A stretch of 64,000 bases of DNA from Demequina sp. NBRC 110055. Its GTDB lineage: Bacteria > Actinomycetota > Actinomycetes > Actinomycetales > Demequinaceae. Positions 1 to 64,000 of the stretch are shown piece after piece (position 1 is the first letter of the stretch; the number at the start of each line of letters is the position of its first letter). The position numbers and the translations under genes were made by a program. The stretch is taken from assembly GCF_002090135.1 (NCBI RefSeq), contig NZ_BBRL01000004.1, positions 930,001 to 994,000 on the forward strand. Direction: 5' to 3'. The notes below the pieces were generated by a model that saw only the letters and a list, made by a program, of their open reading frames with translations, was not told the origin of the DNA and ran no database searches.

Positions 1-801
1 GCCCGTCCTGGCCGTATCGAGGAGGTCGCCCGGCGTGTGTACGCGGACGCCATCGAGCGTGACACGCCGTTCTTGGTGACCGACCTGGCCACCGCGGAAC
101 TGGTGAAGGTCTCCGCGAACGCGTTCCTGGCGACCAAGATCTCGTTTATCAACGCGATCGCGGAGGTGTGCGAGGCCACCGGTGCGGATGTCGTCGATTT
201 GGCCGATGCGATCGGTCACGACGCCCGTATTGGCCGCAAGTTCCTCGGCGCCGGCCTGGGTTTTGGTGGGGGCTGCCTGCCCAAGGACATTCGCGCGTTC
301 ATGGCGCGCGCCGGCGAGTTGGGCGTGGATCAGGCGCTGACCTTCCTGCGCGAGGTCGATGGCGTCAACATGCGCAGGCGCGAGCACGTCATCAGCCTCG
401 CCGGTGAGCTCGTGGGGCACCTGCCGGGTACCCGGGTGGCGGTGCTGGGAGCGGCGTTCAAGCCCAACAGCGACGACATTCGCGACTCGCCCGCCTTGGA
501 TGTGGCAGGCAAGCTTCACCTGCAGGGCGCGACCGTGAGCGTGCACGACCCCGAGGCGAATGCGAACGCCCAAAAGGTGTGGCCCACCCTGACCTATGTC
601 GACGACGCCATGGAAGCCTGCCGCGACGCCGACCTCGTGGTTGTCGCGACGGAATGGAAGCAGTTCCGCGAGCTTGACCCGGCGACGGTGAAGCAGGTCG
701 TGAAGCACGCCCGCGTTATCGACGGCCGCAACTGCCTGCCGGCCCAGGACTGGATCGACGCCGGCTGGGACTACCGCGGCATGGGACGACTCGCCTCATG
801 A
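1..801 (+). CDS. ugd: UDP-glucose 6-dehydrogenase, C-terminal part (5' end outside window)
   Basis: The frame is open from base 1, so the start lies upstream; about 266 residues are visible. The enzyme oxidises UDP-glucose to UDP-glucuronate with two NAD+, supplying surface polysaccharide synthesis in the cytosol. Visible parts are the central dimerisation helix with NAFLATKISF (conserved Lys codon at 136), the catalytic Cys in GGGCLPKD (codon 274-276) and the C-terminal UDP-binding Rossmann domain with AAFKPNSDDIRDSP. The substrate could be another UDP-sugar, but the motif set fits UDP-glucose best. Its stop overlaps the ATG of the next gene (ATGA), so the regulator downstream is probably translationally coupled to it, an unusual pairing. 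Confidence 0.92.
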   Translation, partial: ARPGRIEEVARRVYADAIERDTPFLVTDLATAELVKVSANAFLATKISFINAIAEVCEATGADVVDLADAIGHDARIGRKFLGAGLGFGGGCLPKDIRAFMARAGELGVDQALTFLREVDGVNMRRREHVISLAGELVGHLPGTRVAVLGAAFKPNSDDIRDSPALDVAGKLHLQGATVSVHDPEANANAQKVWPTLTYVDDAMEACRDADLVVVATEWKQFRELDPATVKQVVKHARVIDGRNCLPAQDWIDAGWDYRGMGRLAS

Positions 802-1502
802 GCGACCTCATCGACACCACCGAGATGTACCTCCGCACCATCTGGGAGCTCATCGAGGACGGCGTGGTGCCGATGCGTGCGCGCATTGCCGAGCAGTTGG
901 AGCACTCGGGTCCGACGGTGTCCCAGACCATCGCCCGCATGGAGCGCGACGGCCTGGTGGTGTTGCAGCCCGACCGAAGCCTGCAGTTGACCGACCTGGG
1001 CGAGCGCACGGCCATGCGCGTGATGCGCAAGCACCGGCTGGCGGAACGTCTTCTTGTCGACGTCATCGGGCTCGATCTGCCCTACGTCCACGAAGAGGCA
1101 TGCCGCTGGGAACACGTCATGAGCGACCGCGTGGAGCGGCGCCTCGTGGAGATGCTCGGGGCGCCTCGCATGTCGCCCTACGGCAACCCCATTCCGGGCC
1201 TCGATGAGCTCGGCGTGGGACAGGGACCCGACGGGGCTGCGGGCGTGCCGATGTCCCTTGAGGCCGCTGTCGACGCGGGAATTTCTCAGGTCCGGGTGAC
1301 GCGCATTGGCGAGAACCCTCAGGCTGCGGTGGGATTCCTCAAGGATGCGCTGCTTGTCGGCCTGATACCTGGGGAGACGGTGTGCGTCAGCGGGACCGAT
1401 GAGGGTGTGAGGGTGGTCGCGGAGCGCGGCGAGATCACCCTCGCCTGGGACGCCGCGAGGCATGTCTTTGCGGTCGCCGACTTGGATTTTGATCACGATT
1501 AG
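798..1502 (+). CDS. dtxR: DtxR/IdeR-family metal-dependent transcriptional repressor
   Basis: A 234-residue protein with the full DtxR architecture: N-terminal winged helix (residues 1-73, with SGPTVSQT as recognition helix), dimerisation and metal domain (74-140), and a C-terminal SH3-like domain (about 160-232). All ligands of characterised DtxR are present at the same numbers: Met10, Cys102, Glu105 and His106 for the primary site, His79, Glu83 and His98 for the ancillary site. This predicts Fe2+-dependent (possibly Mn2+) repression of iron uptake and storage genes. ATG overlaps the upstream stop. Overall similarity favours the iron-sensing DtxR/IdeR branch over MntR; the metal is inferred. 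Confidence 0.93.
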   Translation: MSDLIDTTEMYLRTIWELIEDGVVPMRARIAEQLEHSGPTVSQTIARMERDGLVVLQPDRSLQLTDLGERTAMRVMRKHRLAERLLVDVIGLDLPYVHEEACRWEHVMSDRVERRLVEMLGAPRMSPYGNPIPGLDELGVGQGPDGAAGVPMSLEAAVDAGISQVRVTRIGENPQAAVGFLKDALLVGLIPGETVCVSGTDEGVRVVAERGEITLAWDAARHVFAVADLDFDHD

Positions 1503-1651
1503 GTAACATGGGCGTTTATTGACTCGAGAGGACACGACCTCGTCGGGCACCTGAGATGGCTCCAGAGACCCCCTCTGGGACGGGTGTGCCGGGAACATCG
1601 ACGCGTTGATGGCAGCGCGGAAGGAACGCAAGGACTTTGAGGTACGGATAC

Positions 1652-2362
1652 ATGCGCGCCAGGACGCGTGCGGTGGCGGCTACGGCCGGCGCGGCACTCG
1701 TGGTGGTGCCCCTCACGGGAGCCGCCGCGGCCGCTCTCGTCTCCCAGGACGTGACGGCTGAGACCGGGACGAGCGAGATTGCGCTGGAGGCCGACGCGGC
1801 CTCGGCCGACCTCGCCGCCGTGGCCTCGGAGGTGACCGCCTCCGGCGATGCCGGCTTTGACGTCGAAACCCCCCAGATTGACGTGTCGGAGGACCCCGAG
1901 CCCGTCGTCGTGGCCCCGCCGGCCTCGACCAGCTCCTCCTCGTCGTCGAGCTCGTCGTCGGACAGCAGCAGCTCATCGAGCTCGTCGTCCGAGGCTCGCC
2001 CCGTCGCCCAGTCGGCGTCGGTCACGGCGGCCATCTCCGGCTCTGCGGTGATCGCCGAGGCCTCGAAGTACGTGGGCGTGCCCTACGTCTCCGGCGGCTC
2101 GTCGCCGTCGGGCTTCGACTGCTCGGGCTTCACGTCGTACGTGTACGGCCAGCTGGGTATCTCGCTGCCGCGCTCGTCGGGCGCGTACTACAGCGTGGGT
2201 ACTCGCGTGTCGAACCCCCAGCCCGGCGACATCATTGTCAGCCCCGGCCACGTGGGCATCTATGCGGGTCCCAACCTGCAGATCGACGCCCCTCGCCCCG
2301 GCAAGACCATCCAGTTCCGCCCGATCTGGCAGTCGAACCCGGTGTACGTCCGCGTCACCTGA
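1652..2362 (+). CDS. Secreted NlpC/P60 peptidoglycan hydrolase
   Basis: From the ATG at 1652 (a TTG at 1637 in frame is a weaker alternative) the protein has 236 residues. It begins with a signal peptide (RTR, hydrophobic core, AAAAA), followed by an acidic region, a low-complexity serine linker around residues 95-120, and a C-terminal NlpC/P60 domain. The catalytic residues visible are Cys157 in FDCSGF, His200 in GHVGIY and a likely third residue at Asp212. Such enzymes cut D-glutamyl-diaminopimelate links in peptide stems and act in cell separation or wall turnover. The serine linker probably spans part of the wall. A strong terminator follows, so it ends its transcript. Confidence 0.88.
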   Translation: MRARTRAVAATAGAALVVVPLTGAAAAALVSQDVTAETGTSEIALEADAASADLAAVASEVTASGDAGFDVETPQIDVSEDPEPVVVAPPASTSSSSSSSSSSDSSSSSSSSSEARPVAQSASVTAAISGSAVIAEASKYVGVPYVSGGSSPSGFDCSGFTSYVYGQLGISLPRSSGAYYSVGTRVSNPQPGDIIVSPGHVGIYAGPNLQIDAPRPGKTIQFRPIWQSNPVYVRVT

Positions 2363-2379
2363 TTCGCGTTGTCGCTGAT

Positions 2380-2414
2380 GACGGCCGCTCACCCCACTGG
2401 GGTGAGCGGCCGTC
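2380..2414 (+). terminator. Hairpin terminator after the NlpC/P60 gene
   Basis: A perfect 16-bp stem (2380-2395 with 2399-2414) with loop ACT lies 18 bases after the stop. There is no clear T-run, which is common in high-GC actinobacteria. Confidence 0.75.
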
Positions 2415-2461
2415 GTCGCGTCTGGGTCGAGCGGGTCGCCGTGCGGGCTTAGGGTGGAGTC

Positions 2462-3445
2462 ATGCAGAAGAACTTTGTGCCAAGGATGGCGCGCGAGGTC
2501 TCCGCGATCGGCCAGGGATGCTGGCAATTGGGTGCCGACTGGACCGATGTCGCCGACGACACTGCACAGCAGATTCTCGATGCCGCTGCCGACGCCGGCG
2601 TGACGTTCTACGACACGGCGGACGTGTACGGCGACGGCCGTTCGGAGCGCGCCGTAGGCGCGTTCGCGGCCCGGCGCAACGATCCCGCCATGACGGTGGC
2701 GACCAAGATGGGGCGGCGCGCCGACCCGCACGAGGCCGCCGAGTACAACCTCGACAATTACCGCCGTTGGACCGACCGCTCGCGGGAGAACCTCGGCGTC
2801 GAGACCCTCGATCTGGTGCAGTTGCACTGCCCGCCGTCTGAGGTGTTCGACGACCCGCAGACGTATGACGACCTGCGCACTCTGCAGCAGGAGGGCCGCA
2901 TTGCCCGCTGGGGCGTCTCTGTCGAGACCTGCGACGAGGCGCTCGCCGCCCTGCGCGAGCCCGACCTGGCGTCGATCCAGATCATCGTCAACCTCTTTCG
3001 CCGCAAGCCGCTCGAGCAGGTGCTGGGCGCCGCACGGGACGCGGGCGTCGGCATCATCGCGCGCGTGCCGCTCGCCTCGGGCCTGCTCTCGGGCAAGTAC
3101 GACGAGCACACCACGTTCGGCGAGGCTGACCACCGGACGTTCAACCGGGAGGGCAAGGCCTTCGACGTCGGCGAAACCTTCTCCGGCGTGCCGTTCGAGG
3201 TGGGAGTGGGTGCCGCGCGCGACGTGGCCGCGCTGACGCCGCCCGACCGCACGACCGCCCAGATGGCGCTTGCGTGGCTGGTGCAGATGGGCGTCTCGAC
3301 GGTCATCCCCGGCGCCTCGAACCCCGATCAGGCACGCGCCAACGCCGCCGCCGGCTCCCTCGAGGGGCTCGACGACGAGCGCCGCGCGGCCCTCGCCAAG
3401 ATCTACAACGACCAAATCCGCGAGTTCGTCCACACGCGCTGGTGA
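2462..3445 (+). CDS. Aldo/keto reductase
   Basis: A 327-residue single-domain (alpha/beta)8 barrel, full length for the family. The catalytic tetrad is visible: Asp51 and Tyr56 (YDTADVYG), Lys82 (ATKMG) and His122 (VQLHCP). The C-terminal NADPH-binding segment shows VSTVIPGASNPDQ. It should reduce aldehydes or ketones with NADPH in the cytosol; the physiological substrate cannot be read from sequence. It stands alone between a strong terminator upstream and a motif hairpin downstream, so it is probably monocistronic. Confidence 0.9.
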   Translation: MQKNFVPRMAREVSAIGQGCWQLGADWTDVADDTAQQILDAAADAGVTFYDTADVYGDGRSERAVGAFAARRNDPAMTVATKMGRRADPHEAAEYNLDNYRRWTDRSRENLGVETLDLVQLHCPPSEVFDDPQTYDDLRTLQQEGRIARWGVSVETCDEALAALREPDLASIQIIVNLFRRKPLEQVLGAARDAGVGIIARVPLASGLLSGKYDEHTTFGEADHRTFNREGKAFDVGETFSGVPFEVGVGAARDVAALTPPDRTTAQMALAWLVQMGVSTVIPGASNPDQARANAAAGSLEGLDDERRAALAKIYNDQIREFVHTRW

Positions 3446-3453
3446 GGGCGATG

Positions 3454-3478
3454 GTCGATGCCGTGGTCGGCATCGGCC
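3454..3478. terminator. Small hairpin made from two copies of the dispersed motif
   Basis: GGTCGATGCC (3454-3463) pairs with GGCATCGGCC (3469-3478) over 10 bp with one G-T, loop GTGGT. It sits 8 bases after the reductase stop. Confidence 0.5.
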
Positions 3479-3522
3479 ACCTGTCTCACCCGACATTGGG
3501 GGTACCCTTCTAGGTGCCCCAC

Positions 3523-3595
3523 GCGCCTGTAGCTCAGGGGATAGAGCACCGCTCTCCTAAAGCGGGTGTCGACAGTTCGAATCTGTCCAGGCGCA
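3523..3595 (+). tRNA. tRNA-Arg (anticodon CCT)
   Basis: A full cloverleaf is visible. Acceptor GCGCCTG pairs with CAGGCGC. The D arm is TAGCTCAGGGGATAGAGCA. The anticodon stem CCGCT/AGCGG carries loop CTCCTAA, giving anticodon CCT. The T arm is GACAG-TTCGAAT-CTGTC. Discriminator is A and CCA is not encoded. It reads AGG, a rare Arg codon in high-GC genomes. Confidence 0.96.
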
Positions 3596-3783
3596 CTCCT
3601 TTCAACGACGGTGAGCGTCGGTTTGACGAAACCCCCGCCGAGGCTCACAATCTCTCCAACGGTGCACGTCGGCTGAAAAAGCGGGCGTGCACTGTCTGCA
3701 TGTGGGGGCACCTGGGATAGCGTCACCGAGCGTGAACGGCGTGGGTCACAGGAGCCTTGCAGTGAAGCGGATACCGTAGGGGA

Positions 3784-6700
3784 GTGGTGGACTACATCGG
3801 CCGAGCGCTCGTCTCCGACGCGCTCCAGGAATGGCGGGACCAGCTGCAGTCGCAGGCGACCGTCTCGCCTCTGCGCGACCTGGTCGCGACGAGCGCCAAC
3901 GTCATCGACCTCAGGCACTCGCACCCCTCCGGGCTCGCCCAGCTCTTCGCGGGCCGACCCACCGCGCTGACCAGCCTGTTGCGTGACGAAGCCACCAGGG
4001 ACACCGTCCTGCATCGCGGCCGCGTGATCCTCGAGGAGGCCGAGCGGGTCAAGGCTGCCACGGGCGCCTGGACGGGAGCCATCGCGATCGGCACCCTCGC
4101 GTGGCACGAGTCCGAGCGCGATGTCGAGATGCCGCTACTGCTGCGTGCCGTCGACCTTGAACGCCACCGCGAGCGCGACGTTCACCTCACTCTGCGCGAC
4201 CACACCTGGATCAACCCCATCGTCGTCGCGCTGCTACGCGAGCGCGCGGTGAAGGCCGGTGACGAGAATCCGCCTGAGCTGCCACCGGTCACCTCCGGGC
4301 GGGACTTCGACCCTCGCCCTCTGTGGGACGCGGTGCGGTCGCGCACCGATCTCCTGGGTGAATCGCTGACGGTGCGCGATCGCCTGGTGCTCGGCGCCTA
4401 CGAGGACCCCGAGCAGCGACTGCTCGACGACCTCGACGACCTGGACTCCGTCATCTCGGCCTCGCCGATCATCGCCGCTGCCGCGGGAGACCGCGACGCC
4501 GTCGCCACCCTCGCGGAGCCGCTTCCCGCCTTCCCCAAGGGCGACCGAGATCCCTTCGCGGAGCGTGGCGCCGGCGACCTCGATGACACCCAGTTCGCTG
4601 CGCTCGACCTCATTGCGACCGGCCGGGATGTGTTCCTGCACAGCCCTCCGGGGGCCGATGCCGTGGGCACCGCGGCGGCGATCGGCGCCGATGGCGCCGC
4701 GTCGGGCCGTACCGTCGCGATCGTGGGCGGTGAGGAGGGTGCCTTGCGTGCCGTGGCGCGCCGCCTAGGCGCCATCGGCGCGGGTGACCTGGTGATCGAC
4801 GGCACGGTCCAGACGTGGAATACCGGGGCGCGCACCCGGCTGCTCGAGGCCATCACGATGGGCACGCCACACGTCGACGACACGGCCATGCGCCATGCGG
4901 GCGAGGAGCTGCTGCGCGCTCGCTCCGCCCTGCACCGGCGCTTCGACGCGTTGCACCGCTCGCACCGGCCGTGGGGTGTCAGTGCCTTCGAGGCGGTCCA
5001 GGCGATCGTGCGGATCACGACGTCCACGCCGGCTCCCGGCACCACGGCACGCCTCGGCGCCGACGCTGCCGAGGTGGTCACCGAACACGGTTTTGCGTCC
5101 GTCGCGGCCGCACTGGCACGGGCGCTCGGTCCCGAGGACGGCGATGCGGCGGCGCGCGACGCCGACGAGGCGGCGCAGTCGGGCAGCATCGCGCTCGAGG
5201 GCATGGACCCCTGGTGGACGGGTCACGCGGAGCCCGAGCAGGCGACGCGGCTCGACGAGGCGCTCGCCTCGTTCACCGGACGCTCGCTGCCGAAGATGCG
5301 CGCTGAAGCGGCCATCGCCGCGCACGAGACCGGTGTCGATGAGGCCGACTCGTTCGCAACGTGGATCTCGCAGGTCGACATGTTCGCCGCGCTGCGCGAG
5401 ATCCTCGAGATCTTCTCGCCGGCCGTGTTCCACCGGTCACTGAGCGACCTCGTGGCGGCGACCGCGCCGCACGGTTCCTCGCGCCACGTCGACATGCCGC
5501 GACGCGATCGACGCGCGCTGATGCGGCGCGCCGTGGAGTTGCTGCGGCCCGGCCGTGGCAAGGACACGCTGCACGACGAGCTGGTGCGCGCCCACGAGCT
5601 CGCTCAGCAGTGGCGGTCCCACTGCTCGGCCGGCGGCTGGCCGGTGGTCCCCGACGACTACGACGTGTTCGTCGAGCGCGTGGCTCGTGCCCGCAGCGAG
5701 TGGGAGACCATCGCGGCGACCGTCGCGGCCGTGACGGGCATCGATGATCTGCCCGCCCAGGCGTGGGACGACATGTCTGACCGCCTCGATCGGTTGGCGC
5801 TGGGAGTGCCCGGCTCGCTCGAGTCGTCGGAGGTCTCCGACGTCGACATCGACGTGGAGTCGGGCGGCTTCGCGATGCTCGTCGCCGACCTGCGTGCCCG
5901 CGAGGCCGGGCCGGAGCAGATCCGTCGCGACCTCGAGTTCGCTTGGTGGGCGGCCGCATTCGACGCCATCGTCACCGCCGATCTCACGCTGACCGAGTAC
6001 GGCGCCCTGGCCGCTGCGATGGAGCAGTTCCGCGCGAAGGATGCCGTCTTTGCCGGCGCGCGCATCGGCCCTCTCATGCGGGCAGCGGCCGAGCGTCGCC
6101 GCAGCGCGATCGCGCGCCACCCCGATCTTGCTCGTGATCTCTTCGCCGCCCTCGTCGAGGGCGCAGACGCGTCCTATAAGGAGCTGTGGCGCGACTTCGC
6201 CCCCCTCGTCACGGCCCTGCGACCGGTCGTCCTGGCCAAGGCCGAGCAGATCTCTCGCCTGGCCCCCGCGTCGCGCTCCATCGACCTCGCGGTCGTGGTC
6301 GGCGCCGAGTCGCTGGCCCTGGCCGAGCTGGTTCCCACCCTCGCGCGCGCCAAGCAGGTCGTCGTCGTCGGCGACGCCCAAGCGGCCACCCGGTCGGCCG
6401 TCGCGGCGATGGCGACGATGCTGCCGCGCGTGACGATGCACGCCGCCCCGCAGCCGCGTGACCCGCGCGTGAGCGCGCTGCTGGCCGCGTCCGCTTATGG
6501 CCGAGCCCTGCCGACCCAGCCCGCCGCGCGCGGCCAGGGCCGACTCACGGTCACCGTCGTCGACGCCTCGGGTACGCCCGTGGCGGGCACCACCACGGTG
6601 GAGTCCACCAAGGAGGAGGTCGCCGCGGTCGTCGAGTACGCCGCACGCAGCCTCGACTCGGTGCCGCGCTCCGAACTGGTCGTCGTGGCAGGAAACGACC

Positions 6701-7875
6701 TGCACGCGGCACGTGTGCGTGACGCCCTGGCTCAGCATGACGATCGCCTCATGGCGATCCCTGTGGAGACGCTCGGCGACGTCGCCGGTCATCATGCCCA
6801 CGAGGTGGTCCTCACCCTTGGCTTCGCTCGCGACCGTGACGGCCACGCGCCCACCCACCTGGGCGCGCTGTCCGAGGAGTGGGGCCGCCAGGCGCTGGTC
6901 CAGGCGCTCGTGTGCGCGACTCACGACATCACGGTGCTCACCGCCCTCGACGATGACAGCCTCGCGAGTATCGGCACCGCTGAGGCCGAGGGGGTGGAGG
7001 ACCTCCGCGAGTTGGTGCGTGCCTCGCACTCCGACCCCGTCGCCCCCGAGCGCCCCGAGCCCGCACCGTCCGACTGGCTACTCGCCGACGTGGCCCAGCG
7101 GCTGCGCCGCGACGGCTATGCCGTGCACGTGCGCTACGGCACGGGCGCGGACGCGATCCCCATGGTCGTCGGGGGCCGTCACGACCGCGACTACACCGTC
7201 GCCGTCGTCACCGACGAGGCGACCCCGGCCGGCTCGGTGTCGCTGCGCGACCGCATCCGCCGCCAGCGCGCGGGGCTCGAGCGCCTGGGCTGGCGTGTGG
7301 TGCCGCTGTGGACGCTCGATGTCTTTATGGACCCCGACGCCGCCGCGGCGCAGGTGCTCGCTGCACTGCCGGAAAACGACACGGCCGCCGAAGAGGTGCA
7401 GGACGCCCTCGACCTGGGACTTCCCGAGGGCGAGCCGAGTCTGCCTCTGCCGGATCTCACCGCCCCCGAGCCGGCGCCGTCGCTCCCCGAGCCCGACGCG
7501 CTCACCATCGGCCTGTCCACCCTTGAGGTGGCCGATGCCGTGGCGGCCTCGGCGCCCGAGGCGCCGTCCGCTGACCTCGCCGAAGAGGAGACCGTGAGCG
7601 AGAACGAGGAGCAGGATCAGGCTGAGCCCGAAGCCGAAGCCGAAGCCGAAGCCGAAGCCGAAGCCGAAGCCGAAGCCGAAGCCGAAGCCGAGCCGAGCGA
7701 CGGTGCGCCCCAGATCAAGCCGGCTACGGCATCGGCCCCCAAGGCATCGCCGCGCGGAGCGGACCGTCCGCTGATCCCGACCAAGGCGTGGGAGGACTCC
7801 GACGAGGCGTGGGGTGGGCGCGGCTCATCCTCGCGCGACGAGGAGATCCTGCGAGAAAAGCCCCCGCACTGGTGA
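3784..7875 (+). CDS. Large degenerate SF1-helicase-like protein with C-terminal restriction-endonuclease-like domain
   Basis: A 1,363-residue protein resembling the actinobacterial SF1 helicase plus REase (MTES_1575-type) family. Where a helicase would have GPPGTGKS, residues 287-294 read SPPGADAV, so the Walker A Lys and Ser/Thr are missing. A later VVVVGDAQAAT (near residue 860) resembles helicase motif III but lacks the usual catalytic residues. Residues about 1099-1184 fold-match the REase domain (LADVAQRLRRDGY; LGWRVVPLWTLDVFMDP), though an acidic catalytic set is not obvious. A Glu-Ala repeat tail follows near residue 1284. Two adjacent GTG codons (3784, 3787) can start it. It may be a non-catalytic DNA-binding protein; function is unknown. 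Confidence 0.7.
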   Translation: MVDYIGRALVSDALQEWRDQLQSQATVSPLRDLVATSANVIDLRHSHPSGLAQLFAGRPTALTSLLRDEATRDTVLHRGRVILEEAERVKAATGAWTGAIAIGTLAWHESERDVEMPLLLRAVDLERHRERDVHLTLRDHTWINPIVVALLRERAVKAGDENPPELPPVTSGRDFDPRPLWDAVRSRTDLLGESLTVRDRLVLGAYEDPEQRLLDDLDDLDSVISASPIIAAAAGDRDAVATLAEPLPAFPKGDRDPFAERGAGDLDDTQFAALDLIATGRDVFLHSPPGADAVGTAAAIGADGAASGRTVAIVGGEEGALRAVARRLGAIGAGDLVIDGTVQTWNTGARTRLLEAITMGTPHVDDTAMRHAGEELLRARSALHRRFDALHRSHRPWGVSAFEAVQAIVRITTSTPAPGTTARLGADAAEVVTEHGFASVAAALARALGPEDGDAAARDADEAAQSGSIALEGMDPWWTGHAEPEQATRLDEALASFTGRSLPKMRAEAAIAAHETGVDEADSFATWISQVDMFAALREILEIFSPAVFHRSLSDLVAATAPHGSSRHVDMPRRDRRALMRRAVELLRPGRGKDTLHDELVRAHELAQQWRSHCSAGGWPVVPDDYDVFVERVARARSEWETIAATVAAVTGIDDLPAQAWDDMSDRLDRLALGVPGSLESSEVSDVDIDVESGGFAMLVADLRAREAGPEQIRRDLEFAWWAAAFDAIVTADLTLTEYGALAAAMEQFRAKDAVFAGARIGPLMRAAAERRRSAIARHPDLARDLFAALVEGADASYKELWRDFAPLVTALRPVVLAKAEQISRLAPASRSIDLAVVVGAESLALAELVPTLARAKQVVVVGDAQAATRSAVAAMATMLPRVTMHAAPQPRDPRVSALLAASAYGRALPTQPAARGQGRLTVTVVDASGTPVAGTTTVESTKEEVAAVVEYAARSLDSVPRSELVVVAGNDLHAARVRDALAQHDDRLMAIPVETLGDVAGHHAHEVVLTLGFARDRDGHAPTHLGALSEEWGRQALVQALVCATHDITVLTALDDDSLASIGTAEAEGVEDLRELVRASHSDPVAPERPEPAPSDWLLADVAQRLRRDGYAVHVRYGTGADAIPMVVGGRHDRDYTVAVVTDEATPAGSVSLRDRIRRQRAGLERLGWRVVPLWTLDVFMDPDAAAAQVLAALPENDTAAEEVQDALDLGLPEGEPSLPLPDLTAPEPAPSLPEPDALTIGLSTLEVADAVAASAPEAPSADLAEEETVSENEEQDQAEPEAEAEAEAEAEAEAEAEAEAEPSDGAPQIKPATASAPKASPRGADRPLIPTKAWEDSDEAWGGRGSSSRDEEILREKPPHW
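7633..7686 (+). repeat. GCCGAA hexanucleotide tandem repeat, nine units
   Basis: Nine perfect GCCGAA units followed by GCCGAG encode an (Ala-Glu)n run in the C-terminal tail of the large helicase-like protein. Six-base units keep frame, so copy number could vary by replication slippage without breaking the gene. Confidence 0.95.
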
Positions 7876-7888
7876 GCGGGGTGCGCGC

Positions 7889-8092
7889 CTAGGAGGCCGA
7901 GTTCGACTTGGCGGCGGCGCGCGAGTCGGTGCGGTAGAAGCCCGACCCCTTGAAGGTCACCCCCACGTTGCCGAACACGCGACGCAGGTCGCCGGCACAC
8001 TCGGGGCACGCCTCGAGGGCGGCGTCATGGATGGACTGCACCGTCTCGAAGCGGTGCTCGCACGCGCGGCAGGCGTAGGTGTACGTGGGCAT
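7889..8092 (-). CDS. FmdB-family zinc-ribbon protein
   Basis: A 67-residue protein starting MPTYTYACRACEHRFE, the standard start of FmdB regulatory-type zinc ribbons. Four cysteines form two pairs (CRAC near residues 8-11, CPEC near 29-32), predicted to bind one zinc. The tail is short and Ser/Ala-rich. The family is very common in actinobacteria, usually near the 5-formyl-THF cyclo-ligase and mscL, and its role is not established. Here the cyclo-ligase lies 9 bases upstream on the same strand, so the two probably form an operon. Confidence 0.87.
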   Translation of the reverse strand: MPTYTYACRACEHRFETVQSIHDAALEACPECAGDLRRVFGNVGVTFKGSGFYRTDSRAAAKSNSAS

Positions 8093-8101
8093 GTGCGTAT
8101 C

Positions 8102-8740
8102 TTACGCGGGCACGACGGTGGTCAGCTGCGGGGTGACGACCATGGTGACCGGAAGATCGTGGTCCTCGCGCGGCAGCAGGCTTTCGCCGGGGCCGTGGAA
8201 CTCCGAGGCGAAGGTGAGCGCGATGACCGGGGCGTCGGGGCGAGCCAACTCGAGCGCACGGTCGTACCAGCCGCCGCCCTGACCCAGCCGGGTGCCGGTG
8301 GCATCGGCCGCCAGCGCCGGCACGACGACAACATCCGCGTCGCCGAGCGCGTCGAAGGGCAGGAATTCGCCCGACGGCTCAGGGGGACGTCCGGGCGCGC
8401 GCTCGATGAGGTCGTCGGCGCCGTGAAACTCGGACCACCCGCGCTGGAGCCCATCACCGAGTCGAGGAATGAGCACCGTGACGCCGCGGTCGTGCAGGGC
8501 TGAAATGAGCGGCAAAGTCCCGGGCTCGTGCGGGCGAGAGGCGTAGACCGACACGCACCTGGCGTCCGCCACGGCGGGGATGTCGAGGACCCGGTCACGG
8601 AGGATCTCCGCCAACTCGGCATTGCGCCGCTCGGAGCGGTGCATGCGGTCCTTGCGAATGGAGGCCCGCAGATGGGCCTTCTCTTCTTCCGGGGCGGGCG
8701 CACGGGTGCCGTGGGCCGACTGCGGTGTCATGGGGTCCAT
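8102..8740 (-). CDS. 5-formyltetrahydrofolate cyclo-ligase
   Basis: A 212-residue protein from the ATG at 8740. It converts 5-formyl-THF and ATP to 5,10-methenyl-THF, recycling a stored folate. Seen motifs are the N-terminal basic helix with RKDRMHRSERR, the phosphate-binding VVVPALAAD and the family hallmark RLGQGGGWYDRAL near the C terminus. No ribosome binding site precedes the ATG and the divergent gene start at 8821 also lacks one, so both may be leaderless transcripts from the 80-base divergent region. It is followed closely by the FmdB gene. Confidence 0.9.
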   Translation of the reverse strand: MDPMTPQSAHGTRAPAPEEEKAHLRASIRKDRMHRSERRNAELAEILRDRVLDIPAVADARCVSVYASRPHEPGTLPLISALHDRGVTVLIPRLGDGLQRGWSEFHGADDLIERAPGRPPEPSGEFLPFDALGDADVVVVPALAADATGTRLGQGGGWYDRALELARPDAPVIALTFASEFHGPGESLLPREDHDLPVTMVVTPQLTTVVPA

Positions 8741-8820
8741 TGTGCCAGGGAAGTGTGACATCGCCGTGTCGTGTCCCTCACAAGGAGCATTGTTGCGGCC
8801 GCCGCGCGCCCGGCACCACA

Positions 8821-10035
8821 ATGGCCCCCATGACGACGCGCAGCCTGGCCGACCACCTTGCGGCGGTGGCCCAGGCGCTCGTGCCGAACCCCGTGATGGA
8901 CGTGCTGATCGGCGATGCTCTCGGTGGCACGCTCGCGGATGACGTCGTCGCTCGTCATGCGGTGCCCCCGTACGCCGTCGCCGCGAGGGACGGGTACGCC
9001 GTCAGCTCCGGCGACCTTTCGCGGGGCACGGTGCTGCCCGTCTCCTACGACATCGACTTTTCGTCGCGTTCCCCGCGCACCCACATTCCCGGAACGGCCG
9101 CGCGCATCCCCACCGGCGCACTCGTGCCGCGCGGGGCCGATGCCGTGGTCGCCGCCGACGACACCGATCGCGGCGTCGCCCGTGTGGCGTTCGACGCGCC
9201 GATTGCCGCCGGCGTGGGCGTCCTCGCCGCCGGCAGCGAGGTCGAGGCCGGCACACGCGTCGTCGCCGCGGGTACCCGACTGGGTCCGCGTCAGGTCGCG
9301 GCGGCTGCCGCGCTCGGGCTGCCGCGCCTGCGCGTCCACCCCGTGCCGCGTGTGGTGGTGCTCGCCGTGGGTGATGAACTGATCGATCCCGGTGCGCGCA
9401 GCGTCGGCGGCGAGGTCACCGACGCCAATAGCCACCTGCTCACCGGCATGATCCGCCGTGCCGGCGCCCAGGCTCTGCGGGTCGGCCCCGTCCCCGACGC
9501 CCCCGCCGCGCTACGCGCCGCCATCGAGGACCAGATGGTGCGCGCCGACGTCATCGTGACGACCGGAGGGCTGTCGGATGGACCTCGCGATACGGTCGCG
9601 TCCGTCATGTCTCGTATGGGTGCGTTCGAGGTCGTTGACCTGGAGGTCCGCCCCGGCGGCCGCCAGGGTCTGGGATCGCTGGAGTTCGGTGACAGGCGAC
9701 TGCCCGTCGTGTCACTGCCCGGTAATCCGGGCGCCGCGGCCATCGGCTTCGAGGCGTGCGTGCGCCCGGCGCTGCGGGCGATGTGCGGGTACGCCTCGCG
9801 CGAGCGCGAGACCGTCGCGGCCCGCGCCACCCGGAGCTGGAGCGTCCCCGGAGGCGCCATCCGGGCCACGCCCGTGACGCTCGAGGACGTCGACGGCGAG
9901 TCCCTCGTCACACCGCTGCTCAGCGACCGCCTGTCGGTGACGGATCTCGCGCGGGCCGATGCTCTGGTGTGGTCGGGCGAGTCGGGCCTCGCCGTGCACG
10001 AGGGTGACGTCGTGCGCTGCGCGCTGTGGGGGTAG
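8821..10035 (+). CDS. glp: MoeA/gephyrin-like protein, probable Glp of the cell-division complex
   Basis: A 404-residue MoeA-fold protein with ARDGYAVS near residue 57, the MPT-binding domain motif TGGLSDGPRD and LPGNPGAA. Classic MoeA inserts molybdate into molybdopterin, usually with a TGGxSxGDYD motif; the GDYD is replaced here by GPRD. The gene is followed by a RimJ-type GNAT and a membrane protein like GlpR/SepX. In Corynebacterium this gephyrin-like Glp and its receptor GlpR join the FtsZ division machinery, and SepX is the Streptomyces counterpart. No other molybdenum cofactor gene is in the window, so a division role is favoured. ATG at 8821 or 8830 are both possible. Confidence 0.78.
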   Translation: MAPMTTRSLADHLAAVAQALVPNPVMDVLIGDALGGTLADDVVARHAVPPYAVAARDGYAVSSGDLSRGTVLPVSYDIDFSSRSPRTHIPGTAARIPTGALVPRGADAVVAADDTDRGVARVAFDAPIAAGVGVLAAGSEVEAGTRVVAAGTRLGPRQVAAAAALGLPRLRVHPVPRVVVLAVGDELIDPGARSVGGEVTDANSHLLTGMIRRAGAQALRVGPVPDAPAALRAAIEDQMVRADVIVTTGGLSDGPRDTVASVMSRMGAFEVVDLEVRPGGRQGLGSLEFGDRRLPVVSLPGNPGAAAIGFEACVRPALRAMCGYASRERETVAARATRSWSVPGGAIRATPVTLEDVDGESLVTPLLSDRLSVTDLARADALVWSGESGLAVHEGDVVRCALWG

Positions 10036-10039
10036 CGCC

Positions 10040-10615
10040 ATGCGTCCCGTCGAACTCGCGCGTGGAGACATCACCCTTCGCGCGCTGAAGCGTTCCGACG
10101 AGGCGGCGTGGCACGCGCTGCGCAGTCGCAACCGCGCGTGGCTGCGCCCGTGGGAGGCCACGCTGCCTCCGGGCCGGCGCGAGCCGCAACTGACCTTTGC
10201 CGGCCTCGTGCGGCGCGAGCGGCGTCAGTGGCGTGACGACGCGGGCTACCCGTTCGTGATCACCTCGAACGGCGACCTTGTCGGTCGCGTCGCCGTCGCG
10301 GGGATCCGATGGGGCGCCGAGTGCGGAGCGTCGATCGGCTATTGGATCGACGAGGCGCATGCCGGGCGCGGGATGACGCCCACCGCCGTCGCGCTCGCGA
10401 CCGAGCACTGCTTCGCCGCGGGCCTCCACCGCGTCGAGGTGGCGGTGAGGCCCGAAAACGCGGCCTCGGTGCGTGTGGCGGAGAAGTTGGGCTTCGTCGA
10501 GGAGGGGCTCAGACGCTCCTACCTCTACATCGACGGAGACTGGCGCGACCACCGTGTGTTTGTGCGCACTCAAGGCATGGCCCGCATCGGCCGATATTGG
10601 GATTCAGGGCACTGA
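10040..10615 (+). CDS. RimJ/RimL-type GNAT N-acetyltransferase
   Basis: A 191-residue GNAT from the ATG at 10040, four bases after the glp stop. It has the family start (ITLRALKRSDEAAW), the beta-bulge segment SIGYWIDEAHAGRGMTP that binds acetyl-CoA pyrophosphate, and VRPENAASVRVAEKLGF typical of RimJ. The family acetylates N termini of ribosomal or other proteins. In actinobacteria this gene is regularly placed between glp and glpR/sepX, which may mean modification of a division protein; that link is inference from order only. Confidence 0.85.
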   Translation: MRPVELARGDITLRALKRSDEAAWHALRSRNRAWLRPWEATLPPGRREPQLTFAGLVRRERRQWRDDAGYPFVITSNGDLVGRVAVAGIRWGAECGASIGYWIDEAHAGRGMTPTAVALATEHCFAAGLHRVEVAVRPENAASVRVAEKLGFVEEGLRRSYLYIDGDWRDHRVFVRTQGMARIGRYWDSGH

Positions 10616-10669
10616 CACGCCGCGCGCCATCCCGGGCGTGACGGGCCCGGGGCCGTACCGTTCTGAGTC

Positions 10670-11677
10670 ATGGTTCCGGTCGGACTTCTCGCCATCATCG
10701 CCCTCGGGCTCGTCGTGGCGTACGTCCTGCCGCAGCGGATCAAGGAGCGCTCCGAGTACGCGCTTGTGCGCACCGAGGACCGCTACTCCGCACAGATGCG
10801 CGTGGTGCGGTCGTCGGCCGAGCGCATTCAGCGCGCCATCACCCGCCCCTCGACCGATTCGGGCGAGGTTCCGCTGTTGACTACCGGGCTCACCCGCGCG
10901 GAGCGCGCCGAGTCGGAGCGCTCCGCATCCGAGCGTGCCGAATCGATGTCGCGCCCGTCCGGCCCGCTGGACCGCGCGGCGACCTTCGCCCAGCGAGAGT
11001 CGTACCACCTGCGCAAGGACCGTCGCGAAATCCTCGCCGAGCGGGCCGCCCAGGCCAAGCGCCGCGTGGCCGTCGCGGGAGTGGCGTTCGTTGCCACGCT
11101 CGTGGCCTGGGGGTTTGTCGCCTTTGCTGGTGCCTCCGCGATCATCGGCGCGGCCGTCACCGCCGGTCTCGTCGCGGTGGTCACCCAGGGTGCCCGCGCG
11201 GCTGCTGCCCAGCGCCGCGCCGACGAGCGCGTCCTCCTGGTCGCCCGTGAGGTCGAGGCTGCGGCGACCGCGACCCAGGCACTGCGCGTGGTGAGCCGCG
11301 AGCGTGCCGCCGGCCGCACCGCCGAGCCGTCCGACGTCGCCACCCAGGCGATCCGCATCGTCACCGCCGAGGACCTCGCACCGCTGGCCGCTCCCGCGCC
11401 GGTGGTGGTCGAGGAGCCCGTCGCGGTTGCCGAGCCCGCCCCCGAAGAGTCCGCCGCGTGGAGCCCGCCCGCCATCCCTGCGCCGTCCTACACGCTGAAG
11501 GCCACGGTGCGTCAGCGTGAGGCCCGCCCCGTGTCGGCCGATGACTACGACGCGTCGCGCGCCCGCGCCGCCCGCTGGGGTGAGTCGCAGGAGCCTGCGG
11601 CGGCAGACGCCGTCGAGGCCGAGCCCGCGACGGGTGCGCTCGACGCGATCCTCGCGCGCCGTCGCCACTCGGCGTAG
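10670..11677 (+). CDS. GlpR/SepX-like membrane protein
   Basis: A 335-residue protein with an N-terminal membrane segment (PVGLLAIIALGLVVAYVLP, residues 3-21), then a basic region, a central pair of hydrophobic segments (about residues 139-182: VAVAGVAFVATLVAWGFVAF and the next helix), and a long Ala/Pro/Glu cytosolic tail. Position after glp and the GNAT and the N-terminal helix followed by a QRIKERSEYAL-type stretch match actinobacterial GlpR/SepX, which anchors division proteins at the septum or pole. The tail is poorly conserved in the family. Identification is by context and architecture rather than by a catalytic motif. Confidence 0.7.
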   Translation: MVPVGLLAIIALGLVVAYVLPQRIKERSEYALVRTEDRYSAQMRVVRSSAERIQRAITRPSTDSGEVPLLTTGLTRAERAESERSASERAESMSRPSGPLDRAATFAQRESYHLRKDRREILAERAAQAKRRVAVAGVAFVATLVAWGFVAFAGASAIIGAAVTAGLVAVVTQGARAAAAQRRADERVLLVAREVEAAATATQALRVVSRERAAGRTAEPSDVATQAIRIVTAEDLAPLAAPAPVVVEEPVAVAEPAPEESAAWSPPAIPAPSYTLKATVRQREARPVSADDYDASRARAARWGESQEPAAADAVEAEPATGALDAILARRRHSA

Positions 11678-11923
11678 TTCTCCCTCCCCGCCGCCCCGGC
11701 GCCACTCCCCGCCCTCGCGCTGGCGGTAGCCACACGGCGTCAATCTCCCGGCCCGTGACCCTGGCGGTCGTTTTCGGGAGCGTCATAGGGCGTGGACACC
11801 CACGGACTGCGCGCCTCCACCAGTTGCGACACCTGGAGCCGTTGGTTACCGTCCAGTAAGTAATGGGCAGAGTGTCCGTTGTGTCACCAAGGTCCTCAGC
11901 GTCGAGGGCCGGAAGGAGTGTCG

Positions 11924-13828
11924 ATGACGACACGCATGACATCGACCGCGCGCGGACGCACCGCGACGCTGGTCACCGCCGTCGGCGTCGCCGCCGCGGC
12001 CGCGCTGGCCTCGCCCGCCGCGGCCCAGGGCAATCCCCACCATGACGGACCGGCGAACCTCGGCCCAAACGTCACGATCATCGATCCGTCGATGACGACG
12101 GCCGAGATCGAGCAGGTCATGGGCGATCTGGCCGATCAGCAGCGCGACGCCGAGATGACCGAGGCCCGCCACGCGGTGCTCTTCATGCCGGGCGAGTATG
12201 GGGCGGGCGATCCGTTGCACGTCGAGGTGGGCTACTACACCGAGGTCGCGGGCCTCGGAGAACAGCCTGGTGACGTCGACATCACCGGCACCATCGAGGT
12301 ATACAACCGCTGCCTCGCCGACGGCGGCACCGGCAACTGCATCGCGCTTGTGAACTTCTGGCGCACCCTGGCCAACCTGCACCTCACCGTCGACACCGGC
12401 GACCGCGGCTGCCGCACCGGTTCCAACTTCTGGGCGGTCTCGCAGGCCGTCTCGATGCGCCGCCTGGACGTGACCGGGCAGGTCAGCCTCATGGACTACT
12501 GCACCGCAGGGCCGCAGTACGCGAGCGGCGGTTACATCGCCGACTCGCGCTTCTCCGGCACCGTCATCAATGGCTCGCAGCAGCAGTGGCTCACCCGTAA
12601 CTCTGAGGTCGGCAACTGGTCCAACGCCGTATGGAACCAGGTGTTCTCTGGCGTCGAGTTCGGCGGTCTTGGCCCGGATCCTGTGCCCACCGACGCGGCG
12701 TTCCCTGGCACGCCCTACACCGTGCTCGACGAGACCCCGGTGAGCCACGAGAAGCCGTACCTGTACGTCGACGAGGACGGCGACTACCGGGTGCGCGTGC
12801 CGGCCGCGCAGGCCGACACGAGCGGCGTCAGTTGGGATGAGGGCGACGCGGCGGGCCGGTCGATCTCGCTCGACGACTTCTTCGTGGCCTCGCCCGAGGA
12901 CTCCGTCAAGGACATCAACAGGGCCCTCGCCCGCGGCAAGCACCTGCTCCTGACGCCGGGCGTGTACGACGTCGCCCAGACCATCTCGGTCAAGCGCGCC
13001 AACACGGTCGTCCTCGGCCTGGGCCACGCGACCCTCACGGCCGTCGGTGGCGCCGTGCCGCTGGCGACGAGTGACAAGCCGGGCATCATCGTCGCGGGCG
13101 TCACCATCGACGCGGGCACGGAGCTCTCCCCGGCGCTGCTGCGCGTGGGCAAGGCGGGCGGCAAAGGTCACGGCAACAAGGCCGATGCGGACAACCCCAT
13201 CACCCTCTCGGACGTCTATTTCCGCGTGGGCGGGCCGCACATCGGCAAGACCGAGACGGCACTCGAGGTCAACGCCGACGATGTGCTCATCGACCACACC
13301 TGGGTGTGGCGTGGCGATCACGGCGTCGAGGGCTTCACGGAGGGCGTCAACGGCGACACCGACCGATGGAGCACTAACACGGGGCTCAACGGCGTGATCG
13401 TCAACGGCGATGACGTGACGGCCACCGGTCTCTTCGTCGAGCACTTCCAGGAGCACAACACCATCTGGAACGGCGAACGCGGCACCGTCGTGCTATATCA
13501 GAACGAGCTGCCGTACGACCCGCCCACCCAGGCGGACTGGACCATGCCCGACGGCACGCTCGGATGGGCCGGGTACAAGGTGGCCGATGACGTCACCGAA
13601 CACCGCCTGTATGGCGCAGGCGTGTATGTGTTCAACCAGAACAACCCGGCCATCGTCACCGAGAACGGCTTCGACGTTCCCCAGACTCCCGGCGTCCAGC
13701 TTCACCACATCATGACGGTGAACCTGTCGGCCGGCACCATCAACCACGTCGTCAACGGCGTGGGAGACGCGGTGCCGCCCGCGACCTCGGGCAGCCCCGA
13801 GTACGTGGTCGACTACCCGACCCCGTAA
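11924..13828 (+). CDS. Secreted right-handed beta-helix protein (pectate-lyase/GH55-like fold)
   Basis: The ATG at 11924 follows a good GGAAGGAG site; 634 residues. A signal peptide (RGRTATLVTAVGVAAAAA, cut near PAAAQG) precedes two parallel beta-helix halves: residues about 35-260 (FDP/IIDPSM start, YYTEVAGLGEQPGDV) and about 310-630 (LLLTPGVYDV, VVLGLGHATLT, DDVLIDHTWVWRGDHG). Tandem helices and N-terminal placement resemble GH55-type exo-1,3-glucanases, though I cannot pick catalytic residues. It probably acts on an external polysaccharide. Neighbouring GH92 and GT4 genes also concern glycans but lie on the other strand and are not co-transcribed. Confidence 0.65.
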   Translation: MTTRMTSTARGRTATLVTAVGVAAAAALASPAAAQGNPHHDGPANLGPNVTIIDPSMTTAEIEQVMGDLADQQRDAEMTEARHAVLFMPGEYGAGDPLHVEVGYYTEVAGLGEQPGDVDITGTIEVYNRCLADGGTGNCIALVNFWRTLANLHLTVDTGDRGCRTGSNFWAVSQAVSMRRLDVTGQVSLMDYCTAGPQYASGGYIADSRFSGTVINGSQQQWLTRNSEVGNWSNAVWNQVFSGVEFGGLGPDPVPTDAAFPGTPYTVLDETPVSHEKPYLYVDEDGDYRVRVPAAQADTSGVSWDEGDAAGRSISLDDFFVASPEDSVKDINRALARGKHLLLTPGVYDVAQTISVKRANTVVLGLGHATLTAVGGAVPLATSDKPGIIVAGVTIDAGTELSPALLRVGKAGGKGHGNKADADNPITLSDVYFRVGGPHIGKTETALEVNADDVLIDHTWVWRGDHGVEGFTEGVNGDTDRWSTNTGLNGVIVNGDDVTATGLFVEHFQEHNTIWNGERGTVVLYQNELPYDPPTQADWTMPDGTLGWAGYKVADDVTEHRLYGAGVYVFNQNNPAIVTENGFDVPQTPGVQLHHIMTVNLSAGTINHVVNGVGDAVPPATSGSPEYVVDYPTP

Positions 13829-13835
13829 CACCAGG

Positions 13836-13871
13836 ACGGCCGATGCGGTGGGTGACCACCGCATCGGCCGT
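13836..13871. terminator. Bidirectional terminator built from inverted motif copies
   Basis: A perfect 16-bp stem contains GGCCGATGCGGTGG and its reverse complement with tetraloop GTGA (GNRA class). It lies between the convergent beta-helix gene and the GT4 gene. Confidence 0.85.
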
Positions 13872-13885
13872 CCGTCGTGTGTGGC

Positions 13886-15163
13886 CTAGACCGTGACGGA
13901 AATGCCCGCCATCAGGCGGTCGAAGACCCGCTCGCGGTCGAAGTGCAGGCCGTGCTCGCGGGCGCGCTCGCGGTGGGCGGCGCGCTCGGCGTCGGTCATG
14001 CCGAGCACCGCGCGGTCCAGCGCCACCGCGATGGCCGCGGGGTCCTCGACCGGCACCATGAGTGCGGTGTCGCCCACGGCCTCGCCGATGCCGCCGGTGT
14101 CGCACGTGATGACCGGCCCGCCGCCGGCGAGCATCTCCTCGACGAGCGCGATCCCGAAGGTCTCGGTGAACTCCGGGCGCGGCTTGGAGGGCAACGCGTA
14201 GGCGGCGCAGCCGGCCATCAGGTGCGGCTTCTCCTCGTCGCCGACGTCATCGAGGAAGACGATGCGGTCGGACGCGGATGACGACGCCGCGTAGTCGCGC
14301 AGCGCGGCGGCATCCGGGCCGCGGCCGGCGATGACGAGCGTCTTGGAGTGGCTGGCCATCGAGGCGGCGAAGCCGTCGATGAGATCGTCGACGCCCTTCG
14401 CGGCGCCCAGGCGGGACAGGAACAGGACATAGCCGTCGCGGGTGAGGCCGCGGTCGGCGAGGTACTCGTCGGTGACCTCGGGGTCGAGCACGAGGTAGGA
14501 CGAGGTGTCGATCGCGGGGTAGGAGATGGCGACGCGCGCCGCGCATTCGCCCGCAAAGGTGGTGCCGAAGCGCTCGTCGATCTCGCTGGCGGCCTCGACG
14601 ATGACCTCCTTGGTGTAGCGCGACACCGCGACGCAGTGGTCCTGCGACAGGTAGCTCGACAGCACGTGGGCGGCGGCGCCGAAGCGTCCCTCCTCGACGC
14701 ACGCGCGGACGATGTCGGTGACGTCGGATCCCACGGCCTCCGCGACCGTGGTGACGTTCACGGGAAGGCCGGTGGCGTGGGCGGCCCTCACGGCATCGGC
14801 CACCGCCACCGTGTGAGGCGACAGGTATAGCGACAGGCACACCGTCGGGACGCCGTCGGTGAACAGCTCGATGAGGCGCCCGGTGAGGCCGGCGAGGTAG
14901 CGGCCGTCGGGAATCTTGTAGCCGCCCACGGGGTCGGGGCGCTCGACGGTGATGCCGGGGGAGTAGGGGAGCACCGTGTCGAGGGGCTTCAGGGGGAGCC
15001 CGGTCTCCTCGAGGCGGTCAAGCGGCCAGGTGACGATCCGCACGTCGTCGAATCCGCGGGTGAGGGCGACCTCGGCGAGGTTGCGGGCCTCACCGGAATG
15101 GCCGCAGATCACCGGATCGGCGCGCACGACGATGACGAGTCGGCGGTCGGGGATTGCGTTCAT
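13886..15163 (-). CDS. GT4-type glycosyltransferase
   Basis: A 425-residue GT-B protein. The N-terminal domain starts RRLVIVVRADPVICGHSGEA and the C-terminal domain has VLFLSRLGAAKGVDDLI, VIAGRGPD and the nucleotide-sugar motif EFTETFGIALVEEM (E-x7-E), defining a retaining GT4. Acceptor and donor are unknown. It starts three bases after the stop of the GH92 gene, and its ribosome binding site AGGAGGTG lies inside that gene's end, so the two are an operon. A mannosidase paired with a transferase suggests handling of mannose-containing glycans. Confidence 0.85.
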   Translation of the reverse strand: MNAIPDRRLVIVVRADPVICGHSGEARNLAEVALTRGFDDVRIVTWPLDRLEETGLPLKPLDTVLPYSPGITVERPDPVGGYKIPDGRYLAGLTGRLIELFTDGVPTVCLSLYLSPHTVAVADAVRAAHATGLPVNVTTVAEAVGSDVTDIVRACVEEGRFGAAAHVLSSYLSQDHCVAVSRYTKEVIVEAASEIDERFGTTFAGECAARVAISYPAIDTSSYLVLDPEVTDEYLADRGLTRDGYVLFLSRLGAAKGVDDLIDGFAASMASHSKTLVIAGRGPDAAALRDYAASSSASDRIVFLDDVGDEEKPHLMAGCAAYALPSKPRPEFTETFGIALVEEMLAGGGPVITCDTGGIGEAVGDTALMVPVEDPAAIAVALDRAVLGMTDAERAAHRERAREHGLHFDRERVFDRLMAGISVTV

Positions 15164-15166
15164 GGC

Positions 15167-17371
15167 TCACACCTCCTGTTCGGGGCCCCACGAGGGGGGA
15201 CGGACGTTGCGGCCCCAGTCGCTCGGCTCGGGGCCGAGGGACAGGTGTAGGCGGCCGCCTTCATGCACCACCGAGGCGTCGATCCACGACCCCTCGATGG
15301 CCTCTCCATTGAGGCTTGCGGACTGGATGTATTGGACTGGGCCGCCGGGCGTGGGCTCGACGAAGCCGGAGGTGTCGATGGTGAGGGTGCCCCGCGCCAT
15401 CGAGACGGTGGAGTAGTGGAACGACGGCGGGTGCAGCAGGAAGATCGACTGCCCCGCGACCGGGAAGAGCCCCAACGAGGCCCACACGTACCAGCTGGAC
15501 AGGCCGCCCGAGTCGTCATTGCCTGGGAGCCCGCCCCTGCCGGTGCCGAACTGATGGTTGATGATCGCATGAACGACCTCGGCTGTCCTGTCGGGGCGCC
15601 CCGCGTAGTGGTACGCCCAGGGCGCCTCCATATCCGGTTCGTTGTTGAGACCCTCGAACCGGCCGAGGGCGTAGCCCTCGGTCATCTCCTCCAGGCCGGG
15701 CGCGACGCCGGGCTGAACCACGGCATCGGCCCCGTACCCAAAGAAGCGATCGAGGAGGGCGACGAAGGAGTCGTCGCCGCCCGCGAGCGCGATGCGCGTC
15801 GCCATGTCGTGCACCAGGCGGAACGAGTAGTTGTACTTGGTGCCCTCGTAGAAGGTGGAGTCCTTGAGCAGGCCGGTCGATTCGTCGAAGGCGTTGAGCC
15901 AGCGGCCCGCGAGGCGCTCGAACTCACCCGCGAGCGCGTCGTCGCCGATGGCGCGCGCAATGTACGAGGTGCACCAGTAGCCGTGCGCGATGTCGAGGGT
16001 ATGGCTGATGGGGTGAGCCAGGCCATGTTGGAGGAAGTCCTCGCCATAGGTGCGGCGCAGGTCGGCGGCGAGGTGGACAAGCGCCCACTCCCAGTCGATG
16101 CCGGGCAGGCCCAGCTTCGCGAGGTCAGCTAGCAGCGTGTGGGCGAGCGCGCTGCCCTGGCGGCCGAACCGGTCCGAGCCGCGCGCCATGCGGTAGCCGA
16201 TGGGGAGGTTGCCCTCCTGCTCGCAGATGGTGAGCAGGGCGTTGGCGAGTTCGACGGCCTTCTCAGGCTGGAGGGCGGTCAGGAGCGGCAGTTGGGTGCG
16301 GTAGATGTCCCACATGGTCGAGATGTCGAACACCCAGGGGCCCTTGGTGGGCCAGAACGGGCTTTCGTCGGCGGCGAAGGAGGGCTTCACGAGCGAGTGG
16401 TACAGCGCGGTGGCGAACACCTCGCGGCGCTGGTGGTTGTCGGTCTCGACGTGGATCTGGCTGAGCGACTCGTCCCACGCGGCGCGGGTGGCCTGGGCCC
16501 GGCGGCTGAAGGACGGCCCGCCCGAGGCGCCGTCGCGCTCGAGGTTCTTGCGCGCCTGGTCGACGCCGCGCAGCGAGAAGCCCATGCGCAGCTCGACCGT
16601 CTGGCCCTCGGTGGTGGGCCCGCCCCACATGAAGCCGAACGGGCGCAGCGTGGTGGGCCGAATGTGGTCAAATGCGAGGGTGGAGCCGCCGGGCATGAGC
16701 CTGCGGTCGTACCAGAGCAGCTGGCGCCAGCCGTCGACGTCGCACTCGATGTGGACGGACAGCGGCGCCCCCTCGACGACGATCTCGCCCTGCATGATGC
16801 CGGGCTCGACGGACTCGAGGTGGGCGCGCAGCGGCACGGTCGAGCCGTAGGGGATGGCGAGGCCTCCCATCGACATGTCGACGATGACGCGGGCGTCGGC
16901 GTGGGCCGGGAACGTGTAGCGGTGCACGGCGGACTTGGGGCCCACGGTGAGCTCCGCGGTGATGCCCGAGTCGAGCCGCGCGCGGTAGCGACCAGGGGAT
17001 GCCTGCTCGTTGGTGAGGTTCCAGGTGCGGCCCAACTCGTCGAGCGGCTCGAGCATGGGCGTGACACGCATGTAGTTGTAGTACTTGCGGATGGCGCCCG
17101 TGCCCGACTGCTGGAAGTGCGTGAAGCCGCTCGCGACGAGGTCGTCGTGCAGGTTGGCCGGCACGCCCTCGGTCGACAGCTCATACAGGCCGTAGCCCGT
17201 GGGGTACGCGCCGGAGTAGGCGCAGGCCGAGACCATGCCGAGCGGATGCACCGCGCCCGGGTGGGTATTGCCCACCTGCGGCTTGGGCCACCACCAGGTC
17301 GCCGCGAGCCCGCTGGGCTCGGGCAGGTCGGTGGCGTCGACCCCGATGAAGGGATCCACGTGCTCCAGCAT
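15167..17371 (-). CDS. GH92 family alpha-mannosidase
   Basis: A 734-residue protein from ATG 17371, preceded by GAGAGAGG; an earlier in-frame ATG at 17404 is less likely. The start HVDPFIGVDAT and the C-terminal signature GGLPGNDDSGGLSSWYVWA identify GH92, Ca2+-dependent exo-alpha-mannosidases. The N-terminal beta-sandwich covers about residues 1-245 and the (alpha/alpha)6 barrel about 270-700. No signal peptide is visible, unlike most GH92 enzymes, suggesting cytosolic action on imported mannosides or a non-classical route. First gene of an operon with the GT4 gene. Confidence 0.92.
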   Translation of the reverse strand: MLEHVDPFIGVDATDLPEPSGLAATWWWPKPQVGNTHPGAVHPLGMVSACAYSGAYPTGYGLYELSTEGVPANLHDDLVASGFTHFQQSGTGAIRKYYNYMRVTPMLEPLDELGRTWNLTNEQASPGRYRARLDSGITAELTVGPKSAVHRYTFPAHADARVIVDMSMGGLAIPYGSTVPLRAHLESVEPGIMQGEIVVEGAPLSVHIECDVDGWRQLLWYDRRLMPGGSTLAFDHIRPTTLRPFGFMWGGPTTEGQTVELRMGFSLRGVDQARKNLERDGASGGPSFSRRAQATRAAWDESLSQIHVETDNHQRREVFATALYHSLVKPSFAADESPFWPTKGPWVFDISTMWDIYRTQLPLLTALQPEKAVELANALLTICEQEGNLPIGYRMARGSDRFGRQGSALAHTLLADLAKLGLPGIDWEWALVHLAADLRRTYGEDFLQHGLAHPISHTLDIAHGYWCTSYIARAIGDDALAGEFERLAGRWLNAFDESTGLLKDSTFYEGTKYNYSFRLVHDMATRIALAGGDDSFVALLDRFFGYGADAVVQPGVAPGLEEMTEGYALGRFEGLNNEPDMEAPWAYHYAGRPDRTAEVVHAIINHQFGTGRGGLPGNDDSGGLSSWYVWASLGLFPVAGQSIFLLHPPSFHYSTVSMARGTLTIDTSGFVEPTPGGPVQYIQSASLNGEAIEGSWIDASVVHEGGRLHLSLGPEPSDWGRNVRPPSWGPEQEV

Positions 17372-17521
17372 GGGCGTCCGCCTCTCTCCCGTGGCCTTCA
17401 GCATGGCGCGACCCGCCGGTGGGCCGCTACCGGTGACGGTAAAGGGACCGGATTCCGGCCTCATTGCCGAAATGTGACGAACGCTTTAACTTTCCGGGTG
17501 TCGCACCCCCGCCCTCATGGC

Positions 17522-17580
17522 GCAAATGGGGACATTTGCGCCGCGAAGCGCGGTTTCGTGGCGCATATCGGGCCACCAGG
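17522..17580. repeat. 59-base structured intergenic element, copy A
   Basis: Three arms: GCAAATG (17522), CATTTGCGCC (17533-17542) and GGCGCATAT (17560-17568), ending GGGCCACCAGG. Arm 2 can pair with arm 1 (10-bp perfect repeat 17519-17528/17533-17542) or with arm 3. A second copy lies at 19148-19206. It lies upstream of the GH92 gene and downstream of the HdeD-like gene. Confidence 0.7.
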
Positions 17581-17592
17581 TGACCACAAGCG

Positions 17593-17634
17593 AAGGGCCG
17601 ATGCCGCGGCTGGCTGGCCACGGCATCGGCCCTT
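17593..17634 (-). terminator. Motif-pair hairpin after the HdeD-like gene
   Basis: AAGGGCCGATGCCG pairs with CGGCATCGGCCCTT, extended by three further pairs after one mismatch; loop TGGCTG. It is 19 bases beyond the stop of the minus-strand gene at 17653. Confidence 0.75.
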
Positions 17635-17652
17635 GCGAAGTCAGGCGCGGTG

Positions 17653-18288
17653 TTAGCCGTCGATCGTCGTGTGCTGCTCGCCGACGGGAGGCAGGTTCTT
17701 ACCCAGCGCGAAGGCCTGCATCAGCCCCACGATGCCGATCAGGACGAGCGTGACGCCCATCATGACGACCAGCGCGAGCGCCGACCACGCCGGGACGATG
17801 ATGACGACGAGGCCCGCGATGATCGAGATCGCGCCGCGCACGTAACCCATGCCGGAGGTCTTGCCGCGGCCCGCCTGCGCGAGGGTCGCGACGCCCTCGA
17901 TGAGCCAGCCCATGCCGATGAGGACCACGGTGATGACGGTGAGGACCTCGGCGGCGGCCGTGAGGTTCTTCAGGGCGACGATGCCGCCGAGCAGCAGGAA
18001 CAGGCCCAGGATGATGTTGAGCAGGCGGAAGCCGCTCGAGACGTCGCGAGTGAAGATGCCGATCGACGTGCGCACCACGCCCGTGATGACAAAGAAGATG
18101 CCGGCGAAGGTGGCGGCGACCACGAGCGACTTGCCGGGCCACACCAGCATGGCGATACCGATGATGACCCCCAGCGCACCGAGCACGCCGAGCATGGTGC
18201 GCGCCGCGTTGACGGCCGAACGAGCCATCTTCTCCGGGTCGATCTCGAGCCCGTCGAAGGGCGAACGGGGGAATTGCTGCTGCGTCAC
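17653..18288 (-). CDS. HdeD/DUF308-family membrane protein
   Basis: A 211-residue protein starting at GTG 18288 after GGAGGA. After a short cytosolic N terminus it has six predicted membrane helices, three pairs of which share a repeated pattern (GVIIGIAMLVWPGKSLVV; NIILGLFLLLGGIVAL; ISIIAGLVVIIVPAWSALAL), as in HdeD proteins. E. coli HdeD helps acid resistance at high density; for actinobacterial members no activity is known. It is transcribed away from the SDR gene, with 108 bases between their starts. Confidence 0.82.
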   Translation of the reverse strand: MTQQQFPRSPFDGLEIDPEKMARSAVNAARTMLGVLGALGVIIGIAMLVWPGKSLVVAATFAGIFFVITGVVRTSIGIFTRDVSSGFRLLNIILGLFLLLGGIVALKNLTAAAEVLTVITVVLIGMGWLIEGVATLAQAGRGKTSGMGYVRGAISIIAGLVVIIVPAWSALALVVMMGVTLVLIGIVGLMQAFALGKNLPPVGEQHTTIDG

Positions 18289-18396
18289 GGGATCCTCCAG
18301 GGCCGATGCTGTACGCGGTCATGCTATCGGCCGGCACTTGCGCGGCGGCGGAGGCGCGATACTGGGAGGACCAAGACGTTCGAGACGGGAGTCGCC

Positions 18397-19128
18397 ATGC
18401 CCAAAACCGCCGTGATCACCGGAGCCTCGAGCGGAATCGGCGCGGCCAGCGCGCGGGCGCTTGCCGCCGACGGCTGGCATGTGGTGATCGGTGCGCGCCG
18501 CGTGGACAGGCTCGAGGCGCTCGCGGCAGAGATCGGCGGGACGGCGATGGAGCTCGACGTCACCGATCAGGCCTCGGTCGACGCGTTCTGTGAGGCCGTC
18601 GAAAGCTGCGATCTGCTCCTGAACAACGCCGGCGGCGCCCTCGGCACGGCCTCGATGGCCGAGGCGGATATCGACCAGTGGCAGTGGATGTACGACGTCA
18701 ACGTGCTCGGCACGGTGCGCATGACGAAGGCCTTGCTGCCCAAGCTCGTGGCGTCGGGCGACGGGCAGGTCATCGTGATCGGTTCGATCGCGGCGCGCGA
18801 GCCCTACAAGGGTGGTGGCGGGTACAACGCGGCCAAGCATGCGGTGGCCGCGGCCACGCGGGTGCTGCGCCTCGAGCTCATCGGCCAGCCCGTGAGGGTG
18901 AGCGAAATCGACCCCGGCATGGTGGAGACGGAGTTCTCCGTGGTGCGCTTTGGCGGCGACGAGGAAAAGGCGGCCAAGGTCTACGAGGGCGTCACCCCCA
19001 TGAGTGCAGAGGACATCGCGGATGCGGTGCGCTGGGTCGCCTCACGACCCCGCCACGTGAACATCGACCAGATCCTCATGCTCGCGACCGCGCAGACCAG
19101 CGCCCAGGTGGTCCACCGCGAGCTGTAG
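18397..19128 (+). CDS. Short-chain dehydrogenase/reductase (YdfG-like)
   Basis: A 243-residue classical SDR from ATG 18397. It shows the NADP(H)-binding TGASSGIG at residues 8-15, an Arg-rich turn (ARRVDR) favouring NADP, NNAGG, and the catalytic Ser (GSIAA), Tyr and Lys (YNAAK). The segment DPGMVETEF and the C-terminal HVNIDQILM are typical of YdfG-type 3-hydroxy-acid/serine dehydrogenases. Substrate is inferred only by family. Stop is followed closely by the second copy of the 59-base element. Confidence 0.88.
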   Translation: MPKTAVITGASSGIGAASARALAADGWHVVIGARRVDRLEALAAEIGGTAMELDVTDQASVDAFCEAVESCDLLLNNAGGALGTASMAEADIDQWQWMYDVNVLGTVRMTKALLPKLVASGDGQVIVIGSIAAREPYKGGGGYNAAKHAVAAATRVLRLELIGQPVRVSEIDPGMVETEFSVVRFGGDEEKAAKVYEGVTPMSAEDIADAVRWVASRPRHVNIDQILMLATAQTSAQVVHREL

Positions 19129-19147
19129 ACGGCCCTCGCTCGTTGGT

Positions 19148-19206
19148 GCAAATGTCCCCATCTGCGGCTCGACATCGAGCTTCGTGCCGCAGATCGGGCC
19201 ACCAGG
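19148..19206. repeat. 59-base structured intergenic element, copy B
   Basis: Same layout and length as 17522-17580. The last 26 bases match at 24 positions. ATCTGCGGC pairs perfectly with GCCGCAGAT; in copy A the C-G pair is swapped to G-C partners, a compensatory change. It sits between the SDR gene and tRNA-Ala. Confidence 0.7.
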
Positions 19207-19289
19207 GGCAGAGCACGGGGCGCGACGGTGGCTGCGAGCCCCGGTGGTGGAGACCACCCCTGCCGGGGTGATAACCTAGTCTCCGCCTT

Positions 19290-19365
19290 GGGGCTGTGGC
19301 GCAGTTGGTAGCGCGTCTCGTTCGCAATGAGAAGGTCAGGGGTTCGATTCCCCTCAGCTCCACCA
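19290..19365 (+). tRNA. tRNA-Ala (anticodon CGC)
   Basis: Acceptor GGGGCTG pairs with CAGCTCC (one G-T). The anticodon stem TCTCG/TGAGA holds loop TTCGCAA, anticodon CGC. The T arm is GGGG-TTCGATT-CCCC. Discriminator A at 19362 is followed by an encoded CCA. Confidence 0.96.
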
Positions 19366-19370
19366 AGGAC

Positions 19371-19408
19371 AAGGGCCGCACCGGATGGTGCGGCCCTTCA
19401 CTTTTTCC
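19371..19408 (+). terminator. Rho-independent terminator after tRNA-Ala
   Basis: AAGGGCCGCACC pairs with GGTGCGGCCCTT (12 bp, loop GGAT), followed by a T-rich stretch CACTTTTTCC. It may also stop the convergent sirtuin transcript. Confidence 0.9.
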
Positions 19409-19433
19409 GGCGGGGTTCAGCGACCGGCAAGCG

Positions 19434-20288
19434 TCACAGGCGCTCTTGGAGTCCCTGAGCCAGCGCGTCCAGCGTCTCGCTCGTGCCGGCATCGATCTTC
19501 ACGGATGCTCGGCGATCCCCCTTGGTCGCGCCTCGATTGACGATGACGACGGGGACGCCGCGCCGGGACGCGCGTGAGACGAGACGCAAGCCGGAGTTCA
19601 CGGCGAGCGACGAGCCGGCGACCACGAGCGCGCCGGCCGCGTCGATGATCTCTTCGGCGGCCCGGGTCCATGCCGCGGGCACGTATTCCCCGAAGAACAC
19701 CACATCGGGCTTGAGGATCCCGCCGCACACGAGGCACCCGGGCACCGACACCGTCTGCCACGCGCGCGGCGCGACGTCGCCGTCGGGACCGAGTTCCACG
19801 CCATCGGGCACACCGAGCACGGGATTGTCGCGCTCGAGCCGCTGGGCGACCTCCGCGCGGGACGACGCGGACCCGCACGCGAGGCAGGTCACGCCGCGCA
19901 TGTTGCCGTGGAGCTCGACCACGCGCCGCGACCCCGCGCGCAGGTGGAGCCCATCGACGTTCTGGGTGACGAGACCCGTCACGATCCCGGCGGTCTCGAG
20001 CGCGGCCAGCGCCGCGTGTCCGGCGTTGGGGCGCGTGCTCGCGAACGCCTTCCAACCCAGGTGGGAACCGACCCAGTACCGGCGCCGGTTGGCCTCGTCG
20101 CCCACGAAGTCCTGGAACGTCATGGGGGTGCGCCGGGGAGAGTCGGCGCCGCGGTAGTCGGGGATGCCGGAGTCGGTCGAGACGCCCGCGCCGGTCAGCA
20201 CGCCGACGGTGCGGCCGGCCAGCACGTCCAGGGCGCGGGACAGCTCGGTGGTCACCGGTGCGGGGCGGCGCACGTCCTCGGTCGTCAC
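19434..20288 (-). CDS. Sir2-family NAD+-dependent protein deacylase
   Basis: A 284-residue sirtuin starting at GTG 20288 after GGAGG. Motifs in order: GAGVSTDSGIPDYRG (NAD pocket), TQNVDGLH with the catalytic His in VELHGN, two zinc-binding Cys pairs (CLACG, CLVCG) and VVAGSSLAV. It removes acyl groups from lysines using NAD+, giving nicotinamide and O-acyl-ADP-ribose. The zinc insert is longer than in CobB. The GNAT-sirtuin relationship in the genome cannot be judged here. Probably monocistronic. Confidence 0.92.
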   Translation of the reverse strand: MTTEDVRRPAPVTTELSRALDVLAGRTVGVLTGAGVSTDSGIPDYRGADSPRRTPMTFQDFVGDEANRRRYWVGSHLGWKAFASTRPNAGHAALAALETAGIVTGLVTQNVDGLHLRAGSRRVVELHGNMRGVTCLACGSASSRAEVAQRLERDNPVLGVPDGVELGPDGDVAPRAWQTVSVPGCLVCGGILKPDVVFFGEYVPAAWTRAAEEIIDAAGALVVAGSSLAVNSGLRLVSRASRRGVPVVIVNRGATKGDRRASVKIDAGTSETLDALAQGLQERL

Positions 20289-20436
20289 GGGCTACCTCCA
20301 GGCCGTCTCGCTCATGTGGGTTCACTCGATCGTCGCACGGGGCGCGCTGCCCGTGTCGCCACTTATCGGCCTATGCCTGGTGCGGCTTCTGTGGAAAGCC
20401 TCCCCTTGAGCGGTGTTGCCCGCTACTGTCGGGGCC

Positions 20437-21564
20437 ATGGCATCGGGGGCGCATGCATACCTGACGGGACTCGGCAGCTATCTGCCAGGGGATCCGGTCG
20501 ACAACGACGGCATTGCGGCGCGCCTGGGAGGCGACGACAGAGTCACCGATCGGATCCGCCGGCGCGTGCTCGAGGAAAACGGCATCCGCACCCGCCACTA
20601 CGCGCTCGACGCGCACGGTGAGCCCACCGAGCTCAACGAGGAACTCGCGGTGAAGGCGCTGCAGGCAGCGTTAGCCGACCGCGGCATCGGCCCCGCGGAC
20701 CTGCGCATGCTCGCCGTCGCGACCACTCAGGGCGACGCGCTCGTGCCTGGCTTCGGCTCCATGGTGCACGGACGCCTGGGCGGAGGGCCGATGCAGGTGC
20801 TGACCGCCGCGGGCGTGTGCGCCTCGAGCCTCGCGGCCCTTGATGCCGCCGTCGCCAAGATTCGCCTGGGTGACCACCCGCGCGCCGCCGTGGTGGCCTC
20901 GGAGCTGCCCAGCCGAAGCCTGCGCCAGCGGCGCTTCGACGGCATCAACGCCCGCATGGATTCGCACTTCCTGCGCTGGATGCTCTCCGACGGTGCCGGC
21001 GCCGCCGTCGTCGAGTTTCAGCCCCACCCCACCCGGCCGTCGCTGCGCGTGGACTGGGTACGCCACGTCTCTCTCGCCCACGACCACGACGTGTGTATGC
21101 GCTCGGGCATGGACGGCATCGACCCCGCCGTGGGCTCCACGTGGCAGGACGTGCCGGTGGCGGAGGCCGAGGCCAGGGGCATGTTCGTGCTGCGCCAGGA
21201 CACGGCGGTGCTCGGGGAGCTCGCGGAGGCGGGCATCGCCCAGTTCGAGGAACTCGTCGATACGGGGCTCATCGACCTCAAGCACCTCGACCACGTCGTC
21301 TGCCACTACAGCACCCACGCCTTTCGCGACCTCGCGTTCGATGGCATCAAGAAGCGCATGCCGAGCCTCGACACGGACCGCTGGTACTCCAACCTCGAGA
21401 GTCGCGGCAACACGGGTTCGGCCAGCATCTTCATCGCGCTCGAGGAGGCCTGGCACTCGGGTCGCTTCCTCCCGGGCCAGACCGTCTTGCTCGCCGTTCC
21501 CGAGTCGGCCCGCTTCGCGTTCGCCTTTGCCCACCTCACCGTCGTCGGCCCCGCCGGCAGTTAA
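20437..21564 (+). CDS. FabH-like 3-oxoacyl-ACP synthase III homologue
   Basis: A 375-residue thiolase-fold ketosynthase from ATG 20437. The triad is complete: Cys in AAGVCASSL, His in VCHYSTHAF and Asn in SRGNTGSAS. The surroundings differ from housekeeping FabH (usual HQAN is changed), so it probably uses an unusual acyl starter or performs a non-decarboxylative condensation. It leads a tight cluster: a haem-oxygenase-like oxidase begins 11 bases after its stop with AAGGAG, then an uncharacterised protein with no gap, then a small zinc/membrane protein. Together they look like a dedicated lipid or small-molecule pathway. Product unknown. Confidence 0.85.
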   Translation: MASGAHAYLTGLGSYLPGDPVDNDGIAARLGGDDRVTDRIRRRVLEENGIRTRHYALDAHGEPTELNEELAVKALQAALADRGIGPADLRMLAVATTQGDALVPGFGSMVHGRLGGGPMQVLTAAGVCASSLAALDAAVAKIRLGDHPRAAVVASELPSRSLRQRRFDGINARMDSHFLRWMLSDGAGAAVVEFQPHPTRPSLRVDWVRHVSLAHDHDVCMRSGMDGIDPAVGSTWQDVPVAEAEARGMFVLRQDTAVLGELAEAGIAQFEELVDTGLIDLKHLDHVVCHYSTHAFRDLAFDGIKKRMPSLDTDRWYSNLESRGNTGSASIFIALEEAWHSGRFLPGQTVLLAVPESARFAFAFAHLTVVGPAGS

Positions 21565-21575
21565 GGAGACACCTC

Positions 21576-22244
21576 GTGACCGTCACCGAAGCCCCCTCGC
21601 TCGCCGACAGCCTCGCGCAGGTGTGGGCCGACTTTGAAGACCAGCTCGACCGCGTCCCCGTCCTGCAACGCCTCGCCGACGGCACCGTGACCCTCGAGGA
21701 CTATCAGCGCTTGCTGTTCAACCTTCGTCAGCAGGTGGTCGACGGCTCGCCGTGGATCTCGCGCGCCGCCTCGAACTTCGACATCGATCACTTCGAGCTG
21801 CGCACGGCCGCGATCCGTCACGCCGAGGAGGAGCACCGCGACTTCCTGATGCTCGAGCGCGACTACGTGGCTGTGGGCGGCTCACTCGAGGAGCTGCGCG
21901 CGGGCCGCAAGAACATCGGCTCCGAGGCGCTGTCGGGCTTCATGTTCACGTATGCCGACCGGCCCAATCCCGTGGGCCTGCTGGGTGCCATGTTCATCAT
22001 CGAGGGCCTGGGCGCCCGCCGCGCCGCCGGATGGGCGCGACGCTTCCAAGAGGTGCTGGGGCTCGCCGACGGTCAGGTGCACTTCATGCTCTATCACCAG
22101 GAGGCCGACGGTGAGCACACGGGGAACCTGGAGGCCATCCTCACCTCGGGCATGATCGACGACCATGCCGGCGCGGAGATCGTCCGCTGCGCGCAGGTCG
22201 TCGCCAGGCTTTACGCGATGCAGCTGACGGAACTGGACAACTAG
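21576..22244 (+). CDS. Haem-oxygenase-like non-haem iron oxidase (HDO superfamily)
   Basis: A 222-residue all-helical protein starting at GTG 21576. It carries the HDO metal-ligand pattern: Glu84 and His87 (HAEEEH), Glu143 (FIIEGLG), then His174, Asp178 and His181 in HQEADGEH (H-x3-D-x2-H). Characterised relatives include UndA (fatty acid to alkene), CADD and BesC, which use one or two irons and O2. Keeping all ligands implies an active oxygenase. Its place after a ketosynthase suggests that it acts on the acyl product, for example by decarboxylation or C-H/C-N oxidation. That is inference. Confidence 0.8.
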   Translation: MTVTEAPSLADSLAQVWADFEDQLDRVPVLQRLADGTVTLEDYQRLLFNLRQQVVDGSPWISRAASNFDIDHFELRTAAIRHAEEEHRDFLMLERDYVAVGGSLEELRAGRKNIGSEALSGFMFTYADRPNPVGLLGAMFIIEGLGARRAAGWARRFQEVLGLADGQVHFMLYHQEADGEHTGNLEAILTSGMIDDHAGAEIVRCAQVVARLYAMQLTELDN

Positions 22245-23072
22245 ATGGGGGCCGCGCGCTCGAATCCGAGCATGTGGGAGGCGGTCTACGCCGATCCCTC
22301 CGTCCCGCTCGAGCGCGCCGTGGTGCGCCAGATCATCGCCGACCAGCAGCGCCCCTCGCGCCGGTGGTTCTACCCCATCGCCCGCATCCTGTCGCGCGTC
22401 ACGGTGGCGGTGATCTCGGTCGTCAAACGGGTGGCCCCGTTTCGCTGGATGCCGTTGGCGATGATGGACTGGCTGTGCGTGTGGTTCCTGCGCCGCGGCG
22501 TCTCGCCCGATGCTGTCGAGCTGCTCATCCGGCACTTCGTGGTCGAGACCAACCTGGTCAACTTCATCATCCGCAACACCCCGGTCGCGATGGAGCCGGT
22601 GGCGCTGCGCCCCACCGCGCTCGCGGGCCTCGGCGACCAGGCGGTCGTCGAGCACGACGTCAACGTGTACGACGTGCTCATCGCCCTCGACGGCGCCCGC
22701 ATCACGCGCCCGGAGTCGCTGAACTTCGCCCATCTCGACGTGCCCGCCCTGGACGCGGAGCGCGGCCGACGCCGGTTCCTGCGCCTCGACATCCAGACCG
22801 CGTTGTGCCTGATGAACATCCCGTTCTCGATGGCGCTGACGCTCGAGGAGTACCGCCGCGCCGTCCACTCCATGCGCTTCGACGACTCGTTCCTCGAGAT
22901 CCTCACGCTGCTCACGGGAGATGACGAGTTCCGCCACTGGAAGGCGGGCGGCATGAGCCTGTGGATGGACTCCAACGTCGACGTTCCGCAGATGGTGTAC
23001 CGGCATGCGCTGGTCTGTGAGTACGCGCACGCGCGGCTGGTGGAGCACGCCGCATCGACCCTGGAAAGGTGA
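22245..23072 (+). CDS. Conserved hypothetical protein of the ketosynthase/HDO cluster
   Basis: A 275-residue protein whose ATG directly follows the HDO stop, so translation is coupled. I do not recognise the family. A hydrophobic stretch near residues 44-85 (ILSRVTVAVISVVKRVAPF; MPLAMMDWLCVWFL) could lie in or on the membrane. The rest is helical with conserved-looking acidic and His residues (LIRHFVVETNLVNFIIRN; HDVNVYDVLIALD; DDEFRHWKAGGMSLW). It may be an enzyme or membrane-associated partner for the HDO product. No defined motif supports a specific reaction. Confidence 0.6.
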   Translation: MGAARSNPSMWEAVYADPSVPLERAVVRQIIADQQRPSRRWFYPIARILSRVTVAVISVVKRVAPFRWMPLAMMDWLCVWFLRRGVSPDAVELLIRHFVVETNLVNFIIRNTPVAMEPVALRPTALAGLGDQAVVEHDVNVYDVLIALDGARITRPESLNFAHLDVPALDAERGRRRFLRLDIQTALCLMNIPFSMALTLEEYRRAVHSMRFDDSFLEILTLLTGDDEFRHWKAGGMSLWMDSNVDVPQMVYRHALVCEYAHARLVEHAASTLER

Positions 23073-23078
23073 GTTCAC

Positions 23079-23396
23079 ATGGGCCACGACGCAACCGACG
23101 GCACCCTGGTATGTGACATGTGCGGCGTCTCCCTCGACGGGGACTCGTGGCTCGCCGTCGCCGTGACACGCCCGCATGCGACGAGCCTCGGCGACGTGGG
23201 CGCGGTCTTCTGCGGCCAGCCCCACGCCGCCGCCTGGATCGCCTCGCCCCTGCCCGATCCCGCGCCGCTCCACGCCGAGCCGCGCTCCGGCCGCGATCGC
23301 GCCGCGACCGCCGGCTTCTGGGCCGTCGTCGCCGTGGTCGCGACCTTCTCGCTCGCGGGAGTCGTGGCGGTCGCCCAGTGGGCAGGACTGGTCTGA
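23079..23396 (+). CDS. Small zinc-ribbon protein with one membrane helix
   Basis: A 105-residue protein starting six bases after the previous gene. A CDMC pair near residue 12 and FCGQPHAAAW near residue 46 could bind a metal. A single transmembrane helix lies at the C terminus (FWAVVAVVATFSLAGVVAVA). It ends the co-directional cluster, 10 bases before the convergent cardiolipin synthase stop. Function unknown; it may tether the pathway to the membrane or be an unrelated hitchhiker. Confidence 0.6.
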   Translation: MGHDATDGTLVCDMCGVSLDGDSWLAVAVTRPHATSLGDVGAVFCGQPHAAAWIASPLPDPAPLHAEPRSGRDRAATAGFWAVVAVVATFSLAGVVAVAQWAGLV

Positions 23397-23406
23397 CCTC
23401 GAGCCG

Positions 23407-24855
23407 CTATTGGATGGCCGACGTCAGCCGCGTGATGCTCTCGAGCGTGCGCCGGTACAGGGGGCGCTGTCGCCAGGTCTCGACGGTGAGCTGGCTTGAA
23501 GACGCCTGGTAGGTGTCCGTGATGGCGGTCAGTTCTTGCGCGACCGCCTCGTCGTAGCAGATCAGCGAGAGCTCGGAGTTGAGCTCGAACGAGCGCATGT
23601 CCATGTTGCTCGAGCCCACGATCGCCACCTTGCCGTCGACCACGATGTACTTCGAGTGCAGGAGGGTTGGCGCCCGGTACAGGTAGATCTCGACGCCCGC
23701 CTCGAGCAGCACCGCGTAGTACGACCGCTGCGCGTAGCCGATCATCCACTGGTCCATCGCCTCGGAGTTGATCATGCGCACCCGCACGCCGCGGTGTACG
23801 GCGGAGACGATCGCCTCCAGCAGGGCCTCGGAGGGCACGAAGTAGGGGTTCACGATGATGATGTCGGTGCGCGCGAGATGCAACAGGTGGGTGAAAACCG
23901 CGAGGTTGTTCTCGCCGTCGAATCCGGGTCCACTCGGTAAGACCTGCAGGGAGACGCCCGGAAGCGAGGATGCCTCGTCGCTCGGGGGCTGTAGCGGGTC
24001 ATCGAACGAACCACCCTCCGAGACCCAGTCGGTCATGAACAGCGTGGCGAGTTCGATCGCGATCGGCCCCGACGCGCGCACCACCAGCTCGTCATAGGCG
24101 ATGTCGTCCTTGCGGTGGTACGTGCGGTCGATCATGTTCTGCGAACCGGTGTATCCGATGGCGTTGTCGACCACCACGATCTTGCGGTGGTTGCGCAGGT
24201 CGGGGCGGACGTACCCCTTGCCGGGAAGGCGCAGCGGCAGGATGGCGCGGTGCGCGATTCGCGCGGAGGCGAGGAACTGCAGCATGGGCTTCTTGCCGTC
24301 GTAGCTGCGCGATCCCCACTCGTCGTAGAGGACCCTGACGTCGACTCCACGGCCCTTGGCCGCCGCGAGCGCCTCGAAGAAGGGGAGCGTGGTGTCGTCG
24401 AGGGTCATCGCGTAGTACTCGACCCACACGCTGTGGCGGGCGGAGTCGATGTCGCGCACGATCGCCTCGAGCGATGCGCCGTAGTCATTGAGGATGTCGA
24501 GCGAGTTTCCCGCCATGACGGGCAGCCGCCCGTAGTCCCACGCCAGGCGCTCCACGGAGTGGTACGCCGGGTCCACCGCGGCGTCAATGACGCCGGCGCC
24601 CATGCGCCGCTTGGCCTCCACCACCTGGGCGTCGATGGTGGCGTTGATGCGCGTCTGGACGTCGCGCCGCGCCTGCGGCAGCTTGTAGTGCCCCAACAAC
24701 AGGAAGGCCAACCAGCCGGGCACAGGCAAAATGACGATGAGCAGGATCCAGGCCATGCCCGCGGTCGGACGTCGCCGGGGCGGGATCACCACCACGGCCA
24801 GCACGATCAGCATCCACCAGAGGACGGCGGAGAACGTCGCCGGAACCGTGATCAT
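23407..24855 (-). CDS. cls: Cardiolipin synthase (phospholipase D family)
   Basis: A 482-residue protein from ATG 24855. Two N-terminal membrane helices (residues 6-22 and 34-54) precede two HKD domains: NHRKIVVVD with GSQNM, and HSKYIVVD with GSSNMDMRSF. It joins two phosphatidylglycerols, or PG and another lipid, into cardiolipin at the inner membrane face. Length and topology match bacterial ClsA. Divergently arranged with the Pif1-like helicase, the gap being 54 bases. Confidence 0.92.
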   Translation of the reverse strand: MITVPATFSAVLWWMLIVLAVVVIPPRRRPTAGMAWILLIVILPVPGWLAFLLLGHYKLPQARRDVQTRINATIDAQVVEAKRRMGAGVIDAAVDPAYHSVERLAWDYGRLPVMAGNSLDILNDYGASLEAIVRDIDSARHSVWVEYYAMTLDDTTLPFFEALAAAKGRGVDVRVLYDEWGSRSYDGKKPMLQFLASARIAHRAILPLRLPGKGYVRPDLRNHRKIVVVDNAIGYTGSQNMIDRTYHRKDDIAYDELVVRASGPIAIELATLFMTDWVSEGGSFDDPLQPPSDEASSLPGVSLQVLPSGPGFDGENNLAVFTHLLHLARTDIIIVNPYFVPSEALLEAIVSAVHRGVRVRMINSEAMDQWMIGYAQRSYYAVLLEAGVEIYLYRAPTLLHSKYIVVDGKVAIVGSSNMDMRSFELNSELSLICYDEAVAQELTAITDTYQASSSQLTVETWRQRPLYRRTLESITRLTSAIQ

Positions 24856-24909
24856 GGCCGTCAGAGTACGGGACGCCGTGGCCGTAGCCGCGGCTAGGCT
24901 CGCACCACC

Positions 24910-27246
24910 ATGAGCGCTCAGCAAACGTCGCCGGCGGGCATCACCCTCACCGACGAGTTCGAGCGCGCCCTCGCGCTGCTGCACGCCGGCGCCAACGTCT
25001 TCCTGACGGGCCGGGCCGGCACCGGTAAGTCCACGCTCATCCGTCACTTTCTCAGCGACACCAGCCGCCGTGCCGTTACCGTCGCGCCGACCGGCATCGC
25101 CGCGCTCAACGTGGACGGCTTCACCATCCACCGTCTGTTCTCCTTCCCCATGGGGGTGACGGAGGACACGGTGCTGAGCCGCGCCTACTACCCGGGCCGG
25201 TTCGCCGCGACGCTCAAGGAACTCGAGATCCTCATCGTCGACGAGGCCTCCATGGTGCGCGCCGACCTGTTCGATGCGATGGTCGCGGCGCTCGAGAGGT
25301 TCGGACCCCACCCCGGCGAGCCGTGCGGCGGAGTCCAGCTGGTGCTCGTCGGCGACCTCCATCAGCTTCCGCCCGTCGTGCGCGACGGCGAGGTCGACCA
25401 CTTCGATGCGCACTACGGCACGCCCTACTTCTTCTCCGCCCGTCGCTTCGAGCGGGGCCACTTCCCCGTGGTCGAACTCACCCACGTGTTCCGCCAACAC
25501 GGTGACGCGGCGCTCGTCGACATCCTCAACGCCGTGCGCGAGGGCGCCCTCCTCGAGGACGCGAGGCGGACCCTCAACGCCCGCACCGATCCGGACTTCG
25601 AGCCGCCCGCCCACGAGTTCTGGCTGACCCTCGCCACCACGAACCGCATCGTCCGCTCCCGCAACCGGCAGATGCTTGAGCGCCTCGACGCCCGACCCCG
25701 CTCCTACCGCGCCAGCATCCGGGGCGACATGGACGGCTTTGAGCTACCCACCGAAGAGGTGCTCGACCTCGCCGTCGGCGCCCAGGTGATGCTGCTCAGC
25801 AACGACCCGGCCGACCGCTGGGCCAACGGCACGCTGGGCCGCATCAGGGCGCTGATCGACACGCCGAACGGCCCCGAGGCGCGCGTGGGACTCCAGGACG
25901 GCTCCGTGGTCGCGGTCGGCGCTCATACCTGGGAGATCACTCGTCCGATCGTCACCGGCGGCGGGCTCGGCCGCGAGGTGGTCGGCACCTTCACGCAGCT
26001 GCCCATGAAGCTCGCGTGGGCCATCACCATCCACAAGTCCCAGGGCCAGACCCTCGAGCGCGTGGTCGTGGACCTCACCGGCGGCACCTTCGCCAACGGC
26101 CAGCTCTACGTGGCGCTCAGCCGCTGCACGAGCCTCGAGGGGCTGGTCCTCAAGCGCGACGTGCTGCCGCGCGACCTCAAGACCGACGGACGCATCCGCC
26201 GCTTCCTTGGTGCCGGTTCTCAGGCGGCCGATGCCGTGGCGGGGGAGGCGTACCTGGCCGTCCTCACCGTGGGTCAGGCGGGCGACCGCTACCGTCCGCG
26301 CCCGGTCGAGATCGCCGTCGTGACCGACGACGGCGACGAGGCCACGACGGTGGTGAACCCGACGAGCGACCTGTACGAGGCCCAGGCCCAATTCGGCCTC
26401 ACCACCCGGGACGTGCAGCTCGCGCCCGTGCTGGCCGAGGCTTGGGCCTCTCTGTCGCCCCTGCTCGCGGGCCGCGTGCCCGTGGGCGTGGGCATCGACC
26501 AGGCGCTCGGCTGGATCGACTTTGAACTCAAGCGTCACGGGCACGTCGAGGCCATGGCGCTCGGAGTCGAGCTGCCCGCCGCGGCGCTTGCGGACGCCGA
26601 CCGCGCCGCGCTGCGCGCACCCACCGCGCTCGCCCGCGCCCGCGCGATCCGGGATGCCGCCGCCCGCTGGCGCCTCGGTCATGCGCCCCTCACGGCAGCA
26701 GGCACCGCCTTCTCGGCCCTTCCGCGCGGCCGCGGCTACCTGCTGGCCCGCACCACGGGCGACGAGGGGACGGCGGGCCCGACCGGCTTCGTCGTGGGCG
26801 GCAACCTCTCCGCCGAGGACGATCCGGCGGCGGTGCTCGCCGACCTGCTCGGTGCCGCCTGGGGACGCGTCATCGATAAGGACGAGGCCGTGATGACCCG
26901 GCTGCGAGAGGCCGAGCGTCACTTCGGCGTCGAGGTGCTACCGCCCGACCTCACCCTCGAGGGGCCCGCGGACCCCGCAACCCTACTGACGCCCGGCGCC
27001 CGCGTGTGTTTCACCGGCACCGTGATGTCCGCCCGCGGCATGATCGACCGCTCCCGCATGGAGCGGATGGCGACGGCCGCCGGCCTGGTGCCCGTCCCGT
27101 CGGTCACGAAGACCCGCACCGACCTGCTGGTGGTCGCCGAGCGCGGTACCCAGTCGGGTAAGGCCCGCAAGGCCGCGGAGTACGGCAAGCCCATCCTTGA
27201 CGCCGAGGCGTTCCTCACCTGGGTCGACGAGGCGCGGTCATCGTGA
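24910..27246 (+). CDS. Pif1/RecD-like DNA helicase with C-terminal BRCT domain
   Basis: A 778-residue SF1B helicase. Walker A is GRAGTGKST (Lys40), Walker B LIVDEASM (Asp111, Glu112), motif III GDLHQLPPV, and the C-terminal motifs VMLLSNDPADRWANGTLG and AWAITIHKSQGQTL (with YVALSRCTSLEGL) match Pif1-type enzymes. Residues about 687-778 form a BRCT domain like that of NAD+ DNA ligase (VCFTGTVMSARGMIDR, LVVAERGTQSGKARKA). The fusion suggests a 5'-3' helicase recruited to repair or replication intermediates. A middle region (about 430-680) is unassigned. Confidence 0.88.
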   Translation: MSAQQTSPAGITLTDEFERALALLHAGANVFLTGRAGTGKSTLIRHFLSDTSRRAVTVAPTGIAALNVDGFTIHRLFSFPMGVTEDTVLSRAYYPGRFAATLKELEILIVDEASMVRADLFDAMVAALERFGPHPGEPCGGVQLVLVGDLHQLPPVVRDGEVDHFDAHYGTPYFFSARRFERGHFPVVELTHVFRQHGDAALVDILNAVREGALLEDARRTLNARTDPDFEPPAHEFWLTLATTNRIVRSRNRQMLERLDARPRSYRASIRGDMDGFELPTEEVLDLAVGAQVMLLSNDPADRWANGTLGRIRALIDTPNGPEARVGLQDGSVVAVGAHTWEITRPIVTGGGLGREVVGTFTQLPMKLAWAITIHKSQGQTLERVVVDLTGGTFANGQLYVALSRCTSLEGLVLKRDVLPRDLKTDGRIRRFLGAGSQAADAVAGEAYLAVLTVGQAGDRYRPRPVEIAVVTDDGDEATTVVNPTSDLYEAQAQFGLTTRDVQLAPVLAEAWASLSPLLAGRVPVGVGIDQALGWIDFELKRHGHVEAMALGVELPAAALADADRAALRAPTALARARAIRDAAARWRLGHAPLTAAGTAFSALPRGRGYLLARTTGDEGTAGPTGFVVGGNLSAEDDPAAVLADLLGAAWGRVIDKDEAVMTRLREAERHFGVEVLPPDLTLEGPADPATLLTPGARVCFTGTVMSARGMIDRSRMERMATAAGLVPVPSVTKTRTDLLVVAERGTQSGKARKAAEYGKPILDAEAFLTWVDEARSS

Positions 27247-27277
27247 CGCGCGTGCCCCGCGGTGAGACGATGCGGTC

Positions 27278-28069
27278 ATGAGACGCGACGTGCACTGCCA
27301 TCTCACCCTGGACGCCGACGGTGACGCGCGCGGCTATCTCGCGATCGCCGTTGCGCGCGGGTGGCAGGTCGACGAGTCTCTCGCCATCACGCTCGACGGC
27401 GCCGCGCTCGAGCCGCAGGAGATCGTCGACGCCCACGGCACCCGCCTGCACGCGTTCGACGCGAAGGCCGGCCGGATCGAGGTGACCTACCGCGCGACGG
27501 TGACCGGCGAGCCCGAGCCTGCCACGGCATCGGCCCTCGATGAGGTGCAGTACCTCCGGCCCAGCCGGTACTGCGAATCGGACACCTTGGGCCCGGTCGC
27601 GCTCGCGGAGGCGGGTGGGCGTGAGGGGCACGACCTGGTGCGGCACATCGCGCGGTGGGTGGGTGAGCAGCTCACCTACGTGTCCGGCTCGTCCCGGCCC
27701 ATCGACGGTGCGGTCGCGACCATGCTGGCGCGCCAGGGCGTGTGCCGCGACTTCGCGCATCTGGTGGTCGCGCTGCTGCGCGCACTCGACGTGCCCGCCC
27801 GCGTAGCCGCCGTGTACGCGCCGGGGCTGAGCCCCATGGACTTCCACGCGGTCGCGGAGGCGCTCGTCGACGGGCAGTGGTGGGTCGTTGACGCGACGGG
27901 GCTCGCGCCGCGCCCGTCGCTCGTGCGCATCGCCACTGGCAGGGACGCGGCCGACACGGCCTTTCTCACGACGGTGGGCGCCCCGGTCAGCCTGGTGTCG
28001 ATGGAGGTCGGCGCGGTCGCCGAACGGCTACCGACCGACGAGCCCGACGCCCTGATGAGCCTTCCTTGA
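27278..28069 (+). CDS. Transglutaminase-like cysteine protein
   Basis: A 263-residue protein with an N-terminal beta domain (1-120) and a transglutaminase-like core. The papain-type triad is visible: Cys156 (GVCRDFAHL), His190 (MDFHAVAEA) and Asp205 (WWVVDATG). Such cytosolic proteins act as peptidases or amidases on unknown substrates. It follows the Pif1-like gene by 31 bases and could share its transcript. A motif copy falls in the poorly conserved spacer at 27522-27534. Confidence 0.85.
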   Translation: MRRDVHCHLTLDADGDARGYLAIAVARGWQVDESLAITLDGAALEPQEIVDAHGTRLHAFDAKAGRIEVTYRATVTGEPEPATASALDEVQYLRPSRYCESDTLGPVALAEAGGREGHDLVRHIARWVGEQLTYVSGSSRPIDGAVATMLARQGVCRDFAHLVVALLRALDVPARVAAVYAPGLSPMDFHAVAEALVDGQWWVVDATGLAPRPSLVRIATGRDAADTAFLTTVGAPVSLVSMEVGAVAERLPTDEPDALMSLP

Positions 28070-28224
28070 GCCCGTCGCCATGCATCGGCCAATGCTGAGA
28101 GAATGCTGAGAGCGGTGCGAAGCGGGAACCTCCGCGCGCGCCCATCGGTTGACTGACCATGACCATGGCCGGCCTCTGCCCGGCCCCCGCGCGCCATGAA
28201 GGCGCCCATCAAGGAGCTTCACTC

Positions 28225-29190
28225 TTGATCACCACCCGCTGGACCGCCGCCGTCGCGATCGGTGCCCTCTCGGTGCTAGGCCTCACCGCCTGCTCGAGCG
28301 ACGCCGAGACCGACGCCACCACCTCCCCCTCGGCCGAGGCATCGGCCCCCGCCGAGGTCGACAACTCCGCCGCCGAGGCGGCCCTCGAGGAGATCACCTG
28401 GACCGACGGCGAGGACGCCCCGACCCTCGAGTTCGAGGCGCCCCTCAACGTCGATAACCGCGCCGCGCGCGCGATCGCCCCGGGCGACGGCGAGCCCGTC
28501 GAGGACGGCGATGTCGTCAACCTCGCCTACACCGTGTGGTCGGGCGAGGACGGCTCGCAGGTCTACTCGACCTACGAGGGCGGTGTGCCCGAGGCCATCA
28601 CGTTCTCCGAGGAGAGCGTGACCGACACGGTGCTGTACGACGCCATCAAGGGCCAGAACGTGGGTGCCACCTTCATCTACGCCTTCCCGAGCAGCGAGGC
28701 TGACGACGGCACCGTGACGCCGTCGCAGTACATGGCCGTGACCGTGGACTCGGTCACGACCGTGCTCGACGGCCCCGAGGGTGCCGCGGTGGAGCCCGAC
28801 GAGGGCCTGCCCACCGTGACGCTCGACGACACCGGCAAGCCCAGCATCGATTTCGCCGATGCGGGTGAGATGCCCACCGAGCTCGTGGTCCAGCCCCTCA
28901 TCGAGGGTGAGGGCGACGTGGTCGAGGAGACCGACACCCTCACCGTGAACTACACCGGCTGGATCTGGGACGGCGAGCAGTTCGACTCGTCCTGGGACCG
29001 CGGCACCACCGCCTCCTTCCCGCTCTCGAACGTGATCGCGGGCTGGACTCAGGGCCTGGCAGGCCAGACCGTCGGCTCGCAGGTGCTGCTGGTGATCCCG
29101 CCGGACCTGGGCTACGGCGACTCGGACACGTCCTCGATCCCCGGCGGCTCGACCCTGGTGTTCGTGGTCGACATCCTCGCCGCGAGCTAA
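28225..29190 (+). CDS. FKBP-type peptidyl-prolyl isomerase lipoprotein
   Basis: TTG at 28225 has AAGGAG eight bases upstream and gives a lipoprotein signal with lipobox LTAC (321 residues total). Mature protein: acidic linker, a first degenerate FKBP-like half (about 70-170) and a C-terminal FKBP domain (about 220-321) with YTGWIWDGEQFDSSWDRG, VIAGWTQGLAG and IPPDLGYG. It should catalyse prolyl isomerisation outside the membrane and help fold secreted proteins. The degenerate first half is common in actinobacterial members. Confidence 0.9.
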   Translation: MITTRWTAAVAIGALSVLGLTACSSDAETDATTSPSAEASAPAEVDNSAAEAALEEITWTDGEDAPTLEFEAPLNVDNRAARAIAPGDGEPVEDGDVVNLAYTVWSGEDGSQVYSTYEGGVPEAITFSEESVTDTVLYDAIKGQNVGATFIYAFPSSEADDGTVTPSQYMAVTVDSVTTVLDGPEGAAVEPDEGLPTVTLDDTGKPSIDFADAGEMPTELVVQPLIEGEGDVVEETDTLTVNYTGWIWDGEQFDSSWDRGTTASFPLSNVIAGWTQGLAGQTVGSQVLLVIPPDLGYGDSDTSSIPGGSTLVFVVDILAAS

Positions 29191-29207
29191 CCGCTCCGCA
29201 CACGACG

Positions 29208-29250
29208 ACGCCGGCCGCGTCCCTCCTCACGGAGGTGACGCGGCCGGCGT
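29208..29250 (+). terminator. Terminator after the FKBP gene
   Basis: ACGCCGGCCGCGTC (29208-29221) pairs with GACGCGGCCGGCGT (29237-29250); an inner CCTCC/GGAGG stem extends it. TTGTCGTTG follows. Confidence 0.85.
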
Positions 29251-29265
29251 TTGTCGTTGCTCCGG

Positions 29266-29330
29266 CGATTCCTTGAGGCTGTGATGGTCACTTTCGGCCC
29301 GGATGTGACCATCGCAGCCTCAAGGAATCG
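29266..29330. repeat. Long intergenic inverted repeat
   Basis: Arms of 26 bases (29266-29291 and 29305-29330) pair fully with a single G-T, loop of 13 bases. It lies between a good terminator and the convergent exporter gene, so it exceeds what termination needs. It may be a remnant of a palindromic mobile repeat. Confidence 0.8.
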
Positions 29331-29373
29331 GGCATGGCGGCAGCCCGGGCGGAGGGCCGATGCCGTGGCCGGG

Positions 29374-30609
29374 TTAGGTACCCGGCGTTCCCTGGGAGGG
29401 CGTCGCGACGGCGGGAGCCGACGCGGGGGCAGCTGCGTTGCCGGCTTCGTCGCCCTCGCCCGCCTCGATCTGCTCCACGACCTCGTAGGTGCGGCCGGTG
29501 TTCTTCGCGATCGACGTGATGAGGGCTGCGACGGGCAGGGCCATGAAGGCGCCCATGGGTCCCGCGATGGCGCCACCGGCCATGGCTCCACCGAAGGCTA
29601 CGGCGCCGTTGAGTTCCATGGTCTTGGACGACAGTCGCGGGTTGAGGACGTAGTTCTCGATCTGCTGGTAAACCAGCACGTACGCGACCAGCACGAGGGT
29701 GGGGACGAAGCCCTCGACGGCGAGGACCACGAGCGAGGGCACGATCGCGCCCACGTAGGTCCCGATGAACGGGATGAACTCGGACACGAAGCCCATGAAC
29801 AGCGCCATGGGCAGCGCGTAGACCAGCGGCAGCCCCACGAGCAGCATGACGAAGAAGGCGCCCGTGCCGCAGATGATCATCAGCAGCAGGCGGGAGTAGA
29901 AGTAGCCGCCCGTCTGCTCAATCGAGGTGCGCGCCACCCAGCCGACCACCTGCTGACGCTGCGGGGGCATGCGCCGCATGATGGTGCGCAGCAGGCGCGG
30001 GAAGTCGGCCGCGAAATAGAAGGTGAACGTCAGGATCGTGAAGACGTCGAACACCAGGCCCAAGCCGCTGGAGACGATGCCGAGCACGTTGTCGCCCCAC
30101 TCCTGAACGGCGCGCAGGATGGGTGCGGTGGCCTCCTCCGCCGCCTCGGTGTCGACCACGTCGCCGCCGAAGTAGTCGGCCGACCATTGGTTGACGTTGT
30201 CAAGCCACTCATTGAGGTGAGCCCCCACCGCGGAGGCGAACTGCACGATTGCCGGGATGAGGAACGCCACCATGAGCACTACCGCCACCATCGCGGTGAT
30301 GAAGATGATGCCGACGGCCGCCCCGCGCCTCATGTGGAAGCGGCGCACGAGTGCCTCGACGCCCGGAATGATCGCGAGCGCAAAGAACAGGGAGATCACC
30401 AGGACGCCGATGAGGTGGCGCAGTTGCATGACGACCACCACGGCGAGGGCGGCAAGCGCGACGACGACGACCACCTTCCACGCCGACTGCCACACGAAGC
30501 GGTTCACCCACGCCGGCGGTGAGGTGTCGGGGCGCTCGCCCTTGACGGCCTGGGCGGCCTGCGCGACCTCGGAGGGGACGAGCGTGTCGGGTGGGTTCTC
30601 GGCGTTCAT
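29374..30609 (-). CDS. AI-2E (PerM) family membrane transporter
   Basis: A 411-residue polytopic protein from ATG 30609. Seven to eight membrane helices, a soluble loop around residues 110-190, and the family motif in MALFMGFVSEFIPFIGTYVGA followed by SSKTMELNGAVAFGGAMAGG identify the family. Members include TqsA (autoinducer-2 export) and sodium or small-molecule exporters; substrate is not predictable. The C-terminal tail is Ala/Pro-rich. Not obviously co-transcribed with the next gene upstream. Confidence 0.85.
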   Translation of the reverse strand: MNAENPPDTLVPSEVAQAAQAVKGERPDTSPPAWVNRFVWQSAWKVVVVVALAALAVVVVMQLRHLIGVLVISLFFALAIIPGVEALVRRFHMRRGAAVGIIFITAMVAVVLMVAFLIPAIVQFASAVGAHLNEWLDNVNQWSADYFGGDVVDTEAAEEATAPILRAVQEWGDNVLGIVSSGLGLVFDVFTILTFTFYFAADFPRLLRTIMRRMPPQRQQVVGWVARTSIEQTGGYFYSRLLLMIICGTGAFFVMLLVGLPLVYALPMALFMGFVSEFIPFIGTYVGAIVPSLVVLAVEGFVPTLVLVAYVLVYQQIENYVLNPRLSSKTMELNGAVAFGGAMAGGAIAGPMGAFMALPVAALITSIAKNTGRTYEVVEQIEAGEGDEAGNAAAPASAPAVATPSQGTPGT

Positions 30610-30673
30610 GGCCACCATCGTGCCAGGGTGGCGCCGACCGGCGGTAGGCACCACCCTGGGGATGGCCGATGCG

Positions 30674-31732
30674 TCAGGCGGCGCGCGTACCCGACTGCAC
30701 CTCGGTGACGGGCCGGGCGGCCTCGGCCACGAGCGAATACAGGTCGCGCGGATCGTGCGGTTCGGCGATGAGGTCGACCTCGCCGGCGAACGCGGTGCCA
30801 GCCACGGCGTCGGCCAGATATGCCAGCGCCGAGAAGTCCTCGAGGGCGAAGCCGACGGAGTCGAAGACGGTGACCTGATCGTCCGACGTGCGGCCGGTCG
30901 CGGTGCCGTCCAGGACGGTCCACAGTTCGGTGACAGGGTGATCGGGCGCGAGCTGCTGGATCTCGCCCTCAATGCGGGTCTGGGGGGTGAACTCGACGAA
31001 GATGTCGCCGCGGGTGAGGATCGCGGGGTCGAGCTCGGTCTTGCCGGGGCAGTCCCCGCCGATGGCGTTGAGGTGTGTGCCGGGCTCGATCCACTCGTCG
31101 CGCACGATGGTCGCGAGAGTCTTGTCGGCGGTGCACGTGGTGACGATGTCTGCGCCGCGGCAGGCGTCCTCGGCGCTGGTGGCGCGGTAGATCTCGAAGC
31201 CGAGCGGCTCGAGGTTGCGCGCGACCTTGTCCATCGCGCCGGGGTCGGTGTCGAAGATGCGCAGCCTGGAGACGCCGAGTGCCGCGCGCATCCCGACTGC
31301 CTGGAACTCGCTTTGCGAGCCGTTGCCAATGATGGCCATGGTGGTCGAATCCGGTCGCGCGAGCGCGACGGCGGCCATCGCCGAGGTCGCGGCGGTGCGC
31401 AGGGCGGTCAGGAGGGTCATCTCCGCGATGAGCACCGGGTAGCCGTTGTGGACGTCGGCGAGCGCGCCGAAGGCGGTCACGGTCTGGAAGCCGCGCAGCG
31501 GATTCTCGGGGTGGCCGTTGACGTACTTGAAGGCGTAGCGGTCGGCATCGGCAATCGGCATGAGCTCGATGACGCCGATGGGTGAGTGGGACGCGATGCG
31601 GGGGGTTTTGTCGAACTGAGGCCAGCGGCGGTAGTCGGCCTCGAGGCGCGAACGAATGCCGTCGATCGCGGCGGCGGCACCCTCGTGGGCGATCCAGGCG
31701 GACATGCGGGGAACGTCGACGAGCATCACCAT
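30674..31732 (-). CDS. Ornithine cyclodeaminase/mu-crystallin family protein
   Basis: A 352-residue protein starting at ATG 31732 after GGAGG. NAD-binding Rossmann motif IIGNGSQSEFQAVG, substrate motif KYVNGHPENP (in place of KxxNxHPxNP) and IGGDCPGKTEL are typical of ornithine cyclodeaminase, which makes proline and ammonia from ornithine with NAD+. Related imino-acid or ketimine reductases share the fold. A divergent Lrp-type regulator suggests amino-acid-responsive control, consistent with ornithine catabolism. Confidence 0.87.
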   Translation of the reverse strand: MVMLVDVPRMSAWIAHEGAAAAIDGIRSRLEADYRRWPQFDKTPRIASHSPIGVIELMPIADADRYAFKYVNGHPENPLRGFQTVTAFGALADVHNGYPVLIAEMTLLTALRTAATSAMAAVALARPDSTTMAIIGNGSQSEFQAVGMRAALGVSRLRIFDTDPGAMDKVARNLEPLGFEIYRATSAEDACRGADIVTTCTADKTLATIVRDEWIEPGTHLNAIGGDCPGKTELDPAILTRGDIFVEFTPQTRIEGEIQQLAPDHPVTELWTVLDGTATGRTSDDQVTVFDSVGFALEDFSALAYLADAVAGTAFAGEVDLIAEPHDPRDLYSLVAEAARPVTEVQSGTRAA

Positions 31733-31845
31733 GACTCGCCTCCTTGTCTCATCGGCAGCGGGGACAGGGAGGTGTGCCGTGTGGTCGTCGTCGACTCACC
31801 TCCCTGACTCCAGGATGACAGGGAAAGTGCGCGTGAAGATGGCTC

Positions 31846-31884
31846 TTGACGCGGGAATCATGCAAGTATGAAGCGAAGTGCATG
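31846..31884 (+). promoter_or_regulatory. Candidate promoter and operator of the Lrp-type gene
   Basis: TTGACG (31846-31851) and TATGAA (31867-31872) have a short 15-base spacer. CATGCA (31859-31864) and TGCATG (31879-31884) form an inverted repeat over the -10 region, a plausible self-regulatory site. Confidence 0.35.
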
Positions 31885-31920
31885 TGAAGCGAGCGCCGCG
31901 CGCAGGAAAGGTTCATCACG

Positions 31921-32358
31921 ATGGATTCCCTCGACACCCGCATCCTCGACCTGCTGAGAGAAGACGGGCGCGCAAGCTATCACGACCTCGGCCAGCAGGT
32001 GGGGCTGTCGGCCTCCGCAGTGAAGCGCCGCGTGGATCGCATGACCGAGGACGGCGTGATCCGAGGATTCACGGTGCTGACCGACCCCGAGGCGGTCGGT
32101 CATGGCACCGAGGCATACGTCGAGCTGTTCTGCCGGGGCATCGTGGGGCCCAGCGAGTTGCGGCGCATTTTGAAGGACATTCCCGAGGTGATCGAGGCCA
32201 CGACGGTGACGGGCCAGGCCGATGCGCTCGTCACGTTGCGGGCGAAGGACACCCGGCACCTCGAATTGGCGCTGGAAAAGGTGCGCTCACCTCAGCAGGT
32301 GGACTCGACGCGTTCGGCCATCGTGTTGTCGCGGCTCATCGAGCGTCGCGGCCAGTAG
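31921..32358 (+). CDS. Lrp/AsnC-family transcriptional regulator
   Basis: A 145-residue protein: N-terminal winged helix (LDTRILDLLREDGRASYHDLGQQVGLSASAVKRRVDRM, split here for description) and a C-terminal RAM ligand-binding domain (about 62-140) with VTGQADALVTL. It likely senses an amino acid and controls the divergent ornithine cyclodeaminase. ATG 31921 is preceded by AGGAAAGG. Confidence 0.9.
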   Translation: MDSLDTRILDLLREDGRASYHDLGQQVGLSASAVKRRVDRMTEDGVIRGFTVLTDPEAVGHGTEAYVELFCRGIVGPSELRRILKDIPEVIEATTVTGQADALVTLRAKDTRHLELALEKVRSPQQVDSTRSAIVLSRLIERRGQ

Positions 32359-32460
32359 CGTCGCAGGCGCCGCGTGGCCGGGGACCCGAGCGCCACCAAG
32401 GGTGACGCTCCCGCCGTGACGAACAGGCGCCGCCCTGGCGTCGTCTGGCATGCGGCCGAA

Positions 32461-32479
32461 ATACCCCCTGGGGTATAGT
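32461..32479 (+). promoter_or_regulatory. CsoR/CstR-type operator overlapping a -10 box
   Basis: ATACCCCCTGGGGTAT (32461-32476) is a 7-2-7 perfect palindrome of the CsoR/CstR class. It runs into TATAGT (32474-32479), a good -10. A bound repressor would block RNA polymerase; copper(I) or persulfide would release it. Confidence 0.75.
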
Positions 32480-32525
32480 CGTCGCGTTGCCACGAACGTG
32501 GCCTCCCTCTACGAAAGGACAAGAC

Positions 32526-32645
32526 ATGTGCATGCGAGTGACCTGTGATGTGTGCGGCAAGCCCACGTGGGCCGGCTGCGGCCAGCACGTCGAGGACGCC
32601 CTGGCCGGCGTCGCGCCCGCGGACCGCTGCCAGGGCCACGGCTGA
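32526..32645 (+). CDS. 39-residue Cys-rich protein
   Basis: A short ORF after AAAGGA: it starts MCMRVTCDVCGKPTWAGCG and ends RCQGHG. It has five cysteines and two histidines, including C-x2-C and C-G-x-H, suggesting a metal site or a persulfide carrier. It is the first gene after the CsoR/CstR-type operator and its TGA overlaps the ATG of the rhodanese lipoprotein (TGATG). High GC3 and coupling support that it is real. Confidence 0.72.
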   Translation: MCMRVTCDVCGKPTWAGCGQHVEDALAGVAPADRCQGHG

Positions 32646-33013
32646 TGGCGGCGACGCTGAGCCCCGTCCGTGCCTGGGCGCTGGCCCTGGGCGCGGCGGT
32701 CGCGCTCGCGGCCTGCTCGGCGCCCGCGGAGTCGATTGACCTCACCGAGGACACGGTGGTCGTGGACGTGCGCACCCCGTCGGAGTACGACGGCGGCCAC
32801 CTGGACGGCGCCGTGAACCTCGACCTGCAGTCGGCCACGTTCGTGGCCGATGTCGCCGCGCTCGACGCGGACGCCGAATACGTCGTCTACTGCCAGTCGG
32901 GCAACCGTTCCGGTCAGGCGACGCCGGTGTTCGAGGACGCTGGCCTCACCGTCGTAGACGCCGGCGGCATCGCGGATGCCGCCGAGGCCACGGGCCTCGA
33001 CGTCGTCAACTAG
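32645..33013 (+). CDS. Rhodanese-like lipoprotein
   Basis: A 122-residue protein with a lipoprotein signal (ALGAAVALAAC, Cys about residue 23) and one rhodanese domain. The active-site loop CQSGNRSGQA contains the catalytic Cys that carries the sulfane sulfur; VVDVRTPSEYDGGHLDGAVN is the N-terminal signature. It would act outside the membrane, moving sulfur to cyanide or thiols. Control by a CstR/CsoR-type operator fits persulfide or copper stress. Confidence 0.9.
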   Translation: MAATLSPVRAWALALGAAVALAACSAPAESIDLTEDTVVVDVRTPSEYDGGHLDGAVNLDLQSATFVADVAALDADAEYVVYCQSGNRSGQATPVFEDAGLTVVDAGGIADAAEATGLDVVN

Positions 33014-33016
33014 GGA

Positions 33017-34534
33017 CTACACCCAGCTGGGCAGCCACATGTGTGCCTGCCAGTACCGGAACGGGATCGGCTCTCCCGTCCAGATCGGGGTGAAGAACCC
33101 GGCGAGGATCAGCGCCACGCCAAGGAAGACGCCGACGATCGCGAGCCCGCGCGTGCTCCATGCCCCGTCGAGCCGCGCGGGCTGCGCGATCCGCTGCATG
33201 GCCCACACCAGCAGCAGCACCACGAACGGCGACATGGTGACCGTGTAGAACGTGAAGATGGTGCGGTGGGCGAAGGGCAGCCACGGCACCCACGCCGCGA
33301 GGTAGCCCAGCGACACCGTCAGCGCCAGCATGTCGCGGTGGCGAATGATCCGCCACAGGGCGTACAGCAGCACCGCGAAGGCGGTCCACCAGATGAGCGG
33401 CTCACCGATCGCGTGGATGGCGCTCACGCAGCGCTCGGCGCCGCAGTCGGCGTCCGGCGCGTCCTCGAAGTAGAACGCGGTGGGACGCCACTGGAACGGC
33501 CATGCCCACGGGTTGGACTCGTAGTTGTGCGGGGTGTCGAGCCCGCGGTGGAAGTCCCACATCTGCTGGTGATAGTGGATCAGCGAGTTGAGGCCGTCGG
33601 GCAGCCACGTGAGTCCTTGGCCGGGGTTGTCCTCGGCCCAATGGCGGCCCCACGAGTTCTCCGAGGTAAACCACGGGATCCACGACGCGAGGTAGACCAC
33701 CGGCAGGATGACGACCGTCGCGAGGAACGCGGGGATGGCGCGGACAAAGGCGCCGGCGAACCAGCCCTCGTAGCCCGCGGCGCGCCGGTCGTACCAATCG
33801 AAGACCACCGACAGCACCAAGAACGCCGCCATGAAGTACAGGCCGTTCCACTTCACGGTGACTGACAGCGAGAAGGCGAGGATGGCAGCCAGTCGCCACC
33901 AGCGCATCCCAAGGTGCGGGCCGCCGCCCGGCAGCCGGACCTCATCGCCCCATCCGTACTCGGCCCGTTCGCGCGCGGCCGCCGTGACGAGCCGGTCGCG
34001 CGTGCGGAACCTGTCCGTCACGAGCAGCGCGAAGCCGAGCACAATAAAGAAGGTCAGGTATCCGTCGAGCAGGGCCGCTCGCGACAGCACCACATGCTCG
34101 CCGTCGACGGCCAGCAGGACGCCCGCGACGGTGCCCCAGATCGTGGAGTTGAAGAGCCTGCGCGCCGTCATCGCGAGGATGATGCACGCGGCGACTCCCA
34201 CCAGCGCGCCCATGACGCGCCATCCAAACGGCGTGGGGCCGAACACCTTCATGCCCAGGCCGATGAGCAGCTTGCCCGTGTTCGGGTGCACCACGAAGTC
34301 GCCCTCGTCGCTCAGCTGCGAAAAGTCGCCGTGAGCAAAGTCCTGGTTGTCGCCGCCCCACTCGCCCTCGAACCCCAGCTCCACCAGCGAGTAGCCGCCG
34401 CGGGCGTAGAACACCTCGTCGAAGACGAGCTCGGTGGGGAAGCCGAGCGTCCCGAAGCGCATGACGGCGGCGTAGACGCCGACCACGGTCACCATCAGCG
34501 CCACTCGCCAGCGCCACAGCCTCTCCCCGATCAC
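33017..34534 (-). CDS. pmt: Dolichyl-phosphate-mannose-protein mannosyltransferase (GT39)
   Basis: A 505-residue membrane enzyme with about 11 helices. The first external loop carries FDEVFYARGGYSL with the catalytic Asp-Glu pair. HPNTGKLLIGLG (binding loop) and LSRAALLDGYLTFF follow. It O-mannosylates secreted proteins on Ser/Thr using polyprenyl-phosphate mannose, as in Mycobacterium. Likely targets in this window are Ser/Thr-rich secreted proteins such as the NlpC/P60 hydrolase. Divergent from rsmI with a 60-base gap, the usual actinobacterial order. Confidence 0.92.
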   Translation of the reverse strand: MIGERLWRWRVALMVTVVGVYAAVMRFGTLGFPTELVFDEVFYARGGYSLVELGFEGEWGGDNQDFAHGDFSQLSDEGDFVVHPNTGKLLIGLGMKVFGPTPFGWRVMGALVGVAACIILAMTARRLFNSTIWGTVAGVLLAVDGEHVVLSRAALLDGYLTFFIVLGFALLVTDRFRTRDRLVTAAARERAEYGWGDEVRLPGGGPHLGMRWWRLAAILAFSLSVTVKWNGLYFMAAFLVLSVVFDWYDRRAAGYEGWFAGAFVRAIPAFLATVVILPVVYLASWIPWFTSENSWGRHWAEDNPGQGLTWLPDGLNSLIHYHQQMWDFHRGLDTPHNYESNPWAWPFQWRPTAFYFEDAPDADCGAERCVSAIHAIGEPLIWWTAFAVLLYALWRIIRHRDMLALTVSLGYLAAWVPWLPFAHRTIFTFYTVTMSPFVVLLLVWAMQRIAQPARLDGAWSTRGLAIVGVFLGVALILAGFFTPIWTGEPIPFRYWQAHMWLPSWV

Positions 34535-34594
34535 AGGGGAAGCCTAATGGCGGGCCGCCAGGAACCTGGGACGACGTGTGCGACGCTTGGAGCC

Positions 34595-35434
34595 ATGACA
34601 GGACGGCTCGTACTCGCGGCGACCCCCATCGGCAATACGTCCGATGCCTCCGCCAGGCTCCGTACGGCCCTCACCGAGGCCGACGTGATCGCCGCCGAGG
34701 ACACCCGCCGGCTGCGCGACCTGGCCCGTCGCCTCGAGATCGACGTGACCGCCGAGGTGCTCGCGGTGCACGACCACAACGAGCGCGACCGGGCGGCCGA
34801 CCTGGTGGCGCGCGCGGCCGCCGGCGCTCTCGTGGTGCTCGTGTCCGATGCGGGCATGCCGACCGTCTCCGATCCCGGGTTTCGGGTCGTGGAGGCCGCC
34901 GCCGCGGCGGCCGTCGCGGTCGAGGTGCTGCCCGGGCCGTCGGCGGTGCTGACGGCCCTCGCCCTGTCAGGCCTTCCCACGGACCGGTTCTGCTTCGAGG
35001 GCTTCCTGCCACGCAAGGAGGGCGAGCGGGCCCGGGCCCTCACCGACCTGGCGACCGAGTCGCGCACCATGGTGTTCTTCGAGGCCCCGCACCGGCTCGC
35101 GGCCACCCTCGAGGCGATGGCGCTGGCGTTCGGCGCCGACCGCCAGGCGGCGGTCTCGCGCGAGCTCACCAAGACCCACGAGGAGACCAGGCGTGGCGCG
35201 CTCGCGGACCTCGCCTCGTGGGCATCCGCGGGTGTCCGCGGCGAAATCGTCGTCACCGTCGCGGGCCGGCCGGCAGCGGCTCCCACCATGGAGGCGCTCG
35301 TCTATGAGGCGCTCGCACGCGTCGCGGCGGGCGAGCGCGCCAAGGACGCCGTCGCGGACCTCGCCACCACGGCTGGGGTGCCGCGCCGCGAGCTGTACAG
35401 CGCCGTGCTCGCCGCGCGCCACGGGGACGCGTGA
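34595..35434 (+). CDS. rsmI: 16S rRNA (cytidine1402-2'-O)-methyltransferase
   Basis: A 279-residue protein from ATG 34595. Tetrapyrrole methylase fold with LAATPIGNTSDAS at the start, AEDTRRL, VSDAGMPTVSDPG and the SAM-binding PGPSAVLTALALSGLP. It methylates C1402 in the 16S decoding centre. GTG of the next gene overlaps its stop (GTGA). Confidence 0.95.
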   Translation: MTGRLVLAATPIGNTSDASARLRTALTEADVIAAEDTRRLRDLARRLEIDVTAEVLAVHDHNERDRAADLVARAAAGALVVLVSDAGMPTVSDPGFRVVEAAAAAAVAVEVLPGPSAVLTALALSGLPTDRFCFEGFLPRKEGERARALTDLATESRTMVFFEAPHRLAATLEAMALAFGADRQAAVSRELTKTHEETRRGALADLASWASAGVRGEIVVTVAGRPAAAPTMEALVYEALARVAAGERAKDAVADLATTAGVPRRELYSAVLAARHGDA

Positions 35435-36282
35435 CGCGTCCCCACGCTCGCGGACGCCGGCCGAACGCCGGCGTCATCACCGCGCTCGTCGTGGCGGTAC
35501 TTGCCGCCGGCGGAAGCAGCGCCGCATGGGCGATGGGTGAGCGGGACGCGGACGATCCACAGGCGGCCGTGACGGTGACGGCAACCCCGTCGCCCGCCGG
35601 CGCGAGCCCGGCGGCAGGGGACAGCCCGGCAGTCACGGCGCCGAGCATCGACGCCTCGGCCGCGCCGCCCTCAATTCACGCCGCGCCTGCATACGACCTC
35701 GACAGCCCCGACGCGGTGACGGTGATCGTCAATAAGGCACGCCCGCTCGAGCCCGAGACGTACGTGCCCGACGACCTCGCCGACCTGACGGCCATTCCCG
35801 GCGGCGCGAGCCAGCAGATGCGGTCCGAGGCCGGGGACGCTCTCGTCGCCATGCGACAGGAGGCGGCCGATGCCGGCGCCGCGTTCTCCGTCGCGACCGC
35901 CTATCGGTCGTATGGCTTCCAGGAGTCGCTCTTCGGCGACTACGCGGCCGAGCATGGCGTGAACAGTGCGGAGCGATTCTCGGCACGGCCCGGGTACTCC
36001 GAGCATCAGACCGGCCTCGCCGTCGACATTTACGCCTCCGCGGCCTGCCGCATCAAGCGCTGCTTCGGCGAGGAGGCCGCGGGCGAATGGGTAGCCGAGC
36101 ACGGCTGGGAGCACGGCTTCGTCGTGCGCTACCCGGACGGCTCCGAGGACGTGACCGGCTACGTCTACGAGCCGTGGCACCTACGCTACGTCGGCGCCGA
36201 GATGGCTTCAGCGATGCACGAGTCTGGCGCCGCGACCCTCGAGGAGTACCTGGAGCTCAGCCCCGCACCCGACTACCCCTGA
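35431..36282 (+). CDS. VanY-type D-alanyl-D-alanine carboxypeptidase
   Basis: A 283-residue protein beginning at GTG 35431, overlapping the rsmI stop. An N-terminal signal or anchor helix (AGVITALVVAVLAAGGSSAAW) precedes a Pro/Ala linker and a zinc peptidase domain: AYRSYGFQ, SEHQTGLAVD (His and Asp ligands) and EPWHLRYVG (catalytic Glu and third ligand His). It trims terminal D-Ala from wall stem peptides outside the cell. Full-length for the family. Confidence 0.9.
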   Translation: MTRPHARGRRPNAGVITALVVAVLAAGGSSAAWAMGERDADDPQAAVTVTATPSPAGASPAAGDSPAVTAPSIDASAAPPSIHAAPAYDLDSPDAVTVIVNKARPLEPETYVPDDLADLTAIPGGASQQMRSEAGDALVAMRQEAADAGAAFSVATAYRSYGFQESLFGDYAAEHGVNSAERFSARPGYSEHQTGLAVDIYASAACRIKRCFGEEAAGEWVAEHGWEHGFVVRYPDGSEDVTGYVYEPWHLRYVGAEMASAMHESGAATLEEYLELSPAPDYP

Positions 36283-36375
36283 GATCAGGAGAGGGCCGCG
36301 CTCGCCCGGCCACGGCATCGGCCCCCCTCAGCGACTCCGCGAAAGGCGCCCCGCACGGTCACTAGGATGGTCGCC

Positions 36376-38172
36376 ATGTCACGCATCCTCTCCGCTGTCG
36401 CCTGGCCGTATGCCAACGGGCCCCGTCACATCGGCCACGTCGCCGGTTTCGGCGTGCCCTCGGACGTCTTCAGCCGGTACATGCGCATGGCGGGCCACGA
36501 CGTCCTGATGGTGTCCGGCACCGACGAGCACGGCACGCCCATCTTGGTGCAGGCCGAGGGCGAGGGCGTGACCCCGCAGGAGCTCGCGGACCGTTACAAC
36601 CGCGTCATCGTCGAGGACCTCGTGTCGCTCGGACTGTCCTACGACCTCTTCACCCGCACCACCACCGGTAACCACTACCAAGTAGTGCAGGACATGTTCT
36701 CCGCCGTGCACACCAACGGCTACATGATCGAGCAGACCACCCGCGGCGCGATCTCGCCGTCCACGGGCCGCACTCTTCCCGACCGTTACATCGAGGGCAC
36801 CTGTCCCATCTGTGGCTATGACGGCGCCCGCGGCGACCAGTGCGACAACTGCGGCAACCAGCTCGACGCGATCGACCTGAAGAACCCCGTCAGCCGCATC
36901 AACGGCGAGACGCCCAAGTTCATCGAGACCGAGCACTTCTTCCTCGACCTGCCCGCGCTCGTCGAGCCGCTGTCGGACTGGTTGGGCTCGCGCCACGGCT
37001 GGCGCCCCAACGTCCTGAACTTCTCGCGCAACCTCCTTGCCGACGTGCGCCCGCGCGCCATGACGCGCGACATCGACTGGGGTATCCCCATCCCGCTGCC
37101 TGGCTGGGAGGACAACCCCGCCAAGCGCCTCTACGTCTGGTTCGATGCGGTCATCGGCTACCTGTCCGCCTCGATCGAGTGGGCGCGCCGCGAGGGCGAG
37201 CCCGACGCGTGGCGGCAGTGGTGGAACGACCCCGAGACCCTGTCCTATTACTTCATGGGCAAGGACAACATCACCTTCCACTCGCAGATCTGGCCCGCGG
37301 AGCTGCTCGCGGCCAACGGTCGCGGCTCCAAGGGCGGCCAGCTGTCGCAGTTCGGCGACCTCCAGCTGCCCACCGAGGTGGTCTCGAGCGAATTCCTCAC
37401 CATGGAGTCCGCGAAGTTCTCCTCGAGCCGCGGCCACGTGATCTACGTGCGCGACATGCTGGCCCGCTACCAGCCCGACGCGCTGCGCTACTTCATCGCG
37501 ACCGCCGGGCCCGAGAGCCACGACTCCGACTTCACGTGGTCCGAGTTCAAGCGCCGCACCAACGACGAGCTGGTCGCCGGTTGGGGCAACCTCGTCAACC
37601 GCACCGCCACGCTGCTGCACAAGAACGTCGGCACCATCCCCTCGCTCGAGGGCGCGACCGACGCGGACCGCGCGGTGCTGGCCGCCTCCGAGGCCGCCTT
37701 CACGACCGTGGGCGACCTGCTCGGTGCGCACCGCCAGCGCGCCGCGATCAGCGAGGCCATGAAGGCCGTCGGCGAGGCCAACAAGTACCTGGCCGACACG
37801 GCTCCCTGGAAGCTCAAGACCGAGGACCCCGCCCGCATGGAGACCGTGCTGGGTGTCGCCGCGCAGCTCGTGACCGACGCGAACACCATGCTCGCGCCGT
37901 TCCTGCCCCACAGCGCCCAGAAGGTGCACGAGGCGCTCGGCGGCACCGACACCATGGCTCCCATGCCTCAGATGAACGAGGTCGACGACCTGGACATCGC
38001 GGGCCGGCACTACCCCGTCATCCAGGGTGACTACTCGTCCGCGCACGGCACGTGGGGCCGCAGGGACATCGTGCCCGGCACACCCGTCGACAAGCCGTCG
38101 CCCATCTTCGTGAAGCTCGACGACTCCATCGTGGAGGACGAGCTGCAGCGGATGCGTGGCGACGACGAGTGA
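36376..38172 (+). CDS. metG: Methionyl-tRNA synthetase
   Basis: A 598-residue class Ia synthetase. Start chosen at ATG 36376 (AGGA eight bases upstream); ATG 36367 would add three residues. HIGH appears intact, the zinc knuckle has four Cys (CPICG, CDNCG), and the KMSKS loop reads KFSSS, as in many actinobacteria. The anticodon-binding helical domain follows (about 400-560). No C-terminal dimerisation domain. GTG of tatD overlaps its stop. Confidence 0.96.
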
Positions 38173-39005
38173 CGCGCCGCGGAGCCTGGCCGCCCGTTCC
38201 TGAGTCGCTCCCGGCGCCCATCGTCGACAACCACTGCCACCTCGAGTACCCGGCGGGCGACGAGCCGCTGAGTGTCGAGGCGCGGCTCGCTCAGGCGGCC
38301 GATGCCGGGGTCACTCGGGTCGTGAACATCGGTTGCGATCTCGAGTCGGCTCGGTGGACGGCCGATGCCGTGGCACGGTTTCCGCAGATGCTCGGCGGGG
38401 TCGCGCTGCACCCCAACGACGCGGCGGTGTTGGCGGCCGAGGGGACGTACGACGAGGCGTTCGCCGAGATCGCCGCGCTGGCGCGCGGCGAGCGCATCCG
38501 CGTGGTCGGCGAGACCGGGCTGGACTACTTCCGCACCGGACCCGAGGGACGCGACGCGCAGATGCGGGCCTTCCGCGACCACATCGCGTTGGCTAAGGAA
38601 CTGGACCTGCCGCTGCAGATCCACGACCGCGACGCCCACGCCGACGTCATCGAGGTGCTGCTGGCCGACGGCGCGCCCGACGTCACCGTCTTCCACTGCT
38701 TCTCGGGCGACGCCGCCATGGCGCGGCTCGCGGTGGCCGAGGGGTGGTACCTGTCGTTCGCCGGCACGGTGACGTTCAAGAACAACGACCCGTTGCGCGC
38801 GGCGGCCGCCGTCACGCCTCCCAGCCGCATGCTGGTCGAGACGGACGCGCCCTTCCTCACGCCCCATCCGCATCGCGGCCAGCCGGGCTCTCCCGCCATG
38901 GCCGCGCTGACGGCCAGGACGCTCGCCACGGTGCTCGGCATGGATCTGGAGGCGTTCTGCACCCGGATCTGGGAGACCTCCGACAACCTGTATGGTCCCT
39001 GGTAA
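38169..39005 (+). CDS. tatD: TatD-family metal-dependent deoxyribonuclease
   Basis: A 278-residue TIM barrel starting at GTG 38169 over the metG stop. Metal ligands are visible: DNHCHLEY (His-x-His), GETGLDYF (Glu), IHDRDAH, FHCFSG and ETDAPFL (Asp). The family includes 3'-5' exonucleases acting in DNA repair and quality control. An exact dispersed-motif copy codes for ADAVA at 38361-38373. Confidence 0.93.
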
Positions 39006-39066
39006 GTGACCTTTATCACCGGGTCAACCACGGCATCGGCCGTACCCAGGACTAGCGCATCCGAAT

Positions 39067-39082
39067 GTAACTATGAGATAAC
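39067..39082 (+). promoter_or_regulatory. Possible MtrA box upstream of the Rpf-like gene
   Basis: GTAAC (39067-39071) and ATAAC (39078-39082) form a direct repeat with 11-base period. MtrA sites in actinobacteria are (A/G)TAAC repeats and rpf-type genes are known targets. A small 8-bp hairpin (39094-39101/39113-39120) lies in the leader. Confidence 0.35.
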
Positions 39083-39138
39083 AGTCCGGTGAATCGTCGC
39101 GTTTTTGATGGCCGCGACGAGACGAAAGGATTGGCCGT

Positions 39139-39936
39139 TTGAGTTACCGACGTACGACGCCTGCCCCTGGAGGACGACGGGAGCAGCGTCAGAAGAAGGG
39201 CGTGCGCGTCCGCACCGCCCAGGGAGTTATTGCGACCGCTGCGGTCGGCGCATTTGCGTTCGGCTCGTTCGCTTCGGTGGGGGTGAACGCCTTTGCGGCA
39301 CCCACCGCTGAGGAGGCGGAAGCGATCACCGCGACCACCCTCGCACCCGTCGAGGCTGCCGCCGCCGACATCGAGATCGTGACGGAGACCAAGGAGGTCG
39401 CCATCGAGCACGGCTCGGTGGAGAAGCAGGACTCCTCCGAGGAAAAGGGCACCGAGAAGGTCGTGACCGAGGGCGAGGACGGCACCATGCTCGTCAGCTA
39501 CAACGTCACGGTGAAGGACGGCGTCGAGGTCGAGCGGGAGGAGGCCATGTCCGTCGTGGTCGAGGAGCCCGTCGACGAGGTCGTCGCGATCGGTACCCGC
39601 ACCGCCCCCAAGATTCCCACCGGCGTCTCGAACTCCGGCACCAACCGCGCGATCGGCAAGGAGCTGGCCGCCGCCCGTGGCTGGACCGGTGACCAGTGGA
39701 ACTGCCTCAACGCGCTGTGGACCCGCGAGTCCGGGTGGAACTCGAACGCCCACAACAGCTCGTCCGGCGCCCACGGCATCCCGCAGGCGCTTCCCGGTTC
39801 GAAGATGGCCTCGGCCGGATCCGACTGGGCCACCAACCCCGCGACGCAGATCAAGTGGGGCCTGGGCTACATCAGCGGTCGCTACGGCACGCCGTGTGCC
39901 GCGTGGGGTCACTCCGAGCGCATCGGCTGGTACTAA
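39139..39936 (+). CDS. Rpf-like secreted G5 and transglycosylase-like protein
   Basis: TTG at 39139 has GAAAGGA nine bases upstream; 265 residues. A twin-basic region precedes a membrane or signal helix ([19 protein letters not shown]). A G5-like domain follows (about 78-150, [23 protein letters not shown] region). The C-terminal lysozyme-like domain has [14 protein letters not shown] (likely catalytic Glu), [12 protein letters not shown] and [16 protein letters not shown]. It resembles RpfB-type resuscitation or wall-remodelling enzymes and holds the rpfB position before rsmA and ispE. Confidence 0.85.
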
Positions 39937-39940
39937 ACCC

Positions 39941-40825
39941 GTGGCCGACCTGCTCGGCCCGTCCGAGATACGCTCCCTGGCCGAGTCGCTCGGCACCGCG
40001 CCCACCAAGAAGTGGGGGCAGAACTTCGTGGTCGACGCCGGCACGGTGCGTCGGATTGTGCGCATCGCCGGCGTCCAGCCGGGAGACCACGTCGTCGAGG
40101 TGGGACCCGGCCTGGGCTCTCTGACACTCGCGCTGCTCGAGGCCGGCGCGCGGGTGACCGCGGTCGAGATCGACCCGATTCTCGCCGCGGCCCTGCCCGA
40201 CACGGTCGCGTCCCATGCGCCCGAGGCGGCAGAACGGCTCACCGTCATCCATCAGGACGCGCTGAAGGTCGCGCAGCTGCCGTCGCCGCCCGACGCCCTC
40301 GTGGCGAACCTGCCCTACAACGTCTCCGTGCCGGTCATCCTGCACTTCCTCGAGACGTTCCCTGCCCTCGCCAAGGTGCTGGTGATGGTCCAGGCCGAGG
40401 TGGCCGACCGCATCGCGGCGCCCCCCGGCTCGCGCACCTACGGCATCCCGTCTGCGAAAGCTGCGTGGTACACCGCGACCCGCCGCGCCGGCGACGTGGG
40501 CCGCGCCGTGTTCTGGCCCGTGCCACGCGTGGACTCCGCGCTGGTGCTCATGGAGCGACGCGAGCAGCCCGTGACGTCGGCCTCTCGCGAGGAGGTCTTT
40601 GCGGTGATCGACGCGGCCTTCGCGCAGCGGCGCAAGGGTCTGCGCGGCGCATTGTCGGGCATCGCCGGCTCCGGTGCGGCGGCCGAGGCCGCCTTGCTGA
40701 GCGTGGGCATCGAGCCGCTGACGCGCGGCGAGCAGTTGGGCATCGACGACTTTGCGCGTATCGCCGAGGCGCTCAGTGCCGCCGACGGCGCGGCGGACGG
40801 CGGGTCTGGCACGCTACAGGCATGA
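39941..40825 (+). CDS. rsmA: 16S rRNA dimethyladenosine transferase KsgA
   Basis: A 294-residue protein from GTG 39941, five bases after the Rpf-like stop. It has KKWGQNFV, the SAM loop [12 protein letters not shown], and the catalytic [10 protein letters not shown]. It dimethylates A1518 and A1519 of 16S rRNA late in 30S assembly. ATG of ispE overlaps its stop (ATGA). Confidence 0.95.
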
Positions 40826-41751
40826 GAGCCGTCACGGTCCGCGCCCCTGGCAAGGTCAACCTCCAGCTGGCCGTCGGTGCCCTGGGCGAGGACGGCTACC
40901 ACCCGCTCGCGACCGTGTTCCAGGCGGTGGACCTCTTCGAGACCGTCACCGCCACGCCCCGCGCGGACAGCGAACTGCGCGTGAGCGTGGAGGCGCCGCG
41001 GGGGCTGGGCATCGACCTTGCCGCCGTGCCCACGGGGCCCGACAACCTCGTGGTGCGCGCGGCACAGGCGCTGAGGGACACGTATGGCGTGGACGACGGC
41101 GCCGACCTGCACATCGTGAAGGGCGTGCCCGTGGCCGGCGGCATGGCGGGAGGCTCGGCCGACGCCGCCGCCGCGATCCTTGCGTGCGCCGAGGCGTGGG
41201 AACTGGCCCTGTCGCGCACGGAGTTGGACGCGGTCGCCGCCACGATTGGCGCGGACGTGCCGTTTGCGTTGCACGGGCACACGGCGGTGGGTCTGGGGCG
41301 CGGCTCCGACCTGTCACCCGCGATGACGCACGGCGAGTTCCACTGGGTGCTCGCGACGCAGTCGTGGGGCCTGTCGACGCCCGCCGTCTACGGAGAATTC
41401 GATCGCCAGGTGGCCGCGGGAGAGATCGCCGTGGGGGAGCCGCGCATTAGCGAGGCCGTCATGACGGCGCTCATGGCGGGCGACGCTCACGCCCTGGGCG
41501 CGAGCCTCCACAACGACCTGCAGGGGCCTGCGCTGACGCTCGCACCCCGCCTGCACCGCGTGATCGACGCGGCGGAGGACGCCGAGGCGCTGGGCGTGAT
41601 GGTGTCAGGGTCGGGTCCCACGGTGGCCGCGCTTGCGCGCTCGCGCCAGCACGCCCTCGCGATCGCCGCCCACCTCAGGGCGGAGGAGGTGGCGCACACG
41701 GTGCTCACCGCATCCGCCCCCGCCACCGGCGCGACCATCCTGGCGCCCTAG
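40822..41751 (+). CDS. ispE: 4-diphosphocytidyl-2-C-methyl-D-erythritol kinase
   Basis: A 309-residue GHMP kinase: APGKVNLQL at the start, the ATP loop [16 protein letters not shown], and [11 protein letters not shown] near the C terminus. It phosphorylates CDP-ME in the MEP isoprenoid pathway. Translationally coupled to rsmA. The stop lies in a 9-bp tandem repeat that provides three in-frame stops. Confidence 0.95.
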
Positions 41752-41774
41752 GCGCCCTAGGCGCCCTAGGCGCC
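41742..41774. repeat. 9-bp tandem repeat GGCGCCCTA over the ispE stop
   Basis: Three units plus GGCGCC. Each unit holds an in-frame TAG, so ispE ends in three tandem stops. The string is also partly self-complementary (GGCGCC...GGCGCC) and can form a hairpin. Confidence 0.9.
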
Positions 41775-41810
41775 TTCAGCGTCGGGGCGCCGTCAGGCGC
41801 CGCCCCATGC

Positions 41811-42269
41811 TTAGGGTGCCTTGGGCTCCTCGGGAGCTGCGGCATCGGCCGTCTTGCCGGCGAGGATCGCGTCACGGATCTCGACCAGCAGCTCGACCTC
41901 GGTGGGGGAGACGGACTCGCCGGGCGCGGGTTCGTCCTTCTTGCGGCGCTCGGCCAGCTTGTTGAGCGGCAGGACCACAAGGAAATAGATGGCCGCGGCG
42001 ACCAGCAGGAAGTTCAGTGCGGCATCGAGAACCGCGCCAAACGACAGAATCGCGTCGTCGGAGGGGTCATCGGGAGTGCCGCCGTCGTTGAGGGTCCAGG
42101 TCGCGACCTGTGCGAGGTCCGACTGGCCAAAGATCGCCGCGATGAGGGGGTTGATGATGGAGTTGACGAGGGCGTTGACGATGGCCGTGAAGGCCGCGCC
42201 GATGACCACGCCGACGGCGAGGTCCACCACGTTGCCACGGGTGATGAAGGCCTTGAATCCCTGAATCAT
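41811..42269 (-). CDS. mscL: Large-conductance mechanosensitive channel
   Basis: A 152-residue protein starting MIQGFKAFITRGNVVDLAVG, the typical MscL N terminus with the amphipathic helix. TM1 covers about residues 15-43, the periplasmic-type loop 44-75 and TM2 about 78-103. A charged cytosolic helix (LAERRKKDEPAPG; VELLVEIRDAILA) follows with an Ala/Pro tail. It opens under membrane tension to release solutes. Convergent with ispE. Confidence 0.94.
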   Translation of the reverse strand: MIQGFKAFITRGNVVDLAVGVVIGAAFTAIVNALVNSIINPLIAAIFGQSDLAQVATWTLNDGGTPDDPSDDAILSFGAVLDAALNFLLVAAAIYFLVVLPLNKLAERRKKDEPAPGESVSPTEVELLVEIRDAILAGKTADAAAPEEPKAP

Positions 42270-42326
42270 GCTGTCCTCCCAGACGTCATTACGTCCGACG
42301 ATAGGCCAGGACCAGGGGTGTTGTCG

Positions 42327-42974
42327 CTACGCGAGAGGCGTCGTGTCCGATCCGGGGGCCATCGGGTCCCGCTCGAAGTTGCTCAGGCCATTCCACGCGA
42401 GGTTCACCAGGTGAGCGGCGACCTCGTCCTTGCTGGGCTCGCGGACCTCCGCCCAGTGCTGTCCCGTCAGCGCCACCATGCCCACCAGCATCTGCGAGTA
42501 GATGGGCGCCGAGGCGGGGTCGAGTCCGCGCTTGACGAACTGGTGGGCCAGCAAGTGCTCCACCTGGTTGGCGACGTCGCCGATGAGTGAGGAGAACGTG
42601 CCGGAGGCCTGCGCCACGGGCGAATCGCGCACCAGGATGCGGAATCCGTCGGGGGAGGACTCGATGTAGTCCAACAGTGCGCGGGCAGCGCGCTCGACCA
42701 GTTGACGCGGGTGGCCGCGCTCGGCGAGGGCGCCAGACAGGGCGCCCAGGAGGGCCTCGACCTCGCGGTCGACGATGACCGCGTAGACGCCCTCCTTGCC
42801 GCCAAAGTGCTCGTAGACCACCGGCTTGGACACGTCCGCGCGCGCCGCGATCTCCTCCACGGAGGTGCCGTCGAACCCTCGCTCGGCGAACAGTGTGCGC
42901 GACACGGTGAGCAGCTGCTCGCGCCGATCGCGAGCCGTCATGCGGGCGCGGGGAGGCTTGCGTTCGTCGGTCAC
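42327..42974 (-). CDS. TetR-family transcriptional regulator
   Basis: A 215-residue regulator starting at GTG 42974. The helix-turn-helix spans about residues 30-60 (FDGTSVEEIAARADVSKPVVYEHFGGKEGVY). The ligand domain is all-helical. A TetR gene in this place, before tRNA-Gln and glmU, is typical of actinobacteria (the mycobacterial Rv1019 position). Ligand unknown. Confidence 0.92.
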   Translation of the reverse strand: MTDERKPPRARMTARDRREQLLTVSRTLFAERGFDGTSVEEIAARADVSKPVVYEHFGGKEGVYAVIVDREVEALLGALSGALAERGHPRQLVERAARALLDYIESSPDGFRILVRDSPVAQASGTFSSLIGDVANQVEHLLAHQFVKRGLDPASAPIYSQMLVGMVALTGQHWAEVREPSKDEVAAHLVNLAWNGLSNFERDPMAPGSDTTPLA

Positions 42975-43035
42975 GGTCCCTAGTGTGCCGCGAATCCTGG
43001 CAGACTGGGCACCCCGGCATCTCCGGGATCGCCGA

Positions 43036-43107
43036 TCCGCCCTGGTGTAACGGCAGCACGCAGGCCTTTGGAGCCTCGCAGTACAGGTTCGAATCCTGTG
43101 GGCGGAG
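43036..43107 (+). tRNA. tRNA-Gln (anticodon TTG), island integration site
   Basis: Acceptor TCCGCCC pairs with GGGCGGA; D arm GTGTAACGGCAGCAC; loop CTTTGGA gives anticodon TTG; T arm ACAGG-TTCGAAT-CCTGT; discriminator G. Position 27-43 of the anticodon stem is C-C. CCA is not encoded here but is present after the second copy at attR. The 3' half is repeated at 50740-50773. Confidence 0.93.
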
Positions 43108-43109
43108 CC
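43076..43109. repeat. attL (3' end of tRNA-Gln)
   Basis: 34 bases, TCGCAGTAC... to ...GGCGGAGCC, matching 50740-50773 at 32 positions. Confidence 0.88.
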
Positions 43110-43226
43110 GAGACGAGTAGCCGATTAGCAGCGATGACGCCGGATTATTGGCCCCGTCGACGGCGACCATGCAACAAGCGTGCACTTTCGACTCGATACC
43201 CAGGCTCTGGCGTCCCAAACGAAAGC

Positions 43227-43257
43227 GCCCGCCTCGGTGCAGCAACACCGGGCGGGC
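43227..43257. terminator. Hairpin at the start of the island
   Basis: GCCCGCC plus CGGTG pairs with CACCG plus GGCGGGC, one bulged T, loop CAGCAA, preceded by CGAAAG. It may end tRNA-Gln transcription or come from the phage. Confidence 0.65.
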
Positions 43258-43278
43258 CGACGGAAAGTTGGTTCCGCC

Positions 43279-43500
43279 ATGAACGACGCTACTCACTCCG
43301 TTCGCACGATTCGTGAGCGGATCGCGCAGATCCACCGCGAGGGCCTGCGTCTGCAACTCGAGCGCGACCCGATCACCGCGGCGAAGTCCGCACAGCGCGA
43401 CGGCCGTCCCCTCGCCGAGTTCGTGATCGATCAGTGCGAGCGGCGTGGAATCGACCCTGCCCCGTACCTCGAGCAGATCGAGCAGGAGGGCGATCTGTGA
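43279..43500 (+). CDS. Small phage-type hypothetical protein
   Basis: A 73-residue charged helical protein starting at ATG 43279 (MNDATHSVRTIRERIAQIHR). No known domain. GTG of the next gene overlaps its stop and a third ORF overlaps that, a compact layout usual for phage early genes. No strong ribosome binding site. Confidence 0.6.
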   Translation: MNDATHSVRTIRERIAQIHREGLRLQLERDPITAAKSAQRDGRPLAEFVIDQCERRGIDPAPYLEQIEQEGDL

Positions 43501-44033
43501 GCGCCGCCGGTCCCGCGTGGGCGCGCGAGCACGACGCTCCAGAGCTCGACGGCGGCAAGGCCTTCACCCGCTACGCGGTCGCCGAGGAGACGTTCACCAT
43601 CGGTCAGGACTGGGAGCACACGAACCACGGGCTCGTGCCCGCATCGCCCGTCGAGGTGTCGGTCGAGGCGATGACGTTCAACGACGAGGGCGCAGGTTGG
43701 TCGCGGCTCGGTCGGGCGCTCGCGTGGGCCCGTCACCTCGTCACTGAGTTGGAACGCGTACAGGCCGCGTCCGTGCGCCCCAACGCGGGCACGACGGCGC
43801 ACGTCGCTGCAGGTAGGGCCGTCGCCCTGCGTATGACGGCACTGCAGGCGCGTCACGGCTGGACGGCTGCGACGGTCGCGCAACGCGCCAGGATCCCGCG
43901 CACGCGATTCCTCGCGTGTCTCGACGAGCAGTCGCCGTTCAACGTCGACGAGCTCGCAAGCATCGCCGCCGTGTTCGGCCTCGACACGTTCGCCCTCATG
44001 AGCGGTGCTGGCCGCGAGCACGGCGGTGCGTGA
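43497..44033 (+). CDS. Phage-type protein with C-terminal HTH-like region
   Basis: A 178-residue protein from GTG 43497, coupled to the previous gene (GTGA). The N-terminal half is unassigned. Residues about 112-165 (LRMTALQARHGWTAATVAQ ... FNVDELASIAAVFGLDTFAL) look like an XRE-type helix-turn-helix, suggesting a small repressor or accessory regulator of the element. ATG of the next ORF overlaps its stop. Confidence 0.55.
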   Translation: MSAAGPAWAREHDAPELDGGKAFTRYAVAEETFTIGQDWEHTNHGLVPASPVEVSVEAMTFNDEGAGWSRLGRALAWARHLVTELERVQAASVRPNAGTTAHVAAGRAVALRMTALQARHGWTAATVAQRARIPRTRFLACLDEQSPFNVDELASIAAVFGLDTFALMSGAGREHGGA

Positions 44034-44248
44034 TGGCGTCATGGATCGACAACGGTGACGGGTCGTACATCGCTGGCGACCCGCCCACAGAGCCGGGCGC
44101 CGGACAACGCTGATGCCCCGACTGTCACGGGGAAGGCGTCGAACGGTCGACCGACCTCGACCGCGACCTCGACATCTGTTCGAGCTGCCGCGGCGCGTGC
44201 GTGATCCCGTGCCCTGACGGGGGATGCGAGACCTGCCAACCCGACTGA
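44033..44248 (+). pseudogene. Cys-rich zinc-ribbon ORF with an in-frame TGA
   Basis: From ATG 44033 the frame reads 26 residues to a TGA at 44111-44113, then stays open for 44 more residues to TGA 44246. The second part begins CPDCHGEG and has eight cysteines in pairs (CPDC, CSSC, CVIPC, CETC), a zinc-ribbon look. No start codon suits the second part alone in that frame. The simplest reading is a nonsense mutation in a 71-codon gene; readthrough is possible but unsupported. Confidence 0.6.
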
Positions 44249-44311
44249 CACGACGAAAGGACGACGCCCCGACCAAGTGAATTGGCCGGGGCGTCGTCTA
44301 CGTGTTTCCTG

Positions 44312-44740
44312 TCAGCGGGTCTGCACCCATTCGAGCAGCGCTCCGCGTGCACGGCTGGCGAACTTGGCACGCTCCTCGGAGATCTCGCTCATGTGCACGG
44401 CTAGGTCGCTTCCCCCGTCAGGGACGAATAGGTCTGCCGGCACATCTGCGTGTGCAGCGACATCCGCGGACACGTTTGTGGCTTCGTCGCCGGCGAGGAC
44501 GTAGTACCGGACACCGACGACGGCGTCGTACCCGTTGTGATTCCGCACGGTTGCAAGCGCCACGACAGTCAAACCACTCTTGAGGTTGGTCCACGCACAC
44601 GGCAAGTCGAGATCTTGCAGGTTGTCGGTGGCCTCGAACGGGTCGGTAACGCTAGTGCCGCTGCGGAGCTTGACGATGCGCTCGTCGGTTCCGGGGTTGA
44701 TCTTGTGCCACGGATAGCCGAGTGTGGTCTCGTTGCTCAT
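44312..44740 (-). CDS. Hypothetical protein
   Basis: A 142-residue cytosolic protein from ATG 44740, preceded by GGAGGG. It starts MSNETTLGYPWHKINPGTDE and has no motif I recognise; hydrophobic pattern suggests a beta-rich core (GLTVVALATVRNHNGYDAV, VRYYVLAG) with a C-terminal helix. Opposite in strand to the preceding phage-like genes, so it is probably a separate cargo gene. Confidence 0.65.
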   Translation of the reverse strand: MSNETTLGYPWHKINPGTDERIVKLRSGTSVTDPFEATDNLQDLDLPCAWTNLKSGLTVVALATVRNHNGYDAVVGVRYYVLAGDEATNVSADVAAHADVPADLFVPDGGSDLAVHMSEISEERAKFASRARGALLEWVQTR

Positions 44741-44838
44741 TTGGTAACCCTCCGTTCCTCAGGTATCACCAGGCTAGGGCAGCTCCTATCACTTCGACTT
44801 GGGGCGTCGATGTCAGACCCTGACGGCATGATGTGTGC

Positions 44839-45054
44839 ATGCGTGGATCTGACGTCGTTGACCTACTGGCCGAGGTGCTGCCTCCGTCGCTCGTGAAGAC
44901 GCTTATCGGAGCGGTCGCGGTTGGCGTCACCGGCTTCGGATTCACTGCGCCGATCGACTGGTACATCGCCGACAAGGCCGCCGGCATCCAAGAGATGTTC
45001 ACCGAGTACGTCGAGGCGATCGTTACCGACTACAGCGCGCCGGCCGCGCCCTAA
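44839..45054 (+). CDS. Small membrane-associated hypothetical protein
   Basis: A 71-residue protein from ATG 44839 (GTG 44833 possible). A hydrophobic segment (TLIGAVAVGVTGFGFTAPID, about residues 20-39) may span or enter the membrane; the C terminus is acidic. Holin-like size, but only one segment is seen. No assigned function. Confidence 0.5.
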   Translation: MRGSDVVDLLAEVLPPSLVKTLIGAVAVGVTGFGFTAPIDWYIADKAAGIQEMFTEYVEAIVTDYSAPAAP

Positions 45055-45213
45055 CCCCCGTTGGTGGCGGCTCCAGCCCGGGCCTGCTGAGGGGATCGGC
45101 CACGCAGGCTAGAGCCGCCGAACAGCGACGCTACGGCCAAGACGGCATTACAAACCAGACGTAAGACCTGTGTCACACCCGAAAGTGACTAGGTCCACGC
45201 GGTGAACACGGCT

Positions 45214-45348
45214 TTACTTCGAGCCGCTCTGCGGGCGGTTGCCGCCGCTCTCGCCGAACTTTTGCTTCGACCAAGGACTCTTCTGCTGCGGCAATGGCTT
45301 CTTCGAGGGTTTATCAGCCGGTCGCTGCTCATTCTTATCGTCGCCCAT
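45214..45348 (-). CDS. 44-residue basic, disordered protein
   Basis: It runs from ATG 45348 to TAA 45214: MGDDKNEQRPADKPSKK, then Pro, Gln, Lys and Gly-rich. It begins 21 bases after the stop of the membrane protein upstream on the same strand, so the two may be co-transcribed. It could be a small partner or toxin-type protein; composition alone cannot tell. Support is modest because of its length. Confidence 0.4.
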   Translation of the reverse strand: MGDDKNEQRPADKPSKKPLPQQKSPWSKQKFGESGGNRPQSGSK

Positions 45349-45369
45349 GACCAATCCCTACCTGTTCAC

Positions 45370-45807
45370 CTACCGCACAGCAGCGGCAACCAATGCCATA
45401 AAAAGTAGCGTCAAGGCAACAGATCCTGCAATGACGCCGGCCTGGAGTGCTCGGGACCTCATCGAGATGTACTCATCGAACTCAATGCACCTGTCGAGCT
45501 TCGCCCGCCTGAAATGGTCGAGGGCCTGCTCGCGTGTTAGGCCAGGCAGGTCTCTCCAAACCGCTTCTACATCCGGGGTCGAAACCGGCGCTGGCCAGAC
45601 CGCAACAAGCGCAAAAATCGTCGCTGAAGCAAACATCGCAGCAATGAGCAGTAGCCCCGGGTCTGCACCGTCTCCAACGAGTCCGGCTGAGATACCGGTG
45701 ACCGCAGCTAGGACACCCGCACGCGCTTGGATGCTTGCCAATCCTCTTGAGAGTCGCGCCAGCTCTTCATCGAGCGCGAGCATGAGAAGGTCTTCACCGT
45801 CGTCCAT
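45370..45807 (-). CDS. Three-helix membrane protein with N-terminal coiled region
   Basis: A 145-residue protein; ATG 45807 (MDDGEDLLMLALDEELARL) is preferred over an ATG 36 bases upstream. The acidic N-terminal helix and ARAGVLAAVTGISAGL followed by LLLIAAMFASATIFALVAVWP give two helices, then a soluble loop and a C-terminal helix (VIAGSVALTLLFMALVAAA). The layout resembles small membrane effectors seen in nucleotide-signalling defence systems, but no sensor or cyclase is next to it. Role unassigned. Confidence 0.6.
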   Translation of the reverse strand: MDDGEDLLMLALDEELARLSRGLASIQARAGVLAAVTGISAGLVGDGADPGLLLIAAMFASATIFALVAVWPAPVSTPDVEAVWRDLPGLTREQALDHFRRAKLDRCIEFDEYISMRSRALQAGVIAGSVALTLLFMALVAAAVR

Positions 45808-45882
45808 ATCGTGACCTAACCACCTTGCTGTTTCGATGCACAACTACCACCACCTCTATGATCGGGCTGAGGTTTCGTGAGT

Positions 45883-46083
45883 TCAGGACGAGGCCAGACT
45901 CTCCAACGCCTCCTGCGCGCTCGCGAAGGTCTGCACATCATCCGAGCCCGTGAGCCGCGACAGGGACCAGCCCGCGCCGGCCGGGACAATCCACGCCACC
46001 GTGGTGCCCGAGGAGTCCGTCACGACCCACTTGCGACCTTGGAGAGTGGCGGTCAGGGTGGAGTGGTGGAGGGTGAGCGGCAC
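45883..46083 (-). CDS. Small hypothetical protein
   Basis: A 66-residue protein starting at GTG 46083. Three beta strands (LTATLQGRKWVVTDSSGTTV, AWIVPAGAGWSLSRL) and a C-terminal helix (FASAQEALESLAS) resemble small beta-beta-alpha domains. No family recognised and no clear ribosome binding site. Confidence 0.5.
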   Translation of the reverse strand: MPLTLHHSTLTATLQGRKWVVTDSSGTTVAWIVPAGAGWSLSRLTGSDDVQTFASAQEALESLASS

Positions 46084-46239
46084 GAGGGAAGCGCAGGGCG
46101 GGGCGCCGACACACTCCTCAGCGGCGGCGGTGCGCGGGCCTGCACGCCGGTCGAGACGATCCCGTAGGTGATCCGCGAGGTCGCGCTGTGGAGGTCCAAC
46201 TCCGTTCCGCTCCTATCCGCTAGCCGCTAGGGTCTCGCC

Positions 46240-46953
46240 ATGGGGAACCGGCGAGTCGTCTACGCCATCGGTGCCATCTTGCTCATCCTCGGCGGCATAG
46301 TCTTAATGGACGCGGCGTGGTTTTCTTCGGACTGGTCACAATTCCTCCCAGACGTTGCTGTCGCACTTGTCACCGGAGCTGTAGTTGGGCTGGTGGTTCT
46401 CACGTTCGAGTCGCATGCCCAAGAGCGAGGACAGGTGCGGAAGGACCGCAACGATTGGCTTGCGCTGCGCGAAGTCCTCAGCCGTGCCACAAGCGGAGCC
46501 GAAGACACGACGTACCAACGCGGTTCGACGTCTATCGTCGGATTCGAGTCGGACACGATCAAGCGTGCAGTTCAGGGGTCACCAGTCGCAACCTGGGCGA
46601 AGACGATCAGGGATCCGGGCCTGGATGCTCTAGTTCGCTATCTGGATCATCTTCAAATCGCAGAGAAATCGGCGCGCGAGTGCAACGCGACCGTGAATCG
46701 AGTGATCGCCAACACCGAGCTCATGAAGCTTGAAGGGTTCGAGCAGGTCTACTGGAACACCCTCGCGGGCGCCGTTGTGGACATGCTGGCGCGAGACCGA
46801 CTGCCCCACGACCTCGCCGACGATGACCAGGAAGCCGCCGAGTTCGTCCTTGGGGATCTGGAAGTGGCCGAGTGTGGTCTCGATTGGCACTCTGACGTGC
46901 GGGTTCTCGGTTACCTCTATCTTGATCTACGCCAAGCCCTCGGGAACGGTTGA
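46240..46953 (+). CDS. Two-helix membrane protein with cytosolic domain
   Basis: A 237-residue protein. Two N-terminal membrane helices (VYAIGAILLILGGIVLMDAA, residues 7-26, and VAVALVTGAVVGLVVLTFES, about 39-58) are followed by a basic stretch and a helical cytosolic domain of about 175 residues without known motif. Lower GC and more varied codons than in the flanking core genes fit an acquired gene. Confidence 0.65.
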   Translation: MGNRRVVYAIGAILLILGGIVLMDAAWFSSDWSQFLPDVAVALVTGAVVGLVVLTFESHAQERGQVRKDRNDWLALREVLSRATSGAEDTTYQRGSTSIVGFESDTIKRAVQGSPVATWAKTIRDPGLDALVRYLDHLQIAEKSARECNATVNRVIANTELMKLEGFEQVYWNTLAGAVVDMLARDRLPHDLADDDQEAAEFVLGDLEVAECGLDWHSDVRVLGYLYLDLRQALGNG

Positions 46954-47064
46954 CCCGAAATCGGCTGCTGAGGACAAGAAGCGGGCGGGATGTACGGCAA
47001 TGCTCTAGCCGAACTCCCTTTGTGCCGATACCGTGTGCAGCAATGTTCCTGAGGGGGATCAGCA

Positions 47065-47403
47065 ATGAACATGCAGCAGCCAGCGCCCGGCTCCGGGCCC
47101 CAATATCCTGCTGTCTACGCGGTGAAACCGCCATACCTAGGCATCACGGTCGTGTCGCTCTGCTTCGGCATCGCTGCCGTGTTGTTCGCGTGGATCCCGT
47201 ACATCGGCATGATCCTCGGTGCGGTCGCGGTCGTCTGCGGTCATGTCGCGATGCGGCAGCTCGCGCGCAGCCTGCAGCCGCGCTCCGGTAAGGGCCTCGC
47301 CATCGCGGGACTCATCACCGGGTACGCGGGCATCCTGTTCAGCATCATCGGGATTCTGTTCCTGATGGCGTTCACCAGCGCCCTCAACTCGTCGTTCTCT
47401 TGA
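47065..47403 (+). CDS. DUF4190-type small membrane protein
   Basis: A 112-residue protein from ATG 47065 after a GAGGGGG site. A Pro-rich N terminus is followed by two hydrophobic units (LGITVVSLCFGIAAVLFAW; IGMILGAVAVVCGHVAM) and a third (GLAIAGLITGYAGILFSIIG), with the GHVAMRQLARS and GKGLAIAGLITGY pattern of DUF4190. Function unknown. The next gene starts inside its stop (TTGA). Confidence 0.75.
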   Translation: MNMQQPAPGSGPQYPAVYAVKPPYLGITVVSLCFGIAAVLFAWIPYIGMILGAVAVVCGHVAMRQLARSLQPRSGKGLAIAGLITGYAGILFSIIGILFLMAFTSALNSSFS

Positions 47404-47750
47404 CCTCTGGGTCATTCCGCCTGGACTCATCGCGCACCGGCTGCGGAGGGTGTTTGGGCGCGGTCCTCATCGTCGGTGCTGTCGTTGTGGTGATCGCGCT
47501 ATGGAGCGGTGGCGAAGAGTCGGCTGCCGAACCGACGGACGTCCTGACGGCTGAGCGGTTGGACTGGGAAGAGGGTCGGCCGAGTGAACTGCGTCGCATC
47601 ATCGACGAGGAGATCGCGGAGGGCGACTGCACGGCACTGCAGGAGATGTTCGACGTGTGGGAGCGTGCTGACGACCCGAACAACAACAGCGGCGCCCTCA
47701 TGGGCTACATCGACGACGGCATGCGCGACGCCGGCTGCTACGGCGATTGA
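47400..47750 (+). CDS. Single-pass membrane protein with acidic external domain
   Basis: A 116-residue protein starting at TTG 47400, overlapping the DUF4190 stop, so the two are coupled. A membrane helix (GAVLIVGAVVVVIALWSG, residues about 20-37) is followed by an acidic helical domain (RRIIDEEIAEGDCTALQEMF) with two Cys that may pair. It may form a complex with its neighbour. No family recognised. Confidence 0.65.
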   Translation: MTSGSFRLDSSRTGCGGCLGAVLIVGAVVVVIALWSGGEESAAEPTDVLTAERLDWEEGRPSELRRIIDEEIAEGDCTALQEMFDVWERADDPNNNSGALMGYIDDGMRDAGCYGD

Positions 47751-47951
47751 CCGGAACCCCCAAAATCTCACAGGGGGGTTACGTGGCCCAAGCCGGTGCG
47801 CTACTGTCCACAGACGGCCCGGTGCGCGTGAGGCGCTCAGGCCGCAGGCGCTCGAGATGACTGCTAGCGTCGGAACACAAGCGCAGCTGGGGGCGTTCTA
47901 CAATGGGGGACGAGGAGTCGACCAATGGCATTGCTGGAAAGGGAAGGGCCG

Positions 47952-48173
47952 ATGAGCACCCTGGAAGCGATCCGACGGGGTCTGGACCACGGGATCGAGA
48001 TGGCGATGAGCCCAGATCCGACTCGCTTGAGGGAACTGAGCGAGCGCGCGATGGAGATGACCGCGGAGACTTGCGAGTGGGCGGAAGTGGGAGCACTTCT
48101 GTCGGAGAGCATGGCGGCCTCGACGCGGCTCGATCAGACGCGCACCCTGACACAGGGGCGACACACCGCGTAA
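47952..48173 (+). CDS. Small helical hypothetical protein
   Basis: A 73-residue protein from ATG 47952 with AGGGAAGGG upstream. It starts MSTLEAIRRGLDHGIEMAMS and is amphipathic helical. The frame shows strong GC3 bias, while the alternative long ORF in another frame here is low-complexity Gly/Asp/Arg, so this frame is taken as the real gene. The next gene starts 14 bases later. Confidence 0.6.
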   Translation: MSTLEAIRRGLDHGIEMAMSPDPTRLRELSERAMEMTAETCEWAEVGALLSESMAASTRLDQTRTLTQGRHTA

Positions 48174-48187
48174 CTACGGCGCTTCAC

Positions 48188-48553
48188 ATGCGTTCGGGAC
48201 CGCTCCCTGAGGCGGCCCAACTTCAGGCCTACGAGAATGTAGTGCCGGGACTGGCATCCGAGATCGTCGGCATGGCGAAAGCCGCACAGAAGGCGCAGCA
48301 TAAGGCTGCGTTGATCCCGGTCCGCGCTGAGGGTGCCGCGCTTATCCTCGCGACCATAGGCGTCTCCTATTTGCCTTGGCTCTTCGCTGGCGTTGCGGCG
48401 ATCCTTGTCATCAAGGGTTACGACGTGGCGGGCATCATCGCTGGGGCGGCCTCCCTCATATCCGGAGGGCCGCAGATCATCGCAGCTACCCGACGCCCAC
48501 GCTCTACCAGGACTAGGGCAACTGATAAGGCCGACGCGGCCAAGGAGCAGTAA
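48188..48553 (+). CDS. DUF2335-family membrane protein
   Basis: A 121-residue protein, ATG 48188. It starts MRSGPLPEAAQLQAYENVVPG, the recognisable DUF2335 pattern (SGPLPxPxxLxxYExxxPG), and has two membrane helices (AALILATIGVSYLPWLFAG and IIAGAASLISGGPQIIA regions). The tail is basic. The frame is open upstream to 47903, so a longer disordered N terminus is possible but would overlap the previous gene. Function unknown; common in mobile regions. Confidence 0.65.
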   Translation: MRSGPLPEAAQLQAYENVVPGLASEIVGMAKAAQKAQHKAALIPVRAEGAALILATIGVSYLPWLFAGVAAILVIKGYDVAGIIAGAASLISGGPQIIAATRRPRSTRTRATDKADAAKEQ

Positions 48554-48775
48554 CGCCGGTGTCAAACTCGGGCATCTCGAACTAGCAGTCCGCGCAGGCG
48601 CATGACGGGGAGTCCCCCACTCGACACCGTAGCGACCTCTTTGGGCCGCGCGCGGCGCGCGCGGAACACGTGCCGAGGCGACGCTGATTCGTTCCTGTGG
48701 CGCGCGCTCCACCTGGAAGTTCTATGTCGGAGGGCGTGGATACTCTGCGGTCGACCCTACGAACAAGGAGGCGCA

Positions 48776-49102
48776 GTGCAGCAGGAAAGTGGAGTGAGCC
48801 ACCAGGTGGCGGAAGCGTTGCGAGACGCGTGGCCCGACGTCCCAGAGGGGCTCAAGCCAGTGCTGGCTAACAGTTGGGCGACATTGGGAACAAAAGGCAC
48901 ACCTGGCGCGCCCTACGGCGACGCCGCGAACGAGGACGAGTTCCTGACCAAGGTCGCTGTCATGGCCGCCTCGGCCGAGTTCGGGGAGGCCGAGGCCCGT
49001 CAGTTCTTCGAGTCAGCGCTGGAAGCCGCAGGAGTGCCGGAAACCGAGCGCGGTGGCCTGATGGTCGCGCTGGCGACCAAATTCGTGTTCGTCCGCGACT
49101 AG
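48776..49102 (+). CDS. Hypothetical cytosolic protein
   Basis: A 108-residue protein from GTG 48776, four bases after a perfect AAGGAGG site. It has helical segments (VAEALRDAWPDVPEGLKPVL; FLTKVAVMAASAEFGEAEA) and an acidic C terminus. No domain recognised. The upstream 220 bases have no gene. Confidence 0.65.
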   Translation: MQQESGVSHQVAEALRDAWPDVPEGLKPVLANSWATLGTKGTPGAPYGDAANEDEFLTKVAVMAASAEFGEAEARQFFESALEAAGVPETERGGLMVALATKFVFVRD

Positions 49103-49163
49103 CAAGCATCCCGGTCGGTGCCGTCCTCGGCCCGGTGTGGAGTCGAGGACGGCACGGGGTGGC

Positions 49164-49694
49164 TCACGGCCAACGGTGACCGCCGACCGAGGCCTCACGC
49201 TTGCGGGCGTACATGTCGGCTTCGAAGGACCCGCCGCCGTTGAGGTCAAGGTGCTCGATGGTGATGTTTAGCGGGCTGCTGTTGTGGACCGACTGCGGGA
49301 TAATCGTTGGTTGTCCGGTGACGCCGCCGGATGCCATGGGGGTGACGCCCATGCGGGGGATGACTTCGAGGAGGATGGCCACGGAGCGGGGCGAGCCGTC
49401 GATGGGGATTTAGGCCTCGTCGACGTCCATGCGGTCGCCCACGAGCCGCATCGTGCCGGGTGGCACCATTTGTGCGATGGGTTCCATCCGGTTGGCGAGG
49501 ATCCCGCCGGATGCCATCGCGTGGAGGTCGTGAACGGCGCCTTCATGCTCGACGATCCGGCCAATCGCGTTGCCCATGACGAGCCCCCCCTGATCCACCC
49601 TGCCCTCGGGAGAACTTTGTTGGCCCGGCGTACAGCCAGTGCCACGGGCTCTCGCGAAGAAGTCGATGCGTGAGTCAATGCGGGCTGGCACCAT
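49164..49694 (-). pseudogene. Remnant of a phage tail tape-measure protein C terminus
   Basis: One frame runs 49694 to 49164 with a single TAA at 49410-49412. Before the stop: ASGGILANRMEPIAQMVPPG and MRLVGDRMDVDEA; after it: IPIDGSPRSVAILLEVIPRM then ASGGVTGQP. Actinophage tape-measure proteins end with the pattern ANGG..., AP.G..R.WAE...EAYIPL...R, so the Tyr of EAYIP appears replaced by the stop. The N-terminal bulk is missing. It marks the island as prophage-derived. Confidence 0.72.
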
Positions 49695-49700
49695 GGGTTC

Positions 49701-50549
49701 ATGCGCCTAGAGGACCTGATCATTGAGGAAGATGGCGGGGTCGACGCCTGGACATGGAGCAAGCAAGTCCTTGACGAAGAGAAGGTGGCTGCGCTGCGCT
49801 CCGGCCCCATCGCGGGTGACGACGACCTCGAGTCAGCCCAGAGCCTCACCCTGCTGGTGCATGACGAGTACCGTCACTACGGCACCGACGGCGAGCAGTT
49901 CGTCACTGATTCTCAGTCCCGCATGCTGCTCCTCGCACTACGGGCGGTTGTGAGCCGGCATGGGCAAGAGATCAACCTGCCGTTCCGCGACTTTGACTCC
50001 TTCCGCTCATACTGGGGCCGCGAAGGCTGCTATGGCAGTTGGCAGTGCCGCCGTGAACTGCTCGAGAAGCACTTCGGGCCGCTCGAAGACGCCCTCGATC
50101 AACTCCTCAATGAGCAGAGTGGCTCCGTTACGGCAGAGGCGGTGTCGCCACGGCAGACCACCGGATGGCCGCGAGTCGACGAGGAGATCGTCGCGCTCAA
50201 GTTCCGATTCCGCACTGCCGTGAACCCCCAGGACTACAGGGACGTCGGCAACCGCTCCGTGGCGGTGATCGAGGCTCTCAGCGAGGCCGTCTTTGAACCG
50301 GACGTGCACTGGCACTCAGACGAGAAGCCGCCCGGGATCGACAAGACCGACATTCGCATCGGCGCCTTCGTAAGCCATACAGCGGGAGGCGCGGAGAACG
50401 AGGCGGTGAGGGCGGTGGCGAAGAAGTCGGTCGCCCTCGCCCACACAGTCAAGCACCGGTCTACACCTTCACGGCGTGACGCTGGCATCGCGGCTGACTC
50501 GGCCATCATGCTCGCCAACATTCTGCGCCGGCTCGCGGACGGAAGCTGA
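49701..50549 (+). CDS. Hypothetical protein with HEPN-like C-terminal domain, possible defence gene
   Basis: A 282-residue soluble protein. The N-terminal half (residues 1-150, MRLEDLIIEEDGGVDAW ... FDSFRSYWGREGCYGSW) is unassigned. The C-terminal half (about 165-280) is helical: FRFRTAVNPQDYRDVGNRSV, then AHTVKHRSTPSRRDAG near the end, a pattern found in abortive-infection and HEPN-type proteins. It is the last gene before attR, a usual cargo place. Family and toxicity are inferred. Confidence 0.5.
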   Translation: MRLEDLIIEEDGGVDAWTWSKQVLDEEKVAALRSGPIAGDDDLESAQSLTLLVHDEYRHYGTDGEQFVTDSQSRMLLLALRAVVSRHGQEINLPFRDFDSFRSYWGREGCYGSWQCRRELLEKHFGPLEDALDQLLNEQSGSVTAEAVSPRQTTGWPRVDEEIVALKFRFRTAVNPQDYRDVGNRSVAVIEALSEAVFEPDVHWHSDEKPPGIDKTDIRIGAFVSHTAGGAENEAVRAVAKKSVALAHTVKHRSTPSRRDAGIAADSAIMLANILRRLADGS

Positions 50550-50960
50550 CAGATCGCTTCCGCGCGCTGCGCCCATGTTTCGGTCGCCGCAGGGGCATCA
50601 ACGCCTCATAGCATGGATTGCGACGGCGGCCACCAGGCGGGTTCAATGGTGCGTTTGGTAGCGCTTTTCTAGCACCCGAGGTCGTCGCGCGGGCGGCGGC
50701 GAGTATGCAAACCGAGGTAGATCGCTGAATGCAGACGTTTCGTAGTACAGGTTCGAATCCTGCGGGCGGAGCCACGCACACCCGTCTCTGCGGGCAGTTC
50801 GAACCGGATCGGTGCCCGCCACGCCGCTGAGGACGGCCGATGCCGTGGCTGGCCCCGCGTGTCGGCTCCCCTTCCGGTTCAAACGGTCGGGTGAGGGCGC
50901 GGATAGAGTGAGTCCACGAGTCCGATCGACGGCGCAACCCGCGCCAGACAAGGGGATCCG
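50550..50960. other. Non-coding stretch holding attR and the glmU leader
   Basis: No convincing gene. 50550-50739 is island DNA, where an integrase would be expected but none is seen. attR is 50740-50773. From 50774 core DNA resumes, with an exact dispersed-motif copy at 50836-50848 and the glmU ribosome binding site (AAGGGGAT) before 50961. Confidence 0.8.
50740..50773. repeat. attR (second copy of the tRNA-Gln 3' end)
   Basis: 34 bases matching attL at 32 positions. It is followed by A, giving GCCA, so the host's original CCA end probably lies here. One change (T to C at 50762) breaks the T-stem pair. Confidence 0.88.
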
Positions 50961-52505
50961 GTGAGTCACTCCCGTCCCGCAGCCGTGATGATCCTCGCGG
51001 CCGGAGCAGGTACCCGCATGAAGTCAGCCACCCCCAAGGTGCTCCACGAGATTGCCGGACGCTCGCTGGTGGGCCACGCCCTCCACGCGGCCGCGGCGCT
51101 CGAGCCGCAGCGAGTGGTCGTGGTGATCCGCCATGAGCGCGAGCGGGTCGCGAGCCACATCGAGGAGCTCGCCCCCACCGCGTTGCTGGCCGACCAGGAC
51201 GACATCCCGGGTACGGGCCGCGCCGTGTACTGCGGGCTGTCCGCCCTCGACGCGACCGCGATCGCCGCCCAGGTGGCCGCCGGCGCGGCGGGCGACAACT
51301 CGGTGATGGAGACCCAGGTCGAGGGCGCCATCGTCGTCACCAGCGGCGACGTGCCGCTCGTGGACGGGGAGCTTCTCGGTGCGCTGGTCGACGCGCACGC
51401 CGAGCACGGCGCCGCCGTGACCGTTCTCACGGCGAAGGTCGACGACCCGACCGGATACGGCCGCATCGTGCGCGACGAGTCCGGCGAGGTGCTCGCCATC
51501 GTCGAGCAGAAGGACGCCACCGAGGAGCAGCGCGCGATCGCCGAGATCAACGCGGGCATCTACGTGTTCGACGCCGCGACGCTGCGCGACGCCTTGGGCC
51601 AGCTCGGCCAGGACAACGCCCAAGGCGAGATGTACCTCACCGACGTCATCGCCATCGCGCGAGCGGCCGGCGGCCACACCCATGCATACGTCGCCCCGCA
51701 CGCCCCGTCTGTGGAGGGCGTCAACGACCGCGTCCAGCTCGCCGCGGCCGGACGTGCCCTGAACGAGCGCATCGTGGAGCACTGGATGCGCGAGGGCGTC
51801 ACCATCGTCGACCCCGCCACCACGTGGATCGACGCCGACGTGCAGCTGGCGCCCGACGCGACCATCCTTCCGGGCACGCAGTTGCACGGGGCAACGGAGA
51901 TCTCCACGAACGCGACGGTGGGTCCCGACACCACCCTCACCGACGTGCAGGTGGGAGCCGGTGCGACGGTGGTGCGCACCCACGGCACCCGCGCTGTCAT
52001 CGATGCGGGCGCGAAGGTGGGCCCGTTCTCGTTCCTGCGCCCGGGCACCCACCTGGGGGAGGACGGCAAGATCGGCGCGTTCGTCGAGACCAAGAACGCA
52101 GCGATCGGCGCCCACTCCAAGGTCCCGCACCTGTCGTATGTGGGCGACGCCACGATCGGCGAGCACACCAACATCGGTGCGGCCACGATCTTCGTGAACT
52201 ACGACGGCGTCGAGAAGCATCACACGTCGGTCGGTAGTCACGTGCGCATCGGCTCGGACAACCAGCTCATCGCGCCCGTCACCATCGGCGATGGTGCCTA
52301 CACGGGTGCCGGGGCCACCGTGCGCCGCGACGTGCCCTCGGGCGCCCTGGCGCGCAATCACGTGCCTCAGCAGGTTGTCGACGGGTGGGTCGTGTCGCGC
52401 CGGCCGGGCACGGCATCGGCCAAGGCCGCGCAGGCGGCGAGCGAGGAACCGCAGAGCGCGCCCAGCCCCGAGGCGGAGCCGCCCACGCACCCCGACGAGC
52501 GCTGA
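50961..52505 (+). CDS. glmU: Bifunctional GlcNAc-1-P uridyltransferase / GlcN-1-P acetyltransferase
   Basis: A 514-residue protein from GTG 50961. The N-terminal pyrophosphorylase domain has LAAGAGTRMKS and PKVLHEI, with GDVPL as metal-site Asp. The C-terminal left-handed beta-helix acetyltransferase has hexapeptide repeats and NYDGVEKHHT. It makes UDP-GlcNAc for peptidoglycan. The last 45 residues are an Ala/Pro/Glu tail holding a motif variant. Normally directly after tRNA-Gln; here the island separates them. Confidence 0.95.
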   Translation: MSHSRPAAVMILAAGAGTRMKSATPKVLHEIAGRSLVGHALHAAAALEPQRVVVVIRHERERVASHIEELAPTALLADQDDIPGTGRAVYCGLSALDATAIAAQVAAGAAGDNSVMETQVEGAIVVTSGDVPLVDGELLGALVDAHAEHGAAVTVLTAKVDDPTGYGRIVRDESGEVLAIVEQKDATEEQRAIAEINAGIYVFDAATLRDALGQLGQDNAQGEMYLTDVIAIARAAGGHTHAYVAPHAPSVEGVNDRVQLAAAGRALNERIVEHWMREGVTIVDPATTWIDADVQLAPDATILPGTQLHGATEISTNATVGPDTTLTDVQVGAGATVVRTHGTRAVIDAGAKVGPFSFLRPGTHLGEDGKIGAFVETKNAAIGAHSKVPHLSYVGDATIGEHTNIGAATIFVNYDGVEKHHTSVGSHVRIGSDNQLIAPVTIGDGAYTGAGATVRRDVPSGALARNHVPQQVVDGWVVSRRPGTASAKAAQAASEEPQSAPSPEAEPPTHPDER

Positions 52506-52589
52506 TCAGGACTCTCGCCACACCACGCACCCCCGCGCGGCCATTACAGTAGTGTCTGCGCCTGCCCAGAACTCGACATGAGGAGTGTC

Positions 52590-53570
52590 ATGAGCTCAGA
52601 CATCTCGCACGCTAGCGAGAAGCGGATGGTCCTAGCGAGCGGTCGGGCACACCCCGAACTCGCCGAAGCGGTGGCCGCCGAGCTGGGCATCGAACTCCTC
52701 CCGACGACCGCGTACACCTTCGCCAACGGCGAGCTCTACGTGCGCTTTGGTGAGTCGGTACGCGGCGCAGACGCGTTCGTCCTGCAGTCTCACGCCGCGC
52801 CGATCAACGAGGCGATCATGGAGCAGCTGATCATGGTCGACGCGCTCAAGCGTGCCTCGGCCAAGCGCATCACCGTGATCATGCCCTGCTACGGCTACGC
52901 CCGTCAGGACAAGAAGCACAAGGGTCGCGAGCCCATCTCGGCGCGCCTCATGGCGGACCTGTTCAAGACCGCCGGCGCCGACCGCATCATGTCGGTGGAC
53001 CTGCACACGTCCCAGATCCAGGGCTTCTTCGACGGTCCCGTCGACCACCTGTGGGCCATGCCGCTGCTCGCGCAGTATGTGCGTTCACGCGTCGCGCCGG
53101 ACAACCTCACCATCGTCTCGCCTGACGCGGGCCGAGTGCGCCTGGCCGACCAGTGGTCCGACCACATGGGCGCCCCGCTCGCGATCATCCACAAGCGTCG
53201 CGACCCCTCCGTGCCCAACCAGGTCAAGGTGCACGAGCTGGTCGGCGAGGTCGAGGGCCGCACCTGTGTGCTGGTCGACGACATGATCGACACTGGCGGC
53301 ACCATCGTTCAGGCCGCCGAGGCCTTGTTCGAGAACGGCGCGAAGGACGTCATCGTGGCCTCCACCCACGGCCTGCTGTCGGGCCCGGCGGTTCAGCGCC
53401 TGCGCGACTCGGGCGTGAGCGAGGTCGTCATCACCGACACCCTGCCGGTGCCCGAGGAGTCGCGCTTCGACAAGCTCACCATCTTGTCGATCGCGCCGCT
53501 GCTGGCCCGCGCCGTGCGCGAGGTCTTCGACGACGGCTCGGTGACCAGCCTGTTTAACGGCAACGTCTGA
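52590..53570 (+). CDS. prs: Ribose-phosphate pyrophosphokinase
   Basis: A 326-residue protein; ATG 52590 has GAGGAG upstream (ATG 52578 is possible). Motifs: ANGELYVRFGESVRG, YGYARQDKK (ATP), DLHTSQIQGFF (metal/ribose), and the PRPP loop VLVDDMIDTGGT. It makes PRPP from ribose-5-phosphate and ATP for nucleotide, His and Trp synthesis. Class I, follows glmU as in most actinobacteria. Confidence 0.96.
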   Translation: MSSDISHASEKRMVLASGRAHPELAEAVAAELGIELLPTTAYTFANGELYVRFGESVRGADAFVLQSHAAPINEAIMEQLIMVDALKRASAKRITVIMPCYGYARQDKKHKGREPISARLMADLFKTAGADRIMSVDLHTSQIQGFFDGPVDHLWAMPLLAQYVRSRVAPDNLTIVSPDAGRVRLADQWSDHMGAPLAIIHKRRDPSVPNQVKVHELVGEVEGRTCVLVDDMIDTGGTIVQAAEALFENGAKDVIVASTHGLLSGPAVQRLRDSGVSEVVITDTLPVPEESRFDKLTILSIAPLLARAVREVFDDGSVTSLFNGNV

Positions 53571-53597
53571 TCTCAGGCGGCCGATGCGGTCGCCCGC

Positions 53598-54326
53598 TTA
53601 GGGGCGCCCCTCACCCGCGGTGAGGGGCGCTTCTGCGCGTGCGGCGAGTTCCGCGGCGTCGCGCAGCGGGAGCCAACTCCACGCGATGAGCGCGCACGCG
53701 GTGCCCACGGCCCAGCCGGCCGCCACATCCGTGGGGTGGTGCATGCCGCGGTACACGCGCGACAGGCCCACGCCGACGGGCACGATGACGCAGAACACCT
53801 GAACCGAGACCCGCAGGCCGGCATGGTGGATGCGCGTCGCGCACAGCGCGAAGGACAGGTAGACGGCGGTGGAGGCGCCCGTGTGGCCGCTCGGGAAACT
53901 CGAGGTGGGCGGGGCGTGGTCGAGCTGTTCGACCTCGGGTCGCTCCCGTCCCACCACGATGGAGGCGGTGAGGAACACCAAGGCCTCGACGCCCAGAGCC
54001 AGCGCGGGCACCATGGCAAACCACCATTGTTTGGTCTGCCACCACATGACGGCGACGACGAGGAGGCAGGTGGCCATGAGGACCTGCGTGTTGCCCATCT
54101 CGGACACCACCGCCGTGACGGTGTTCATGGTGGGGGTGCGTACGTCCACAAACGCCTCGCTGATGGCGCGTTCGTCAACCTGAAGAACGTCGACCACGAG
54201 GAAGCCCACGCCGACGACGGCGACCCACAGGATGCCGGCGGGCAGCAAGACTCGCGTGGCGAGGGCGCTGCCGGCCTCCCGCCCGGTGGGCGCGACGGGC
54301 CAGGGGCCGGGGGAGATCACGCTCAT
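53598..54326 (-). CDS. PAP2-family membrane phosphatase
   Basis: A 242-residue protein with six membrane helices from ATG 54326. The acid phosphatase motifs are complete: VVGRERPEVEQ (K/R-x6-RP type), SFPSGHTGAS and LSRVYRGMHHPTDV. It likely dephosphorylates a lipid such as undecaprenyl pyrophosphate or phosphatidic acid on the outer membrane face. It overlaps the DUF1206 gene by one base (TGATG), so the two are coupled. Its 3' end holds a hairpin. Confidence 0.9.
   Translation of the reverse strand: MSVISPGPWPVAPTGREAGSALATRVLLPAGILWVAVVGVGFLVVDVLQVDERAISEAFVDVRTPTMNTVTAVVSEMGNTQVLMATCLLVVAVMWWQTKQWWFAMVPALALGVEALVFLTASIVVGRERPEVEQLDHAPPTSSFPSGHTGASTAVYLSFALCATRIHHAGLRVSVQVFCVIVPVGVGLSRVYRGMHHPTDVAAGWAVGTACALIAWSWLPLRDAAELAARAEAPLTAGEGRP
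53604..53630 (-). terminator. Hairpin inside the 3' end of the PAP2 gene
   Basis: GCGCCCCTCACC pairs with GGTGAGGGGCGC (12 bp, loop CGC). It ends three bases before the stop codon of the minus-strand gene and may also stop prs transcripts. A motif variant (GGCCGATGCGG) lies at 53579. Confidence 0.6.
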
Positions 54327-55120
54327 CACATCCTCGCGTAGCGGGCGCGGACAAACGAGTACAGCCCGTAAGCCGCGAAGCCGATGCCGACAAGCACCAC
54401 GATGATCTGGCCGCCGGGGAGGTCGAGCAGGCTCTGGACGGCGCCGTCGAGGCCCTCGGCCTTGTCCGGATCGGCCGTCACGGCGGCGTACGTGATCAGG
54501 GCGCCCACGGCGCCAAGCGCGATGCCCTTCGCGATGTATCCGACCATGCCGAGTCCGCGCACGGTCTTGCCCGAGCCTCGGGGCACACCCGTGAGGTCCT
54601 CGAGGAACTTCTTCTTGGCTCCCTTCACGACGTGGAAGATGCCGGCGCCGATAATGCCGACACCCACGGCGCCGACGATGAACTGCCCCCCGGGCCAACC
54701 CAGCGCCGTCGCGACGAGACCCTGCGCCTGCTGGTCGTCGCTGCCGCCGGACGAACCCATGGCGACCGACGCTGCGGTCACTGATAAGGCGAGGTACACC
54801 ACCGCCTTGGCGAGCGCCTTGACGCGGTCACTGGCCTTGTGGCGGGAGAGTGCGGCATCGGCCAACTGCCAGAGTCCCAGCGCCGCGAAGGCGACCACGG
54901 CGATCCACAGCAGCACCGCGCCAAGCGTCGATTCGCCGACCTGGGACAGCGCGTTGCTGGAGCTTGCCTCCTCGCCGCCGCCGCCGCCGAGCGCGACTTG
55001 TGCGATGAGGTAGCCGAGCATGATGTGGAGACCGCCGGAGACGGCGTACCCAGCACGGGCGCCCTTCTCCCAGGCGTCACCGCTGGAGCCTTGCCTCATG
55101 GACGTCGGTGTCGTAGCCAT
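54326..55120 (-). CDS. DUF1206-family membrane protein
   Basis: A 264-residue protein from ATG 55120 with six membrane helices in three similar pairs, each including a GxxGxxxL pattern: ARAGYAVSGGLHIMLGYLIA, then VKALAKAVVYLALSVTA, then GMVGYIAKGIALGAVGAL. This internal threefold repeat defines DUF1206. Function unknown. It is first in a two-gene operon with the PAP2 phosphatase and divergent from rplY. Confidence 0.88.
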   Translation of the reverse strand: MATTPTSMRQGSSGDAWEKGARAGYAVSGGLHIMLGYLIAQVALGGGGGEEASSSNALSQVGESTLGAVLLWIAVVAFAALGLWQLADAALSRHKASDRVKALAKAVVYLALSVTAASVAMGSSGGSDDQQAQGLVATALGWPGGQFIVGAVGVGIIGAGIFHVVKGAKKKFLEDLTGVPRGSGKTVRGLGMVGYIAKGIALGAVGALITYAAVTADPDKAEGLDGAVQSLLDLPGGQIIVVLVGIGFAAYGLYSFVRARYARM

Positions 55121-55316
55121 GCGCAATGAACATTCACTATCGGCCCGCGTATTCCGCGTGCCTGGAACGACGTGCTCGCCGAGGGCGGGTTCGGGTACAC
55201 TATTCGAGTTCCACGGCGAGGTTGGGCCCTGATGGGTACTGACGTGATCGACGCGGCGGTGTGATGTTTGACGCCTGCCTTGCCTGGCTCCACCACCGAC
55301 TCCCAAGGAGAACCCC

Positions 55317-55919
55317 ATGTCTGACAAGCTTGTGCTCGCGGCTGAGATCCGCAGCGACTTCGGTAAGGGCTTCGCCCGCCGCATCCGCGCCAATGACAAG
55401 ATCCCCGCGGTCCTGTACGGCCACGGCGCCGCCCCCGTGCACCTGACGCTTCCCGGCCACGACACGATGATGGCGCTGAAGAACTCGAACGCGCTCCTCA
55501 CGGTGCAGTTCGACGGCAAGGAAGAGCTCGCCGTCCCGAAGGACGTGCAGCGTCACCCCATCAAGCCGTGGATCGTCCACGTCGACCTGCTCATCGTGAA
55601 GAAGGGCGAGAAGATCGTCGTCGACATCCCGCTGCACCTCGAGGGCGAGTCGGCTCCTGGCACGATCCACTTCCAGGAGGCCTCGACCCTCCAGGTGCTC
55701 GCCGAGGCGACCCACCTGCCCGAGTCCTTCACGGTCTCGATCGAGGGCCTCGAGGAGGGCGCGAAGATCCTCGCCTCCGACGTGAACCTCCCCAAGGGCA
55801 TCGAGCTCGCCGGTGACGCCGACCAGCAGATCGCCTCCATCGCCGCGCCGCAGGCGCAGGAGGAGGACGACGCGGCTGCCGAGGAGGCCCCCGCGGCCGC
55901 CGAGGGCGACGAGGCCTAA
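55317..55919 (+). CDS. rplY: 50S ribosomal protein L25/general stress protein Ctc
   Basis: A 200-residue protein from ATG 55317 after AAGGAG. The N-terminal 5S rRNA-binding L25 domain (residues 1-90: FGKGFARRIRANDKIPAVLYG) is followed by the Ctc/TL5 beta domain (91-180) and an acidic Ala/Glu tail. It binds 5S rRNA in the central protuberance. Order prs-rplY-pth is conserved. Confidence 0.95.
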   Translation: MSDKLVLAAEIRSDFGKGFARRIRANDKIPAVLYGHGAAPVHLTLPGHDTMMALKNSNALLTVQFDGKEELAVPKDVQRHPIKPWIVHVDLLIVKKGEKIVVDIPLHLEGESAPGTIHFQEASTLQVLAEATHLPESFTVSIEGLEEGAKILASDVNLPKGIELAGDADQQIASIAAPQAQEEDDAAAEEAPAAAEGDEA

Positions 55920-55938
55920 GCCTTTCGCGTATTCGTGA

Positions 55939-55977
55939 CACGAGGCGCCCGTCACCGCTGGTGGCGGGCGCCTCGTG
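55939..55977 (+). terminator. Terminator after rplY
   Basis: An 18-bp stem (one G-T) with loop GCT, 55939-55956 paired with 55960-55977, 19 bases past the stop. Confidence 0.85.
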
Positions 55978-56012
55978 CGTCACGGCAAACTTCCACCCAT
56001 GAGGAGACACCG

Positions 56013-56585
56013 TTGAGCGCGCTCGTGATCGGCCTGGGCAACCCGGGCGAGGAGTATGCGGGGACCCGCCACAACATCGGCCAGATGGTGGTCGACGAGC
56101 TCGCGGTGCGCGGCGGCGGCGCGCTGTCGGTGCACAAGAAGACCCGCACCAGGGCCGCGACCGTGCGCCTCGCGGGCCAGGCCGTCGTGGTCGCGGTGCC
56201 CATGTCCTACATGAACGTCTCCGGCGGTCCCGTCTCGTCGCTCGCGAAATACCAGTCGGTCGAGCCCACTGCCGTCATCGTGGTGCACGACGAGCTCGAC
56301 ATCCCCTTCGGCGAGGTGCGCCTCAAGCGCGGCGGAGGCTCCGGCGGCCACAACGGCCTCAAGGACATCACCAAGGCGCTCGGCACGCCCGACTACATCC
56401 GGGTGCGCGTCGGCATTGGCCGCCCCCCGGGACGCATGGACGCCGCGACGTTTGTGCTTAAGCCCTTCTCCGCCGCCGAGCGCAAGGAACTTGACCTGCT
56501 GATCTCCGACGGCGCCGACGCCGTGGAGTCGATCCTCGACCACGGCCTTGAGGCCACGCAGCAGCGCTTCCACTCGCCGCGGTAG
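56013..56585 (+). CDS. pth: Peptidyl-tRNA hydrolase
   Basis: A 190-residue protein starting at TTG 56013 after GAGGAG. Motifs: [19 protein letters not shown] (catalytic His20 type), [20 protein letters not shown] and [11 protein letters not shown]. It frees stalled peptidyl-tRNAs. A terminator precedes it, so it probably has its own promoter or depends on read-through from rplY. Confidence 0.95.
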
Positions 56586-56617
56586 GCCCGCCTGCAGTCG
56601 GCTTGGCTCAGCCCGTG

Positions 56618-56723
56618 GGTCGGTTTGGCCCACACCTGTGACGCATGTGGACGCGTGGTGCTCCGGTGTGCGTCACACCGGTCCCTCGCGTCACTCGCGC
56701 CCCAACCGTGGGCCAAACCGACC
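56618..56723. repeat. Nested inverted repeat downstream of pth
   Basis: Outer arms GGTCGGTTTGGCCCAC (56618-56633) and its complement (56708-56723) are perfect over 16 bp and enclose inner arms GTGACGCA (56638-56645) and TGCGTCAC (56669-56676). The whole could fold as a long cruciform or RNA with side hairpins. Confidence 0.75.
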
Positions 56724-56851
56724 GGTGGTCTGGTGCACAAGGGAATGGACAGGCCCCCCACCCGCGTCACTACTATCGGAAGTGCCGTGGTGGCGGACAG
56801 TTGCATTGTTCGCATGTCCGGCACGCTGACCGCGAATACGAGGGAGGAAGC

Positions 56852-57601
56852 GTGACCACGACCGAGACTGCCTGGGCCATCCCCCAGGTGAGCGACCGCC
56901 GCTTCGGGGCCGCGCTGTTTGACCTGGACGGGGTGCTTACCCCCACCGCCGAGGTCCACATGCACGCCTGGAAGCGCATGTTCACCGACTACTTCACGGC
57001 CCACGACGTCACGCCCGCCTACACGGACGAGGACTACTTCGCGTTCGTGGACGGCAAGCCCCGCTACGACGGTGTGCGGGCGTGCCTCGCGAGCCGCGGC
57101 ATCACGCTTCCCGAGGGCGACCCCACCGACGCCGCCGGCACCGAGACCGTCTGCGGGCTGGGCAACGCCAAGAACGACATGTTCGCGGCAGTCCTGCGCG
57201 ACGAGGGCATCGCGCCCTACCCGGGCTCGGTCGCCCTCATCGATCACCTGAAGGCGCTGGGCGTGCCGATGGCGGTCGTCTCCAGCTCGCGTAACGCGCC
57301 CGAGGTGCTCGCCGCGGCAGGGCTCGACCACCACTTCGAGATCGTCGTGGATGGCGCCGTCGCCGCGCGTGACAAGATCCCTGGCAAGCCCGCCCCCGAC
57401 ACCTACCAGCGCGCCGCGGCGCTCCTGGGGGTGCCTCAGGAGGCGGCCGTGGTCGTCGAGGACGCCTTCTCAGGTGTGCAGGCCGGCGCGGCGGGCGACT
57501 TTGGCCTCGTGGTCGGCGTGGACCGCGGCGCGGGAGCCGAGGAACTGCTCGACAACGGCGCCGATATCGTGGTGGACGACCTCGCGGAGCTCCTCGGATG
57601 A
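56852..57601 (+). CDS. HAD-family beta-phosphoglucomutase
   Basis: A 249-residue protein from GTG 56852 after GGGAGGA. HAD motif I is FDLDGVLT (nucleophile and acid Asp), motif II VVSSSRN, motif III Lys in PGKPAPDTY, motif IV VVEDAFSGVQAG. The helical cap between them is the beta-PGM type. It turns beta-glucose-1-phosphate into glucose-6-phosphate. ATG of the GH65 phosphorylase overlaps its stop, so the pair forms a two-step disaccharide catabolic unit. Confidence 0.9.
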   Translation: MTTTETAWAIPQVSDRRFGAALFDLDGVLTPTAEVHMHAWKRMFTDYFTAHDVTPAYTDEDYFAFVDGKPRYDGVRACLASRGITLPEGDPTDAAGTETVCGLGNAKNDMFAAVLRDEGIAPYPGSVALIDHLKALGVPMAVVSSSRNAPEVLAAAGLDHHFEIVVDGAVAARDKIPGKPAPDTYQRAAALLGVPQEAAVVVEDAFSGVQAGAAGDFGLVVGVDRGAGAEELLDNGADIVVDDLAELLG

Positions 57602-60156
57602 GGGCCGCCGAGCGCCCCAGCGGCGACACCAGCGCGCCGCAGTACCTTGACCGGCTACGCTTCCCCGCCGACCCATGGCGCCTGGTCGAGACGGAGTTCT
57701 CCAAGGACGACCTGGGGGTCACCGAGACGCTGTTCGCCGTAGGCAACGGCTACCTGGGCCTGCGCGGCAACATCGAGGATGGGCACGACGCGCATGCGCA
57801 CGGCACGTTCATCAACGGCTTCCACGAGACCTGGGACATCCTGCACGCCGAGGAGGCCTACGGCTTCGCGCGCACGGGCCAGACCATCGTCAACGTCCCC
57901 GACCCCAAGATCATCAGGCTCTACGTCAACGATGAGCCCCTCCTGCTGTCGATCGCCGACCTGATCGAATACTCGCGCGTGCTCGACATGCGCGATGGTG
58001 TGCTCACCCGCGAGCTGCTGTGGCGCACGCCGTCGGGCAACCGTGTGCGCATCCGCTCGCGGCGCATGGTGTCCTTCGCGCAGCGCCACGTCGCGGTCAT
58101 GGAGTTCGAGGTCACGCTGCTGGACGAGGAGGCGCCGATCGCGATCTCGTCCCAGCTCCTCAACCGCGCGGCCGGCATCGACGAGTACCGCGCCAACCCC
58201 ACCCCCAACAGCGGCATCAACGACCCGCGTAAGGCCTCGAAGCTCGACAAGCGCGTGCTCGAGCCCCGCCTGCACACGGGTGACGACCGCCGCGCCGTCC
58301 TGGGGTATCAGGCCGAGAACTCCAAGATGACCCTCGCCGTCGCGATGCAGCACACCGTCGACTTCGACGGCGACTTCGACACGGTCTGTGAGGCGGAGGA
58401 GGACTACGCGAAGCACGTCTTCCGCGCCCGTCCCCGGCCGGGCCAGACCTTTACCCTCACCAAGGTCGTGAGCTATCACACCTCCCGCGTGGTTCCCGCG
58501 CGCGAACTCGCCGACCGTTGCCACCGCACGCTCGACCGGGTCGAGGCGGAGGGCATCGCCAAGCAGTACGAGGACCAGCGCGCCTGGCTCGACGGCTTCT
58601 GGTCACGCTCGGACGTGGAGATCGAGGGCCACGACGACGTGCAGCAGGCGGTGCGCTGGAACATGTTCCAGCTCGCCCAGGCCGCCGCGCGCGGAGACGG
58701 CCTGGGGGTGGCCGCGAAGGGCCTCACAGGCTCGGGCTACGGCGGCCACTACTTCTGGGACTCCGAGATCTACGTGATGCCGTTCTTCACGTACACGTCG
58801 CCCATCATCGCGCGGAACGCCTTGCGCTACCGCTATCAGATGCTGCCGGCCGCACGCCGGCGCGCCGCGGAGCTCGCCCAGCACGGCGCGCTGTACCCGT
58901 GGCGCACCATCAACGGCGAGGAGGCCTCCGCCTATTACGCCGCGGGCACCGCGCAGTATCACATCGACGCCGACATCTCCTTCGCGGTCGACAAGTACGT
59001 GCGCGCGACCGGTGACGACGAGTTCCTGTCCCGCAACGGCATCGACATCCTCATCGAGACGGCGCGCATGTGGGCCGACCTGGGCTTTTGGCGCAAGGTC
59101 GAGGGCAAGGGCGAGTCCTTCCGCATCCATGGCGTGACCGGGCCGGACGAGTACACCACCGTCGTCAACGACAACCTCTACACGAACGTCATGGCCCGGT
59201 TTAACCTGCGCGTCGCCGCCAAGAGCCTGGGCAAGCTCCGCGACCGCTGGCCCGAGCAGTTCGAGAAGGTCGTCGCGCGCCTGGGCGTCACCCCCGACGA
59301 GGTCGAGGAGTGGGAGCGTGCCGCCGACGGCATGGCGATCCTGTGGGACGACCTCTTGGGGATCCACCCGCAGGACGCGCTGTTCAACGAGCGCGAGGTG
59401 TGGGATCTCGAGAACACTCCCGCCGACAAGCGCCCGCTGCTGCTGCACTTCCACCCGCTGGTCATCTACCGTTTCCAGGTTCTCAAGCAGGCCGACGTGG
59501 TCCTCGCGCTGTTCCTCCAAGGCGAGCACTTCACGCCGGAGCAAAAGCGCAAGGACTTCGAGTATTACGACCCGATCACCACGGGCGACTCGACGCTGTC
59601 GGGTGTGGTCCAGTCGATCATCGCCGCCGAGGTGGGCTATCACGAGCTCGCGCTGCGCTACTTCTGGGACGGCCTCTACGTCGACCTCGCGGACCTGCAC
59701 GAGAACGCGGCCGACGGCGTCCACACCGCGTCGACGGGCGGCGTGTGGTCGGCGCTGGTCTACGGCTTTGGTGGCTTCCGCGACCACGACGACGTGCTGC
59801 GCTTCGACCCGCGCCTGCCCGAGCAGTGGCCCTCGCTGACGTACCGTATCACCCAGCGCGGCACACGCGTGAGGGTGACGGTGCGTCAGGAGTCGATCCT
59901 GTTCGCCATCGAGGAGGGGCCCGGGCTTACGGTGGACGTGCGCGGCGAGCGGCACTCGCTCACGCAACTGCAGGAGCTCGAGGTGCCGCTGGATCACCAG
60001 GGCGAGCGCATCCCCGGCGCGCCCGACGCCCAGGCGTTCCACGGCACCGTGCGCGCCGACGGCACCGTCATCACGCCGTCGTTGCCCACGTCCGTCACCG
60101 AGGACGTCGAGGAGCCGCCCACGGAGACACAACAGTTGCATATGCCGGAGTCCTGA
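57598..60156 (+). CDS. GH65 disaccharide phosphorylase (maltose/trehalose/kojibiose type)
   Basis: An 852-residue protein. N-terminal beta-sandwich (about 1-290, NGYLGLRGNIEDG), (alpha/alpha)6 catalytic barrel (about 335-730) with the general acid Glu518 in HGVTGPDEYTT, GGHYFWDSEIY for sugar binding and C-terminal beta sheets. It splits an alpha-glucoside with phosphate to beta-glucose-1-phosphate and glucose. The linked beta-PGM finishes the route to glycolysis. Which disaccharide is used cannot be read here. No signal peptide, so cytosolic. Confidence 0.93.
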   Translation: MRAAERPSGDTSAPQYLDRLRFPADPWRLVETEFSKDDLGVTETLFAVGNGYLGLRGNIEDGHDAHAHGTFINGFHETWDILHAEEAYGFARTGQTIVNVPDPKIIRLYVNDEPLLLSIADLIEYSRVLDMRDGVLTRELLWRTPSGNRVRIRSRRMVSFAQRHVAVMEFEVTLLDEEAPIAISSQLLNRAAGIDEYRANPTPNSGINDPRKASKLDKRVLEPRLHTGDDRRAVLGYQAENSKMTLAVAMQHTVDFDGDFDTVCEAEEDYAKHVFRARPRPGQTFTLTKVVSYHTSRVVPARELADRCHRTLDRVEAEGIAKQYEDQRAWLDGFWSRSDVEIEGHDDVQQAVRWNMFQLAQAAARGDGLGVAAKGLTGSGYGGHYFWDSEIYVMPFFTYTSPIIARNALRYRYQMLPAARRRAAELAQHGALYPWRTINGEEASAYYAAGTAQYHIDADISFAVDKYVRATGDDEFLSRNGIDILIETARMWADLGFWRKVEGKGESFRIHGVTGPDEYTTVVNDNLYTNVMARFNLRVAAKSLGKLRDRWPEQFEKVVARLGVTPDEVEEWERAADGMAILWDDLLGIHPQDALFNEREVWDLENTPADKRPLLLHFHPLVIYRFQVLKQADVVLALFLQGEHFTPEQKRKDFEYYDPITTGDSTLSGVVQSIIAAEVGYHELALRYFWDGLYVDLADLHENAADGVHTASTGGVWSALVYGFGGFRDHDDVLRFDPRLPEQWPSLTYRITQRGTRVRVTVRQESILFAIEEGPGLTVDVRGERHSLTQLQELEVPLDHQGERIPGAPDAQAFHGTVRADGTVITPSLPTSVTEDVEEPPTETQQLHMPES

Positions 60157-60176
60157 CGCCGCCCGAGCGACACCTC

Positions 60177-60221
60177 AGGCGAGGGCCGATGCCGTGGCGA
60201 CCACGGCATCGGCCCTCGCCT
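60177..60221 (+). terminator. Terminator made of an exact inverted motif pair
   Basis: A perfect 21-bp stem (60177-60197 with 60201-60221), loop CGA, whose core is GGGCCGATGCCGTGG against its reverse complement. It lies 20 bases after the GH65 stop. Confidence 0.9.
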
Positions 60222-60305
60222 TGGGAGGGGCAAACGTCCCGGATACCGGGGGTGTCGCGTCCCTAGGTTGAGGTGAGTCCTCACCGTCGACCCTGGGAGA
60301 ACTCC

Positions 60306-62234
60306 GTGTCCGTCACGTCCTTTGATCACGTTTTGTCGCCGACGAGCTTGGGCGCCCTGACGCTGCGCAACCGCGTGGTGATGGTGCCCATGGGCACGGA
60401 GATGGGCGATCGTGATGGGCACCTCACGGAACGTGAAATCGCGTACTACGCCGAGCGCGCGAAGGGCGGCGCGGGACTTGTCGTCACGGGCATCAACGCG
60501 GTGACGAACGACTTTGAGATGATCAACGAGGGGCTGGGCCGGGTCGACTCCGATGCCGCCACGCCGGGCCTGACCGCGCTCGCCGCGGCCGTCCACGCCG
60601 TGGGCGGCGCGATCTCGGTGCAGCTCACGGCCGGACTGGGGCGCAACATCAACGTGGTCGACCCCGACAACCCGCCCATCTCCGCCTCCGACAACGGCCA
60701 CTATGCGGACCCCAGCGTCACGTGCCGCCCCCTGGAGCGCGCGGAGATCAAGGTCATCGTGCAGCGCTTCAAGGAGGCGGCTGCGCGCTGCGCCGAGGCG
60801 GGCATCGACGCGATCGACATTCATGGCCACACGGGCTACCTCATCGATCAATTCCTGTCGCCCGTGTGGAACCGCCGCAAGGACGAGTACGGCGGCTCGG
60901 TCGAGAACCGCTGCCGCTTCGCGGTCGACATCATCAGGGCTGTGAAGGTGGGCGCGCCCGGACTGCCGGTCACGTTCCGCCTGTCGGTCGACCACCGCTT
61001 CGAGGGTGGCCGCACTCCCGCCGAGTCGATCGAGATCGCGCTGCAACTCGAGGACGCGGGCCTCGACATGCTCATGATCGACGAGGGCTCCTACGAGGCC
61101 ATGGACTACGTCTTCCCTCCGTACTACCTGGGCGACAACTGCATGCTGGGCTCGGTCCAGTCCTTCAAGAACGCGCTGTCGATCCCGGTGCTCGGTTGCG
61201 GCAACCTCACCGCCGAGCGCGCCGAGCAGGCCATCGCGGCCGGCGAGATGGACTTCGCCGGCATTGGCCGTGCGCTCATCGCCGACCCCGAGTGGGCGAA
61301 CAAGCTCGCCGACGGCAGGCGCGACGACATCCGCCCGTGCATTCGGTGCAACCAGCTGTGCGTGGGCAACGCCTTCGTGGGTCGGCCGCTGGGCTGCGCG
61401 GTGAACGCCGCGGTGGGCTTCGAGCGCGAGCGGGTCATCGAGCCCGCGGACGTCGAGAAGCACGTCGTGGTCGTCGGCGGCGGCCCTGCCGGTCTGGAGG
61501 CCGCGCGCGTCGCTGCCGTGCGCGGCCACCGCGTGGACCTGTACGAGCGCGAGGAGCGCCTGGGTGGTGTGCTGTGGCCCGCCGCGACGCCCGAGTTCAA
61601 GAAGGAGCTGCGCTCGATGATCTTCTGGTGGGAGCGCCAGCTCGCGGGCCTCCCCGTCACCGTGCACCTCGGCACCGAGATCGAGGCGTCCTCGCCCGCG
61701 CTCGCCGATGCCGACGCGATCATCGTCGCGGCCGGCTCGACGCCTCTCGTGCCGCCCATCCCTGGGCTCGACGGCGAGAACGTGATCGAGGTCGTCGACG
61801 CCCACCTGGGCGCCGAGCTGGGCGAGCGCCTGGTCGTCTGCGGCGGAGGACTCTCGGGCGCGGACTTCGCACTCGAGAAGGCCCAGGAGGGCCACGACGT
61901 CACCATCGTTGAGATGACCGATGCCGTGGCGGCCGACCTGCTCCTGATCAACCGCATCACGCTGCTACGCGATCTCGCCGAGGCCGGTGTGACCGTGCTC
62001 ACCGGGCACCGCGTCACCACCGTAGACGCCGAGGGTGTGGTGGTCGACGGGCCCGACGGTGAGAGCCGCGTGGACGCCGACACCGTCATCTCCGCGTTCG
62101 GCGTACGTCCCGCCACGGGCCTGGCCGCGGCGCTCGAGAGCCGCGGCACCGTCATCGCCGTGGGCGACTGCGTGAAGCCCGCCAAGGTGGGCGACGCGAT
62201 CAACGCCGGCTTCGAGGCGGCGTTCGCGCTGTAA
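60306..62234 (+). CDS. OYE/2,4-dienoyl-CoA-reductase-type flavoprotein oxidoreductase
   Basis: A 642-residue protein from GTG 60306 after GGGAGA. The N-terminal FMN-binding TIM barrel (1-340) has VMVPMGTEMGDRDGHLTEREI and HGHTGYLIDQFLSPVWNRR. A 4Fe-4S site follows with C-x2-C-x3-C-x11-C (CIRCNQLC ... GCAVN). The C-terminal FAD/NAD(P)H domains have VVVGGGPAGLEAA and VVCGGGLSGADFAL. It should reduce enones or related substrates. Typical of bile-acid or dienoyl-CoA reductases; exact substrate unknown. Confidence 0.9.
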   Translation: MSVTSFDHVLSPTSLGALTLRNRVVMVPMGTEMGDRDGHLTEREIAYYAERAKGGAGLVVTGINAVTNDFEMINEGLGRVDSDAATPGLTALAAAVHAVGGAISVQLTAGLGRNINVVDPDNPPISASDNGHYADPSVTCRPLERAEIKVIVQRFKEAAARCAEAGIDAIDIHGHTGYLIDQFLSPVWNRRKDEYGGSVENRCRFAVDIIRAVKVGAPGLPVTFRLSVDHRFEGGRTPAESIEIALQLEDAGLDMLMIDEGSYEAMDYVFPPYYLGDNCMLGSVQSFKNALSIPVLGCGNLTAERAEQAIAAGEMDFAGIGRALIADPEWANKLADGRRDDIRPCIRCNQLCVGNAFVGRPLGCAVNAAVGFERERVIEPADVEKHVVVVGGGPAGLEAARVAAVRGHRVDLYEREERLGGVLWPAATPEFKKELRSMIFWWERQLAGLPVTVHLGTEIEASSPALADADAIIVAAGSTPLVPPIPGLDGENVIEVVDAHLGAELGERLVVCGGGLSGADFALEKAQEGHDVTIVEMTDAVAADLLLINRITLLRDLAEAGVTVLTGHRVTTVDAEGVVVDGPDGESRVDADTVISAFGVRPATGLAAALESRGTVIAVGDCVKPAKVGDAINAGFEAAFAL

Positions 62235-62239
62235 GGCGT

Positions 62240-62271
62240 GGCCGATGCGGCGGGTGACCGTCGCATCGGCC
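62240..62271. terminator. Bidirectional terminator from an inverted motif variant
   Basis: GGCCGATGCGGCGG pairs with CCGTCGCATCGGCC (14 bp, one G-T) with loop GTGA, between the convergent flavoprotein and ABC ATPase genes. Confidence 0.85.
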
Positions 62272-62284
62272 CCCGTCCACGGCG

Positions 62285-63019
62285 TTAGCGGTGCGTGACG
62301 CGCGCGAGGAATTCCTGCGTCTCGGGGCGCTGGGGTGCGTCGAAGATCTGCGCCGGAGGCCCGGACTCGATGATCCGGCCGCCGTGCATGAACACCACGC
62401 GGTCCGCGACGTCGCGCGCGAAGGCCATCTCGTGGGTGGCCATGAGGATCGTGGAGCCCGCGTCCTTGAGGCCGCGCACCAGGTCCAGCACCTCGCCCAC
62501 GAGCATGGGGTCGAGGGCGGAGGTGATCTCGTCGAGCAGGAGCAGCTCGGGGTCGGTGAGGATGGCGCGCACGATGGCGACGCGCTGCTGCTGGCCGCCC
62601 GAGAGGCGGTCGGGGTAGGCGTCGACCTTGTCGCCCAGGCCGAACCGGGTCAGCAGCTCGACACCGCGCGCGCGAGCGGCCGCGCCGTCCTGCCCGTGCA
62701 CCTGGCGTGCGGCGAGGGTGACGTTGTCGATGACCTTCATGTGCGGGAACAGGTTGAACTGCTGGAAGACCACGCCGATGCGCGAGCGCACCCTGTCGGC
62801 GTCCACACGCGGGTCGGAGATGTCGTCGCCGGACAGCACGATGCGGCCGTCATCGATGCGCTCGATGAGGTTGATGGTGCGCAGCAGCGTGGACTTGCCC
62901 GAGCCGGAGGCGCCGATGAGGACCACGACCTCGTGCTGGGCCAGCGTAAGGTCCACGCCCGACAGGACCGTGTTGTCCCCGAAGGACTTCCACAGGTCCG
63001 AGATCTCGAGGACGTTCAT
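62285..63019 (-). CDS. Polar amino-acid ABC transporter, ATP-binding protein
   Basis: A 244-residue ATPase. Walker A GASGSGKST, Q-loop VVFQQFNLFPHM, signature LSGGQQQR, Walker B LLLLDEITSALDP and H-loop THEM place it with GlnQ/HisP-type importers. Third gene of a minus-strand operon after the binding protein and permease; its start overlaps the permease stop by four bases. Confidence 0.95.
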   Translation of the reverse strand: MNVLEISDLWKSFGDNTVLSGVDLTLAQHEVVVLIGASGSGKSTLLRTINLIERIDDGRIVLSGDDISDPRVDADRVRSRIGVVFQQFNLFPHMKVIDNVTLAARQVHGQDGAAARARGVELLTRFGLGDKVDAYPDRLSGGQQQRVAIVRAILTDPELLLLDEITSALDPMLVGEVLDLVRGLKDAGSTILMATHEMAFARDVADRVVFMHGGRIIESGPPAQIFDAPQRPETQEFLARVTHR

Positions 63020-63894
63020 ACGGTGCCTCCGATCTGCTCACGCATATTCATGCGCCCGGCCACATAATCCGTCAGGCGGGTCAGCGGCACGGAGATCGCC
63101 ACGAACAGCAGCGCCGCGACCACGTAGGGCGTGAAGTTGTAGGTCGAGGCCACGTCGATCTGTGCGGCGCGGATCGCGTCCACTGCGCCCAGCACGGAGA
63201 TGAGGCCCACGTCCTTCTGCATCGACACGAAGTCGTTCATGAGGGCGGGGATGACCTTGCGCACACCCTGGGGGATCACCACGAGGCGCAGCGTCTTGCC
63301 GTGGGAGAGCCCCAGCGAGCGTGCGGCGATGCGCTGGGAGGGGTGGACGGCCTCCATGCCCGCGCGCAGCACCTCGGCGACGTACGCCGAGTAGCACAGG
63401 CCGATGGCGATGGTGCCCCACACGGCGGCGTCCATGCGCGGGAAGATATCCAGCGCCGGGATGCCGAAGCCCACGAGGTACAGCACGATCAGCACGGGCA
63501 TGCCGCGGAACAGGTCCACGTAGATGGTGGCGACGGCGCGCAGCGGGAAGAACACGGGCCCGCGCAGCGAGCGCAGCACGGCCAAGAGCGTGCCGAAAAT
63601 GGCGACGCCGATCGCGGCGAAGAACAGCGCGCGGATGTTGAGCCAGAGGCCCTTGAGAATGCCCGCGAAGCTGTCGCGGCCGATCTCCCAGTTGAAGAAG
63701 GACTCCTTGACGGCCTCCCACCCGGGGGTGTTGACCACGATCAGGGAGGCGATGACGGTGAAGGCCACCGTCGAGCCCACGGCGATGAGCACGGAGCGCC
63801 GCGAGGCGCGTTGACGGTATTGCCGTCGCTCGATCTCGAGGGCGCTGACCTCGTGGGTCACGTCACTCGCGGACTGCGACGCTCCGTTGCTCAT
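63016..63894 (-). CDS. Polar amino-acid ABC transporter, permease
   Basis: A 292-residue HisMQ-type permease. An unusual cytosolic N terminus (about 30 residues, Ser/Glu/Arg-rich) precedes a first membrane helix, then the conserved core. The EAA loop reads EVLRAGMEAVHPSQRIAARSLG. Only one permease gene is present, so it probably works as a homodimer. Substrate class is inferred from the ATPase and binding protein. Confidence 0.94.
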   Translation of the reverse strand: MSNGASQSASDVTHEVSALEIERRQYRQRASRRSVLIAVGSTVAFTVIASLIVVNTPGWEAVKESFFNWEIGRDSFAGILKGLWLNIRALFFAAIGVAIFGTLLAVLRSLRGPVFFPLRAVATIYVDLFRGMPVLIVLYLVGFGIPALDIFPRMDAAVWGTIAIGLCYSAYVAEVLRAGMEAVHPSQRIAARSLGLSHGKTLRLVVIPQGVRKVIPALMNDFVSMQKDVGLISVLGAVDAIRAAQIDVASTYNFTPYVVAALLFVAISVPLTRLTDYVAGRMNMREQIGGTV

Positions 63895-63907
63895 GCCGAG
63901 GATTGTC

Positions 63908-64000
63908 CTAGTTCAGGACGGGAACGTCGACCGCGTCCGAGAGCCACTCGGTCTCGAGCGCGGCGAGCGTGCCATCGGCGGCGAGCGCGTCGACCGCCTC
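63908..64000 (-). CDS. C-terminal end of an amino-acid substrate-binding protein (partial)
   Basis: Reading inward from the window edge, 30 codons are open to TAG at 63908-63910: EAVDALAADGTLAALETEWL and a short tail. DAL-x-ADGTL-x-xLxxxW is the usual C terminus of SBP family 3 proteins. It lies directly upstream of the permease on the same strand, completing the operon. Confidence 0.82.
   Translation of the reverse strand, partial: EAVDALAADGTLAALETEWLSDAVDVPVLN

Follow-up and report, generated by a model that had tools for sequence, protein, structure and literature searches.

The window analysed here, a stretch of 64,000 nucleotides from Demequina sp. NBRC 110055, carries a run of closely spaced genes (Table 1), the first three of which, for a ketosynthase, an oxidase of the haem-oxygenase fold (HDO) and a protein of the family DUF6999, are treated below as a cassette. 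The 275-residue third protein, which an earlier note made from the letters of this DNA had called uncharacterised and placed with zero gap behind the oxidase, does adjoin the stop codon of the latter and matches PF22523 with 313.4 bits (cut-off 27). No promoter was found by a scan, and the sole terminator-like site falls within the HDO gene, with a score at the level of shuffled sequences. The window neighbours, from their translations alone, appear to be sirtuin/CobB-like, cardiolipin-synthase-like and helicase proteins; the window's own neighbour genes give no hint of a substrate.

Table 1. Positions of the cassette genes, the gene that follows them and their candidate functional residues in the window
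Feature	Position	Strand	Basis or remark
Alternative ketosynthase start	20413		in-frame GTG
StlD/DarB-like ketosynthase III, 375 aa	20437..21564	+	sequence, families, PDB match
Ketosynthase catalytic C128	20818-20820
Ketosynthase catalytic H290	21304-21306
Ketosynthase catalytic N325	21409-21411
AAGGAG, likely ribosome-binding site of the HDO gene	21563..21568	+	read directly; overlaps ketosynthase stop TAA (21562-21564)
Haem-oxygenase-fold (PF14518) oxidase (HDO), 222 aa	21576..22244	+	GTG start
HDO conserved candidate metal ligand H82, helix 1	21819-21821
HDO conserved candidate metal ligand E86, helix 1	21831-21833
HDO conserved candidate metal ligand D89, helix 1	21840-21842
HDO conserved candidate metal ligand E143	22002-22004
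HDO conserved candidate metal ligand H174	22095-22097
HDO conserved candidate metal ligand D178	22107-22109
HDO conserved candidate metal ligand H181	22116-22118
DUF6999 (PF22523) protein, 275 aa	22245..23072	+	first base directly follows the HDO stop
CxxC protein, 105 aa	23079..23396	+	hydrophobic C-terminal stretch (by eye)

The small protein encoded last had been counted in the set as a zinc/membrane protein, and its CxxC motif and hydrophobic stretch agree with that description, but its membership does not hold: among the neighbourhoods searched, a homologue stands beside the cassette only in the close Demequina relative NBRC 110051 (L011 and L018 are one genome, counted as one relative). 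It was accordingly ruled out as a conserved member and, to judge from its distribution, is probably not part of the cassette.

The ketosynthase has a fold of the FabH type, and Cys128, His290 and Asn325 are each present in 82 of the 82 sequences of an alignment made of the window protein and 81 loci drawn from the best 80 of 113 relatives. Thus the catalytic triad of the earlier note stands; its label of a FabH-like enzyme needs correction, as the window protein is nearer to StlD/DarB (309.7 bits with the model NF005293, versus 69.6 and 90.4 bits with the FabH-type models), and its top PDB match is StlD (E 6.5e-67). The reading as the housekeeping FabH was rejected on account of a separate FabH in the window genome (300.5 bits against a cut-off of 292.1), and the finding of DUF6999 in only 4 of 36 sampled congeners besides the window genome also speaks against it. 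NF005293 was likewise the best NCBIfam match of all ten other cassette ketosynthases tested, with 311.1 to 434.7 bits. However, the curated cut-off of this model is 450 bits and was reached in none of 15 cassette genomes, the top matches of which lay between 253.2 and 438.9 bits, so that the substrate and product of the cassette enzymes may differ from those of StlD/DarB. In a tree of 42 cassette ketosynthases (35 including that of the window, and seven from the extended loci), eight DarB and four FabH sequences, the deep fork fits either one cassette clade beside DarB or cassette sequences placed around DarB.

The three genes keep together far beyond Demequina. In the HDO-anchored set, which comprises the best 80 of 113 relatives and was searched with patterns taken from the family's own conserved stretches, the ketosynthase lies immediately upstream of the HDO in 81 of 81 loci from six phyla, and DUF6999 follows downstream in 78, the remaining three records ending near that place. 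One of the 81, the locus L088 labelled Bacillus sp. 2B10, was kept, with Bacillota counted from Cohnella instead; its oxidase is as close to the window oxidase as a Novosphingobium one, and it may be a contamination. The converse search, anchored on DUF6999, found this family in 6 of 59 relatives, 4 of 396 genomes of the same phylum and, in the Caulobacter phylum, 9 of 398 genomes (counts that include the genome of the window or the centre genome), and in all nine of the latter the HDO and ketosynthase stand upstream. Two of these nine (G449 and G682) were already in the HDO scan, and the two sets overlap in them and in the Demequina genomes G002, G024, G032 and G034. Moreover, ketosynthase and HDO form one reading frame in 13 of the 81 loci of the same best-80 set and in six of seven further loci (of the eight that were extended, L190 of G682 repeats the contig of L076). 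At the Corallococcus locus L079, a desaturase gene stands between the fused gene and DUF6999. The distances among the three proteins are correlated over 36 loci (r 0.90, 0.87 and 0.83), values that are inflated by common ancestry and are not a proof. As far as gene order can tell, the association of ketosynthase, HDO and DUF6999 is thus well supported as a conserved unit and not a product of chance, and the possibility raised beforehand that the genes would part company in other genomes is not borne out. The same linkage bears on another role of the oxidase, in which it would not act on the ketosynthase product at all and would serve oxidant protection or O2 sensing, a role that has been suggested for DtpC, an Acinetobacter HDO co-transcribed with katE (PMC13232832). 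This precedent notwithstanding, the repeated fusion and the strict three-gene linkage point to a shared pathway, and no catalase was met among the neighbours run through Pfam, which makes such a role very improbable.

The oxidase matches PF14518 with 39.7 bits (cut-off 28.9), the alignment beginning at residue 92, past helix 1. The fold of its confident model is nearest to Sden_3740 (PDB 3dde), a haem-oxygenase-fold protein with no assigned function (Z 26.2, rmsd 2.0, 215 aligned residues, 18% identity), followed by CADD (Z 24.1), and UndA (6p5q) superposes with TM 0.75/0.70. The UndA chains are found among the fold matches and are absent from the PDB sequence searches with either the protein or its profile; the profile found 3dde as the only PDB sequence (E 1.2e-10). 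These sequence searches brought up no homologue with a known unrelated function, the second finding that could have told against the earlier note. A search of viral contigs yielded one stretch that matched a pattern, and none encoded a relative.

With UndA, CADD, BesC, SznF and FlcD the cassette HDO shares this fold, the Glu of helix 2 and the H-x3-D-x2-H of helix 3; it differs from them in helix 1, where conservation falls on H82, E86 and D89 and not on the Glu and His ligands. Thus, H82, E86, D89, E143, H174 and H181 are each invariant in 43 of 43 aligned sequences and D178 in 42, but position 84 is Glu in just seven of the 43, and H87, although present in 43 of 43 in this main set, gives way to Gln throughout a divergent clade of six sequences (six of the 12 rows of that alignment). 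Accordingly, the statement of the earlier note that all metal ligands are kept is right for E143, H174, D178 and H181 and wrong for E84 and H87, which were rejected as ligands, the canonical helix-1 Glu...His pair having been replaced. The cassette HDO therefore departs from the E-H-E-H-(D/E)-H motif given for HDOs in PMC11363339, helix 2 and helix 3 being kept and the E-H pair of helix 1 not; the accessible portion of PMC11965152, on a CADD-like enzyme, gives no ligand residue numbers. From the profile alignment to 3dde, which has Glu-x2-His where the cassette HDO has Glu-x2-Asp, and from the conservation, D89 would stand for the canonical helix-1 His. The iron site therefore looks unusual, with a changed candidate ligand set H-x3-E-x2-D in helix 1, and on account of this change the chemistry of UndA is not simply transferable to the cassette HDO; alkene formation of the UndA type, the example given in the earlier note, stays a conjecture. 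A further difference from UndA and other HDOs is the fusion or strict linkage to a ketosynthase, with DUF6999 as a third protein.

In the DUF6999 protein, H97, F107, N111, P123, D138, N140, D182, A206, S209 and D213 are invariant, and R96, H137 and R205 almost invariant, over 39 sequences; in Brachybacterium the middle third is missing. Its predicted structure (pLDDT 90) has no solved-fold match (best E 0.45 in Foldseek, best Z 4.7 in VIA-align), and neither comparison supports an HD-domain enzyme, to which the H...HD...D pattern might point. The weak Foldseek list includes the HDOs PolF, BesC, AetD and HrmI (E 0.8 to 5), and their TM-scores of 0.10 to 0.15 are such that DUF6999 is not read as a second HDO. 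Helix 37-63 of the model seems, by eye, hydrophobic and basic. In plasmids, DUF6999 was found in one of 72,556 records (Pseudoalteromonas).

Lipid enzymes flank the cassette in some lineages only. A FA_desaturase gene lies upstream in six of six divergent loci and a FA_hydroxylase gene in five of them, a desaturase follows the fused gene directly in three of three myxobacterial loci, a ferredoxin-type reductase is a neighbour in Corallococcus, and an MFS-acyltransferase-AMP-ligase (Aas-like) protein occurs in six distinct loci, five of sphingomonads and one of Kiloniellales. The other neighbours tested (UvrB, a response regulator, a chemotaxis receptor, a beta-lactamase-like protein and a glutathione transferase) are unrelated. 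Together with the occurrence of the three genes in six phyla and their frequent fusion, these flanks favour the earlier suggestion of an undescribed lipid-derived pathway. They could also be taken for the production of a membrane-lipid building block, the ketosynthase making a beta-keto acid or modified fatty acid, the HDO desaturating or hydroxylating it and DUF6999 handing it on to phospholipid metabolism, a role that the Aas-like, desaturase and FA_hydroxylase neighbours and the modelled DUF6999 helix would suit. However, the Aas-like gene is confined to the sphingomonad and Kiloniellales loci, and clustering of the neighbours at 44 of the 81 loci, the genes of which were called only roughly, revealed no acyltransferase common to all, so that we regard this role as unlikely.

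The closest systems are the DarA/DarB pathway to dialkylresorcinols and the StlC/StlD pathway to stilbenes, with which the cassette shares a ketosynthase of the StlD/DarB neighbourhood with its Cys-His-Asn triad and, by analogy, presumably the oxidation of what the ketosynthase has coupled. It departs from them in that its ketosynthase falls under the family cut-off and that the partner is a haem-oxygenase-fold oxidase with DUF6999, and not a DarA-type protein. No HDO or DUF6999 was found in the fetched flanks (about 1.5 kb) of eight canonical DarB loci, and a DarA-type neighbour, detected by the profile A8, is present in four of four DarB control genomes versus one of 27 cassette genomes (G838, which also carries a DarA-like gene); the window genome has no match. 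The rows of this profile, two of which have no Pfam family match, we take to be DarA from their position beside DarB.

DarB condenses a beta-ketoacyl with a 2-enoyl unit, and this reaction is the model for the step proposed here. In the chemistry that we infer for the cassette, the ketosynthase would load one acyl group on C128, fatty-acid metabolism would provide another as its thioester, and the carbon-carbon coupling of the two would release a beta-dicarbonyl product with a carboxylate group. The adjoining HDO, covalently tethered in the fusions, would bind this product at a dimetal site and oxidise it with O2, the favoured step being an oxidative decarboxylation in which a beta-carbon hydrogen is removed and CO2 is lost. 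A 4-carboxy-2,5-dialkylcyclohexane-1,3-dione would in this way give a tautomer of a 2,5-dialkylresorcinol, and the non-haem metal site would perhaps do the job of the aromatase DarA in dialkylresorcinol synthesis, and a third function would fall to DUF6999, perhaps the handling of the product or one more step on the ring or the lipid. The general scheme of a condensation followed by an O2-dependent oxidation of the product is probable, and the assignment of the cassette as a conserved three-component system for O2-dependent acyl condensation is one we somewhat favour; the specific resorcinol or cyclohexanedione outcome is tentative and rather doubtful, and DUF6999, which is almost always present, has no clear role in it.

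The same order of steps would also fit a head-to-head condensation of the OleA type, in which two long acyl chains give a 2-alkyl-3-oxo acid that the HDO oxidatively decarboxylates to an enone or long-chain olefinic ketone. Two plain acyl thioesters would suffice for it, and both the lipid-enzyme neighbours and the reviewed carbon-carbon cleavage by HDOs agree with it. However, NF006720 (3-oxoacyl-ACP synthase III), taken here as the OleA-like model, gives the window protein 40.9 bits versus 309.7 for StlD/DarB, and no OleBCD-like set occurs among the neighbours run through Pfam; such a reaction appears quite unlikely. As for the DarB-like scheme in its fullest form, the ketosynthase and the H-x3-E-x2-D oxidase would act as one two-step enzyme for condensation of two acyl chains and then oxidative decarboxylation and aromatisation of the ring with O2, and DUF6999 would be a third enzyme with a new fold, the whole being a widespread, undescribed pathway to a new or unassigned lipid class common to actinobacteria, sphingomonads, myxobacteria and others, a conjecture with the chances clearly against it.

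Searches of open-licence PMC texts brought up no account of the cassette, and PMC11363339 regards HDOs whose metal-binding motifs are unusual or undetermined as likely sources of new functions and chemistries. The changed residues of helix 1 would put to a direct test the way in which the metal site is tuned by the haem-oxygenase scaffold. If the proposed function is true, the cassette would provide two enzyme families of current interest with a new partner and, in all probability, with new chemistry; it would also give the first functional frame for DUF6999 and, in the natural ketosynthase-oxidase fusions, single-protein test systems, and it would predict that soil, plant and marine bacteria make a lipid-derived metabolite not yet assigned.

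Four genes follow one another on the forward strand of the window (see table), in a 2.82-Mb genome whose nearest named relatives are Demequina. The haem-oxygenase-fold oxidase (HDO) and the 275-residue protein exceeded the Pfam cut-offs of PF14518 (39.7 against 28.9 bits) and PF22523/DUF6999 (313.4 against 27 bits), respectively, and the 105-residue protein had no Pfam match. An AAGGAG sequence precedes the oxidase start codon and overlaps the ketosynthase stop.

Genes of the cassette and the small gene after it, in window coordinates
Gene product	Position	Strand	Description
Ketosynthase	20437-21564	+	375 residues
Haem-oxygenase-fold protein	21576-22244	+	222 residues; GTG start; PF14518
DUF6999 protein	22245-23072	+	275 residues; PF22523; begins at the base right after the oxidase gene
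Small protein	23079-23396	+	105 residues

The linkage of the ketosynthase, oxidase and DUF6999 genes is strong. In 81 oxidase-anchored loci, comprising the best 80 of 113 relatives found with an oxidase profile in GTDB species genomes and one Pseudoalteromonas plasmid locus, the ketosynthase lay directly upstream of the oxidase on the same strand in every case, and DUF6999 downstream of it in 78, the other three records stopping within or shortly past the oxidase gene; in one of the 78, the Corallococcus locus L079, a desaturase gene separates the oxidase and DUF6999. The set covers Actinomycetota, Pseudomonadota, Myxococcota, Bacillota, Bacteroidota and Fidelibacterota. Conversely, the DUF6999 family was found in 9 of 398 genomes of the Caulobacter phylum, all nine with the upstream oxidase and ketosynthase; two (G449 and G682) overlap the oxidase scan as loci L066 and L076, and six carry divergent oxidases, 34-37% identical to the best query. 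In Actinomycetota, eight genomes picked up through DUF6999, including that of the window, likewise carry both partners; four of these are Demequina genomes that are also in the oxidase scan. The grouping of ketosynthase, HDO and 275-residue protein, to which the earlier note pointed, is borne out across six phyla and in the converse search, and no description of the cassette was found in open-licence PMC texts. The cassette oxidase of L088, a locus labelled Bacillus sp. 2B10, is as near to the window's as that of Novosphingobium, possibly by contamination.

Within the genus, four of the 36 congeners sampled have DUF6999 in addition to the window's genome, and the cassette occurs also in Demequina oxidasica (L037). 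Among 21 close loci of a sirtuin-like gene (this name, like helicase-like and cardiolipin-synthase-like, comes from reading the translations only), the ketosynthase adjoins that gene in three; in three others (L206, L207, L212) the sirtuin-like gene is next to a helicase-like gene, whose counterpart in the window sits on the far side of the cassette. Among the other 15 loci, L203 gave a weak, short helicase match and 14 had neither gene in the fetched flanks. The block absent from the three congeners in which the sirtuin-like and helicase-like genes are neighbours, 20288-24910 of the window, comprises the cassette, the small gene and a cardiolipin-synthase-like gene. An empty-site counterpart of the block at 20.3-24.9 kb therefore exists, and the block has been gained or lost. 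The sirtuin-like matches of three congener genomes (L202, L204, L207) were each reported with one internal TAG.

The best PDB match of the window ketosynthase was StlD (E 6.5e-67), and its top NCBIfam match was the StlD/DarB model of the dialkylresorcinol/stilbene pathways, at 309.7 bits, below the cut-off of 450, with FabH-type models reaching 69.6 and 90.4 bits. The same model was top for all ten other cassette ketosynthases tested (311.1-434.7 bits), and in none of 15 cassette genomes searched whole did any match exceed that cut-off (best 253.2-438.9). A separate FabH is encoded in the window's genome (300.5 bits, cut-off 292.1). In the tree, the cassette ketosynthases group with DarB, FabH being distant; the eight DarB form one group (support 98/58), and the deepest fork among the cassette groups is not settled. 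Cys128, His290, Asn325 and Glu156 are each present in 82 of 82 aligned ketosynthases, Glu156 aligning with the Glu of the StlD 'SEVPS' segment, which presumably matters for cyclisation in StlD. Ketosynthase and oxidase share a single stop-free frame in 13 of the 81 loci and in six of seven new ones (eight were extended, L190 repeating L076), those six being the divergent clade. The fused state changed at least four times on the ketosynthase tree by well-supported branches, and six times by parsimony; fusion or splitting has therefore been repeated, which suggests that the oxidase acts on the product of the ketosynthase.

The oxidase model (pLDDT 93.7, pTM 0.90) is nearest to the solved folds 3dde (Z 26.2, rmsd 2.0, 215 aligned) and CADD (Z 24.1), and UndA compares with it at TM 0.75/0.70. 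PDB 3bjd, misleadingly titled 'putative 3-oxoacyl-ACP synthase', is the HDO FlcD (PMC11363339). Characterised HDOs are described as sharing an E-H-E-H-(D/E)-H motif, with the first two ligands on helix 1 (PMC11363339; see also PMC13108848). The last four are kept in the cassette oxidases (E143, H174 and H181 in 43 of 43, D178 in 42), whereas helix 1 differs: H82, E86 and D89 occur in all 43, position 84 is Glu in only seven, and H87 is replaced by Gln in the six divergent oxidases, which retain H82, E86 and D89. Thus, of the full ligand set claimed by the earlier note, E143/H174/D178/H181 stand as conserved candidates, but E84 and H87 do not. In the profile alignment to 3dde, gap-free here, D89 lies opposite the His and E86 opposite the Glu of 3dde. 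In the window oxidase, the region matched by PF14518 starts only past helix 1. Judging from the conservation, this alignment and the start of that match, the metal is probably bound by H82/E86/D89, E143 and H174/D178/H181.

For the DUF6999 model (pLDDT 89.9), no Foldseek match at E 0.001 was obtained and the best VIA-align Z was 4.7, so that no known fold was recognised, a new fold not being thereby proven. H97, F107, N111, P123, D138, N140, D182, A206, S209 and D213 are invariant in 39 aligned sequences, eight of which lack the C-terminal part, and 18 more positions are nearly invariant. The Brachybacterium copy (L060:8692-9231) has an in-frame loss of its middle third, with which H97, D138 and N140 are gone, by decay, assembly error or as a shortened form.

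At the six divergent loci, a FA_desaturase homologue was found immediately upstream in six of six and a FA_hydroxylase homologue in five; the Bacteroidota copy, too, has a related FA_hydroxylase before it. In all three myxobacterial loci of the set, the gene after the fusion encodes a FA_desaturase, and the Corallococcus locus reaching further continues from the desaturase to DUF6999, a globin and a ferredoxin/FAD/NAD reductase. An MFS-acyltransferase-AMP-ligase protein is encoded at six distinct loci (five sphingomonad, one Kiloniellales). The Fidelibacterota copy has a P450 gene upstream, and the Microthrixaceae copy has one for an MMPL protein downstream; other neighbours tested (UvrB, a response regulator, a chemotaxis receptor, a beta-lactamase-like protein, a glutathione transferase) are unrelated to lipids. 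The lipid-enzyme neighbours, not universal across loci, point to lipid chemistry. The earlier note's suggestion of a lipid-derived pathway that has yet to be described is supported. Directly upstream of the ketosynthase, His-rich, membrane-like proteins of 185-193 residues with 64% mutual identity are encoded in Pseudoalteromonas (L008:9657-10211; without Pfam match) and in genome G827 (L191:9944-10522).

In the phylum of the Bacteroidota locus, 8 of 148 genomes encode a ketosynthase that passes the StlD/DarB cut-off, and neither the oxidase nor DUF6999 was found beside DarB in any of these eight loci (fetched flanks about 1.5 kb). At all eight, a neighbouring gene encodes a protein about 300 residues long; these proteins align as a single family, taken as DarA, the start of which looks flavodoxin-like by reading; two members had no Pfam match. 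Its profile matched four of four DarB control genomes and 1 of 27 cassette genomes. The DarB products are given as 4-carboxy-2,5-dialkylcyclohexane-1,3-diones (PMC5515871), the DAR-aromatase is listed as darA (PMC3949708), and UndA is described as oxidatively decarboxylating a fatty acid (PMC11363339). By analogy, an UndA-like reaction of the oxidase on a DarB-type product would aromatise the latter, and this is the favoured inference on the chemistry of the cassette.
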